Shown here: piece after piece, positions 1-40,692 of the stretch
Layout: each line of letters opens with the position of its first letter
Numbering within the stretch: the stretch's first letter is position 1
Assembly (NCBI GenBank): GCA_017429695.1
Contig: JAFROK010000027.1
Span: 1-40,692, forward strand
From: Clostridia bacterium
GTDB taxonomy: Bacteria > Bacillota > Clostridia > Christensenellales > Aristaeellaceae
Reading direction: 5' to 3'
Length of the DNA stretch: 40,692 nucleotides
Position numbers and translations under genes: made by a program
The notes under the pieces: model-generated
Told to the model about the DNA's origin: nothing
Databases searched by the model: none
What the model saw: the letters and a program-made list of their open reading frames with translations, nothing else

Positions 1-96
1 AAAACGCAGGGAATAATGCCCTCCTTTCCTCACTTTTTTCGGATTTGCGGCTGCTCGGTAACCTGAAAGCCGCTTGATGAATTATTGTTGAACTAC

Positions 97-160
97 GGAA
101 CGAATGGGGAAGATTTTAGTGCCACTTCTTCAGTGGTCTCGAACTGTCCCCTTCGTATCC
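97..160. repeat. Palindromic element D (GGGGA/TCCCC type)
   Basis: This is an imperfect inverted repeat. The outer arms GGAACGAATGGGGA and TCCCCTTCGTATCC flank an inner perfect hairpin, CCACT (122-126) with AGTGG (132-136). It lies just downstream of the PEP mutase stop codon. It shares its design (GGAAC-plus-GGGGA outer arms around a second stem) with the elements at 11572, 32917 and 34418, and is the most degenerate of the four. It could act as a transcript-end structure or be a miniature mobile (REP/MITE-like) element. The grouping rests on my by-eye comparison. Confidence 0.55.
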
Positions 161-182
161 GGCCCCAAACCTCAAACACCCC

Positions 183-2192
183 TTACTCTTCCGCCGGAAT
201 AAGCCGAATAATATCCTTAAAAGGCATCAACATCGCATCACATTCCTGAGCCCGATGATTCTCCAAAATAATCTCCGCCGCCTTCTGCATAGCCGGCACC
301 TCAGCCCGCATCAACTGATTCGCATAAATAATAATATTAGCTCCTCTCTTTTTCCACTCTTCCTCCGTCACCGAGTTAAAGCTCGTCGGCACCAAAACAA
401 TAGGCGTCGTCTTATCCTTCCCCCGGAACTTCTCAATAAACTCCTGAATCTCCCCCGGATCCTTCTTCCGGCTGTGGATCATAATGGCATCCGCCCCTGC
501 TTCCACAAAAGCAAACGCCCGCTCCAGCGCGTCCTCCATCCCTCTTTCCAGAATCAAGCTCTCAATCCGCGCGCAGATCATAAACTCCTTCGTCCGCTGC
601 GCCTTCTTCCCGGCCCTTATCTTCGCCGAGAAGTTCTCAATGCTGTCCTGGGTTTGAACGACCTCAGTCCCGAACAGGCTGTTCTTCTTCAGCCCGGTCT
701 TGTCCTCAATAATCACCATGCTCACGCCCAGCCGTTCCAGGCTCCGCACGGTATACACAAAGTGCTCCGTCTTCCCGCCGGTATCCCCGTCAAAGATAAT
801 CGGCTTCGTGGTCACCTCGGTAATATCCTCAATCGTCCGGAACCGGCTCGTCATGTCCACCAGCTCAATGTCCGGCTTCCCCTTCGCCGTGCTGTCGCAA
901 AGGCTGCTCACCCACATCCCGTCAAACTGGTGCGCGCCGCCGTCCTGGTGCACCACGGTATTCTCCACAATTAGTCCGGTCAGCCCGTCGTGGGCCTCCA
1001 TCACCGTCACCAGCCCCTTGGCTTCCAGCACCCGCTTCAGCCGGCCCCGCCGGATATCCGGCATTGCCAGGTCGCTCCGCGTCCTGGCGTCAATCTCCTT
1101 GTATTTCGGGTCGTTGGAATAGGGATATTCCACCAGCTTCCCGCCGTAGCTTGCCAGAATCGCTTCCACTTCATCCCTTATCGGCTTCTGGAACCCACTG
1201 CACCAGTCGTCTCCGTGCACAACATAATCCGGCTTAATCTCTTCCAGCACCGCCTTATAGCTCAGCGTCTGCTGCTCCACAACCTTGTATACCCCGGCCA
1301 CGTTCTCAAACATAACCTTCCGCTCGCTGGCCGGCACCAGCGGGAACCGCTTGTAGCTGGCCACCGCCGCATCGCTCAGCACGCCGACGATCAGCTTCCC
1401 CATCTTCTGGGCCTTTTTGATAATCGCGATATGTCCCCCATGGATAATATCCGATGAGAAGCACATATAAACCGTTCGTGCTTCAATCTCCTTCAGCTTC
1501 GCCGAAACGACCGCCAGGTCATCCGGATTGTCAATCTCCGCGCACAGCTGGTCCTGAACATCCAGGGCATAAATATTCGCCCCGCCGTTCAGCTCATTCA
1601 GCGCGTTCTCGGCATATACCTTCGTGTTTCCCGCCTCGCAGAATTCACAGATCTTTCCCAGCCAAACCTGCCAGTCTGCCTTCTTCAGCTTGTAAAGGGC
1701 CTGGGCTTCCATCGCCTCGTCAAAGATATCCACCCCAACCCGCATCACCATGCCGTTTTTCACCTGGGCCTTGAAATCCTTCTCCGGCAGCGGCAGCGTG
1801 GAGGATACCGTCATGCAGCTCCCCTCAAAAGCCAGCGCCTGGTCCAGCACGGAATTTTCAAACACCAGGTCCCCGTGCATCAGCAGGATATCGTCCTCCA
1901 GGTATTCCCGTGCGCAGTAAATGGAATAGATATAGTTCGTCTTGTCATAGATCGGGTTTTTCACAAATGTAAACGAAAGCGGTAAATCGAGACTTTCGCA
2001 GTATTCCGTCAGCACCCGGTCAAACAGCCCGGTGGTAATTACCACCTCCTGAATCCCAGCGTCCGCCACCTGCTGCAGCTGCCGGGAAAGGATCGTCTCC
2101 CGGGGACTGATCTCCGTCATGCACTTCGGATGCTCGCTGGTCAGAACCCCCATCCGGGATCCCAGGCCGGAATTCAGAATCAATGCTTTCAT
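183..2192 (-). CDS. pepM: Trifunctional phosphonate enzyme: NTP transferase + cytidylyltransferase + PEP mutase
   Basis: This 669-residue protein has three domains. Residues 1-235 are a MobA/PntC-like sugar or aminophosphonate nucleotidyltransferase (GLGSRM at 9-14, PK at 22-23, HGD at 106-108). Residues 240-375 are a TagD-like cytidylyltransferase with HGGH at 251-254. Residues 390-650 are a phosphoenolpyruvate mutase with the Mg-binding DGD (468-470) and the family motif EDKTGLKKNS (496-505). PEP mutase converts PEP to phosphonopyruvate, the entry step to C-P compounds. The two transferase domains probably activate the phosphonate, or an alcohol or amine head group, as a CMP derivative for attachment to a surface polymer. 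Phosphonopyruvate decarboxylase and the aminotransferase that normally follow are not visible. They could lie left of the window, which is downstream of this gene. The domain calls are firm; the final substrate is inference. Confidence 0.9.
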   Translation of the reverse strand: MKALILNSGLGSRMGVLTSEHPKCMTEISPRETILSRQLQQVADAGIQEVVITTGLFDRVLTEYCESLDLPLSFTFVKNPIYDKTNYIYSIYCAREYLEDDILLMHGDLVFENSVLDQALAFEGSCMTVSSTLPLPEKDFKAQVKNGMVMRVGVDIFDEAMEAQALYKLKKADWQVWLGKICEFCEAGNTKVYAENALNELNGGANIYALDVQDQLCAEIDNPDDLAVVSAKLKEIEARTVYMCFSSDIIHGGHIAIIKKAQKMGKLIVGVLSDAAVASYKRFPLVPASERKVMFENVAGVYKVVEQQTLSYKAVLEEIKPDYVVHGDDWCSGFQKPIRDEVEAILASYGGKLVEYPYSNDPKYKEIDARTRSDLAMPDIRRGRLKRVLEAKGLVTVMEAHDGLTGLIVENTVVHQDGGAHQFDGMWVSSLCDSTAKGKPDIELVDMTSRFRTIEDITEVTTKPIIFDGDTGGKTEHFVYTVRSLERLGVSMVIIEDKTGLKKNSLFGTEVVQTQDSIENFSAKIRAGKKAQRTKEFMICARIESLILERGMEDALERAFAFVEAGADAIMIHSRKKDPGEIQEFIEKFRGKDKTTPIVLVPTSFNSVTEEEWKKRGANIIIYANQLMRAEVPAMQKAAEIILENHRAQECDAMLMPFKDIIRLIPAEE

Positions 2193-2239
2193 GCTTTGCC
2201 TCTTTCCTGTGAAGTCAATCTTTCAACATTACCAGTATA

Positions 2240-2668
2240 TCATATCTTTAAATGTTTTTGTCGATATATCTCCACCAAATCATCAATCGCCATTTCCGGA
2301 CTCATCGTATGGAACATCAGATAATTATGTTCCATGATTTCTGCCGGAGCAATCCTGTAAATTGCTTTACTGTTCTCATTTTTGTAGTAGTGCCAGTATC
2401 GATAGATGTACCCGATCCAGAACATCATGTCGCGCCCAAACTGCTTATTGGATGTAATCAGAAAGTCTCTCTTTTCAGCAACCAGTTCTTCCAATAAATA
2501 CTCTTCCCCAGCCCATTGCATTCTGTTATAAACAGAATCCAGATCTTCTGCTACCGAAGATGTCATAAAGGCTTTGATAAATGATTTGCTGTCAAACCCA
2601 GCATTCAAAGACAGCTCAAACAGACGTCCTTGAATATCACACAGTTTCAGCTGTAAACTGTCCATCAT
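2240..2668 (-). CDS. Small protein coupled to the ART-like gene, putative antitoxin or partner
   Basis: The 142-residue soluble protein is mostly helical and has no signal peptide. Its start codon overlaps the stop of the upstream XRE-ART gene by 4 bp (ATGA), a typical translational coupling. The N-terminal 60 residues loosely resemble DUF3791-type proteins, which often sit next to DUF3990 genes, but I cannot confirm membership. The C-terminal half contains a repeated-looking acidic-hydrophobic pattern (EIMEHNYLMFHTMSPEMAIDD). Its position suggests it neutralises, or is a substrate or partner of, the ADP-ribosyltransferase-like protein. The region is visibly more AT-rich than the PEP mutase gene, consistent with a transferred module. 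The function is inferred from context only. Confidence 0.7.
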   Translation of the reverse strand: MMDSLQLKLCDIQGRLFELSLNAGFDSKSFIKAFMTSSVAEDLDSVYNRMQWAGEEYLLEELVAEKRDFLITSNKQFGRDMMFWIGYIYRYWHYYKNENSKAIYRIAPAEIMEHNYLMFHTMSPEMAIDDLVEIYRQKHLKI

Positions 2669-3543
2669 TTTGCCCCCCTGTGAGCTTCTTCCAGGATCTC
2701 ATCGAAAAAGCGCCCATCTCGCCGATGTTTCCGGCAGATATCATTGGCAAGAGAAATACCTTCTGCCCGATTTTGTGCACTGATCTCCTGTAAACACTTT
2801 CGTTCCAGGAAAGAAAAGGGGATTTCTGCTTCAATATTAAGTTGATCACAGGCCTTCTGCGTGATACATACATACTGCTGTCCCAGCTTCAATGCCGCCA
2901 GGCTCTGTACCAGCGCGGTATCTGTAATGGTTCCCTGAAAGAAATTGTCCAGCACGACAAACATACGATCATTGGCTATATAGCCGATGATCACATCAAA
3001 TCCTTCTGCCATTTTCTGATACTTTTCATAGAAAGCTGTCCCTTGAATATCTTCCATCTTTCCGCGATGATAAGCAACCAGCATGGCCCATTCAATATCA
3101 GCCTGGATATTCAGTATCTTCAGCCCTTTTAAATCCAGGGACACCACATAGAACTTTGACTTTTCAAAATCACAAATCAGCGTTAAAGGCTGCAGCGGAT
3201 CCGTTCCCAGATAAAATCCTTTTCCAAAGTCGCAGTGTGTCCGGCTGACAGGTGCGATTTTTCCGCTCAGTCCGGACTTGGATCCATGATACAAAACAAT
3301 TCTGTTTTTATTTTCTCTTGATACCTTTTCAACTTCATTTCTGATTTTTAGATCGATAATATGATTCAAAGAAATATGATATTCCTTGCAAAAATCAAAT
3401 AACCTGTTCTGCGCAAGCTGATTCGGATAGGATCGGCCGTTTTCCCAACGGTTCACAGTAGCAAATGACACGCCCATATAATCCGCAAGCTGCTGCTGGC
3501 TGATTCCTGCCACATTGCGAATCTGTCTGATAATCCATTCCAT
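2665..3543 (-). CDS. XRE-type HTH fused to DUF3990 (ADP-ribosyltransferase-like) domain
   Basis: Using the ATG at 3543 gives 292 residues. That codon follows a GGAG ribosome site by 8 bases and sits directly at the helix-turn-helix; a longer frame reaching 3666 would run through the promoter and terminator and is unlikely. Residues 1-55 are a Cro/CI helix-turn-helix (SQQQLADYMGVSFATVNRWE at 15-34). Residues 82-290 match DUF3990, with LYHGS at 84-88 and FGKGFYLGTD at 106-115, resembling the NAD-binding histidine and tyrosine motifs of H-Y-E type ADP-ribosyltransferases. DUF3990 proteins are commonly found in toxin-antitoxin-like pairs. Fusing the DNA-binding domain to the putative toxin suggests autoregulation from the promoter just upstream. 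Enzymatic activity is a prediction. Confidence 0.8.
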   Translation of the reverse strand: MEWIIRQIRNVAGISQQQLADYMGVSFATVNRWENGRSYPNQLAQNRLFDFCKEYHISLNHIIDLKIRNEVEKVSRENKNRIVLYHGSKSGLSGKIAPVSRTHCDFGKGFYLGTDPLQPLTLICDFEKSKFYVVSLDLKGLKILNIQADIEWAMLVAYHRGKMEDIQGTAFYEKYQKMAEGFDVIIGYIANDRMFVVLDNFFQGTITDTALVQSLAALKLGQQYVCITQKACDQLNIEAEIPFSFLERKCLQEISAQNRAEGISLANDICRKHRRDGRFFDEILEEAHRGAK

Positions 3544-3579
3544 CCCGATCACTCCGATTATAACATTTCGCCTACCCAG

Positions 3580-3608
3580 ATTATATAATTTGTTATGTGA
3601 TGCGTCAA
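3580..3608 (-). promoter_or_regulatory. Sigma-A-type promoter of the XRE-ART module
   Basis: On the minus strand there is TTGACG (3608-3603), a 17-bp spacer, then TATAAT (3585-3580). This is close to the sigma70/sigma-A consensus. It lies about 37 bases upstream of the chosen ATG at 3543. A second TATAAT occurs nearer the start codon but lacks a convincing -35. The XRE domain of the first gene is a plausible autorepressor. Confidence 0.75.
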
Positions 3609-3611
3609 TAT

Positions 3612-3640
3612 ACAAAACGGGGAAACCATCTGTTTCCCCG
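3612..3640 (-). terminator. Rho-independent terminator of the ATPase operon
   Basis: A perfect 9-bp stem, CGGGGAAAC (3618-3626) with GTTTCCCCG (3632-3640), has a 5-base loop. On the minus strand it is followed by TTTTGTA. It lies 30 bases after the stop codon of the gene at 3670 and just before the promoter of the XRE-ART module, so it separates the two transcription units. Confidence 0.85.
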
Positions 3641-3669
3641 TCAAAACCTGAATATGTGCAATTCACTCT

Positions 3670-4869
3670 TCACTCCGGCAGCTCCGGCACATCCTCTTCC
3701 TCAAAGCTTTCTTTTCCCAGTTCAGTAATTCGGATCTTCCCGGCTTCTCCATACTGATACAGCTGATCCAGCAGTTCAATCGCCGCCCGGATCCGGGTAC
3801 GCAGCAGATATCCCCCGCCTTCCGTCGCCGCATAGATTCTTTCCGGCGCCACTTTAGGCTGCCAGTCATATGCCATGCCATGGAATTCCTGAATGCTTTC
3901 CATAACGCGCAGAATTTCTTCCTTGGTCAGCGATGCCAGTTCCGGAGCATTTATTATCAGGTTCAGCGTTCCCTTCGCCGCCTTCATTGATGCGGCATCT
4001 TCCGCAAATATCGCTTCCACATTTTCAAACTCATGCTTTTTGTCAATCACATCTTCTGTAAAAGAACTGCTGAAAGCAAACAGGGAGAAAACACCTTCCA
4101 GCCTGGCCGATGGCTGCAGAAATTCCTGCATACCACGATAGCTCTTTGCCCTTGCCTTCTTTCCAAGCCGACCAATTAACTCAGCTTCGTCAAAGAGAAT
4201 CACCCATCCATCCAGGCCTGTCCGGCGGAAGAGTGTGCTCATAAAGGCAAAATAATCCATGCAATGCTTTGTTTTTGAAAAGCTTTGATTGAACTGGGCG
4301 GGTTTTCCCGTCACTCTCCGGAAGCTCTTCTTGACCATCGCGTCGGAAACAAAGTCACCTTCCAGGTCTCCCAAAAACAGTGTCTTCTCTTCTTCATCCT
4401 GCGACCCCCAGAGCGCTTTCAGCAAATGGTAAATCTTGTTTGTCTCCAGTCCGGTCGCCGCGTATGCCATCATTTCTCCCGCGGCGCCGCTTCCCGGTGT
4501 CATTTCTTCCAGCATATTCCGGAATCCGGGCTGTTTCTTTCCGGGCAGATAGGTGTTTCCGATAATTCTGGAATAGAGCAGATGAAGCTTGTCCATCGGT
4601 GTTTCCTTGCCAAGGGACACATAGGAAACCGCCATGTTTTCATCCGCCGCAATGCTGAATATCGTATTCAGCATATGCGTCTTCCCTTCACCGTAACTGC
4701 CCTGGAAAAGCATACCGTCCGATCGTCCGCTGTTCCGGACCGTCTCCATTTTATTGCGGATTCGGTTCAGCATCGCCGGTCGCGCTTCGGAAAAATACGC
4801 GCCGACTGCCCTGGAAGGCACGCCGGAACGCAGGGCTTCAATAACATGCATCGCTTCAAAATCAGCCAT
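3670..4869 (-). CDS. BrxD/DUF2791-like P-loop ATPase (candidate defence system)
   Basis: This 399-residue protein begins with the family-typical stretch HVIEALRSGVPSRAVGAYFS. It then has Walker A GSYGEGKT (57-64) and Walker B VILFDEAE (223-230). This pattern fits the BREX ATP-binding protein BrxD / DUF2791 group of AAA-type ATPases, which act with helicases in BREX type 2 and some other anti-phage systems. The C-terminal third (residues 290-399) contains a probable winged-helix or helical tail ending in an acidic stretch. It is the last gene of a three-gene operon: its ATG overlaps the end of the preceding ATPase gene by 8 bp, and a terminator follows. No PglZ, PglX or BrxC homologue is nearby, so this is not a standard BREX locus. 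ATPase assignment is firm; the defence role is inferred. Confidence 0.85.
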   Translation of the reverse strand: MADFEAMHVIEALRSGVPSRAVGAYFSEARPAMLNRIRNKMETVRNSGRSDGMLFQGSYGEGKTHMLNTIFSIAADENMAVSYVSLGKETPMDKLHLLYSRIIGNTYLPGKKQPGFRNMLEEMTPGSGAAGEMMAYAATGLETNKIYHLLKALWGSQDEEEKTLFLGDLEGDFVSDAMVKKSFRRVTGKPAQFNQSFSKTKHCMDYFAFMSTLFRRTGLDGWVILFDEAELIGRLGKKARAKSYRGMQEFLQPSARLEGVFSLFAFSSSFTEDVIDKKHEFENVEAIFAEDAASMKAAKGTLNLIINAPELASLTKEEILRVMESIQEFHGMAYDWQPKVAPERIYAATEGGGYLLRTRIRAAIELLDQLYQYGEAGKIRITELGKESFEEEDVPELPE

Positions 4870-6088
4870 TGTCCCGTCCCCCTTCCATCGTCATGCGGTT
4901 CATCATATAGGGAATCCCCAGCTGGCCAAATGCCGCTCGTTCAATCAGTTCTGATGCCTGCCTTTCGTTTATGGGCAAAGCGCTCATCCCCTGCTGGTTC
5001 ATCTCTCCCGCAAGCTTTTCCGACATCCTGACCAAGACCTCGGGCATATACATTTCTTCCCCATAGCGATCCATATCGACAATATCCGCAAACCGGTTAA
5101 ACCGGGTGCTGACCACCTCATTCTGGACCCGAAGCCACAATGCCTGATAGGATTTCATCCCGGCGTTCTCATTGTCCATCAGTTCCCGGTCAAAGCACAG
5201 CATAAACAGAACATACCGCATGCTGTCGATATCATCAATCAGCTGGCGGATGCTCTCATATGTATCATCCCGCCGTGTCTTGGTATACCGCATCACTTCT
5301 TCGCTGCCACGGTTCAGCAGCGTTTCCAGGTCATCAATGATGACCACCAGGCCTTTTGCGCCGCTCATATGAACCGTCTCGCACAATGACCGCAGCAGAT
5401 GCCGGGCATTGTACTTCGTCACCTGCACAGGCGTCAGCCCGGCCATCCGCAGCTGTGCCGCTTTGATGGTCTTATCTCCGTTCAGCCATGCCAGCAGGAT
5501 CTGCCTGTTGCTGTTTTCCAGCACCGGATAGCCCAGGATTCCGCCTGTCAGCAGCAAACACGCCTGCGCAAATGTATTATCCAACAGGGGATTGCGTGTA
5601 AACAGCTCCCGCAATATATCCCGCAGCGTCTTCTTCGTCATGGCGTCATTTTCACGCCGTTCCGCCAGCAGATCCACAAACTGCTTTCCAGCCGGAATAT
5701 CCTCCGGATCGTAGCCCATCTCCCGGACCACCCGCTCCGCACAACCCTTCAGCAGCATATCCAGGTCAATCTGCCGGATGATACTCAGGTAAACCTCCCG
5801 GAAATCATGCAGCCAGACATCCCGGGCCGAAAAAGACACCGTGAAATATCCGTCCTCTTTACTTTTCAGCTTCATCCATTCGGCAAAATGTGTCTTTCCG
5901 CTTCCGGGATGCCCGGTAATCATTTTAATCTTGCTTCCGCCCGCCGGAATAAACCTTTCCAGGTATTGTTTTTCCCAGAAATCAGCCAGCGAATCCAGTC
6001 CAACAGTTATTTCCTTCAAAACGTCCTCATTCACCGGCGTTTTTCCATCCCTCAGCATATATGCTGCCTGTTCCCGATTCATCTCCAT
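4862..6088 (-). CDS. Second P-loop ATPase, divergent BREX-type ATP-binding protein
   Basis: The 408-residue protein has Walker A GHPGSGKT (59-66) and Walker B LVVIIDDLE (247-255), followed by a segment rich in arginine (TRRDDTYESIRQLIDD). The overall plan resembles the downstream ATPase, but the two are clearly different in sequence. They probably form a hetero-complex or act in relay, as paired ATPases do in several defence systems. The N-terminal 55 residues, before the P-loop, may be a docking region. Translation probably starts at 6088, where AAGGAG lies 12 bases upstream; a second in-frame ATG two codons later is also possible. A 53-bp gap separates it from the upstream coiled-coil gene, so one transcript is likely. 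Confidence 0.8.
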   Translation of the reverse strand: MEMNREQAAYMLRDGKTPVNEDVLKEITVGLDSLADFWEKQYLERFIPAGGSKIKMITGHPGSGKTHFAEWMKLKSKEDGYFTVSFSARDVWLHDFREVYLSIIRQIDLDMLLKGCAERVVREMGYDPEDIPAGKQFVDLLAERRENDAMTKKTLRDILRELFTRNPLLDNTFAQACLLLTGGILGYPVLENSNRQILLAWLNGDKTIKAAQLRMAGLTPVQVTKYNARHLLRSLCETVHMSGAKGLVVIIDDLETLLNRGSEEVMRYTKTRRDDTYESIRQLIDDIDSMRYVLFMLCFDRELMDNENAGMKSYQALWLRVQNEVVSTRFNRFADIVDMDRYGEEMYMPEVLVRMSEKLAGEMNQQGMSALPINERQASELIERAAFGQLGIPYMMNRMTMEGGRDNG

Positions 6089-6141
6089 CGCGGTTGTCCC
6101 GTCTCCTTATTGGTTCGTTCGGTAATCGCTTTTATTCTCTG

Positions 6142-6930
6142 TTATTCTTCCGTGTTCAGCAGATACAGTGTGCTGATATACGATTCAACGCCGGTGCTGC
6201 TTAAGACGCGGATCCCGCTTCCATCATGGCTGGTTCCAAACTTATACCGTGCCCCTGTCTTGGATGCCCAGTTTTCCGGCCCTGCCTCATATGCCCTGGA
6301 AAGATCAAACGCAAATGCCTGCATGTCATATTCCTTGCGGGCGCGGGCCATCAGCGCCAGGTTTTTATAGATCTTTGTCAGCGCCTGGGTCGATCCGATC
6401 CTCGCGCCGGACCGCAGGCATGTAATCTCATACGCCTCTCCCAGCTCCGTCATAAACGCGGCCACATTAAATTTGGCGGCAAACAGTTTTTCCTGGCCGG
6501 TCCGGACCGTCTCCGCCACATACTCCGGCCGGCAGCTCTGTACCTTTTTGCGGTCCATCCATACCTCTCCGGGACGTTCGTCATCTCCCACCACCCGGAT
6601 TTTGTACGGAAACATTTCATATACGCCTTTTTCACCCTTGACGTCAATTCCCTTTTTCTCGCAGCTCTCCAGCAGCTGCCTCGTAAAATCTCCGCTCACA
6701 AAGTAATTCTGAACGTCAAATCCTTCCACCTGTTCCCGCAGCGCTTCCGTCTGAACGTTCAGCATATCTGCCGCTTCTTTCAGCGCCGCCAGTTGCTTCC
6801 GGACCTCTGTCAGGTTCCCCAGTTCCAGGTTCTTCTGAATCTTTTTCTGTGCGCTTACCGTTGATCCTGAAAGGTCTTTAATCCCCTTTACCGGGCTTTT
6901 CAGTTCTTCCAGCAGTGTTTCATAATTCAT
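6142..6930 (-). CDS. Unrecognised coiled-coil protein, first gene of the ATPase operon
   Basis: I do not recognise this 262-residue family. Residues 20-75 form a predicted coiled coil with regular heptad-like leucines (LGNLTEVRKQLAALKEAADM). The remainder looks like a mixed alpha/beta globular domain. No transmembrane segment, signal peptide or nuclease motif is apparent. It is the promoter-proximal gene, preceded by a good promoter (6984-7012) and a GGGGG ribosome site. In Shango-type systems an ATPase and a helicase work with a TerB-domain protein; this protein occupies the equivalent slot, but I see no TerB signature. It could be the sensor, adaptor or effector of the system. Function unknown. 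Confidence 0.75.
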   Translation of the reverse strand: MNYETLLEELKSPVKGIKDLSGSTVSAQKKIQKNLELGNLTEVRKQLAALKEAADMLNVQTEALREQVEGFDVQNYFVSGDFTRQLLESCEKKGIDVKGEKGVYEMFPYKIRVVGDDERPGEVWMDRKKVQSCRPEYVAETVRTGQEKLFAAKFNVAAFMTELGEAYEITCLRSGARIGSTQALTKIYKNLALMARARKEYDMQAFAFDLSRAYEAGPENWASKTGARYKFGTSHDGSGIRVLSSTGVESYISTLYLLNTEE

Positions 6931-6983
6931 CGTTTGTTTTCCCCCGTTTCAGGCAAAGTGTTTTACGCCTCTTTTCAAGTTTC

Positions 6984-7012
6984 ATTATATAGTTCCGGAT
7001 ATATTCAGGCAA
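6984..7012 (-). promoter_or_regulatory. Promoter of the leftward ATPase operon
   Basis: On the minus strand, TTGCCT (7012-7007) is followed by a 17-bp spacer and TATAAT (6989-6984). The -10 is perfect and the -35 has four of six consensus bases. It lies 54 bases upstream of the ATG at 6930, back to back with the helicase promoter, so both halves of the system could be co-regulated from this 197-bp region. Confidence 0.7.
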
Positions 7013-7060
7013 CCATTTTACCTGCCTTTTTTGCCCTTACCCGTCTTTTTTCTGCTTTTC

Positions 7061-7089
7061 TTGTCATCCTTCCGTTCCCATGCTATGAT
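7061..7089 (+). promoter_or_regulatory. Promoter of the rightward helicase gene
   Basis: TTGTCA (7061-7066), a 17-bp spacer and TATGAT (7084-7089) form a good sigma-A-type promoter. The start codon at 7128 follows, with an AAAGGAAG ribosome site (7112-7119). Confidence 0.7.
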
Positions 7090-7127
7090 AATCCCGTGAG
7101 TAAAACCAGAGAAAGGAAGAGCGCCGT

Positions 7128-8663
7128 ATGAAACCGTACGCCTGGCAGCAGGAATGCCTTCATGCTTGGGAAGCCGTCCGCTTCCGGGGTATCGCCCATG
7201 TCGTCACCGGCGCCGGAAAAACCTTTCTCGCTTCAAACGCAATTGATCTGTATTTGTCCCGCTTTCCGGACGCCCGGATCAAAATCGTCGTCCCTACCAT
7301 TCCGCTGGCCCGTCAGTGGCAGCTGTCATTGCTCCATCATTTTGATGATCCCCTTCTCCGGCCCGGTTTCTTCGGCGGCGGTGTCCGTTCTTCGCCGGAT
7401 CAGCGCGTCATGATCTATATCATCAATTCCGCCCGCGATACGCTTTCCCAACATATCCGGCGGGATTTTTCCCTCGGATATCATGTGCTGCTGATCTGTG
7501 ATGAATGCCATCACTGCCAGAGCCCGCAGAACCGGCATATTTTCGATTTCACATCCTCCTCTTTTGCTTCCGGCAAACAGTATGCTTCCCTGGGGCTTTC
7601 CGCTACCCCCTTCGGAACTGCGGATGACGATATATTACGCCATGCCCTGGGCCCGGAAATCTATCGTTACGATGTCGCCTCCGCGTTGTCGGATGGCATT
7701 GTTTCTCCCTTCTCTGTTTGTGAGGTTGCCGTTTCATTTCTGCCGAAAGAGCGTATAGAATACGATCAGTTGAGCCGTGATTTGGTGCTCCTTCTGGAGA
7801 AATTGCTGAAAGCATATCCTGAACTGAAAAAGCTCCCACCGTCTGCCTTCCTGAAAGCCGTCACAAAAATCGCGTCTACCGCCGGCATGGATCCGGAGAA
7901 CATCGCCGTAGCCTTTCTCCTGAAAACCTGGAAAAGGAAAGAAATCAGCACCCTTGCCTTTTCCCGTATCCTCTGTGCCATATCACTCATTGAACGGCTG
8001 CCGGAAAATGAGCGAATCCTTATTTTTTGCGAACGGATTTCCCAGGCGGAACAGGCAGCCCTTGCGCTGCGAAAGAAATTCGGCAATATCTGTTCCCTGT
8101 ACCATTCAAAAATGACCCATGAAGCCCGCGTCCGCAACCTGTCCGCTTTCCGGAGTAATCAGGTCCGGATTCTGGTCAGTTGCCGCTGCCTGGACGAAGG
8201 GATTGACGTACCGGACGCAACCGTTGGAATTGTCCTCAGCAGCTCTGCCGTAACAAGGCAGCGAATCCAGCGGCTGGGACGGATTCTCCGGCGTTCGGAA
8301 GGAAAAGAATCTGCCACCCTGTATTATCTTTACATTCAGGAATCCGCGGATAATCCGTCATTCCTGCCGGGCCTGGAAGCAGAAAAAGCCATCCCGCTCC
8401 GTTTCCGAACTCCGGAGCAGGATTTTGAAAATGATTTGTATCTCTATGCCGCAAACTGCCTGATGCAGGAAAGCCGGCAGGCCGGCTATACTGATTCCCA
8501 GCTCCGGGAACTTCGTTCCTGCCTGCTGGAAGGCCTTGTCCGGCCGGATTACCTGCTGCCCGTTGATATCCAGACAAAGCAGGCAGCCCAGGCCGCATCC
8601 CGCCATGAACGCAATTACTGGCTGGCAATGAAAAAGCTGTCTGATTTCTTTTCAAAGTCATGA
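7128..8663 (+). CDS. XPB/RAD25-like superfamily 2 DNA helicase (candidate defence system)
   Basis: This compact 511-residue SF2 helicase has Walker A TGAGKT (27-32), the DEAH-box variant DECHH (125-129), motif III SATP (158-161) and motif VI QRIQRLGRILRR (378-389). It matches the ERCC3/XPB-like branch also found in BrxHI- and SngC-type defence helicases. There is no nuclease, methylase or other added domain, so nucleic-acid translocation is probably its only activity. It is the only large rightward gene in the window and is transcribed divergently from the ATPase operon. It converges on rfbC. The divergent pairing with two ATPases of the BREX group is what makes a shared function likely. A housekeeping repair role cannot be excluded. 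Confidence 0.88.
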   Translation: MKPYAWQQECLHAWEAVRFRGIAHVVTGAGKTFLASNAIDLYLSRFPDARIKIVVPTIPLARQWQLSLLHHFDDPLLRPGFFGGGVRSSPDQRVMIYIINSARDTLSQHIRRDFSLGYHVLLICDECHHCQSPQNRHIFDFTSSSFASGKQYASLGLSATPFGTADDDILRHALGPEIYRYDVASALSDGIVSPFSVCEVAVSFLPKERIEYDQLSRDLVLLLEKLLKAYPELKKLPPSAFLKAVTKIASTAGMDPENIAVAFLLKTWKRKEISTLAFSRILCAISLIERLPENERILIFCERISQAEQAALALRKKFGNICSLYHSKMTHEARVRNLSAFRSNQVRILVSCRCLDEGIDVPDATVGIVLSSSAVTRQRIQRLGRILRRSEGKESATLYYLYIQESADNPSFLPGLEAEKAIPLRFRTPEQDFENDLYLYAANCLMQESRQAGYTDSQLRELRSCLLEGLVRPDYLLPVDIQTKQAAQAASRHERNYWLAMKKLSDFFSKS

Positions 8664-8751
8664 TTCTGATTCCATTCATATACATATCACAATAAATATC
8701 AACAAAGCCACACGATGGCATTTTAGCACTTTAAATCGAAAAAGCAGAGCA

Positions 8752-8785
8752 GCCAAAAGAAAAAGGGGAAACCGTTTGGCTCCCC
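8752..8785 (-). terminator. Terminator after rfbC
   Basis: On the minus strand a GC-rich stem (GGGGAGCC with GGTTTCCCC, one bulged base, AAAC loop) is followed by TTTTTCTTTT. It lies directly downstream of the rfbC stop and closes the long polysaccharide transcript. It sits between the convergent rfbC and helicase genes; on the plus strand no T-tract follows it. Confidence 0.75.
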
Positions 8786-8792
8786 CTCCCTG

Positions 8793-9398
8793 TCAGAACT
8801 TGAACGTATCCTTGATCCCCAGCCACTTCTGGTCCTTATCGCTCAGCTTCAGCGCCGCGCCGTCCACCGTATACCCTTCCGCGGAAGCGCTTCCCGGATA
8901 CTTCCCTTCCAGCTTCGGCCATACAATCCCGATCTCCGGATCGTTCCATGCCATGCCGCCTTCGTCGTTCGGATGATAGAAATCGTCGCACTTGTAGCAG
9001 AACGCCGCCACGTCGCTCAGCACCAGGAACCCGTGGGCAAATCCCCTGGGAATCAGGAACTGGTGGTTGTTCTCTTCCGTCAGCAGTTCCCCGTGATACT
9101 TCCCGTATGTCGGCGATCCGGCCCGCAGGTCCACCGCCACGTCATATACTTCGCCCTTAATCACCCGCACGAGCTTCGTCTGCGGATACTGCTTCTGGAA
9201 ATGCAGTCCCCGCAGCACGCCCTTCGTGCTCAGGCTCTGGTTGTCCTGCACAAAGTCAATATCCAGTCCGGCTTCTGCCATATCCCGCTTGCTCCATGTC
9301 TCCATGAAGTATCCCCGGTTATCCCCGTGCACCGCCGGCTTAATCAGGCAAAGTCCCTCAATCCCGTCCAGGTTTTTTTCCACCGTAATCTGTCCCAT
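8793..9398 (-). CDS. rfbC: dTDP-4-dehydrorhamnose 3,5-epimerase
   Basis: RfbC epimerises dTDP-4-keto-6-deoxyglucose at C3 and C5 in dTDP-L-rhamnose synthesis. With the start at 9398 the protein has 201 residues. That ATG is followed by MGQITVEKNL and preceded by GGAAGGGG; an open frame up to 9479 would translate a low-complexity repeat and is rejected. The cupin motifs are clear: DNRGYFMETW, RGLHFQ with the catalytic histidine, IKGEVYDVAVDLR, IPRGFAHGF and the CYKCDDFY tyrosine region. It is the last gene of the leftward polysaccharide locus, and rfbD is at 15532. rfbA and rfbB are absent from the window and must be elsewhere if rhamnose is made. Confidence 0.95.
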   Translation of the reverse strand: MGQITVEKNLDGIEGLCLIKPAVHGDNRGYFMETWSKRDMAEAGLDIDFVQDNQSLSTKGVLRGLHFQKQYPQTKLVRVIKGEVYDVAVDLRAGSPTYGKYHGELLTEENNHQFLIPRGFAHGFLVLSDVAAFCYKCDDFYHPNDEGGMAWNDPEIGIVWPKLEGKYPGSASAEGYTVDGAALKLSDKDQKWLGIKDTFKF

Positions 9399-9424
9399 AT
9401 TAATGATCCCCTTCCATCCAAATT

Positions 9425-9467
9425 TCGAGTGTTTTAGTGTTCGAGTGTTCGAGTGTTTTAGTGTTCG
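9425..9467. repeat. Short-period repeat (GAGTGTT unit)
   Basis: The stretch consists of alternating GAGTGTT and TTAGTGTTC units in the gap between vanZ and rfbC. It is one of several unrelated-looking short-period repeats in the gaps of this locus. Confidence 0.75.
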
Positions 9468-9474
9468 CCTATCT

Positions 9475-9502
9475 GTCATTCTGAGCGCAGCGAAGAATCT
9501 CC
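9475..9502. repeat. Dispersed repeat, TCATTCTGAGCG type
   Basis: The core TCATTCTGAGCGCAGCGAAG is followed by AATCTCC. Near-identical copies occur at 25721 and 35651. On the minus strand the copy encodes the last residues and the stop codon of the VanZ-like protein (GDSSLRSE, then TGA). Confidence 0.8.
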
Positions 9503-10018
9503 TCTCCGTTTCGTCACATGTTTCTTAATCAGCTTCAGCACCAGTATGGTCACCAATACTCCCGCCGCAACCCCTGCGGCGTCAATCAGCACATCTTCAA
9601 TGCTCCCGCTCCGGCTCGGCACCATCGACTGATGCCATTCGTCCGAAGCCGCATACAGCGTTCCGCCGATAAAGCTCCACAGCCACAGCAGCTTTCTCTC
9701 TCCCAGCCAGCTCTCCAGGCATATCAGCAGCGATCCGCCCAGTGCCATAAAGATCACCACATGGGCCATCTTTCGCACCAGCCGCTGCACAAACAGCCAG
9801 AACGGTTCCCCTTCTTCCGCATACTGTTCCTTCACCCCGTCAAAAACAGAGCTCTCAAAAACCCCCGTCTCCAGGGCCGCGTCCCCGATGGGAAAACTCA
9901 GCCCCTCCGACTGCTCCTGTCCCTGACCGGAAAAAATGAACAAAGCCACCATAATTCCCAAAACCAAAACCGTACTGACAACCCGTATCCAAGGCTTCTG
10001 CAGTAAACCTTTACTCAT
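9476..10018 (-). CDS. VanZ-like membrane protein
   Basis: The 180-residue membrane protein has an N-terminal transmembrane segment (residues 10-30), three further hydrophobic segments and the VanZ signature DEWHQSMVPSRSGSIEDVLID. VanZ itself confers low-level teicoplanin resistance; most chromosomal VanZ-like proteins have no proven role but often lie in cell-wall or polysaccharide loci. The start overlaps the flippase stop by 4 bp, so the two are translationally coupled. The last eight codons and the stop come from a dispersed intergenic repeat, suggesting the repeat inserted into, and re-set, the end of the gene. The family call is firm and the function unknown. Confidence 0.9.
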   Translation of the reverse strand: MSKGLLQKPWIRVVSTVLVLGIMVALFIFSGQGQEQSEGLSFPIGDAALETGVFESSVFDGVKEQYAEEGEPFWLFVQRLVRKMAHVVIFMALGGSLLICLESWLGERKLLWLWSFIGGTLYAASDEWHQSMVPSRSGSIEDVLIDAAGVAAGVLVTILVLKLIKKHVTKRRGDSSLRSE

Positions 10019-11514
10019 ATCGACCTGCCCCCTGCCACCTTGCTAAGGTACCGGTCCAGAACCTCTCCGGCTTCTTCATTCCCCAGCGCCGTCGTCACGC
10101 CGGTATACAGCGGAATCGCCGCGCAGAACGACATCCCTGCCGTAATCAGCCCGCCGGCATCCAGCTGCCGCACCAGCAGGCACATCCCGGCCACGCATCC
10201 GCACCCGGCCAGCAGCGACAACGTATACTTCACATGCGCCTTTCCCAGGAATACCTTCCGGATATTCATCATCTTCCGGGCCTTAATGCATCCCAGGACG
10301 CATGCCAGTCCTTCCGCAATCACCGTTGTGATCGCCGCCGCCATGAATCCCATCCTGGGAATCAGCAAGAAGTTCAGCCCGACGTTTACCACCGCCGCGA
10401 TCACCGTAATCCGCAGCACGGCCTTCTCCTGCTTCGCAGGAATCAGCACGCACGCCGTCACAAACCATCCGACAATGCTTAGCATCAGCGCGGCACACAG
10501 CCACTTTACCGCCCCGGTCGCCGCCAGGTATTCCGCGTTGGAGATCACCTCAATCAGCGAATCTCCCAGGAAAAACAGCCCTGTCGCCACCGGTGCCAGC
10601 AGCGTCATCAGCATCCGCAATATCCGCCCGGCCACCTCACCGAAGTGCTCCCGGTCTTCCTGCCACATTGCGGCCAGCCGCGGTGTGGCCACGGTAATCA
10701 CCGCTGCCAGCAGCGTCTTGAACAGCGAATATATCTTCACCGCCACCGAATACAGCCCGACCTCGCTGTCCGCCCGCAGAAAGCCCAGTATCAGCATATC
10801 CGCGTTCACATACAGGCTCGTCGTCACCGTATTGGCAAACAGGATCATCACAGGCTTTATATGCTGCATCGCCTGTCTGGGATCCACCAGCCTGACCCTG
10901 CAGTACTTACGCCTTGCCGGAATATTCCGCAGCTGCGCCCCGCAGGTAGCAAGCACCGTAATCCATGCGTAAGCATATAAATCATCCGCCGTCTGCACCA
11001 GCAAAAAGAACAGCAGCAGCGACAGCGCATATACCGCAATCGTTCTCAGCGTAATAAACAGGAAATCTTCATATACCGCATGGATCCAGTCGCACCCGAC
11101 GGTCATCAGGGCAATGTTCACACTAAGAATCAGCAGCAGTTCCTTGCATTCATGAAACTTCGGTGCAACGAATATACAGATCCCCAGCAGGATATATGCA
11201 ACCACAGTAGATATCACATTAATCGTGAACATCTCCGAAGCAAATTGACTCATCTGCTCATAGTTGTTCCGCCGGGCCACCCCTTCCCGCAGTGCATATG
11301 TCCCGATGCCCAGCGCCGCGAACATGATAAAATATCCTGCCGCAGCATTGGCAAACTGATACAGTCCCACCGTATCCACGGAAAAGATATTCGCAATCCG
11401 CCAGAAGGTCACCACCGGAAAGAGCATGGTCAATACGGTCCGCAGAATATTCAGCCCCGCGTTAACCCCCAATGCCCGTCCTCCAACCTGTATCTGACGT
11501 TTTTCCATGTCCAT
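10015..11514 (-). CDS. Wzx-like polysaccharide flippase (first of two)
   Basis: The 499-residue protein has 12-14 predicted membrane helices and the polysaccharide_synt / MATE-fold pattern (GLYQFANAAAGYFIMFAALGIG early; GMCLLVRQ near the end). Wzx flippases translocate undecaprenyl-diphosphate-linked oligosaccharide repeat units to the outer face of the membrane. A second flippase is encoded at 24082, so this one may serve another repeat unit. Start alternatives are the first ATG or the ATG two codons later. It is followed by the coupled VanZ gene. A palindromic element occupies the gap upstream of it. Confidence 0.9.
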   Translation of the reverse strand: MDMEKRQIQVGGRALGVNAGLNILRTVLTMLFPVVTFWRIANIFSVDTVGLYQFANAAAGYFIMFAALGIGTYALREGVARRNNYEQMSQFASEMFTINVISTVVAYILLGICIFVAPKFHECKELLLILSVNIALMTVGCDWIHAVYEDFLFITLRTIAVYALSLLLFFLLVQTADDLYAYAWITVLATCGAQLRNIPARRKYCRVRLVDPRQAMQHIKPVMILFANTVTTSLYVNADMLILGFLRADSEVGLYSVAVKIYSLFKTLLAAVITVATPRLAAMWQEDREHFGEVAGRILRMLMTLLAPVATGLFFLGDSLIEVISNAEYLAATGAVKWLCAALMLSIVGWFVTACVLIPAKQEKAVLRITVIAAVVNVGLNFLLIPRMGFMAAAITTVIAEGLACVLGCIKARKMMNIRKVFLGKAHVKYTLSLLAGCGCVAGMCLLVRQLDAGGLITAGMSFCAAIPLYTGVTTALGNEEAGEVLDRYLSKVAGGRSI

Positions 11515-11571
11515 CCTCGTCTTTCAAAGAAACTAACAACCAACTTGTTCAACCCGGACCGGGACTTCTGG

Positions 11572-11632
11572 AACGCGGGGACGGTTTTTCCGTTCCGTGT
11601 TCGGCCGGAACTGAAGAACTGTCCCCTGCGTT
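11572..11632. repeat. Palindromic element A
   Basis: The outer arms AACGCGGGGAC-GGTT and AACTGTCCCCTGCGTT pair with one bulge, around an inner stem GTTCCG/CGGAAC. It is closely similar to element B at 34418, including the GTGTTCGGCCGGAAC centre. It lies between the GT2 gene and the flippase gene. There is no T-tract, so it is a repeat rather than a standard terminator. Confidence 0.75.
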
Positions 11633-11650
11633 ACTAGCGCAACCCTTCAG

Positions 11651-12694
11651 TTACCGCTCTCGGCCGCGAAGTATCCTTATCTTCCGCCGGGTTTTCTCAT
11701 ACTCTCTCAGCAGCTCATACTGCCCCGCATTCAGAAACCGCAGCGTCATCCGGTACTTCCCCGGCACTTCCGAAAAACCTTTCCCGGCTTCCTGCTGCAG
11801 GTATTCCCTCAGCGGTGCCATCCACGCGGCAAACTCTTCCCCGCGCGCATCCTGCCGCACGGCCATCTCCACCACGTCCGTCACATTCTTCAGCCGGAAT
11901 GCCCGGATCGCTCCTTCGCATTCCTCCGCCAGCCCGTACTGCCTGAAAACATCCTCATACGCCCGGATCACCTGCTTCCGCCGCTTCCAGATCTCCTCCG
12001 GATCCGCCTTCTGCAGGTTCTTCTCCGTCAGCGATCCGCTCCGTCCGATCCGGTACCGGTACAGCGTGTCCGAAAGCACCGTCACAAAATCCACATGCGA
12101 AAGATACGCCAGGTTAAACAGAAAATCCTCCGCGTAAGTCGTCTTTTCTTCAAACCGGATCCCATGCTGCCGAAGCACATCCGTCTCAAACAGCTTGCAG
12201 TACACCCCGCCGCACAGTGGATTGCTCTGCCATTTTCCCAATATATTCCGGATATAATCCTGAACGCTCATCCGCCCGGTTGCCGTTTCCTCCCGGAAAG
12301 CCCCGGTTTCCTTCCCATCTGCGTCCGTCACCAGGATCCCGCATATCGGCAGCACGCTTCCCGATCCTTCGTCCCCTCTGTTCCGGAGCAGCGTCTCCGC
12401 CAGTGCAGGCTCGCACACATCGTCGCTGTCCACGAACATCAGGTACTTGCCATTGGCATGATCAATCCCGTAGTTCCGCGCCGCCCCAACGCTCATCGGC
12501 TCCGGACGAAGGAAGCGCACCCGACTGTCCCGCTCCGTGTATTCCCGGCAGATCTCCGGGCTCTCATCCGAGCTCCCGTCATCCACCAGGATCACATCCA
12601 GTGCGGAATAGCTCTGCCCAAGCACGCTGTCCACGCACTCCCGCAGATAAGCCGCGCTGTTAAACACCGGAATCACTACACTGATTGTTTCCAC
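11651..12694 (-). CDS. Family 2 glycosyltransferase
   Basis: The 347-residue GT-A protein opens with ISVVIPVFNSAAYLRECVDSV and has VDDGSSD and the metal-binding FVDSDD. These mark a GT2 inverting transferase that adds a sugar from a nucleotide donor to the lipid-linked unit on the cytoplasmic side. Translation starts at a GTG (12694), six bases after AGAGG. The C-terminal 100 residues are helical and arginine-rich, as in many capsule GT2 proteins that bind the membrane surface. The donor and acceptor cannot be read from the sequence. Confidence 0.9.
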   Translation of the reverse strand: METISVVIPVFNSAAYLRECVDSVLGQSYSALDVILVDDGSSDESPEICREYTERDSRVRFLRPEPMSVGAARNYGIDHANGKYLMFVDSDDVCEPALAETLLRNRGDEGSGSVLPICGILVTDADGKETGAFREETATGRMSVQDYIRNILGKWQSNPLCGGVYCKLFETDVLRQHGIRFEEKTTYAEDFLFNLAYLSHVDFVTVLSDTLYRYRIGRSGSLTEKNLQKADPEEIWKRRKQVIRAYEDVFRQYGLAEECEGAIRAFRLKNVTDVVEMAVRQDARGEEFAAWMAPLREYLQQEAGKGFSEVPGKYRMTLRFLNAGQYELLREYEKTRRKIRILRGRER

Positions 12695-12723
12695 AGATTA
12701 CCTCTTTGCAAACTTTCATCCGT

Positions 12724-12756
12724 TTTGAGTGACACTTTTTTTGAGTGAAACTTTTT
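12724..12756. repeat. Short direct repeat (TTTGAGTGAMACTTTTT)
   Basis: Two consecutive copies of a 16-17 base unit, TTTGAGTGACACTTTTT and TTGAGTGAAACTTTTT, lie between the small ORF at 12767 and the GT2 gene. Confidence 0.7.
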
Positions 12757-12766
12757 CTGCCCATCT

Positions 12767-13018
12767 TCAATTCCAGAAATCATCTTCATCATCAGCATTT
12801 TCGATGAAGTCAATGATGAAATCGATGTCCTTGTTACTCTTCTTGTATGCATTCCACAATCTTTCTTTGATTGCGTCCTCTTGTCTTTCCGGATAGCGTT
12901 GGATAAGAAGCCCGTTCAATTCTTCAAGCATTGCTTCATATTCGACATGGACTTTGCTTACTTTCTTCTCCAATGCTTCGATTTTCGTATCAAGCGCTTG
13001 TTGTTCTTTTTCTGTCAT
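12767..13018 (-). CDS. Small acidic coiled-coil protein, unknown function
   Basis: The 83-residue protein starts at an ATG about nine bases after AGAAAGAG. Residues 5-45 form a heptad-patterned coiled coil (IEALEKKVSKVHVEYEAMLE). The tail is strongly acidic (ENADDEDDFWN). No family was recognised. It lies in an AT-rich island that interrupts the polysaccharide genes, together with palindromes and a UPF0175 gene. It could be an orphan accessory gene brought in with that island. Codon use and the ribosome site support a real gene. Confidence 0.55.
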   Translation of the reverse strand: MTEKEQQALDTKIEALEKKVSKVHVEYEAMLEELNGLLIQRYPERQEDAIKERLWNAYKKSNKDIDFIIDFIENADDEDDFWN

Positions 13019-13118
13019 ATCGTATACTCTTTCTGCAATTCCTCGGCGCTCTGATTTTATACAGTTGCCATGTCCATTTCTCCGTTTTAAATCCGTTCAT
13101 TCCTCTTGTTTTCATTGC

Positions 13119-13159
13119 TAACGCAGATTTAACGCAGACTGTGCGTTAAATCTGCGTTA
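13119..13159. repeat. Perfect 18-bp palindrome of AACGCAG motif
   Basis: TAACGCAGATTTAACGCA (13119-13136) and its exact reverse complement (13142-13159) are separated by the 5-base loop GACTG. Each arm contains two copies of TAACGCA. No T-tract follows on either strand, so an operator, a binding site or a transposon-derived palindrome is more likely than a terminator. Confidence 0.9.
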
Positions 13160-13225
13160 ACCTTTTACCTGTGTAGATCTCTTTGTTTCCTCGGTTTTCC
13201 GATATTTATCCAGTGCCCCTTACCA

Positions 13226-13281
13226 TTCTAACGCAGATTCTATCGCAGTTCTGTTAACTTTAACGCAGATTTGCGTTAGAA
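13226..13281. repeat. Second AACGCAG motif cluster
   Basis: TTCTAACGCA (13226-13235) is repeated inverted as TGCGTTAGAA (13272-13281). Nested inside is TAACGCA-GATT-TGCGTTA (13261-13278). TCGCAG and TTGCGTT variants lie between and beside them. The motif is the same as in the 13119 palindrome. Confidence 0.8.
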
Positions 13282-13571
13282 TTGCGTTGGATTAAAGCTA
13301 AAGGGCAAAGTTCCGGATATGTCAGGCAGAAAGATATTGATCATGCCTGCATGCCCTTCAAATGCAATCCAGCTTATTCCCGTGCTCACAAGCATCGTAA
13401 TCCCATAAAAGACAGATGCATTTTTATTACTTGTGTTTTTCACCATTTCGGCTAAAATGCGATTGAATCGTGTTTTGGCCGAAGTAATGATCATGGCATA
13501 TTGCAAATACGATTACTCTCCAACCGCCCTATTCCAGCCAAAGCGATCAGCGGCGTAGTATAACAGCCACT

Positions 13572-13829
13572 TTACGCATTGTTGAGCTCCTCCATGAATT
13601 CCTGATCGTCATCATAATGGAAAATGGATATATTGTTCTCGTTTAGATATCGAATAAACAGTTCCTTGCTCATCCCTGCTATCTCTGCACAGTACCCAAG
13701 AGAAACACCGTTCTGAACATAATAACAGAGTGCAACGGCTTTCCTTGCAAAAGAATTGGCTTCTTCTTTATTCATTCTGGTATCGTACAAAACTTCATTT
13801 GGAATATCAAATACTATCTGGCACATCAT
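13572..13829 (-). CDS. UPF0175 family putative antitoxin
   Basis: The 85-residue protein contains the UPF0175 core: EEANSFARKAVALCYYVQNGVSLGYCAEIAGMSKELFIRYL, kept here as two overlapping helical parts, with the AEIAGMSKEEF-like recognition helix. UPF0175 proteins are small helix-turn-helix antitoxins, usually beside a PIN-like (DUF3368) toxin. No such toxin is visible on either side, so it is an orphan or has a different partner. The start overlaps the end of the O-antigen ligase gene by 23 bp. It may be expressed by read-through from that gene, and it could bind the palindromes just downstream; that binding is speculation. Confidence 0.8.
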   Translation of the reverse strand: MMCQIVFDIPNEVLYDTRMNKEEANSFARKAVALCYYVQNGVSLGYCAEIAGMSKELFIRYLNENNISIFHYDDDQEFMEELNNA

Positions 13830-15447
13830 TATTATTCTTATGGCTTTTGCTCACCGCCACCGTCGCCCCAATAAAGAAATACAGCACCGTCATCGGAATA
13901 TGCCCGTATGCGAAGTGCGTCAGACACTCCACCATTTCCATCAGCAGCACTGCCAACGCCGGCACCGGCAGCAGTCGCTGCCACAGCGGCAGGTCCCATC
14001 TTTTCCACAGCTTAATCGCGCAAATGCAGAAATAAACCATCAGTCCCAGGAACAGCCCGATTCCCGGAATTCCGCCTTCCATGAATACCTGAACCAGGAT
14101 ATTATGGCAGTGCGGATCCGGATCCGTCACCGTCCTCACCGTGCCATCCGGAGACAGTCCGTAATACAATGTTTCTGGATGTTCCTTCGCGTATCGCAGT
14201 GCTCCCTCCCAGATATCCCAGCGCCCGCTGAGCATCTGCTTCATCTGGTCCTTGTCACCGCTGACCACATCACGGCTGCTTGTCCAGGGAAGGTTGCTTT
14301 CCTGTTCGCTCTCTTCTTTGCCCGCTTCCGCCATTGCGGAAGAAACAATCACGCTGCCCCGGTTCCGGATCTCAATAAATCCGTTCTTTAGTCCCTGCTG
14401 TCCGACCACTGCCAATACAGTGCATCCAGCCATGCAGGCCGCCAGCCCGGCCGCCAGCGCAACATTCATCTTTCCGCGAACCGGCGCCCGTTTCTTCACC
14501 AGTCCCCATATTCCCAGTGTCACCATCCCGCCCAAGGCAAAGGACAGCATCACCAGCGAAGACCTGGTATCCGTCATGGCGTTCGCGATCATCATCGGAA
14601 TCAGGGCAATCAGGTATAATACCTTCCAGATAGTCTTCTTCGCAGCGGCAAATCCAGCCAGCGCAAACATCGCGCTGCCGGCCAGGATTCCGCCGCTGGT
14701 TGTCGCCACCGCAAAAAGGTCCAATCGTCCGGTATCAATATAGGCGTAAGCGTCTCCCAGGTTCTTCACGCCGCCGCCCGTCCAGGTCACATATAACCCA
14801 ATTCCGGACAGTACAAGTGTCCCCACGGTCCACAGCGCACATATAATCCGCAGCACATTCCGCCGGTTCTCCGGCCGAATCACGTCAAAGAACCCGTAGC
14901 AGATAATCAATGCATACAAAGCGGAAACCATATACACCATGGTCTCACCGGAAAGGTTCGGATCCTTCAGGCAGGTCCTTTCAAACAGAAACGCCACCAG
15001 CAGGGATCCCAGCCAGAACCCCTTGTTCCGCCAAAGCTTCCCCATAAACACCGTCACCATGGCAAACGGAATCCACACCGGCGCCAGCCGGCTGGCGCCG
15101 GCAGGCAGCTTCGGATAATACAGCAGCACATAGAAATGGTGCAGCGTCATCAGAATAGCAATCGCGGAATATGTATTGTCCACCCAGCGTTTCCGGGTTT
15201 CAACGCTCAGTATCCGCCGGTCAATCCGCGCCCATATCCGCCTCACGGACGGCACCGCACCATACAGCAGCACCAGCCCTTCTGCTGCCAGCAGCAGGAT
15301 CGCAAAATGAATCAGGTGCTTCTGGATCGAAACCGTTCGATGCAGAAAACTCAGCCCAACCTCCATGCAGAGGGTAATCAGTGCGCATACAGGAATTGCA
15401 CCCAGGAAGCCCTTGATCTGCTGCTTCCCGTTCAGCCTTTCTTCCAT
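13807..15447 (-). CDS. O-antigen ligase / Wzy-like membrane protein
   Basis: With the ATG at 15447 the protein has 546 residues. That ATG is preceded by GGAAGGGG; the longer frame begins at a TTG with no ribosome site and covers a short-period repeat. It has about 11 membrane helices and a large extracytoplasmic loop, and carries the Wzy_C-type motif CHNILVQVFMEGGIPGIGLF near residues 475-500. Proteins of this group polymerise repeat units or ligate finished glycan to a carrier at the outer membrane face. EpsG at 27718 is a second polymerase-type protein in the same locus. Whether this one is the polymerase or a ligase cannot be decided from sequence. Confidence 0.85.
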   Translation of the reverse strand: MEERLNGKQQIKGFLGAIPVCALITLCMEVGLSFLHRTVSIQKHLIHFAILLLAAEGLVLLYGAVPSVRRIWARIDRRILSVETRKRWVDNTYSAIAILMTLHHFYVLLYYPKLPAGASRLAPVWIPFAMVTVFMGKLWRNKGFWLGSLLVAFLFERTCLKDPNLSGETMVYMVSALYALIICYGFFDVIRPENRRNVLRIICALWTVGTLVLSGIGLYVTWTGGGVKNLGDAYAYIDTGRLDLFAVATTSGGILAGSAMFALAGFAAAKKTIWKVLYLIALIPMMIANAMTDTRSSLVMLSFALGGMVTLGIWGLVKKRAPVRGKMNVALAAGLAACMAGCTVLAVVGQQGLKNGFIEIRNRGSVIVSSAMAEAGKEESEQESNLPWTSSRDVVSGDKDQMKQMLSGRWDIWEGALRYAKEHPETLYYGLSPDGTVRTVTDPDPHCHNILVQVFMEGGIPGIGLFLGLMVYFCICAIKLWKRWDLPLWQRLLPVPALAVLLMEMVECLTHFAYGHIPMTVLYFFIGATVAVSKSHKNNNDVPDSI

Positions 15448-15487
15448 CCTTCGCGCTTCCCCTTCCTGTTTTTTATTCCGTCCATAT

Positions 15488-15524
15488 CGAGTGGCAGAAA
15501 AATTGAGTGGCAGAATTTTTTCGA
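15488..15524. repeat. Short direct repeat (GAGTGGCAGAA)
   Basis: Two copies of GAGTGGCAGAA separated by AAAT or TTT runs fill the gap between rfbD and the O-antigen ligase gene. Confidence 0.7.
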
Positions 15525-15531
15525 GGTCCAA

Positions 15532-16458
15532 TTACAGCTTCGCTTCTTCCAGGTACCGCTTAACCGCGTCTTTCCAGCAAGGCAGCGGTGTAAACCCGGC
15601 CTTTTCCAGCTTGCTCTTGTCCAGCCTGGAATTCTCCGGCCGGGCCGCCTTGCTCAACCCGTATTCCGCTGTCGTCACCGGAATTACATTGGTTTTCAAT
15701 CCGTATTGTTTGTAAATCTCCACACAGAAATCATACCAGCTGATATATCCGCCGGGTACTTCCTCCGCGTTCGTCGCGTGGTAGTATCCGTATTTTTCTG
15801 TCCCGATCATATCCGCCAGCAGCCGAGCCAGGTCCAATGTATAGGTCGGTGTCCCGATCTGGTCGTTCACCACCCGTACTGTATCATGTGTTTTCCCGAC
15901 ATTGACCATCGTCTTGATGAAGTTCTTCCCGTTCAGTCCGAACACCCAGGCAATCCGGACAATAAAGAACTTCTCTAGCAGCGAAGTCACCGCCTGTTCC
16001 CCGTCCAGCTTGCTCTGTCCGTATACATTCAACGGCGCGTAGCAAGTGTCATCCGGCTCCCAAGGCCGTTCGCCCTTGCCGTCAAACACATAGTCCGTAG
16101 AAATATACAGCATCTTTGCGTCCACAGCCTTCGCTGCTTCCGCCATATACCGTGTGCCTTCCGCGTTAATCCGGTGAACCAGTTCCTGTTTGTCCTCATC
16201 CTCCGCCGCGTCCACTGCCGTCCATGCCGCGCAGTGAATAATCGCATCCGGTTTCACTTCAGTAATCGTCCGCAGCACCGCTTCCCGGTCCGTAATATCC
16301 AGCTGTACATACGGTGCCGTTGTTACCGCGGATCCGTCCGCAATCCCGCTGTATGCCGGCGCGATATCCGATCCGACCGCAGAATATCCCCTCGCCGTCA
16401 ATTCGTTCACCACATCATGCCCCAGCTGCCCGCCAACGCCTGTAACAAAAATCTTCAT
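15532..16458 (-). CDS. rfbD: dTDP-4-dehydrorhamnose reductase
   Basis: RfbD reduces dTDP-4-keto-L-rhamnose to dTDP-L-rhamnose with NAD(P)H. The 308-residue protein has a short-chain dehydrogenase fold: TGVGGQLG near the N-terminus, HCAAWTAVD, ISTDYVFDG and the catalytic YGQSK. The ATG at 16458 is preferred over the one at 16464 because GAGG sits eight bases ahead of it. It is read just after UDP-glucuronate epimerase in the same direction. Rhamnose is therefore a likely component, although rfbA and rfbB are not in the window. Confidence 0.95.
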   Translation of the reverse strand: MKIFVTGVGGQLGHDVVNELTARGYSAVGSDIAPAYSGIADGSAVTTAPYVQLDITDREAVLRTITEVKPDAIIHCAAWTAVDAAEDEDKQELVHRINAEGTRYMAEAAKAVDAKMLYISTDYVFDGKGERPWEPDDTCYAPLNVYGQSKLDGEQAVTSLLEKFFIVRIAWVFGLNGKNFIKTMVNVGKTHDTVRVVNDQIGTPTYTLDLARLLADMIGTEKYGYYHATNAEEVPGGYISWYDFCVEIYKQYGLKTNVIPVTTAEYGLSKAARPENSRLDKSKLEKAGFTPLPCWKDAVKRYLEEAKL

Positions 16459-16491
16459 CGCCATATCCTCATCATTTTCCGTTCTATTTTC

Positions 16492-16521
16492 TATTCACTA
16501 ACTACTAGCCACTAATCACTC
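16492..16521. repeat. Short-period repeat (CTAACTA / CACTAAT)
   Basis: A run of CACTAACTACTAGCCACTAA with further CACT units lies in the gap before rfbD. It overlaps the last codons of the epimerase gene and supplies its TGA stop. Confidence 0.7.
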
Positions 16522-17580
16522 ATAATATTCCTTATACCATTCTGCAAACTTCCGTAGTCCTTCCCGGATCCCGATCGTCGGACGGAAGTCGTAATCCTCT
16601 TCCAGTCCCTTGCTGTCTGCGTAAGTCACCGGCACGTCCCCTGGCTGCATCGGAACCAGTTCCCGGTATCCTTCAAAGTCGTAATCCGCCGGCAGCACTT
16701 TGGCCCGTACCAGCTCTTCCTGCAGCGTGCTGATGTAGTCCAGCAGGTTCTCCGGCGTTCCTCCGCCAATGTTGTATACCGCGTAGGGCGGCAGCGGCAG
16801 TCCGTCTTCCCCGTTCTTCTTCTCCGGCGCGCCATGCATCACCCGGTATACGCCTTCTACGATATCGTCCACATAGGTGAAATCCCGCTTGCAGTTCCCG
16901 TAATTGAATATCTGGATGGTCTTTCCGGCGGCCAGTTTCTGCGTCGCGCTGAAGTAGAACATATCCGGACGTCCCGCCGGTCCGTATACTGTAAAGAATC
17001 GCAGCCCGGTAGAGGGAATATTGTAAAGTTTCGAATAGCTGTGCGCCAGCAGCTCATTGCTCTTCTTTGTCGCTGCGTACAGGGATACAGGATTGTCCAC
17101 CTTGTCTTCCGTGCTGAAAGGCACCTTTTTGTTCCCGCCGTATACCGACGAGGAGGAAGCGTAAACCAGATGTTCTACCGGATGATGCCGGCATGCTTCC
17201 AGGATATTGTAGAATCCAATGATGTTGCTCTCGATATACACATCCGGATGGTCAATCGAATACCGCACCCCGGCCTGGGCTGCCAGGTTCACCACAACCT
17301 GCGGCGCATACTTATCAAAAACCTGGTCAATCAAAGCCTTATCCGCAATACTGCCCCGGATAAACACATGCTGAACCGAAGACTTCTCCGCAGCCTGCTC
17401 AATCAAGCCCAGCCGGTATTCCTTCAGCTTCGGATCATAATAATCGTTCATGTTGTCCAGGGAAATCACGGTTCCGCCGTTCATTTCCTTCAGCAGCCGG
17501 ATCACCAGATTCGCCCCGATAAACCCCGGGCTCCCGGTCACCAGAATCGTCTTCCCGTTTAACTCTACCGCTTGCTTCAT
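16516..17580 (-). CDS. UDP-glucuronate 4-epimerase
   Basis: This enzyme interconverts UDP-glucuronate and UDP-galacturonate using bound NAD. The 354-residue extended SDR has the nucleotide motif TGSPGFIGANL (15-25), the UDP-GlcA-epimerase-type DNMNDYYDPKLKEYRL and the catalytic YAATK (168-172). The glycine-rich motif has Ser-Pro where Gly-Xaa-Ala is usual (GSPGFIG), which is tolerated in this family. It follows ugd, which makes the UDP-glucuronate substrate, so the pair provides UDP-GalA for the polymer. It is the same direction and operon as its neighbours. Confidence 0.92.
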   Translation of the reverse strand: MKQAVELNGKTILVTGSPGFIGANLVIRLLKEMNGGTVISLDNMNDYYDPKLKEYRLGLIEQAAEKSSVQHVFIRGSIADKALIDQVFDKYAPQVVVNLAAQAGVRYSIDHPDVYIESNIIGFYNILEACRHHPVEHLVYASSSSVYGGNKKVPFSTEDKVDNPVSLYAATKKSNELLAHSYSKLYNIPSTGLRFFTVYGPAGRPDMFYFSATQKLAAGKTIQIFNYGNCKRDFTYVDDIVEGVYRVMHGAPEKKNGEDGLPLPPYAVYNIGGGTPENLLDYISTLQEELVRAKVLPADYDFEGYRELVPMQPGDVPVTYADSKGLEEDYDFRPTIGIREGLRKFAEWYKEYYE

Positions 17581-17620
17581 TTATTCCATCCTCAACAATT
17601 TTCCCACACGAATTCCTAAA

Positions 17621-17646
17621 ACCTGATACCTGATACCTGTCACCTG
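17621..17646. repeat. Short-period repeat (ACCTGAT)
   Basis: ACCTGAT, ACCTGAT, ACCTGTC, ACCTG are arranged head to tail with a 7-base period in the gap between the epimerase gene and ugd. Confidence 0.8.
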
Positions 17647-17673
17647 CAGTTCAGTCGCTCCCGACTGAACTGC
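17646..17673. repeat. 12-bp perfect hairpin directly after ugd
   Basis: GCAGTTCAGTCG (17646-17657) pairs perfectly with CGACTGAACTGC (17662-17673) across the 4-base loop CTCC. It begins at the base next to the ugd stop codon. There is no T-tract on the transcribed strand, so it is more likely an RNA-stabilising or processing structure than a terminator. Confidence 0.8.
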
Positions 17674-18906
17674 TTAATCGCGCCTGAACAGGTCCCGTGT
17701 ATAAACCTTCTCCTGCACGTCATCCAGGACCGATTCATACCGGTTCGCGATAATCGCGTCGCAGCATTTCTTGAACCGCTCCACGTCATTGACCACCAGG
17801 CTCCCGAAGAACGTGGATCCGTCCTCCAGCGTCGGCTCATAGATCACCACTGTTGCGCCTTTGGCCTTAATCCGCTTCATGACGCCCTGGATGCTGCTCT
17901 GGCGGAAGTTGTCACTGTTACTCTTCATGGTCAGCCGGTATACCCCGATGGTAATCGGCCGTTCCTTTTCCGCATTCCACATGCTGTTAGCGGTATAGTA
18001 CCCAGCCTTTTCCAGTACCCGGTCCGCGATATGGTCCTTCCGTGTCCGGTTGCTTTCCACAATCGCCTGAATCAGGTTCTCCGGCACATCCTGGAAATTG
18101 GCCAGCAGCTGTTTGGTATCCTTCGGCAAACAGTATCCGCCGTAGCCGAAGGACGGATTGTTGTAATGGCTCCCGATCCGGGGATCCAGGCACACGCCGT
18201 CAATAATGGATTTTGTGTCCAGCCCCTTCAGCTCGGCATAAGTATCCAGCTCATTGAAGTAGGAAACCCGCAGCGCCAGGTAGGTATTGGCGAACAGCTT
18301 CACAGCCTCCGCCTCGGTAAATCCCATATGCAGCACCGGGATATCTTCCTTCTCCGCGCCTTCCACCAGCAGCTCCGCAAACTTCTCCGCGGCTGCCCGG
18401 CTCTTCTCATCGCATCCCACAATAATCCGGCTGGGATACAGATTGTCATACAGCGCCTTGCTTTCCCGCAGGAATTCCGGACTGAACAAGATTCTATCTG
18501 TCTCGAACTGCTTCCGCACCTTCTCCGTATAGCCCACCGGAATTGTGGATTTGATGACCATCATCGCCTTCTCGGAGCTCTTCAGCACCAGGTCAATCAC
18601 GGCCTCCACCGCGAAGCAGTCAAAGAAGTTCTTCTGGGGGTCATAGTTCGTCGGTGCTGCAATAATCACATAATCCGCGTCCGCATAGGCTGCCGCCCCG
18701 TCCGTTGTCGCCTTCAGGGAAAGCTTCCGCTCCTCATGCTCCGCCAGGAACTTTTCAATATAGTCATCCTGAATCGGGGATTCCCACCGGTTGATCTTCT
18801 CCACCTTTTCCGGAATGATATCCACCGCCGTCACATCATTGTGCTGGCTCAGCAAAACCGCCAATGAAAGTCCCACATATCCGGTACCCGCAACTGCAAT
18901 CTTCAT
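17674..18906 (-). CDS. ugd: UDP-glucose 6-dehydrogenase
   Basis: Ugd oxidises UDP-glucose to UDP-glucuronate with two NAD+. The 410-residue protein, starting at the ATG at 18906 (MKIAVAG, GGAG nine bases ahead), has the NAD motif GTGYVGL, the substrate motif FSPEFLRES and the catalytic-cysteine segment [11 protein letters not shown]. Length and order match the family. An earlier in-frame ATG at 18921 is also preceded by a possible ribosome site but would add METMG before the typical start. It works with the downstream UDP-glucuronate 4-epimerase. Together they supply uronic acids, consistent with an acidic polysaccharide. Confidence 0.96.
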
Positions 18907-18923
18907 GCCCATTGTCTCCATCC

Positions 18924-19661
18924 TTATGCTTCAATTCCGTGATAAGTTTCCTGTACCTTTTGATAGCTCTCCAGGTTCCCGATATCATACCGTTTTCCCG
19001 GCATTTCATAGGTGTATACCGGCGTCTGGGCCGCCAGCCAGGCCATAAAGCTCCCCGGCGCGTCCACGCCGCAGCCGCTCTCAATGCCCTTCTTCACCAG
19101 CGGCACATCCGCTACCTTGTAGAAGTAGAACGGCGGTGTACACCAGTGGCTCTTCGGCTCCGCAGGCTTTTCCTCCATCCGGATAATCAGCCCGTTCTCA
19201 TCAATCTCCGCCACCCCGGTCTTGTGCAGCTTGTTCATATCCGGCTCATAATACCGCATGATGCAGCTGGTCCCCTTCTCCCGGGCATAAGCAATAAATC
19301 CGGTCAACGAGAAGTCCAGCAGATTGTCCCCGGCAATCACCAGTAGGTCATCCAGCAATCCCAGTTCGTCAATCGCGAACTGAATATCTCGTACCGCACC
19401 CAGCCGCGTTTCATTGCTTTCCGTTCCGTCATCCACAACGCTAATCGGCAGCGTATGTCCCGCCGCCCATTCCCGGAAGTGCGGCGCGAACTTGTGATTG
19501 CTGATAACGATATACTGATCCACGCATCCTGCCGAATCAATATCTGCCAGCAGCCAGTCCAGGATCGTTTTATCCTGCACCTTCAGCAGCGGTTTCGGAA
19601 AATTCTCCGTCAGCGGATACAGCCGGGTCGCATACCCTGCCGCCAGAATCACGCATTTCAT
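18924..19661 (-). CDS. Sugar-1-phosphate nucleotidyltransferase
   Basis: The 245-residue GT-A-like nucleotidyltransferase has [25 protein letters not shown] at the start (residues 2-26; the G-x-x-T-R-L and PKPLL signatures), with AGDNLLDFS later. Such enzymes join a sugar 1-phosphate and an NTP to give an NDP-sugar. Its ATG overlaps the TGA of the galacturonokinase-like gene by 4 bp, a strong hint that it uses that kinase's product. If the kinase makes galacturonate 1-phosphate, this would be a UDP-GalA (or other NDP-uronate) pyrophosphorylase. The nucleotide and sugar specificity are inferred. Confidence 0.88.
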
Positions 19662-20833
19662 AGCCTTGCCCCCAATCCGTCCGCGGATTTGCACAGATGG
19701 AATGAATACTTCCCCGTCATTTCCGGATAAGCCATTAAATACTTTCGTTCCACGCTCTCCCGGATGCTGTCCGCTTTTCCGGGATCAATCAGCGCCATGC
19801 AGCAACCCTTGAACCCGGCGCCTGAGAACCGTCCTCCGTAAATCCCGTCCGTCTCCCGCATAATCTCGTAAAGCTTAATCTGCTCCGGCGCGCCGCTTTC
19901 CCAATTGTGAATGCTGCTCCATCCGGATTCAAAGCTCAACCGGCCATATTCCTCAATGTCTCCCCGGCGCCATGCTTCCGCCCCGGCTTCCACCCGCTGG
20001 AATTCCGTATACCAGTGCTCGCATCTTCTGGCCCAGGGTGCCGGTAGCTTGTCCTTGTATGCCTGGTAAACCGAGAACGCCACATCCCGGGCGTTCGCCT
20101 GGTTGAACTTCCCGTAATCATATCCGCTGAAAGCCTGCAGGGCATAAACCCCGGCCCGCAGCTCATCCACCCGCATGTTGTATTTTGATCCCGCCAGGCT
20201 ATGCTCCAGCCCGGAAAAGAAAATCGCAATCGAGTAGGGCTTCATGTCCGGCGACTCCGGAATCAACTCATACCGGTTATCCTTGCAGTCCAGATACAGC
20301 AGGTGGTTTGCCCGGGAGAGCACCTCGCAGCTCTGGTCCAGCGTCCCCACGTTCACGCCCACATAGTTCTTCTCCGCGTCAAAGGCAATATCGATCAGTT
20401 CCTGGTCCCCCAGCTGAATCCGGTTCACCTTCGCCAACGCGTCCAGGAAAGCCAGGATCACCGCTGCCGAAGAGGACAACCCGCCAATTGGCAGACTCCC
20501 TTCGATTACGCCGCAAAGCCCCACTGAAAGCGGATGCGCTTTCGCCAGCGCCCAGGTCGCTCCCCGCAGGTAATCCGCCCAGTCACCGGTCTTGTCGCCA
20601 ATCTCCCGGATGTGCCATTGGGCTCGCTTCGGGAACTGCAGCGACGCCATCTCAATCACACCGTTCTGCTTCGGCCGGAAGGCAATATGGATCCCCTTAT
20701 CAATGGCCAGTCCGGTAATCTTCCCCAGGTTGTGGTCGGAATGCGCCCCGATGGGGCAGATCCGGTAGGGGGAAAAGCTCAATCCTTCAGGATCCCGTCC
20801 GTATATTTCAGAAAATCTTTCTTCACAAAGCAT
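19658..20833 (-). CDS. GHMP sugar kinase, galacturonokinase-like
   Basis: The 391-residue GHMP kinase has the three family blocks: PYRICPIGAHSDHNLG (22-37), the ATP-binding PIGGLSSSAAV (114-124) and RFSGAGFKGCC (334-344). In true galactokinases the first block reads GRVNLIGEHTDYNGG. The RICPxGAHxDH form and the C-terminal stretch from the EHW region to GIYGGRFSGAGF closely follow what I recall of plant galacturonokinase. I therefore predict phosphorylation of D-galacturonate (or a similar uronate) at C1. It is coupled to the downstream nucleotidyltransferase and lies near ugd and UDP-GlcA epimerase. Plain galactokinase activity remains the alternative. Confidence 0.85.
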   Translation of the reverse strand: MLCEERFSEIYGRDPEGLSFSPYRICPIGAHSDHNLGKITGLAIDKGIHIAFRPKQNGVIEMASLQFPKRAQWHIREIGDKTGDWADYLRGATWALAKAHPLSVGLCGVIEGSLPIGGLSSSAAVILAFLDALAKVNRIQLGDQELIDIAFDAEKNYVGVNVGTLDQSCEVLSRANHLLYLDCKDNRYELIPESPDMKPYSIAIFFSGLEHSLAGSKYNMRVDELRAGVYALQAFSGYDYGKFNQANARDVAFSVYQAYKDKLPAPWARRCEHWYTEFQRVEAGAEAWRRGDIEEYGRLSFESGWSSIHNWESGAPEQIKLYEIMRETDGIYGGRFSGAGFKGCCMALIDPGKADSIRESVERKYLMAYPEMTGKYSFHLCKSADGLGARL

Positions 20834-20834
20834 C

Positions 20835-21680
20835 TCATTCGATACCTTTCGCTTTTTTCAGAATCTTCCGATACAGCTTCAGCGGTCCCTTCATGCATTT
20901 GGGCAGGATCACTTCCGTATCATTCTTCAGGATGTTTTTCAGCCGGTAATCTGTGTTGACGTAGAATAGTTCCTTGGCTTTTATCACGCCGACGCTCTTA
21001 TGGAATTCAAACCATACGTTCATCAACCGCTCGCCCAGGAAAGCGAATTCCCGGAAGGTTTTCCCGTATCCCTTCTTTTCCAGTTCCGAGAAAATCCCGA
21101 ACATCCATTCGCAGTACTTGTCATACAAATATTTCGGCAATATGCAATTGCATTTCAGGTAATTCTCGTATCCGTCCATCACTTGGCGGTATGTTTTCAA
21201 ATATTGCGGCTGCGTCTCCCGGATTATCGCTTCCGTGTCCTCCAGCAGCGTCTTCGAATGGTAAATCTCAAATTCTTCCTGCATGGTATGGAACAGCCGG
21301 AACTGCTTTTTCGGCAGGATGCAGTTGATCCCTTTGGAAAAGATTCGGTCCACGTCTATCCCCCGCAGACGCTTCTTCTGGAAGAATTTTCCGCTTGCCA
21401 GCGAGAGGAAATAAGCCATCCACCCGCCCCGGATAAAATACCGCCGGTAATGGTTAATGCCCACCGTGTCGCACTGGGCGTTTTTCCATATCCAGTAGGT
21501 CGCCGTAAACTCAGAATACGGCCTGTTCTTTTCGGAGATATTGTCGCCGGTGTTGTCAAGCACATAGTTCTCCGGATACTTCGTATCAAACACTGCTGCC
21601 CCGGCCACCATCGGAACATACATCGGATCTTCCGGACATTCAAACGGTTTGATCGTCAGCACAAAAATCTCTTTTTTCAT
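20835..21680 (-). CDS. DUF4422 putative glycosyltransferase
   Basis: The 281-residue soluble protein matches DUF4422, with EFTATYWIWKN, GINHYRRYF and the region around YFSATYLR-like motifs. DUF4422 proteins are frequent in capsule loci and some have been shown or proposed to transfer sugars, including galactofuranose. The start ATG overlaps the TupA-like gene stop by 4 bp, and the stop is one base before the kinase start. It is therefore part of a tightly packed sub-operon. Family membership is fairly sure, sugar specificity is not. Confidence 0.8.
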   Translation of the reverse strand: MKKEIFVLTIKPFECPEDPMYVPMVAGAAVFDTKYPENYVLDNTGDNISEKNRPYSEFTATYWIWKNAQCDTVGINHYRRYFIRGGWMAYFLSLASGKFFQKKRLRGIDVDRIFSKGINCILPKKQFRLFHTMQEEFEIYHSKTLLEDTEAIIRETQPQYLKTYRQVMDGYENYLKCNCILPKYLYDKYCEWMFGIFSELEKKGYGKTFREFAFLGERLMNVWFEFHKSVGVIKAKELFYVNTDYRLKNILKNDTEVILPKCMKGPLKLYRKILKKAKGIE

Positions 21681-22570
21681 GCCTTCTTCACCTTGCTCAG
21701 GTCAATCATGTCCCCGAGGATCCTTCCGTATTCTTCCGGCATGAACGGTTCCAGCCCGGATCCGTGATAGAATGTCGCCTCGCCGAACAGCAGCCTGCTT
21801 CCGATTACATAAAAATCAATCCGCACAAAGGGCGGCGTGTCCAGCGCTCCGGCAATCTTCTCCGCGTCCGCCAGCATCTCCTCCAGGCAGTCCGGCCGGT
21901 CAATCTTCCGTTCCGGATTCGTCGGATAAAGTGTCGTAAAGGGCACATATTGCCATTCCGGATCATAGAAGTTCCGGTGATGGTCCGTAAACCGGTCGAA
22001 ATCCACCTGGATGAACTTCGCCTTTCCGCCGAATACAAACACCTTGTAATCCTTCAGCTCATATCCGGATTCATCCGTCATGAATTCCTCCGCCAGGATT
22101 CTCGGCTGAACGTTTTTATAAGGCCACTCCCGGCCGTTCATATAGAAGTTGTGCTTCAGCGCTTCCTCAGTTTTCTCCCGGATGCCCGCCTTGTCCATCT
22201 TATCCTTGTCCGGAATAATGAACACACTCCCGGAATCATGCGTGCATTTCAGCACAAACCGGTCCGGGAGCCGGTCAAAATCAATCTCGTCAAAACGATC
22301 CCATACGCCCAGTGTCGGAATAATATATTCCTCCCCCAAGATTTCCTTCACCCGTTCCTTGGCCAGGTATTTGTCCACATATTCCGTATATTTCGGATTA
22401 TGGTCATGAATCTTCAGCCACTGGATTTTTTCATTGAACGTTTTCGGGTCGGAAAGATTCAGCTTTGTCCCGGTCACCTTTTCCCATTGCCGCTTCAGGT
22501 ATACGTTGTCCGGGAGATACTGATTCAGGTTCAGCTTCTGTTTGATTTTCAGAACCACCTGTCCGCTCAT
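21677..22570 (-). CDS. TupA-like ATP-grasp protein
   Basis: The 297-residue protein shows the ATP-grasp fold of the TupA group: KTFNEKIQWLK near the start, FVLKCTHDSGSVFI (P-loop-like lid), ILAEEFMTD, LKDYKVFVFGGKAKFIQVDFDR and FVRIDFYVIG near the end. TupA is involved in teichuronopeptide synthesis, and ATP-grasp enzymes form carboxylate-amine or carboxylate-thiol bonds. In this locus it may amidate or peptidylate a uronic acid, for which Ugd, the epimerase and the uronate kinase supply substrate. It is 4-bp coupled at both ends. Family assignment is good; the reaction is inferred. Confidence 0.85.
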   Translation of the reverse strand: MSGQVVLKIKQKLNLNQYLPDNVYLKRQWEKVTGTKLNLSDPKTFNEKIQWLKIHDHNPKYTEYVDKYLAKERVKEILGEEYIIPTLGVWDRFDEIDFDRLPDRFVLKCTHDSGSVFIIPDKDKMDKAGIREKTEEALKHNFYMNGREWPYKNVQPRILAEEFMTDESGYELKDYKVFVFGGKAKFIQVDFDRFTDHHRNFYDPEWQYVPFTTLYPTNPERKIDRPDCLEEMLADAEKIAGALDTPPFVRIDFYVIGSRLLFGEATFYHGSGLEPFMPEEYGRILGDMIDLSKVKKA

Positions 22571-24057
22571 ACCCTGTCCCCCGCCTTCTCCGTGTTGCGT
22601 TCAATATGTCCCTTCCATCCGTCAGTCGGAATGTAGTGCAACAGGTGTTCTCCGGCAATTTCCTCGGGCTTTTTGCCGTCATAGTAATCCATGTTGGAAA
22701 CAACGGTAGGTTCTTCCGCGCTCTTCAGCCGGTATTTCTCATGAACTGATTCCGCCGAATCCAGCGTCGGAATCTTCTCCGGATCAAAGCCCATCAGGTA
22801 AGTAATCGTTTCGTCAAATGCCACCGGATTGATTCCGGCCGCGATAATCCCTACCGGCTTTGCTGTGGGGCAAACTGGTCCCTCTTCTTCCCCGGAGATA
22901 ATCATGTCCGCCACAATCAGCATCTGCCGCTGCTTTTCGGGCCGCATTTTCCCGTCCTTGTCCGCGTAAAACACAATCTTGTTCAGGTCGGAAATCGTCC
23001 GGCTGATCGTATGGTTTCCGTACCAGCTTCCTTCCACATACTTCACGCCGTGGGTCAGCCGCAGGTATCCGGAGCATCCGATAATAATCCATTTATAAAA
23101 TGAGGCCGCCTTGTACCGTTTCTCCGCCTCCGCGATATTCTTTTTGTCCTGCAGCCTGGACCGCAGCAGATGGAAGGCGTTTTTCTTCTCATATTCGTCT
23201 CCGCCTTCATGAATCGATCCCTGCGTATGGTGCGGCAGGTATTCTTTCCGGACATTGGCGCCGACGAAATTCTTCAGCGAAATCGTCACCCCCGCCTTCC
23301 GATGGGTCTTCGGCTTCGGCATGTTGATAATCACGTCGGCATCCAGGATATATTTGGAAATCAGATACTCGTTCTTTTCCCCGTTGTGATGGGTCGGCAT
23401 AATCCGCGGATCGTAATTTGTAATCCGCGCCTTCTGCATTTCCTTCTCCGTCGCCCCGGCGAATTCGCTTTCCTGTCCCAGGTCCACCACAACGCCCTTC
23501 GCGTCCGGATTGATCGTCGCGTAATGCATGTTGTGTTCCACCGTGGATGTCAGCTCCCGGAAATCAACAATCGTAATGTCGATTCCCTTTCCCCGGTAAT
23601 AATCCAGCATTTCCCGGTATCCGCTTTCATCCATCAGCTTGTCAAACTTGCATTCCTGCATCGGCGCATCGCCGATGACAATCTTTCCCGTCCCGTGCAG
23701 GGCAATCACCACGTAATCCACAACCGCTGCCACAACGGAAGGCTGGGTATACAGGCATTCCACGCCCTCCCCTGGTTTCCCGTTGTAGTCCATCACCATG
23801 TTGGGCTTAATCAGTACATTCTGCCCTTCCCGGATCACCTCGCCCAGCGGATTCCATTCCTTTGTCCCGTAGTGCTCCGCGTCCATTCCCAGCAGATGGA
23901 ATGATTCACGAACCGCATCGTATACGGGATTCTTCTCCCCGGATACTTCTTCAAAAGGATATTCCGCATAAGCCTGGTCCGGCCGGAACAAACCTTCCTT
24001 GGCCGGATACCTGCTTTCTGTCTGAATAACACTTACAAGATGCTCAGAGAACGCCAT
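22567..24057 (-). CDS. DUF362 protein
   Basis: The 496-residue protein has the DUF362 core: VLIKPNMV, DAPMQECKFDKL, INMPKPKTHRKAGVTISLKNFVGANV and GINPVAFDE. DUF362 proteins often carry ferredoxin-like clusters, but no CxxCxxC set is visible here, so this is the cluster-free version seen in polysaccharide loci. Its biochemical role is unknown. The stop overlaps the TupA-like start by 4 bp, pointing to a shared function with that ATP-grasp protein. A ribosome site (AGTAGGA) precedes the ATG. Confidence 0.85.
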   Translation of the reverse strand: MAFSEHLVSVIQTESRYPAKEGLFRPDQAYAEYPFEEVSGEKNPVYDAVRESFHLLGMDAEHYGTKEWNPLGEVIREGQNVLIKPNMVMDYNGKPGEGVECLYTQPSVVAAVVDYVVIALHGTGKIVIGDAPMQECKFDKLMDESGYREMLDYYRGKGIDITIVDFRELTSTVEHNMHYATINPDAKGVVVDLGQESEFAGATEKEMQKARITNYDPRIMPTHHNGEKNEYLISKYILDADVIINMPKPKTHRKAGVTISLKNFVGANVRKEYLPHHTQGSIHEGGDEYEKKNAFHLLRSRLQDKKNIAEAEKRYKAASFYKWIIIGCSGYLRLTHGVKYVEGSWYGNHTISRTISDLNKIVFYADKDGKMRPEKQRQMLIVADMIISGEEEGPVCPTAKPVGIIAAGINPVAFDETITYLMGFDPEKIPTLDSAESVHEKYRLKSAEEPTVVSNMDYYDGKKPEEIAGEHLLHYIPTDGWKGHIERNTEKAGDRV

Positions 24058-24081
24058 CTGTCTTGTCCTACTTTCTTTGTT

Positions 24082-25635
24082 TTACTCTTCTGTCTTCGGC
24101 TTTGTCCGTTTTACAATCGCGAGCACCAGCTGGAACGCCTCTTTGGCTGTACTGTTCCTCAGACTGGAAATCACCATTAACGCCGGTGCAATAACAGAAG
24201 CAACAGCAATCTGAATAATCATCTTCAGTATCCCGGTTGCCGTTATTGTGTTGCTCACCAGGATACTGAGCGTAACGGAAATCCCGAATGCAATCAAATA
24301 CATCAGTAAACTCAACAGTTGCTTCTTCAGGTATTGTAACCCAAAATAGTGCTTAAACACAGTATAGGGCATATATCCAAAATTTGAGAATGCAGTAGCA
24401 ATAATCGATGCAATGATGATCCCGTTGACTCCCAGGAAGTGGCACAGCACAATATTCAGCACAATATTGATCACCGTTTCCATAACAGAGAATTTCCGGT
24501 TATGCCACCATACGCCGTTGGCGTCCGCGTATGCGCCGTTAACATCTCCAAGGCACAGGACAAAGCCATATACCGAGAAGATCATGGCTGAGACAAACGG
24601 CAGCACCAGTTCCTCGCCAACCCAGATGGTCATAAAGTCTGAATATAACAGTGCCGTGCAGGTCATCGCCCATATGGACATCCAGATGTACAGGAACTGG
24701 ATTTTTTTCAGGTCCTGCAGGTTCTTTTCCTTGCTCTCCACTGCAATACTGTTCCCGATACTGGAAGTAATGGAAATCAGTATCGCGCCAAGAACGCTGT
24801 GCACTGCATTAATCACATAGAAATAATTGGAGTAGATCGTCACCAGCGCCAGTCCCAGCACAGCCGATACCACAATGTTATCAAATGCATTCCGGCTCTG
24901 TACGCAAAGTTTCGTGATCATCAGCCCGCCGATTTGCTTTTTCAGGTTGCCTTTCACTTCGGCGGTAACGGTTCCCTTCGGCTGATACTCTCCGTAATAC
25001 TTGTTGCTCAGATACTGAAACAGCAGGTTCGTCGCAACCGTGCATACAATCAGCACAAATGCGTACAGGTAGTAGTTCTTTGTCAGCGCGTATACCGCCA
25101 CCTGGGCAACATTCTGGAATATGACAATAATCGTGGAAACATTGCTCACATAGTCGTTTCGCTGCAAAGCAATCAGCAGCGACCGTTTATGTGCATACAA
25201 CAGGTACCCGGCCACGGTATTCCCCAAAAAGATCAGGTAAACCAGCGGCAGGCTCAGGTCTTCCGGAACCTCGCCGCTGATCAGGTACCGCAGGAACGGA
25301 ATCCCGATCGTACCCACCGCCAGGATAAATAGTCCCACATACCGGTAAAGCTTCCGGTATACATTCAGCAGTCCGCATACCGTGTCCGTATCGCCTTCTG
25401 CGATCGGCTTATACATGCTGTAGGTAATCGCGCTGTCAATGCCCAGTTCCGCCAAACTGATCACGCTCAGCACCGAAGTGAACAGGCTGTTGACCCCCAG
25501 CCGTTCCGCGCCCATCAGCCGGATCAGCAGCGTCCGCGTCAGGAACGGAATCAGGATCATAACCCCCCGGCTGATCAGTCCGGCAATCACGTTCCGCCTG
25601 GCAATCGTCACCCGGCCTTCTGTCTTCTTTGCCAT
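24082..25635 (-). CDS. Wzx-like polysaccharide flippase (second of two)
   Basis: The 517-residue polytopic protein has 12-14 predicted helices. The N-terminal NVIAGLISRGVMILIPFLTRTLLIRLMG and ADANGVWWHNRKFSVMETVINIVLN motifs are typical of capsule flippases in Clostridia and Streptococci. It exports lipid-linked repeat units. It differs clearly from the flippase at 10015. It sits in the core of the glycosyltransferase block near EpsG, so it is the probable partner of that polymerase. The gap to the next upstream gene (25636-25783) contains a dispersed repeat. Confidence 0.92.
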   Translation of the reverse strand: MAKKTEGRVTIARRNVIAGLISRGVMILIPFLTRTLLIRLMGAERLGVNSLFTSVLSVISLAELGIDSAITYSMYKPIAEGDTDTVCGLLNVYRKLYRYVGLFILAVGTIGIPFLRYLISGEVPEDLSLPLVYLIFLGNTVAGYLLYAHKRSLLIALQRNDYVSNVSTIIVIFQNVAQVAVYALTKNYYLYAFVLIVCTVATNLLFQYLSNKYYGEYQPKGTVTAEVKGNLKKQIGGLMITKLCVQSRNAFDNIVVSAVLGLALVTIYSNYFYVINAVHSVLGAILISITSSIGNSIAVESKEKNLQDLKKIQFLYIWMSIWAMTCTALLYSDFMTIWVGEELVLPFVSAMIFSVYGFVLCLGDVNGAYADANGVWWHNRKFSVMETVINIVLNIVLCHFLGVNGIIIASIIATAFSNFGYMPYTVFKHYFGLQYLKKQLLSLLMYLIAFGISVTLSILVSNTITATGILKMIIQIAVASVIAPALMVISSLRNSTAKEAFQLVLAIVKRTKPKTEE

Positions 25636-25720
25636 CTTTTTACCTTCAAATTACAATCATTAATAAATCTTATTCTGCAGTAACACGCTGCTCTGTTGTT
25701 CAGTGAAGACCCGTTTGGTT

Positions 25721-25748
25721 GTCATCCTGAACGCAGTGAAGGATCTCC
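25721..25748. repeat. Dispersed repeat, TCATCCTGAACG type
   Basis: TCATCCTGAACGCAGTGAAG followed by GATCTCC matches the copies at 9475 and 35651 with a few changes. It lies in the gap between the DUF616 gene and the flippase gene. Confidence 0.8.
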
Positions 25749-25783
25749 TTCGTCAATCAGTCATCAGCTGTTAAATATTGACT

Positions 25784-26701
25784 TTAGTGTGAATAGATCC
25801 TGATCTTCGGATTCCGATACAAATTCTTCCCCAGCGTGCAGATCTTCTCCATCCGGATGCCGCTTTTCCACACAACATATGGAAAGCTCATCTGGTCCCG
25901 TCCGCTCTCAGACCTGCAGAATTCGTCCCACCAGGCTGCGTACAGATCCTTCGCCGTCCCGTTTTTCAGATCCGTCACCAGCACCGTGCATTCCGCCAGC
26001 CCGAATTTTTCCGGGAACCCTTTCCCCCGATACCGTTCCGTCTGGGCTTTCAGCTGTTCCGCGTTTCCTTTGCCAATGGCTTCGCAAACCTGCTGCTCTT
26101 CATAGATACAGTCCCGGTACCGGTGGTTGTGAATCGCCAGTCCGACCTCACTGTCAATCAGCTCCGTCAGCACCGTGATATCAGAAACCGGCCGCACCGT
26201 TCCGTCCAGGTAAATCGCATAGTCATATTCCTTTTCAAACAGTTCAAACGGATGCATTTTGATGTACCGGTTAATCTTGCTGTTCCCGCTCAGTCCCGTT
26301 ATTTCCGGAATCGGCCGGTATTCCCATGCGCTTTCCTGTCCCTTCAGGATATCCGGATCATCGGAATAAAGAATGTAGTCCGCGTTCGGGCTCCGGAACA
26401 TCGGTTCCTTCACCGTGTCATATCCGCCGGTGATGCAGGTATATATCGCCACCCGCTGATCCGGATTGCCGTAATGGAGCATCTTTCGCCACTCCACCTC
26501 ATCCCAGTTGTCGGACGGCGTCGGTTCGTGCACCATCCGCGCTTTGTTGAACATGTTCTTCGCCAGGAAACGCACCACTTTGTGCTTCTTCACCACGTTC
26601 TTGTAAAAATCATACCGGAGCCCGTCCTGGTATGTCTTTGAATTCTCCAGCGCGATTACTTCCGCGTTCAGGCTTTCAATCGCGTATAGTTCACTGACCA
26701 C
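25784..26701 (-). CDS. DUF616-type glycosyltransferase
   Basis: The 305-residue protein has the DUF616 (TOD1/MUCI70-like) pattern: AIYTCITGGYDTVKEP, NADYILYSDD, KMHPFELFEKEYDYAIYLDG and the acidic pair in the last segment. It is a GT-A fold putative glycosyltransferase. Translation starts with GTG at 26701, six bases after GGAGGG. The first 75 residues precede the recognised domain and may be a membrane- or partner-binding extension. The transferred sugar is unknown. Confidence 0.8.
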   Translation of the reverse strand: MVSELYAIESLNAEVIALENSKTYQDGLRYDFYKNVVKKHKVVRFLAKNMFNKARMVHEPTPSDNWDEVEWRKMLHYGNPDQRVAIYTCITGGYDTVKEPMFRSPNADYILYSDDPDILKGQESAWEYRPIPEITGLSGNSKINRYIKMHPFELFEKEYDYAIYLDGTVRPVSDITVLTELIDSEVGLAIHNHRYRDCIYEEQQVCEAIGKGNAEQLKAQTERYRGKGFPEKFGLAECTVLVTDLKNGTAKDLYAAWWDEFCRSESGRDQMSFPYVVWKSGIRMEKICTLGKNLYRNPKIRIYSH

Positions 26702-26718
26702 GCCATACCCTCCGTTTT

Positions 26719-27687
26719 TTATCGGGACATCGTTACCATCAGATCCCGTATCATCAGCTGCTTTGAACTGCTGAAGCCGTATCCCTTGTATTTCCGTTCA
26801 TTCATCAGGTAGGAAATTCCACTGTGCCTGGTAATCGCCTGTTCCCGCTTTTCTTCATATGCTGCGTAGGCCTTCAGCTTTTCCCGGTTTTCCTTGCTCA
26901 GCATATGATGTTCTTCGTCCAGTTCCCGGATAATCCGGATCCTTTCCTGTGTTCCCTCAAAGGATTTCAATACCTTCTGCCGGGAATTGCTCATCTTCTT
27001 CTTCGTCAGCCGCCCGTCTGCGCCGCTCACGTTTGCACTGTGCTGCCGGTATTTCGCCAGCGGGGCGTTAATGCAGTAAACCCTCCCCATGGCTGCCGCC
27101 TGCAGCGTAAACCAGGCGTCATGCAGCATCATCAGCGGCTCCGCCTGTTTGGCGGCAACGTCAGCCCGAACGGCCATGTTCATTCCGTTGATCAGGCTCC
27201 GGTTAATCAGCTGGTTCCAGAACCGGTTCATGTCCAGGAATCCTTCCCCGCCCTTTTGAATGCCCGTATCAAACCCGATGAATTCATTCATCGTCTGCGT
27301 CACAGGCTGCTCCGGATACCATACATCCGCGTCGCAGAACGCCATCGTGCAGTCTTTGTTCTCTTCAAAGGGGATCATCGTCTGCCGGATCTTATCCGTG
27401 TCCCAGATATCGTCCTGGTCACAGAAGAAAATCACGTCCCCGTCCGCTTCCGCCGCCAGCTTCATAAAGTTCCGGGCCGCGCCCATCTGTTTGGGGTTCA
27501 CCCTAATCTCATAATCAATCCCGGATTTTTCCAGGATCTTCCTGCAGATTTCCGGCGTCCCGTCCGTGGACCGGTCATCCGCAATAATCACCCGGTCCGG
27601 CCTCCGTGTCTGGTTCACAATGCTTTCCAGCTGCTCCCCGATAAACTTGCTCCCGTTGTATGTCGCCAAAACCATAGTACTCTTCAC
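26719..27687 (-). CDS. Family 2 glycosyltransferase (rhamnosyltransferase-like)
   Basis: The 322-residue GT2 protein has MVLATYNGSKFIGEQLESI, IADDRSTDGT and the CDQDDIW motif that is common in rhamnosyl- and related transferases of capsule loci. Since dTDP-rhamnose genes are present, a rhamnosyl role is plausible but not proven. It starts with GTG at 27687, preceded by AAGGA. The C-terminus is basic, as expected for membrane-surface association. Confidence 0.88.
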   Translation of the reverse strand: MKSTMVLATYNGSKFIGEQLESIVNQTRRPDRVIIADDRSTDGTPEICRKILEKSGIDYEIRVNPKQMGAARNFMKLAAEADGDVIFFCDQDDIWDTDKIRQTMIPFEENKDCTMAFCDADVWYPEQPVTQTMNEFIGFDTGIQKGGEGFLDMNRFWNQLINRSLINGMNMAVRADVAAKQAEPLMMLHDAWFTLQAAAMGRVYCINAPLAKYRQHSANVSGADGRLTKKKMSNSRQKVLKSFEGTQERIRIIRELDEEHHMLSKENREKLKAYAAYEEKREQAITRHSGISYLMNERKYKGYGFSSSKQLMIRDLMVTMSR

Positions 27688-27717
27688 AATGAAATCCTTC
27701 CTGAAAACAAACTTTTG

Positions 27718-28812
27718 TCAGATAATCGATCCATGGAAAAACAGAGGCTCAATATAGCTTTCCCATCCGCCGCCCAGCAGGTAGGTCGCAAACCGTCCCA
27801 GGCAGAGGATCAGCAGTGAGCCCACAATCACATATTCATGCTTATACCGGAGCCGGTTTCCGACCATGTTCGTCAGCGTAATATAGTCCAGCATCAGCAC
27901 CGGCCGCAGCAGTCGCTCAAAATGCGGATTGATCGGTATCAGGGTAATCAGCGCAATGGAAATCATGTTGACCTTCAGCAGCACATCGTTCCCGGCGCCT
28001 TCAAACAGGGATATGTCCCCATGGTCAATCATGTCGTCCAGCCGCTTCCGCGCCGTCAGCCTTCCCTGGCTCCCATAGTAAAGCGTCATCAGGATCACCG
28101 CCAGGTAGAACAGCGCATAAATAATCCATGTCGATTTTCCCGCAGTATTTGTGAAATAATCCGCCACCTTCCGCAGGTTGAAAGCCGTCAGCCTGGAGGC
28201 AAGCACCGGAATCAGGTACCGTCCGGCAAGCAGTAGGCCCGACAGGATCAGGATATATTTCCGAACTTTCTTTTTGTCCAGCAGTACCAGCAGATAGATC
28301 ACGAAGATCGCGCAGGATTCCTGGAAGAGCATCGCCACTAACACATAGCACAGATACTTGATAACGTTTGGCTTTTTGCTCTGCACCAGCTTCACAATGC
28401 CCATCAGGATAATCAGCTGTCCCAGGTAACTTCGCAGCTGGTCCGCGTCCAGGATATACGGAAACAGCATATATAGGCTCAAAGCCATCGCCTTGTTGTC
28501 CGACAGTCTGTCAAACAGCCGGTACAACATACAGAAGCATATGCCGACGTATACAAAGATGAACTGCGAAAAATTCAGCCCGATCGTCTGCGCAAAAACC
28601 ATCAGCGCCTGGAATCCGATCTCCACATCCTCATGGATATTGATTGATCGGATCGTCTCATAATACGAAATATAGGCGTCCTTATCCGGCGAAGTCAGGT
28701 CTCCGGCCGCCATCAGGAACATCAGCAGGAACAGGAAACGGAAAAGCCATTTGTTCTTGCGCCATATCACGGAAAGAAACACAGCGATCATACAGATCCC
28801 CAGTTTGATCAT
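27718..28812 (-). CDS. EpsG-family polysaccharide polymerase
   Basis: The 364-residue protein has about ten membrane helices and the EpsG pattern: an N-terminal helix followed by DKDAYISYY, then EIGFQALMVFAQTIGLN, LRSYLGQLIILMGIV and a long last loop. EpsG-family proteins are thought to act as Wzy-type polymerases that join repeat units outside the membrane. It belongs with the flippase at 24082 and the surrounding GTs. An alternative polymerase candidate is the O-antigen ligase-like gene at 13807. No chain-length regulator is visible. Confidence 0.88.
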   Translation of the reverse strand: MIKLGICMIAVFLSVIWRKNKWLFRFLFLLMFLMAAGDLTSPDKDAYISYYETIRSINIHEDVEIGFQALMVFAQTIGLNFSQFIFVYVGICFCMLYRLFDRLSDNKAMALSLYMLFPYILDADQLRSYLGQLIILMGIVKLVQSKKPNVIKYLCYVLVAMLFQESCAIFVIYLLVLLDKKKVRKYILILSGLLLAGRYLIPVLASRLTAFNLRKVADYFTNTAGKSTWIIYALFYLAVILMTLYYGSQGRLTARKRLDDMIDHGDISLFEGAGNDVLLKVNMISIALITLIPINPHFERLLRPVLMLDYITLTNMVGNRLRYKHEYVIVGSLLILCLGRFATYLLGGGWESYIEPLFFHGSII

Positions 28813-28860
28813 GCCGTTTCTCCCTCCGCCTCGTCATTCGCTGCCCTGTTTGCTGCCTTG

Positions 28861-29667
28861 TTACGAATGGTAATAGTGTTCAATGCAATACTCTGCCGAT
28901 TGAATCATATAATCCCGCTGCCGTTTGGATGGCATTGTGGAAACCGATACATGCCCTACGTTCTGAATCTTAATCTTCGGCGCGTAGATAATATCCAGCC
29001 CCAGTTCCCGGCACATTTCCGCCACATAAGGCTCTTCCCCGTAAAGGAACAGCGGCAGGTTCAGGTCCCCGCCCCTGTCAAAATACCGCCGCAGGAAAAT
29101 AAAGCACGCCCCGTATCCCATGTAGATTTTCATGCCATCCGGATAATCCGCGGCCTGCTGCTGCTTTTTCCGGATGCCCCTGATCAGGTCCACCGCCTTC
29201 TGGAATGCCGGATGCTTCAGGTAAAGAATCCGCCGTTCCTGCTGTGCCCGGGTCATCCGCTCCAGCTTGTAGGGGTTCATGTCCTTCCCGTTTTCCAGGA
29301 TGGAAGGTGCCAGCACACCAACACCTTCCATGTCATACATCCGGATAATCCCGGCCGGGTTTTCTGTCTCAAACCGCAGGTCCACGTTGGATACGATCAG
29401 CGCGTCAAACGCGATCTCCTTTTCCGTAAGCCACTTCAGTCCGTACCGCGCCCCGCCGAAGTACCCCAGGTTCTCCCCGGCATTCAGGTACATGACGTTT
29501 TTCCCCGTCTCCCGCAGCCGCTTTTCCAGTTCGGGATCCGTCTTCTCCGCCGAGGTGTCTACCACAGCAATCAGGGTTCCACTGTCCGCCCGGATGCTCT
29601 TCACCCAGGCCAGCGTCTGCTCGCTGGAACAGTAGTTCACCCCGATGATAACCAGCTCATATTTCAT
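28861..29667 (-). CDS. GT2-like glycosyltransferase
   Basis: The 268-residue protein has the features of the rhamnosyl/galactofuranosyl-type GT2 branch: NLGYFGGARYGL, SNVDLRF in the metal-site position (NVD) and LFLYGEEPYVAEM. These correspond to the NxGfgGgnN, NpDv and deDxdw motifs of WbbL-like enzymes, with the last one present as LYGEEPY. It probably adds one sugar to the lipid-linked unit. The donor is not predictable. The C-terminus ends in EYCIEHYYHS with no membrane segment. Confidence 0.85.
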   Translation of the reverse strand: MKYELVIIGVNYCSSEQTLAWVKSIRADSGTLIAVVDTSAEKTDPELEKRLRETGKNVMYLNAGENLGYFGGARYGLKWLTEKEIAFDALIVSNVDLRFETENPAGIIRMYDMEGVGVLAPSILENGKDMNPYKLERMTRAQQERRILYLKHPAFQKAVDLIRGIRKKQQQAADYPDGMKIYMGYGACFIFLRRYFDRGGDLNLPLFLYGEEPYVAEMCRELGLDIIYAPKIKIQNVGHVSVSTMPSKRQRDYMIQSAEYCIEHYYHS

Positions 29668-29688
29668 CTTGTCTTCTGCTCCGTTTTT

Positions 29689-30561
29689 TTACAGGATCAC
29701 GGCGTTCCGGTAAACCAGCTTCGTATCCGCTGTTTTCCCGTGCCACTGGTACCAGTCTTCCGGCATCACAACGATGCTGTCTTCCTTCGCTCCCAGGTAG
29801 GCTCCCCACCAGGAGAAGGAACTGTTGGAAATCACAAAATCGTCACATTTTGCCATCAGGGCCAGCTGTTCCGTCGGGGAAAGTCCTTCGGCAAAATAAA
29901 CGTCCTCCGCCAGGTTCATCGTTTTCGTCTGTTCCGGTTCATCCGAGAACACCAACACATCGACCTTCTGCCCCGGGTATTTCTGCTTCCGAATGTGCTG
30001 AATCCCCTTCTGGAAATACGCCGCTTCGCATATCGGCCATCCCTGGTCCCGGTAATCCTGGCCGATGCGGATGCTCACAGCAATCCGCGGTCTTTCATTC
30101 TCTTCGCCGGGAACTTCAACTTCCGGCAGAACTAGTTCTTTCCCGATCCGCTTTTTCAGCGCGCCGGCAATCCGTTCATCCTGGAAATACCCGTAGATGT
30201 AATTTTTCTTTTTCGATTTCAGCTTGCAGAATTCCGCGTTTCTTCTGCCGTAATACAATCCCATACCGGAAAGCATCCGGATGCTGCCGGTTTCCTTCCG
30301 GATCAGCCGCTGGGAAATATGGAACATTTCCCGCGTCAGGTCATAGAAGCGGGATTTGTCCTGATCCGTATACATCCGCACCCGGGGATCCCGGATCACT
30401 TCCTTCAGCTCATAATTCCGGATCTTGAATGTCTCATATTCCCGTGTATCCAGCACGATCTCCGTTTCCTTGCCGCCCTGTTCCGCCAGCGCATAGGCAT
30501 AGGCCAGAATGAACAGCTGGTTCCCAAGGCCGCCCCGCATCCGTGCAACAATCTTCGCCAT
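29689..30561 (-). CDS. GT11 family transferase (alpha-1,2-fucosyltransferase-like)
   Basis: The 290-residue protein begins with the GT11 signature RGGLGNQLFILAYAYAL. It later has VFSDEPEQT, the DDFVISNSSFSWWGAYLG block and VVMPEDWYQW, all in family order. GT11 enzymes transfer L-fucose from GDP-fucose in an alpha-1,2 linkage. The donor-binding HxRRGDY motif, however, reads SIRIGQDY here (near residues 149-156), which lacks the histidine and second arginine and has an extra residue. No GDP-fucose synthesis genes are in the window. It may use a different deoxysugar, or the motif may be altered. It is one base from the upstream GT2 gene. Confidence 0.88.
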   Translation of the reverse strand: MAKIVARMRGGLGNQLFILAYAYALAEQGGKETEIVLDTREYETFKIRNYELKEVIRDPRVRMYTDQDKSRFYDLTREMFHISQRLIRKETGSIRMLSGMGLYYGRRNAEFCKLKSKKKNYIYGYFQDERIAGALKKRIGKELVLPEVEVPGEENERPRIAVSIRIGQDYRDQGWPICEAAYFQKGIQHIRKQKYPGQKVDVLVFSDEPEQTKTMNLAEDVYFAEGLSPTEQLALMAKCDDFVISNSSFSWWGAYLGAKEDSIVVMPEDWYQWHGKTADTKLVYRNAVIL

Positions 30562-30562
30562 A

Positions 30563-31330
30563 TCAGTTTGTCTTCCTGTATCTCATCTTCTTGTAATATC
30601 CGAATGCCATATTCCGCATCGTACAGAACGCAGATGAAACAGCGTTCATTCCTTCCGCTTCATGGAACAGCTTATAGTGCCATCCGATCATCGTCTTGAT
30701 GCTGTGTGTGCTGATGCTTCCCGTCCTGCCCCGCCGGTACATTGCTAGTTCTTCATCCAGCAGGTAACAGTCCGCTTTCCGGCAGGCCTTCAGCCACATG
30801 GCGTAGTCGTTGTTCTTTTTGATATCGGCTATCTGGATCAACCCGATCTTATCCCGGTCATACATCACCGTCAGGCATCCCGGCCAGCAGTACCAAAACA
30901 TGCCGTGTTTGCTGATCTTCTTCGGTCCGGTATAATGTACACCCGTTTCCTTTCCCTGCAGGTCAATCTCGCAGTATCCGGTATAGGAGAAGGAATACCC
31001 ATTCGTTTCCATAAACCGGATCTGCTTCTCCAGCTTCTCCGGTTTCCACAGGTCATCCGAATCCAGGAAGGCAATCCACTTTCCTTTTGCCTCCCGCAAT
31101 GCCCTGTTCCGGCTCACCGCGGCCCCTGAATTCTGTTTGTTCTTCAGGTATCGTATACTGGCGTCTGAAAGGAACGGCGCCACTGCCGCGTCCGTGTTGT
31201 CCGGGGAGCAGTCGTCCACGATGATCAGCTCCCAGTTCTCATACGTTTGACCAAGAACAGACCGGATGCTTTCCCCGATATATTCTTCCGTCTTATAGGA
31301 CGGCATAATGATCGAAACAAGATCGCTCAT
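30563..31330 (-). CDS. Family 2 glycosyltransferase
   Basis: The 255-residue GT2 protein has VSIIMPSYKTEEYIGESIRS, IVDDCSPDNT and FLDSDDLW, with KKNNDYAMWL as the acceptor-side motif. Its compact length and lack of a membrane helix are typical of capsule GT2 enzymes. The C-terminal 25 residues are highly basic (GYYKKMRYRKTN), suggesting interaction with the lipid surface. It is packed within three bases of the upstream acyltransferase-like gene and one base of the GT11 gene. Donor sugar unknown. Confidence 0.9.
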   Translation of the reverse strand: MSDLVSIIMPSYKTEEYIGESIRSVLGQTYENWELIIVDDCSPDNTDAAVAPFLSDASIRYLKNKQNSGAAVSRNRALREAKGKWIAFLDSDDLWKPEKLEKQIRFMETNGYSFSYTGYCEIDLQGKETGVHYTGPKKISKHGMFWYCWPGCLTVMYDRDKIGLIQIADIKKNNDYAMWLKACRKADCYLLDEELAMYRRGRTGSISTHSIKTMIGWHYKLFHEAEGMNAVSSAFCTMRNMAFGYYKKMRYRKTN

Positions 31331-31333
31331 TGC

Positions 31334-32164
31334 TTAACTCCCGCATTTCCTTCGGATCTCTTCCATTTTCAGCAGTCCTGCCAGCATGCTTCCGATTCCT
31401 GTTTTTCCCGGAATCAGCTTCCGGAAAGGATACAGCATTTTTATCGCAGCCCCGAACCCTTTTTTGTATCGGATATTCAGCCGGCAGTATGCCTTCCGGA
31501 AATTGAAATATTTTTCCAGGTAATCCTGGAAAGCTGTTTCATGCCGGATCGCCCGGGCCCCGTCGTTGATATAAAACTTTCCGTCAAACCGCTCCTTGTA
31601 TTGTTCCAGAATCCCGTTCACCATCGCCGCGTTAATCGCCAGCTTTTCCGTTTCGGGAATTGTCCGCAGCACCGTGAAATTCACTGATGCCCCCATGTCC
31701 TCCAGCAGGGCATATCCGCACATCCGGCCGTCTTCCACCCCGAACGCAGCGAATACATCATATTTTCCCCATTCCTTTATCGTTTCCCGGAATCCCGCTT
31801 CCGTAATGTTCGGCCTGTATTTCTCCGGCCATCCCTTGTAAGCTTCAACCGTCACCCGGAATAATTCATCCGTAAATTCATCCGGTGCTATCTTCCTGAA
31901 CGTAAAGTTCTTGTTTCCCTTGTTAATCTCATACCTGCGCTTGCTCTTCAGCGCGGATATGTCAAACGGCTCATCTTTGATCACATACCACCATTCGGTT
32001 TCCTGCCCGCAGTCCCAGTCATATGACCACCGGGCCAGGATTGGTTTTCCCCCGTTCATTTGCCATATGCTACCGTCTTCCACCGCCTGCAGGTTCACCG
32101 CTTCGTGCGGGGCCGTGGTCGGAATCGCCGCGTGATTATAGTATTCCCAGCCTGCTGTCTGCAT
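31334..32164 (-). CDS. GNAT/FemAB-like acyltransferase (putative)
   Basis: The 276-residue soluble protein has a GNAT-like central part: KSKRRYEINKGNKNFTFRKI, then VFAAFGVEDGRMCGYALLED, where a beta-strand pair and an acyl-CoA or aminoacyl-tRNA site would lie. I place it in the GNAT/FemAB fold group by pattern, not by a named family. It follows the initiating sugar transferase (32173) and the PglF-DegT pair, which would make a UDP-4-amino-sugar. It could N-acylate that sugar in place of PglD, or attach an amino acid. This role is inference from position. Confidence 0.6.
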   Translation of the reverse strand: MQTAGWEYYNHAAIPTTAPHEAVNLQAVEDGSIWQMNGGKPILARWSYDWDCGQETEWWYVIKDEPFDISALKSKRRYEINKGNKNFTFRKIAPDEFTDELFRVTVEAYKGWPEKYRPNITEAGFRETIKEWGKYDVFAAFGVEDGRMCGYALLEDMGASVNFTVLRTIPETEKLAINAAMVNGILEQYKERFDGKFYINDGARAIRHETAFQDYLEKYFNFRKAYCRLNIRYKKGFGAAIKMLYPFRKLIPGKTGIGSMLAGLLKMEEIRRKCGS

Positions 32165-32172
32165 GACCTCTG

Positions 32173-32862
32173 TTATCCTTCCTCAAACCTTCTCAGGAGT
32201 TCCCTGGCCTGCGCCTGAAGCGCGTCATACCGTTCCTTGCTGACCTTGTCGTCCTTCAGCAGTTCATCCCCGTAATCCAGCGCCGTCGCGTTTTCCCCGT
32301 CCGTAATCCCGTCCCGGTGAAACACCGCCGCCACTGTTTCCAGCAATATTCTCAGGTCGCCTGCAAATGAAATCTTCTCAATATACTTCAGGTCCCAGTT
32401 CAGCTTTTCTTCCCAGGTAATCGCGTTCCGCCCTTTCACCTGCGCCAACCCGGTCAGTCCGGGCCGCACAGTATGCCGCTTCCGGTGTTCCTCGCTCATA
32501 AACAGCATATCCCGCACCAGCTGCGGCCGCGGCCCCACAATCGCCATATCGCCAATGAATATGTTAATCAACTCCGGTAGTTCATCCAAAGATGTCGACC
32601 GTAAAAAAGCTCCATAGGGAATCAGCCGCTTCTCGTCCGGCAAAAGCTTTCCGTTCTCATCCTTTTCATTGGTCATCGTCCGGAATTTAATCAGCCGGAA
32701 AATCTGTTCATCCTTCCCCGGCCGCGGCTGCAGAAAGAAAGGATTCCCCTTCATTTTGATAGCCCCAACGATAGTCAAAACCAAAATCACCGGAGAAAGA
32801 ACAATCAAACCCAACAAACTCAAAACCAAATCGATGATCCGTTTAAAGCCCTTCGCATACAT
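32173..32862 (-). CDS. Undecaprenyl-phosphate sugar phosphotransferase (initiating enzyme)
   Basis: The 229-residue monotopic phosphoglycosyl transferase has one N-terminal re-entrant hydrophobic helix (residues 10-35), then FRTM, RSTSLDELPELINI, GDMAIVGPRP and RPGLTGLAQVKGRN. These are the signature of the bacterial sugar transferase family (PglC/EpsL/WcaJ). It transfers a phospho-sugar to undecaprenyl phosphate and so starts repeat-unit synthesis. The short PglC-like form fits a donor made by the PglF and DegT products, i.e. a UDP-diacylated or 4-amino-sugar. It precedes all the glycosyltransferases in the transcript. Confidence 0.93.
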   Translation of the reverse strand: MYAKGFKRIIDLVLSLLGLIVLSPVILVLTIVGAIKMKGNPFFLQPRPGKDEQIFRLIKFRTMTNEKDENGKLLPDEKRLIPYGAFLRSTSLDELPELINIFIGDMAIVGPRPQLVRDMLFMSEEHRKRHTVRPGLTGLAQVKGRNAITWEEKLNWDLKYIEKISFAGDLRILLETVAAVFHRDGITDGENATALDYGDELLKDDKVSKERYDALQAQARELLRRFEEG

Positions 32863-32916
32863 AAGAAAACCCCGCTGTCCCCATATCTCTCCTCAAAATT
32901 CCGCCCTCAATAATCA

Positions 32917-32984
32917 GGAACAGCGGGGACTGTCCCTTTCCCGTTTCGTATCGGTCGAAACGGAGGGACTGTCCCCCCTGTTCC
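32917..32984. repeat. Palindromic element C
   Basis: The outer arms GGAACAGCGGGGAC and GTCCCCCCTGTTCC enclose an inner stem CGTTTCG (32942-32948) / CGAAACG (32956-32962). Each outer arm also contains its own GGGACTGTCCC-like mini palindrome. It lies between the DegT gene and the sugar transferase gene. Same design as elements at 97, 11572 and 34418. Confidence 0.75.
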
Positions 32985-33019
32985 GTCGCAGCCCGTTTGA
33001 AAACCACCCGTTCTCCGTT

Positions 33020-34330
33020 TCACCCAAAACACCGATGAATAATCTCAATCACAACATCCTGCTGTTCCGTTGTCATCTTATTGTCGCTCGGCAAGCACAA
33101 TCCTCTCCTGAACAAATCCGCTCCGACATCCACGCCGCTCCCGGCGATATACGCATTGCTCCGTCCTCTTCCGTTCCCTTCCACGGTAATAAACTTATGT
33201 GTCCGGTAAATCGGCTGGCAATGCATCGGCTTCCATACTGGCCGCCCTTCCGCCTTGAAAGCCGCAATCGCTTCCAAGATTTCAGAAGGACTGCTCTTCC
33301 CGCTCTCAGACCGGTATAAATAATCATTCTCTCCCCGAACCTGGGGCGCCATAGCGTCCTCATCAATCAGCATACAGCTCAGCCAGAAGTTCGGCACCGA
33401 CTTCTCCGCGTCAAAGGGATTCATTGTCACCGGCAGATCCTTCAGCCCTTCTTTATACCGCTCATAAATTGCTTTCTTCTGCCTGATATGCTCATCCAGG
33501 TAAGGCAGCTGTCCCCGGATAACACCGGCCACAATATTGGATATCCGGTAATTATACCCAATCTCTTCATGCTGATACCAAGGCGCCGCTTCACGGCTCT
33601 GGGTAGACCATTTCCGCACTTTTTCAGCGTCTTCTTTGGAATCCGTTAAAAACATTCCGCCGGAAGAACCGGTAATAATCTTATTCCCGTTAAAGGAGAT
33701 ACAGTTATAATCTCCCAACGATCCGGTCTCCACCCATTTTCCGTTCAGTTTATATTTCGCCCCAAGGCTCTCCGCAGCGTCTTCGACAATCAGTGCGCCA
33801 TGTTCATCCGCAATCGCCTTAATCTCTTCCATCTTGCCGGGAGTCCCGTAAAGATGCGCCAGGACAATCAGTTTCGTATCCGGATACATCTCAAAAGCTT
33901 TCTTCAAAGCTTCCGGATCCATATTCCATGTATCCCGTTCTGTATCAATAAATACGGCTTCCCCGTCTTCATATGCTACCGGATTGATGGAAGCGTCAAA
34001 GGTCACATCCGAGCAGAACACTCGCTTGCCCTGCAGCGTACCTTCATTCGGCCGGGCCATCCCGTAAAGCCGCTCTCCGGCCAGTTTCGTCGCCAGATGA
34101 AGCGCTGCCGTTCCAGCGGAAAGTCCGACTGCGTATTTGACACCTACATATTCCGCAATCTGTTTTTCAATCTCATCGATATTCTTACCAACGGTAGAAA
34201 CCCAGTTGGTCAGAATAGCGTCATCCACCCACCGCTGTTCATCCCCATGCATAGTAGGCGAAGCTAGCCAAACCCGGGAAGGAAAAGGCTCCAATCCCCT
34301 GAACCGCGGATCATTCTTGATATCAATCAT
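33020..34330 (-). CDS. DegT/DnrJ/EryC1/StrS aminotransferase
   Basis: The 436-residue PLP-dependent sugar aminotransferase has the family blocks SAGTAALHLA (71-80), VEDAAESLGAKY (182-193) and SFNGNKIITGSSGG with the PLP-binding lysine K217. Such enzymes aminate 4-keto NDP-sugars. Lying directly after the two PglF-like genes, it most likely aminates their UDP-4-keto-6-deoxy-HexNAc product, like PglE in bacillosamine synthesis. Gene order PglF, DegT and initiating transferase supports that. A GAGG ribosome site precedes the ATG. The exact stereochemistry is unknown. Confidence 0.93.
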   Translation of the reverse strand: MIDIKNDPRFRGLEPFPSRVWLASPTMHGDEQRWVDDAILTNWVSTVGKNIDEIEKQIAEYVGVKYAVGLSAGTAALHLATKLAGERLYGMARPNEGTLQGKRVFCSDVTFDASINPVAYEDGEAVFIDTERDTWNMDPEALKKAFEMYPDTKLIVLAHLYGTPGKMEEIKAIADEHGALIVEDAAESLGAKYKLNGKWVETGSLGDYNCISFNGNKIITGSSGGMFLTDSKEDAEKVRKWSTQSREAAPWYQHEEIGYNYRISNIVAGVIRGQLPYLDEHIRQKKAIYERYKEGLKDLPVTMNPFDAEKSVPNFWLSCMLIDEDAMAPQVRGENDYLYRSESGKSSPSEILEAIAAFKAEGRPVWKPMHCQPIYRTHKFITVEGNGRGRSNAYIAGSGVDVGADLFRRGLCLPSDNKMTTEQQDVVIEIIHRCFG

Positions 34331-34417
34331 ATAAAAACCTCACGACATATGCTAATCTTATTCTATCAAACGAATTCGAGGAATCTTTCTGTTGAATACA
34401 AACCGGAGCGGACGAAT

Positions 34418-34484
34418 GGAACGCGGGGACGGTACCATTTGTTACGTGTTCGGCCGGAACAAATGGGCCTGTCCCCTGCGTTCC
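34418..34484. repeat. Palindromic element B
   Basis: The outer arms GGAACGCGGGGAC-GG and CCTGTCCCCTGCGTTCC pair with small bulges. They enclose a perfect 9-bp stem CCATTTGTT/AACAAATGG around GTGTTCGGCCGG. It is nearly the same as element A at 11572. It lies in the gap between the short PglF paralogue and the DegT gene. Confidence 0.8.
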
Positions 34485-34514
34485 AGCCCACCGGAGCAAT
34501 ACACCCCATTCTTA

Positions 34515-35516
34515 TCAGAAGAAACTCACATCTTCTCCCGTTTGTTCTTTATGCTGTTGCGCCCAGGCATCATACCCGACATAAGCCGAAGAACTCGACT
34601 TAATCAGTTCCACCTTGGCCCCTTCAATACTCTTAATCTCAAACCGGTCCTTCAAGTTCTGAAGCGCTTCTTCACCAGAACTGTACTCCGTCTCTTTCCC
34701 ATCAACAACCAAGATAACCTTCCCCTTGACAAGTTCCAGAAGACTGCTCGTCGGAATTCGTCCGCCCAGATTGGATAGATAACCGGTATAGTCCTGAAGC
34801 TCAATACCAGCCTCTTCGCATTTTTCCTTAATCTCTTTCCGCTTTTCAGCGCTCAAATTCGGATCCGCGATAAATACCGCCCGGACAGTCGGCAGTTTTT
34901 CCGCATAATCACCAACCACGCCGATCCCGTCCAGTGTTTTTCCGGCCATTTTCTCGTCCACAACCACCGTCACCCTAAACGGCGTATCTTCCAGATGGTG
35001 AATCGCTTTCCTGGCCGTTTCTCCAGCCCCGATGACCATACTCGGCACAGACGGCGTATTTCTGGCCGCGATTTTCTTCTTTTCCACCAGGAAGATCCGG
35101 TATCCGAACCGGATCAGGCTGACAAACACAAACTGCAGCACCGCACCAATCACATAATACAGAATCGGCATCCGGCCCTTATCGCTCGGTGGAAGGATGA
35201 ATATCGTTCCGATAATCTGAATCACAATCGTAATGGCGTTGGCAGCAATAATCCGGTTCATATCATTGATCCCGGCAAAGCGCCACATACCACCGTAAAG
35301 CTTCATCAGGGCAAACACGATTAAGCATAGCACCGTATAAATCGGAGCAAATCGCAAGAATGCGGGAATATATGTATCGGTCGCAATATCGCTGAAGATA
35401 CCCCTCATGGAAAACTGGACAACCAGCGCCAGAAAATAGGCAGCATTCACCGCCACAATGTCCAGCAGTACAATCCATAGGTCTTTGGCAATACTGTCCC
35501 AGAATTTCTTCTTCAA
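34515..35516 (-). CDS. PglF-like protein lacking the catalytic dehydratase domain
   Basis: The 333-residue protein has four N-terminal membrane helices (residues 10-135) and a Rossmann domain with VIGAGETARKAI (residues 160-172), followed by about 150 residues. This matches the first half (about 300 residues) of the 669-residue PglF-like protein next door, with similar membrane helices. The second, catalytic SDR domain (TGGGGSIG, STDK, YxxxK-equivalent MGASKR) is absent. It ends in a short unique tail (SSAYVGYDAWAQQHKEQTGE). Starts at TTG (35516) with AAAGGA upstream. It may regulate or bind the full-length enzyme, or sense a nucleotide. Confidence 0.85.
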   Translation of the reverse strand: MKKKFWDSIAKDLWIVLLDIVAVNAAYFLALVVQFSMRGIFSDIATDTYIPAFLRFAPIYTVLCLIVFALMKLYGGMWRFAGINDMNRIIAANAITIVIQIIGTIFILPPSDKGRMPILYYVIGAVLQFVFVSLIRFGYRIFLVEKKKIAARNTPSVPSMVIGAGETARKAIHHLEDTPFRVTVVVDEKMAGKTLDGIGVVGDYAEKLPTVRAVFIADPNLSAEKRKEIKEKCEEAGIELQDYTGYLSNLGGRIPTSSLLELVKGKVILVVDGKETEYSSGEEALQNLKDRFEIKSIEGAKVELIKSSSSAYVGYDAWAQQHKEQTGEDVSFF

Positions 35517-35567
35517 AACAAATCAGGTCCTTTCTGTCAAGCTTATCTTTCCGAACGCTCTTCAAAA

Positions 35568-35678
35568 TCATTCTGAGCGCTCTTCGTCATCATCCCAAGC
35601 GCCTTTTGTCATCCCTAACGTCTTTATCGTCATCCTGAGCGCCTTTTTATCGTCATCCTGAGCGAAGCGAAGGATCTC
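35568..35678. repeat. Tandem array of TCATCCTGAGCG units
   Basis: About five degenerate copies of a 21-23 base unit start with TCAT(C/T)C-TGAGCG(C) or close variants, for example TCATTCTGAGCGCTCTTCG and TCATCCTGAGCGCCTTTTT. The last copy is the full dispersed-repeat form (TCATCCTGAGCGAAGCGAAG). The array fills the gap between the two PglF-like genes and ends at the stop codon of the longer one. Confidence 0.75.
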
Positions 35679-35679
35679 C

Positions 35680-37689
35680 TCAAGCTGGATGATAAGTCTC
35701 CACCATATCCTGAACCAACCGCCTGATACACTCCTCTTTATTGCTGTAAGCCGTCTCCATCAACTTCTCCAGCTTCCCGAGGAACACTTCCTCATCAAAC
35801 GCCAGCGGTTTCCCAATATGAATCAGATCATTATCCGTCTTCTGCAGCCCTTCCTCCGCCATCAGCTTTTCTTCATACAGCTTCTCTCCCGGACGAAGAC
35901 CGGTATACTCAATCTTGATATCCTCATCCGGCTTGAATCCGGAAAGCCTAATCAGGTTCCTGGCCAGATCAGCAATCTTTACCGGCGACCCCATATCCAA
36001 TACGAAAATCTCTCCGCCCTTGGCATATGTTCCCGCCAACATCACCAGGCTCACTGCTTCCGGAATCGTCATAAAGTACCGGATAATATCCGGATGGGTC
36101 ACCGTCACCGGTCCGCCCTTTTCAATCTGTTTTTTGAAGATCGGAATCACCGAGCCATTAGAACCCAGCACATTCCCGAATCGGACAGCAACGAACTCTG
36201 TTTTGATGTCATCAAAAACTTTGCCTGTGCCATCCTTATCGGCATTCTCCAGTCCTTCATGAGTAAAAAGCTGGGGAATATCTCCCGCTTTTCCTTCCTT
36301 GATCTTCTTGTCAAAAGACTGGATAATCATTTCACAAAGCCGTTTAGAAGCACCCATGATGTTCGTCGGATTGACAGCCTTATCCGTGCTGATCAGCACA
36401 AACTTTTCGCATCCGTGCACCATGGCGGCATATGCAGTCTTATAGGTCCCGATAGCGTTATTCTTAATCGCTTCGCACGGACTGTCTTCCATCAGCGGAA
36501 CATGCTTATGGGCCGCCGCGTGGTAAACAATCTGTGGCCGGTATTTCTCAAACAGTTCAAACATCCGCCGGCTGTCCCGAACGGATCCGATAATCGTCTC
36601 AAGGTTCAGTTCCGGATATTTTTCTCGCAGCTCTAATTGAATGCTGTAAGCATTGTTTTCATATACATCGAAGATAATCAGCTGCTTTGGCTGGTGCGCT
36701 GCGATTTGCCGGCATAGTTCCGATCCGATGGACCCACCCCCGCCTGTCACCAAGACCGTTTTACCGGTAATGAAGTCAAATACTTCCTTCATATCCGTCT
36801 GGATAGGGTCCCGGCCCAGCAGGTCTTCAATGGACACATCCTTCATGGCACTGACGCTGACTTCACCGTTTACCAGTTGGTAAAGTCCCGGTAGGGATTT
36901 CAGCTTACATCCGGTCTCATTGCAGATCGTCAGGATATCCCGCTTCTCCTGCATGGTGGCACTGGGAATAGCCATCAGGATTTCATCAACTTTAAATTCT
37001 TCCGCCGCCTTCAGAATATCATCCCGTCCGCCGACAATCGGAATGCCATCCATATACCGGCGCCATTTGTTGGGGTTGTCGTCGATGATACAAACAACCT
37101 TGTCGGTGACTTCCTTGGCATGGGACATTTCCCGCAGGATCGCCTGGGCCGCGTTGCCGGCGCCGATGAGCATGATTCTTTTCGAATCATTCTCTGCATT
37201 CTCACTGCGTCGTTTCAGAATCTGGATAAACCGGAAGGAGAAGCGAATGCCCAGTAAAAGGATCACCTGGAAAACAGCACCAAAGAGATAATAGGATACC
37301 GGCATCTTTTTCAGAAGAACTGTAATCAGGATGGTATGCAGCACAGAAGAAACAAGAGAACCCAGCACGGTCCGCACAAACTCCGAAAAACTCGCGAACC
37401 GCCACATACAGTTATACATCCGAAAAAGCAGGAAAATGATAATGCTCCCGGCTGCGCACGGTAGTATAAACTGATTGAAGGGTTCCAGGAACCGCTTGTC
37501 AATCGCGCTGTATTTCCCGTCAAAACGGACCCAGAGCGCCAGGAAATAGGCGGCGCATACAGCCACGAAGTCATAGGCAATCATGAGCAGGGAAATGACA
37601 TGCCAGTGCTCAATCTGGCATTTGCCGATGCGCAGGATTTTCCCGTTGCGGAAAGTGCTCTGGTGTTCGGGTTGCTTTTGCTGGCTCAA
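35680..37689 (-). CDS. PglF/CapD-like UDP-sugar 4,6-dehydratase
   Basis: The 669-residue protein has four membrane helices (30-150), a CoA-binding-like Rossmann domain (IGAGNAAQAIL at 175-185) and a C-terminal SDR dehydratase domain. The SDR shows TGGGGSIG (315-322), AAAHKHVPLME (391-401) and STDKAVNPTNIMGASKR (434-450), the standard signature of PglF/FlaA1-type UDP-GlcNAc 4,6-dehydratases. It makes the UDP-4-keto-6-deoxy sugar for the downstream DegT aminotransferase. A strong AAGGAGG site precedes the ATG. It is the third gene of the leftward operon. Confidence 0.95.
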   Translation of the reverse strand: MSQQKQPEHQSTFRNGKILRIGKCQIEHWHVISLLMIAYDFVAVCAAYFLALWVRFDGKYSAIDKRFLEPFNQFILPCAAGSIIIFLLFRMYNCMWRFASFSEFVRTVLGSLVSSVLHTILITVLLKKMPVSYYLFGAVFQVILLLGIRFSFRFIQILKRRSENAENDSKRIMLIGAGNAAQAILREMSHAKEVTDKVVCIIDDNPNKWRRYMDGIPIVGGRDDILKAAEEFKVDEILMAIPSATMQEKRDILTICNETGCKLKSLPGLYQLVNGEVSVSAMKDVSIEDLLGRDPIQTDMKEVFDFITGKTVLVTGGGGSIGSELCRQIAAHQPKQLIIFDVYENNAYSIQLELREKYPELNLETIIGSVRDSRRMFELFEKYRPQIVYHAAAHKHVPLMEDSPCEAIKNNAIGTYKTAYAAMVHGCEKFVLISTDKAVNPTNIMGASKRLCEMIIQSFDKKIKEGKAGDIPQLFTHEGLENADKDGTGKVFDDIKTEFVAVRFGNVLGSNGSVIPIFKKQIEKGGPVTVTHPDIIRYFMTIPEAVSLVMLAGTYAKGGEIFVLDMGSPVKIADLARNLIRLSGFKPDEDIKIEYTGLRPGEKLYEEKLMAEEGLQKTDNDLIHIGKPLAFDEEVFLGKLEKLMETAYSNKEECIRRLVQDMVETYHPA

Positions 37690-37766
37690 TGAGTTAATCC
37701 TCCTTGTGGGTAATCCTTAATTAGCATTCATGAGTCTTGTGCTTGTGTTAAAAAAGATGGATAGAA

Positions 37767-39029
37767 TTAATGCAGTATGCCGCTTTCCGTTTGAACAATA
37801 TTACCATCCAGGTCATAAAATGTCCTTAGCAATAGTTCCCCTTTCCTGTTGTATTCATTTTTATAACTTGCATAACCAGCAGAATTAAGAGTCGGTTTCC
37901 CACATATATCAAGATTCTTTTCAGCAATCAGGCGATCTCTTAAATCATATTCTCTTTCATATCCGGCTATCCCCGTATCATCTGCTACGCCTTTTCCTTC
38001 CAGATCTGTACAAAACTCGCGAATAATATGCCCATCATTATCGTAGGTATAGGTAATAGTCGCATAACCCTTTTCGCCATTCGTTGGAAGGCCGTAATCA
38101 TTCAGGCAGGTTACAGAAACAATTTGTCCCAATTCATTTCTTTCTTTTTTAACAGAAGGGATACCATGAACCTTGTATATTCCATACACATCAACTTGTG
38201 TTAAAAATTGAAAACCAGCCTTGTTTAATTCATCATTTTTCCCTTCGTATGTATTATTTGTCACAAGATATTGATATCCGTCATCAAGCATCGCTGAAGC
38301 CACGTTTGAGTATTGACCATTACACAAATAATTGTATACCCTGTTCCCTAGTTCACTTTGGACGCCATAGCCAAGTATATCCCGACCATAAAGCATTCGT
38401 ATTTTCGGTGTATATTGCCGTATAAAAACGCTCGGCCAGGCATCGGCAACCACATACGGGTTGTCATCATATGTCAGAAGAGTTTCCGCTATATCAACAA
38501 ACGGTTGCTCGATTTTTACTTCGTTGGTTGGTTTGAAAAAACGCGCAAGGCGCTGATCATATGTATATGAACCCAGAAGAACAAATAATCCGGCAAATGC
38601 AACAGCAATAATTCCTTTTGTGTATTGAAATTTGATTTTTTCTTCGATCATCCCAGGTAAGGCAGCACATATTGGAATGATTGGAACAATCCATAGGAGT
38701 CGCCAGAAATAACCGGTTTCGGTAACCTTTTCAAACTTTTCCTTTGTTAAAGGATTCATTACAAGAACTATAATAATCAAGGCCGGAATTGCAAAAGAAA
38801 CTCTCCTTTTTTTCCAGAAGAGGAGGAGCAAAAGAAGACATACCAGAGCGATATAATAGAACCAGTTTCCTTCAACGCCGCTTTCTATCAGGTTGGCCAT
38901 TGCTGTCCTTGCTTCTTCGCTGATGATCTCCCGCATAACCTCATGCAGGTTGACTCCCAGCAATCTCATCAGGTCCAACTGCATATCAGTGCCAATCAGC
39001 CTATTAACATTTTCAAAAAATGTTTCCAT
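37767..39029 (-). CDS. Membrane protein with C-terminal YD-like repeats
   Basis: The 420-residue protein has several membrane helices (residues 55-75, 78-96, 107-125, 138-155), a luminal-type domain (160-290) and a tail of about four YD-like repeat units (294-420). Each unit reads roughly as NxxGxI...YD-xxGxxI...DLxGxxV (for example TYTYDNDGHI, YDLRDRLIAEKNLDICGKPT and TFYDLDGNIVQ). Such tails occur in surface proteins of gut Firmicutes. The gene has a clear AAGGAG site and follows the 39065 gene by 35 bases, so it may be the partner or the split second half of a GT-C-like membrane enzyme. The region is visibly more AT-rich than the operon core. Function unknown. Confidence 0.75.
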   Translation of the reverse strand: METFFENVNRLIGTDMQLDLMRLLGVNLHEVMREIISEEARTAMANLIESGVEGNWFYYIALVCLLLLLLFWKKRRVSFAIPALIIIVLVMNPLTKEKFEKVTETGYFWRLLWIVPIIPICAALPGMIEEKIKFQYTKGIIAVAFAGLFVLLGSYTYDQRLARFFKPTNEVKIEQPFVDIAETLLTYDDNPYVVADAWPSVFIRQYTPKIRMLYGRDILGYGVQSELGNRVYNYLCNGQYSNVASAMLDDGYQYLVTNNTYEGKNDELNKAGFQFLTQVDVYGIYKVHGIPSVKKERNELGQIVSVTCLNDYGLPTNGEKGYATITYTYDNDGHIIREFCTDLEGKGVADDTGIAGYEREYDLRDRLIAEKNLDICGKPTLNSAGYASYKNEYNRKGELLLRTFYDLDGNIVQTESGILH

Positions 39030-39064
39030 TATTTCTCCTTAACAGGTAAAACATGTACTGTTTG

Positions 39065-40105
39065 TCAATATGCACTCATGTAATAAATCACTTCAAATAC
39101 TCCAGCCGGTGCTATAGACAGCAGGAACCACCAAATGTCCTTAAACCGTTTGCAGCAAATGATGTAAATGCCAAAAATACCAATAAGGATTAATGGCAAA
39201 ACGATCCCGAGCCCGGATAACAGGCATGATCCACAGCACATCACAGTGAGAACAATCCAGTTTGTCGGACTGTTATCTTCTTGGATTGTGAGTAATTGAT
39301 AGATAATCGCTGGAATAGCTATCGCCTCAACGACGCCCTTTCCTTGCCAAATTCGGGTTAGGGTATGTACCGGCGGTGCACCCTCATTAATTGCAGGACC
39401 GGCAAAGTAAAGATGAATAACTGCAACTAGGAAAAGGAAAATGACTCTCTCGCTTGTCCCTTTAAAGAGTCTGGCTCCCATGCAGGCATATGCCAGATAA
39501 CTGATAACAAGCAGAAGAGGAGCATAATAAGTATGCGCCAATGCCGAAGGTATCGTTGCAGTCATTTTGGAAAGAAATGCCAAATAGATCGGCCATGGTG
39601 AATAAACATCCCGGATCGGAACTCCGGAAAAATTTCCGAAGTATTCGCCCGTTTCAGGCTGATAGAGCAACATCTTGTTATAGTAGAGCACATCATTTGC
39701 CTCTGCGATAAAACGGGCATCATCCTGATCAATATGCATGCTTGAATAATATTTATATGCTTGGAAGCCAATCAAAATGATGGTTACGAGGAACATCACC
39801 CAAATGACAGGCGCGATTGGGATTTTGATTTTGAAGTTTTTCGGACTTTTGATAATGCTAAAGATTCCTAAAACCATTGCTGCTGTCATAAAAACGGAGA
39901 AAGAAACAACCAATAACATGAAAGATGTTTTGAGGAAAATCATCGGTACAGCTAGGATCTGAAACACTGCCCACATAAGGAACTGACCGCAAAGATAGGA
40001 TTTCAAAAAAGATCCCCAGGTAATGGTGTCACCTTTTTTATGAAAAACAAAACCTACAGGCAATGGAATTAAAAATACTAGTGCAAACAAGAATAATCTA
40101 AGCAA
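39065..40105 (-). CDS. Polytopic membrane protein, DUF6077/GT-C-like
   Basis: The 346-residue hydrophobic protein has about nine membrane segments. It starts at a TTG (40105) with AAGGAGG seven bases upstream. The DQDDARFIAE and EYFGNFSGVPIRD loop between the early helices resembles GT-C or DUF6077-type proteins of gut Clostridia, whose acidic pair after the first helices is often the active site. I have moderate confidence in the family name. It is the first gene of the visible operon. No promoter of consensus quality was found in the 175 bases upstream, so the transcript may begin further right or use a weak promoter. Confidence 0.7.
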   Translation of the reverse strand: MLRLFLFALVFLIPLPVGFVFHKKGDTITWGSFLKSYLCGQFLMWAVFQILAVPMIFLKTSFMLLVVSFSVFMTAAMVLGIFSIIKSPKNFKIKIPIAPVIWVMFLVTIILIGFQAYKYYSSMHIDQDDARFIAEANDVLYYNKMLLYQPETGEYFGNFSGVPIRDVYSPWPIYLAFLSKMTATIPSALAHTYYAPLLLVISYLAYACMGARLFKGTSERVIFLFLVAVIHLYFAGPAINEGAPPVHTLTRIWQGKGVVEAIAIPAIIYQLLTIQEDNSPTNWIVLTVMCCGSCLLSGLGIVLPLILIGIFGIYIICCKRFKDIWWFLLSIAPAGVFEVIYYMSAY

Positions 40106-40280
40106 TGATCTTCCTCCTTAGCAGGGAAAACCTTCATCTCTCTGTCATCGACCAGATATTTGTGGGGAGATTTGCCTTAAAAGAATTGACGGCTACAATT
40201 ATGGTTTTGCTTGAAAGTGAACGCTTGATTAACCGCATGTGGTTAGGTGATTTTGCTCTTCACATACAGAATGTACTGAG

Positions 40281-40352
40281 AATTAAACGCAGTCCACCGA
40301 CAAAATAATAGCAGGTACGCGACCTGCTGTAAACGGTGGACTGCGTTTAATT
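40281..40352. repeat. 19-bp inverted repeat with inner hairpin
   Basis: AATTAAACGCAGTCCACCG (40281-40299) and its exact reverse complement (40334-40352) flank a second stem, AGCAGGT (40310-40316) / ACCTGCT (40322-40328). There is no T-tract on either strand, so a transposon-end, MITE-like or leader structure is more likely than a terminator. Confidence 0.9.
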
Positions 40353-40594
40353 GCCGTTGAACTAAACCGCCCACGCGACCAAGTATGGGAAAAGTAAAAG
40401 TCGCAATGCCCCGAAATCAGAACGAAGGCGACAAGCCGGATAACCAAAGCAAAAAATTTCGAGGTGACTGAGATAGAAATTCATGTATAATGGGCATAGC
40501 TTCCCCCTCCCCAGCGGGCAATGGAACTGAAAGTATTCTGTTAAGACACAATTGGAGCATTCCCGTTAAGGGGTAAAAACGGAGGTTGAGAAAA

Positions 40595-40664
40595 GGAACC
40601 CCATCCCATAGAATATCGTTGGTAGCCGACCAAAGCACTAACGAAACCAATGGGGAGGAGTTCC
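40595..40664 (+). promoter_or_regulatory. Leader hairpin covering the Shine-Dalgarno of the edge gene
   Basis: GGAACCCCATCCCAT (40595-40609) can pair, at 12 of 15 positions, with ATGGGGAGGAGTTCC (40650-40664), which includes the ribosome site GGGGAGGAG. The loop contains nested CGTT/AACG and GGT/ACC pairs. Translation of the following gene would be blocked when the stem forms. A smaller CCGTT/AACGG stem lies at 40563-40582. Similar SD-masking leaders limit transposase translation in some insertion sequences; that comparison is inference. Confidence 0.5.
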
Positions 40665-40667
40665 AAG

Positions 40668-40692
40668 ATGAATTGTAAACTGAACGACAAGA
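40668..40692 (+). CDS. Start of a rightward gene, truncated by window edge
   Basis: The ATG at 40668 follows a strong ribosome site GGGGAGGAG by seven bases. Only eight codons are visible (MNCKLNDK), too few to identify a family. Its structured leader and the inverted repeat upstream are reminiscent of an insertion element, but this is only a guess. Confidence 0.5.

Follow-up and report, generated by a model that had tools for sequence, protein, structure and literature searches.

It was asked whether two ATPase genes (ATP1 and ATP2), the gene of a 262-residue coiled-coil protein (CC) and a divergent helicase gene (HEL), located in the window (the whole analysed stretch of 40,692 nucleotides), form a single defence system, and what the proteins encoded by them would do.

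Organization of the four-gene cassette

Four reading frames were found at the positions and with the lengths given in the preliminary description (Table 1). ATP2 runs into ATP1 with an overlap of 8 bases, and 53 bases separate CC from the downstream ATP2. The presence of a terminator-like hairpin after ATP1, as well as promoter-like sites on both strands of the intergenic region, all of them consensus matches only, agrees with the arrangement described earlier, a terminated operon with a divergent helicase gene. The genes of DUF3990 and DUF3791 proteins (positions 2240-3666), previously described as a toxin-antitoxin-like module, do adjoin the cassette but lie outside the conserved unit, since they are absent at the matching site of a genome of the same genus (G175, locus L017).

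Table 1. Genes and predicted regulatory sites of the cassette
Feature	Position	Strand	Description
ATP1	3670..4869	-	399-aa AAA+ ATPase of the BrxD group; motifs GSYGEGKTH (Walker A) and LFDEAE (Walker B)
ATP2	4862..6088	-	408-aa AAA+ ATPase, the second of the BrxD group; its Walker A is intact in the window
CC	6142..6930	-	262 aa; predicted helical hairpin (3-70) and alpha/beta domain, winged-helix-like fold at the end
HEL	7128..8663	+	511-aa SF2 helicase of the XPB-like type; without a recognised nuclease domain
Promoter-like site of the CC-ATP2-ATP1 operon	6984..7012	-	10/12 matches; consensus match only
Promoter-like site of HEL	7061..7089	+	10/12 matches, TG before the second hexamer; consensus match only
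Terminator-like hairpin 3' of ATP1	3616..3642	-	11 pairs, then TTGTATATTG; consensus match only

Properties of the encoded proteins

Both ATPases belong to the BrxC/BrxD group, as had been proposed, with scores of 87.6 bits (ATP1) and 104.1 bits (ATP2) against the Pfam family PF10923 (BrxC_BrxD; cut-off 22.2). The cut-off of the BrxD equivalog NF033438 (350 bits) is not reached by either protein (54.5 bits for ATP1 and 102.1 bits for ATP2). No further match to PF10923, the family common to BrxC, was found elsewhere in the cassette's own draft genome, which is 88% complete. The Walker A pattern is present in ATP1 at 84/84 XPB-type loci, some of which were fetched twice, while the Walker A of ATP2 is lost in CRISPR-linked and SNF2-linked relatives. 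Direct sequence matches of ATP1 and ATP2 to DnaI, DnaA and TnsC are marginal; BrxD has been termed ORC-Cdc6 type in print.

The protein CC matches no Pfam family above the cut-off, TerB included, and NCBIfam, PADLOC and PHROGs likewise give no family for it at E 0.1; in these searches it is not a known housekeeping family and is, as originally stated, unrecognised. Its C-terminal part is predicted to form a winged-helix-like domain, for which the best alignment is an ORC winged helix. The fold search with the whole protein is uninformative, because it matched the helical hairpin only. The lists of solved folds obtained for CC and for its C-terminal part do not include TerB, from which nothing can be concluded.

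HEL contains the Pfam domains ResIII, Helicase_C and ERCC3/XPB_C, all above the cut-off, and among solved structures its sequence is closest to that of archaeal XPBII (E 2.4e-42), with RAD25 also near, which bears out its earlier assignment as XPB-like. Its matches to Cas3 fall in the helicase domain. No PLD/HKD domain was found in HEL, and none of the four cassette proteins contains a recognised nuclease.

Distribution and co-inheritance

CC, full-length ATP1 and HEL were found in the same 10 of 200 genomes of the family, own genome included; six weak ATP1 matches (25-29 bits) were set aside as likely other PF10923 proteins. The only other HEL matches at E 1e-20 in the family are two decayed copies, both without an intact triad CC-ATP2-ATP1. 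Given this co-occurrence, the helicase and the ATPases are not independent in the family of the window. The four-gene unit is no chance arrangement: relatives conserve it, its genes are co-inherited, and the copies of HEL without a triad are decayed. The unit proposed at the outset thus stands as conserved and co-inherited, but its conserved core is the triad, and the helicase is exchangeable in distant relatives.

The four genes travel together through gut clostridia, and the core was seen in three phyla. The distribution of CC is sporadic (10/200 genomes of the family and 18/398 of the phylum). Within the genus, the cassette is present in three of the 11 genomes listed, own genome included, and none of the ten same-genus genomes fetched has it upstream of the PEP mutase gene. 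No match to ATP1 of the window was found in 72,556 plasmids, 50,697 phage records and viral contigs, and ATP1 of locus L132 has no plasmid match; two distant relatives are plasmid-borne. Relatives of the cassette are flanked by known defence families.

Of the 31 places considered, 27 were covered. Locus L139, with a CC match of 19 bits that is likely due to chance, was dropped, as was the Azospirillum match (H2, L174), in which the four profiles recognised no gene among the frames called. The Deinococcus locus L176, containing a BrxD-like gene and the gene of a BrxHI/SngC-like helicase, was not taken as a triad, with no CC match among the genes tested. A Streptomyces match (H3) is annotated as brxD.

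Distant relatives of the triad

At five loci, relatives of CC, ATP2 and ATP1 are located between the effector and adaptation genes of type I CRISPR-Cas systems (I-D, I-B and I-A), and other distant relatives adjoin genes of BREX type 2. The motor neighbouring the triad varies by lineage and is represented by an SF1 helicase, SNF2 helicases, a BrxHI-like helicase, BrxL or Cas3. At locus L175, a set of CC, ATP2, ATP1 and helicase genes directly follows the genes of BrxD and BrxHI, and the helicase of the set is itself a BrxHI relative (326 bits). No cas genes were recognised among the seven window proteins scanned (positions 183-8663).

Proposed function and alternative explanations

On this comparative analysis, we give about an even chance to the reading that the four genes constitute one defence system against invading DNA, the core of which would be a motor-loading triad of CC, ATP2 and ATP1. 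Phage defence is suggested by context, namely, the defence families that flank relatives and the position of distant relatives in CRISPR-Cas operons or beside BREX type 2 genes; complex formation of the proteins and helicase loading are, like the phage-defence outcome, what we infer. The triad would work like an origin-recognition and helicase-loader machine, in which two BrxD-group (ORC/Cdc6-type) AAA+ ATPases and CC, supplying its own winged-helix-like domain, may assemble on invader DNA, where a DNA motor may, with ATP turnover, be loaded, activated or licensed. This motor would in the window be the XPB-like helicase, unwinding invader DNA or tracking along it, so that replication of the invader might be blocked directly or via exposure to host nucleases. 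In other lineages the same module would serve another motor: an SF1, SNF2 or BrxHI-like helicase, BrxL, or the Cas3 of type I CRISPR-Cas.

The presence of the triad in CRISPR operons and beside other DNA motors in distant bacteria suggests a shared motor-loading part. A broader and more tentative proposal, which we hold to be somewhat less probable than the first, is that CC-ATP2-ATP1 is an undescribed ORC/Cdc6-like loading module plugging into unrelated defences, where it might act on Cas3 at Cascade targets (I-D, I-B, I-A), on the MCM-like ring BrxL, on BrxHI-like, SNF2 or SF1 helicases, and on the XPB-like helicase in a stand-alone clostridial system. Helicase loading has already been proposed for BREX (PMC12839542). 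If the proposal is true, helicase loading would be a common and transferable step of bacterial defence, and one ATPase module would be common to CRISPR-Cas, BREX-like and stand-alone systems, with the motor alone changing; type I CRISPR interference or adaptation would have an unsuspected accessory, and ATPases of the BrxD type, in BREX as in Shango, would gain a concrete, testable role. The clostridial cassette is a convenient model, because it is small, without a recognised nuclease and present in named isolates, for example Schaedlerella arabinosiphila DSM 106076 (L081) and Parablautia muri (L084).

It is unlikely that the cassette is a divergent Shango system in which CC would replace the TerB protein and the ATPase would be duplicated. 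Matches to SngB in PADLOC were obtained for ATP1 (44.9 bits) and ATP2 (39.3 bits), at L175 the score of ATP1 is slightly higher with SngB (57.7) than with BrxD (54.9), and SngC is matched with 248 and 259 bits by the BrxHI-like helicases that adjoin the triad at L173 and L175; however, both ATPases of the window score higher with BrxD models than with SngB, CC has no TerB match in Pfam and a predicted winged-helix-like end, and the XPB-like HEL has PbeA as its best match (195 bits), with SngC not among the best 25 of its 44 PADLOC matches. Least probable of all is a relative of PbeABCD restricting by DNA phosphorothioation: the match to PbeA (194.9 bits), although the best in PADLOC, is limited to the helicase part (positions 252-630 of 672), whereas PbeA carries an N-terminal PLD/HKD nuclease and has partners from other families, as described in PMC6459918 and PMC10853773, and DndC was not found in the draft genome.

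We regard as improbable, and to the same degree, two readings without a role in defence. The triad inside CRISPR-Cas operons of relatives argues against a module that replicates or maintains an integrated mobile element, with the ORC-like ATPases, winged-helix protein and helicase as initiator, as do the lack of matches to ATP1 of the window in the plasmid, phage and viral records and the scan of three left-hand neighbours, in which no integrase or relaxase exceeded the cut-off; on the other side, the parts resemble replication initiation, two distant relatives lie on plasmids, and all ten same-genus genomes fetched lack the cassette upstream of the PEP mutase gene. A DNA repair or stress module unrelated to invaders, in which accessory ATPases would assist an XPB-like repair helicase, is consistent with XPBII and RAD25 as the nearest solved structures, but the score of HEL with the XPB repair helicase model NF045503 is 60.7 against a cut-off of 610, the distribution is sporadic in both family and genus, and distant relatives adjoin Cas3 or BrxL.

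Comparison with known systems

No paper describing this gene set was found in the accessible text of the open PMC literature; a row of a supplementary table may list it, for example among the CRISPR-linked genes of PMC10910872. No named system fits, as the preliminary description had suspected: the BrxD equivalog is not reached, neither PglZ (PF08665) nor DndC (TIGR03183) has a match in the own draft genome, 88% complete, and CC has no TerB match in Pfam. The lack of PglZ and TerB claimed there holds for PglZ within this draft genome and for TerB among the seven window proteins scanned, the four cassette proteins included (Pfam). As to PglX, BrxC and PglW, none was seen among the same seven proteins, and the draft genome gave no PF10923 match beyond ATP1 and ATP2.

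The dyad BrxD-BrxHI of BREX type 2 has in common with the cassette a BrxD-group ATPase adjoining an SF2 helicase, but the window has two ATPases, the additional CC and an XPB-like helicase; membership was rejected, since both ATPases score far under the equivalog cut-off and PglZ was not found in the draft genome. Shango, composed of a TerB-like protein, the ATPase SngB and the helicase SngC (PMC10250203), is likewise a compact set of ATPase, helicase and one further protein, whereas the window has two ATPases, no TerB match among the seven proteins scanned and a best helicase match other than SngC; membership was rejected on the features examined. PbeABCD and CxC-DndE share with the cassette the helicase domain of PbeA, while the unit is without a PLD/HKD nuclease in HEL, an ABC ATPase and a DndE-like protein; here, too, membership was rejected, because the likeness covers the helicase part only, the nuclease domain is absent and DndC was not found in the draft genome. 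Relatives of the triad lie inside the cas operons of type I CRISPR-Cas systems at five loci; in the window, no cas gene was recognised among the proteins scanned at positions 183-8663.

The ORC/Cdc6/Cdt1 loader of eukaryotes and archaea offers an analogy in the way of working. In the cassette a separate protein carries the winged-helix-like domain, most of the partners do not resemble a replicative helicase, and loading is putative; in the loader, ORC-clade AAA+ ATPases with winged helices load the helicase, and the likeness extends to the end of CC, which aligns best with an ORC winged helix, and to one of the partners, BrxL, which resembles MCM.

Gene content of the cassette

The preliminary description had proposed two BrxD-like ATPases, ATP1 and ATP2, a coiled-coil protein, CC, and a divergent XPB-like helicase, HEL, as one candidate defence cassette. 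All four genes are present in the window; both ATPases belong to PF10923, and HEL, encoded on the opposite strand to the CC–ATP2–ATP1 triad, has the domains of an XPB-like helicase. Each ATPase has recognisable Walker A and Walker B motifs, and no further PF10923 match was found elsewhere in the draft genome. For CC, searches of NCBIfam, PADLOC and PHROGs gave no match at E 0.1. A terminator-like hairpin 3' of ATP1 and promoter-like sites in both directions in the CC–HEL gap were detected (consensus matches only).

Features of the window and of related loci (L-numbers)
Feature	Location	Strand	Description
ATP1	window 3670-4869	-	PF10923 BrxC_BrxD above cut-off
ATP2	window 4862-6088	-	PF10923 BrxC_BrxD above cut-off
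CC	window 6142-6930	-	reading frame; no Pfam family above cut-off
HEL	window 7128-8663	+	divergent from CC; ResIII, Helicase_C, XPB_C
HTH-DUF3990 (weak PARP match) and DUF3791 genes	window 2240-3666		adjoining cassette
Sugar nucleotidyltransferase-cytidylyltransferase-PEP mutase fusion	window 183-2192		669 aa
HerA/FtsK-like protein	L035:3498-6290		930 aa
HTH protein	L132:9461-10717; L133:8985-10058; L136:9758-10798		350-420 aa, upstream of CC
HTH protein (annotated)	L173:4526-5731		similar length, precedes CC
Conserved protein	L130:11399-11980; L131:11858-12418; L154:1869-2441		~190 aa, between ATP1 and SNF2 helicase
Family-less protein and Hsp70-like protein	L138:3901-6950		437 aa (family-less protein); immediately downstream of triad
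CC homologue	L162:9431-10225		in type I-B CRISPR operon
CRISPR operon	L126		Cas10d, Cas7d, Cas5d, Cas3d, triad, Cas1, Cas4; array of 30 repeats
CRISPR operon	L127		Cas6, WYL, unrecognised protein in Cas8 place, Cas7b, Cas5, Cas3, triad, Cas1, Cas4
CRISPR operon	L128		Cas6, WYL, Cas3, Cas8a, DevR/Cas7, Cas5a, triad, then short Cas1/Cas4-matching pieces only
CRISPR operon	L147		Cas3, Cas10_Id (1262 bits), Cas7d (42 bits), Cas5d (485 bits), triad, Cas1, Cas4
CRISPR operon	L148		homologues of L127 genes, Cas3b, triad, Cas1, Cas4; array of 46 repeats

Conservation of the four genes

CC is encoded in 10 of the 200 genomes of the window's family, its own included, and all nine relatives carry CC, ATP2, ATP1 and HEL nearby, HEL being divergent in eight and on the same strand in one. 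HEL (E <=1e-20) was found in 12 of these genomes and full-length ATP1 in 10; the ten genomes bearing both are those with CC (Fisher p = 2.9e-15, uncorrected for shared ancestry). A check for independent occurrence of the helicase or ATPases yielded, as extra HEL genes, two relics, namely, a HEL adjoining ATP1 broken into two pieces (genome G055) and a HEL fragment with two stop codons (G155). ATP1 matches at 25-29 bits in six more family genomes were taken for other PF10923 proteins.

An ATP1 profile scan of species genomes gave 304 confirmed relatives; among the best 80, a set skewed to close kin and including several of the nine family loci, all four genes are present in 69. These loci, and the ten family genomes sharing CC, ATP1 and HEL, support the four genes as a unit. 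Five more of the 80 are cut by a contig end (L036, L078, L087, L089, L097), four contain the triad without HEL (L035, L037, L038, L056), CC is absent from L082, and L101 contains ATP1 with a weak ATP2 and nothing else of the cassette. A HerA/FtsK-like protein is encoded upstream of the triad in L035. In the 69 complete loci, HEL is located upstream and divergent (55), upstream on the same strand (12) or downstream (2), and these varied placements beside a fixed triad favour function over frozen gene order. Over 64 loci, pairwise distances show correlations of 0.92-0.95 among CC, ATP2 and ATP1 and of 0.86-0.89 between these and HEL, against a maximum of 0.22 in 1000 shuffles, host ancestry being uncontrolled.

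Exchange of motors beside the triad

Across the phylum, the CC profile matched 18 of 398 genomes, the own genome included; CC–ATP2–ATP1 is present in 17 of the 18 loci fetched beyond the window, and the XPB-like HEL in L122-L125 only. With the profile extended by distant members, matches came from 29 of 113 genomes in the class to which genome G521 belongs; of the 31 places from this search, 25 were fetched, two were already in the set and four were left out, and L151 is the single XPB-type locus among the 25. The other partners are an SF1 helicase of ~870 aa (AAA_11/AAA_12, Top1 zinc ribbon), found in 14 loci that cluster together, two assigned by Pfam scan and the rest by BLAST; an SNF2 helicase accompanied by a small protein (L130, L131, L154); a different SNF2 helicase (L149); and BrxL (L135, L170). 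Non-motor neighbours are an Hsp70-like protein in L138 and a DNA methylase in L132, and no motor was recognised among the neighbours scanned at L132, L133, L136 and L137. Outside the phylum, plasmids pDESTI.01 of Desulfomonile tiedjei (L173; CC 52 bits) and plasmid3 of Aulosira laxa NIES-50 (L175; CC 43 bits) encode CC, two ATPases and a BrxHI-like helicase, the Aulosira set coming directly after BrxD (552 bits) and BrxHI (929 bits) genes. The conserved core is the triad, and the motor is the swapped part.

Further proteins accompany some triads. The HTH proteins of L132, L133 and L136, where no motor was recognised, form one family by BLAST, and an HTH protein is likewise annotated before CC in Desulfomonile. 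The ~190-aa protein of the SNF2-linked loci had no Pfam family in the two scanned, and L138 encodes a family-less protein.

The complete triad is located within a type I CRISPR-Cas operon, on the same strand and between effector and adaptation genes, in five loci; L129 has a Cas6 match at the locus end. Several cas genes were found in 6 of the 37 non-XPB CC-family loci fetched, a raw count with several short contigs. ATP1 and ATP2 are absent beside the CC homologue of L162.

A quick-method ATP1 tree (58 rows, two BrxD outgroups, L173 and L175 left out), whose root sits on long branches, recovered clades with SH-aLRT 100 for the XPB class, for the SF1 class and for three SNF2 loci, four HEL-less loci nesting within the XPB class. 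The CRISPR class (SH-aLRT 98) encloses L146 and the SNF2 locus L149, and BrxL loci group with L134 (SH-aLRT 96). The five partner states require at fewest five changes, the theoretical minimum being four.

In XPB-type loci, some fetched twice, the Walker A pattern is present in 84/84 ATP1 and 83/84 ATP2 proteins, the exception being the shortened ATP2 of L082. It is absent from ATP2 and retained in ATP1 of the CRISPR-linked L126, L127, L128, L129, L147 and L148 and the SNF2-linked L130, L131, L149 and L154; such loss confined to ATP2 may be likened to that in ATPase rings with inactive subunits. ATP1 of L134, L135 and L170 did not match the pattern when strictly applied; for L134 and L135, the alignment shows that the first glycine alone is absent.

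Genomic context of the window type

From 226 proteins flanking 67 window-type loci, 130 were drawn and 127 scanned, matching 152 PADLOC families at E <=1e-10, while 121 control proteins matched 14, including PDC-S15, a CARF fusion and mad8. GajB, a type III methyltransferase, a reverse transcriptase, DrmC and Cas1 are among the first 25 of the 152; mad3 matched in both sets (flanks 5, controls 3). Families, not proteins, are counted, and one protein may match many, so the contrast shows a direction, not a rate.

The module reported beside the cassette is an adjoining DUF3990/HTH–DUF3791 pair, resembling the PADLOC candidate systems PDC-M13 and PDC-M42; it is a small module apart from the cassette, which in G175 (L017) occupies the same site, upstream of the PEP mutase gene, without the pair. 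The PEP mutase fusion suggests, from its domains, phosphonate-decorated surface sugars. The PEP mutase gene downstream of the cassette occurs in 25 of 31 same-genus genomes, and in 10/10 of those fetched (L190-L199) no cassette genes were found within 12-15 kb upstream of it. This absence, and the presence without the pair in G175, indicate a variable site.

Proposed function and comparison with known systems

A role in loading or activating BrxHI has been proposed for BrxD (PMC12839542); BrxL is described as resembling MCM, and other BREX proteins as having ORC-type folds (PMC10164562). The recognised neighbour of the triad in most lineages is a DNA motor, constant within each clade. An ATPase pair with a DNA-binding-looking third subunit, linked to no single motor, is what a loader would predict, and given the conservation of these three proteins beside changing motors, the preferred reading is a loader of ORC-like type or a licensing complex. 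The triad would then load or license the motor; since no nuclease was recognised in CC, ATP1, ATP2 or HEL, the outcome might be a replication block or work left to host nucleases. Alternatively, the triad might hold the motor in check until it senses DNA of an invader; loading and restraint fit the genomic data alike.

The combination had been described as unnamed. No named system was found to match the cassette, nor was a description of this gene set found in the open PMC literature (supplements and bioRxiv preprints aside). A BrxD-type ATPase with a helicase, as in the cassette, is already known from BREX type 2 and from Shango, and the cassette is therefore rated a variant on an existing theme; a shared loader with exchangeable motors, if true, would be a larger step beyond that pairing.
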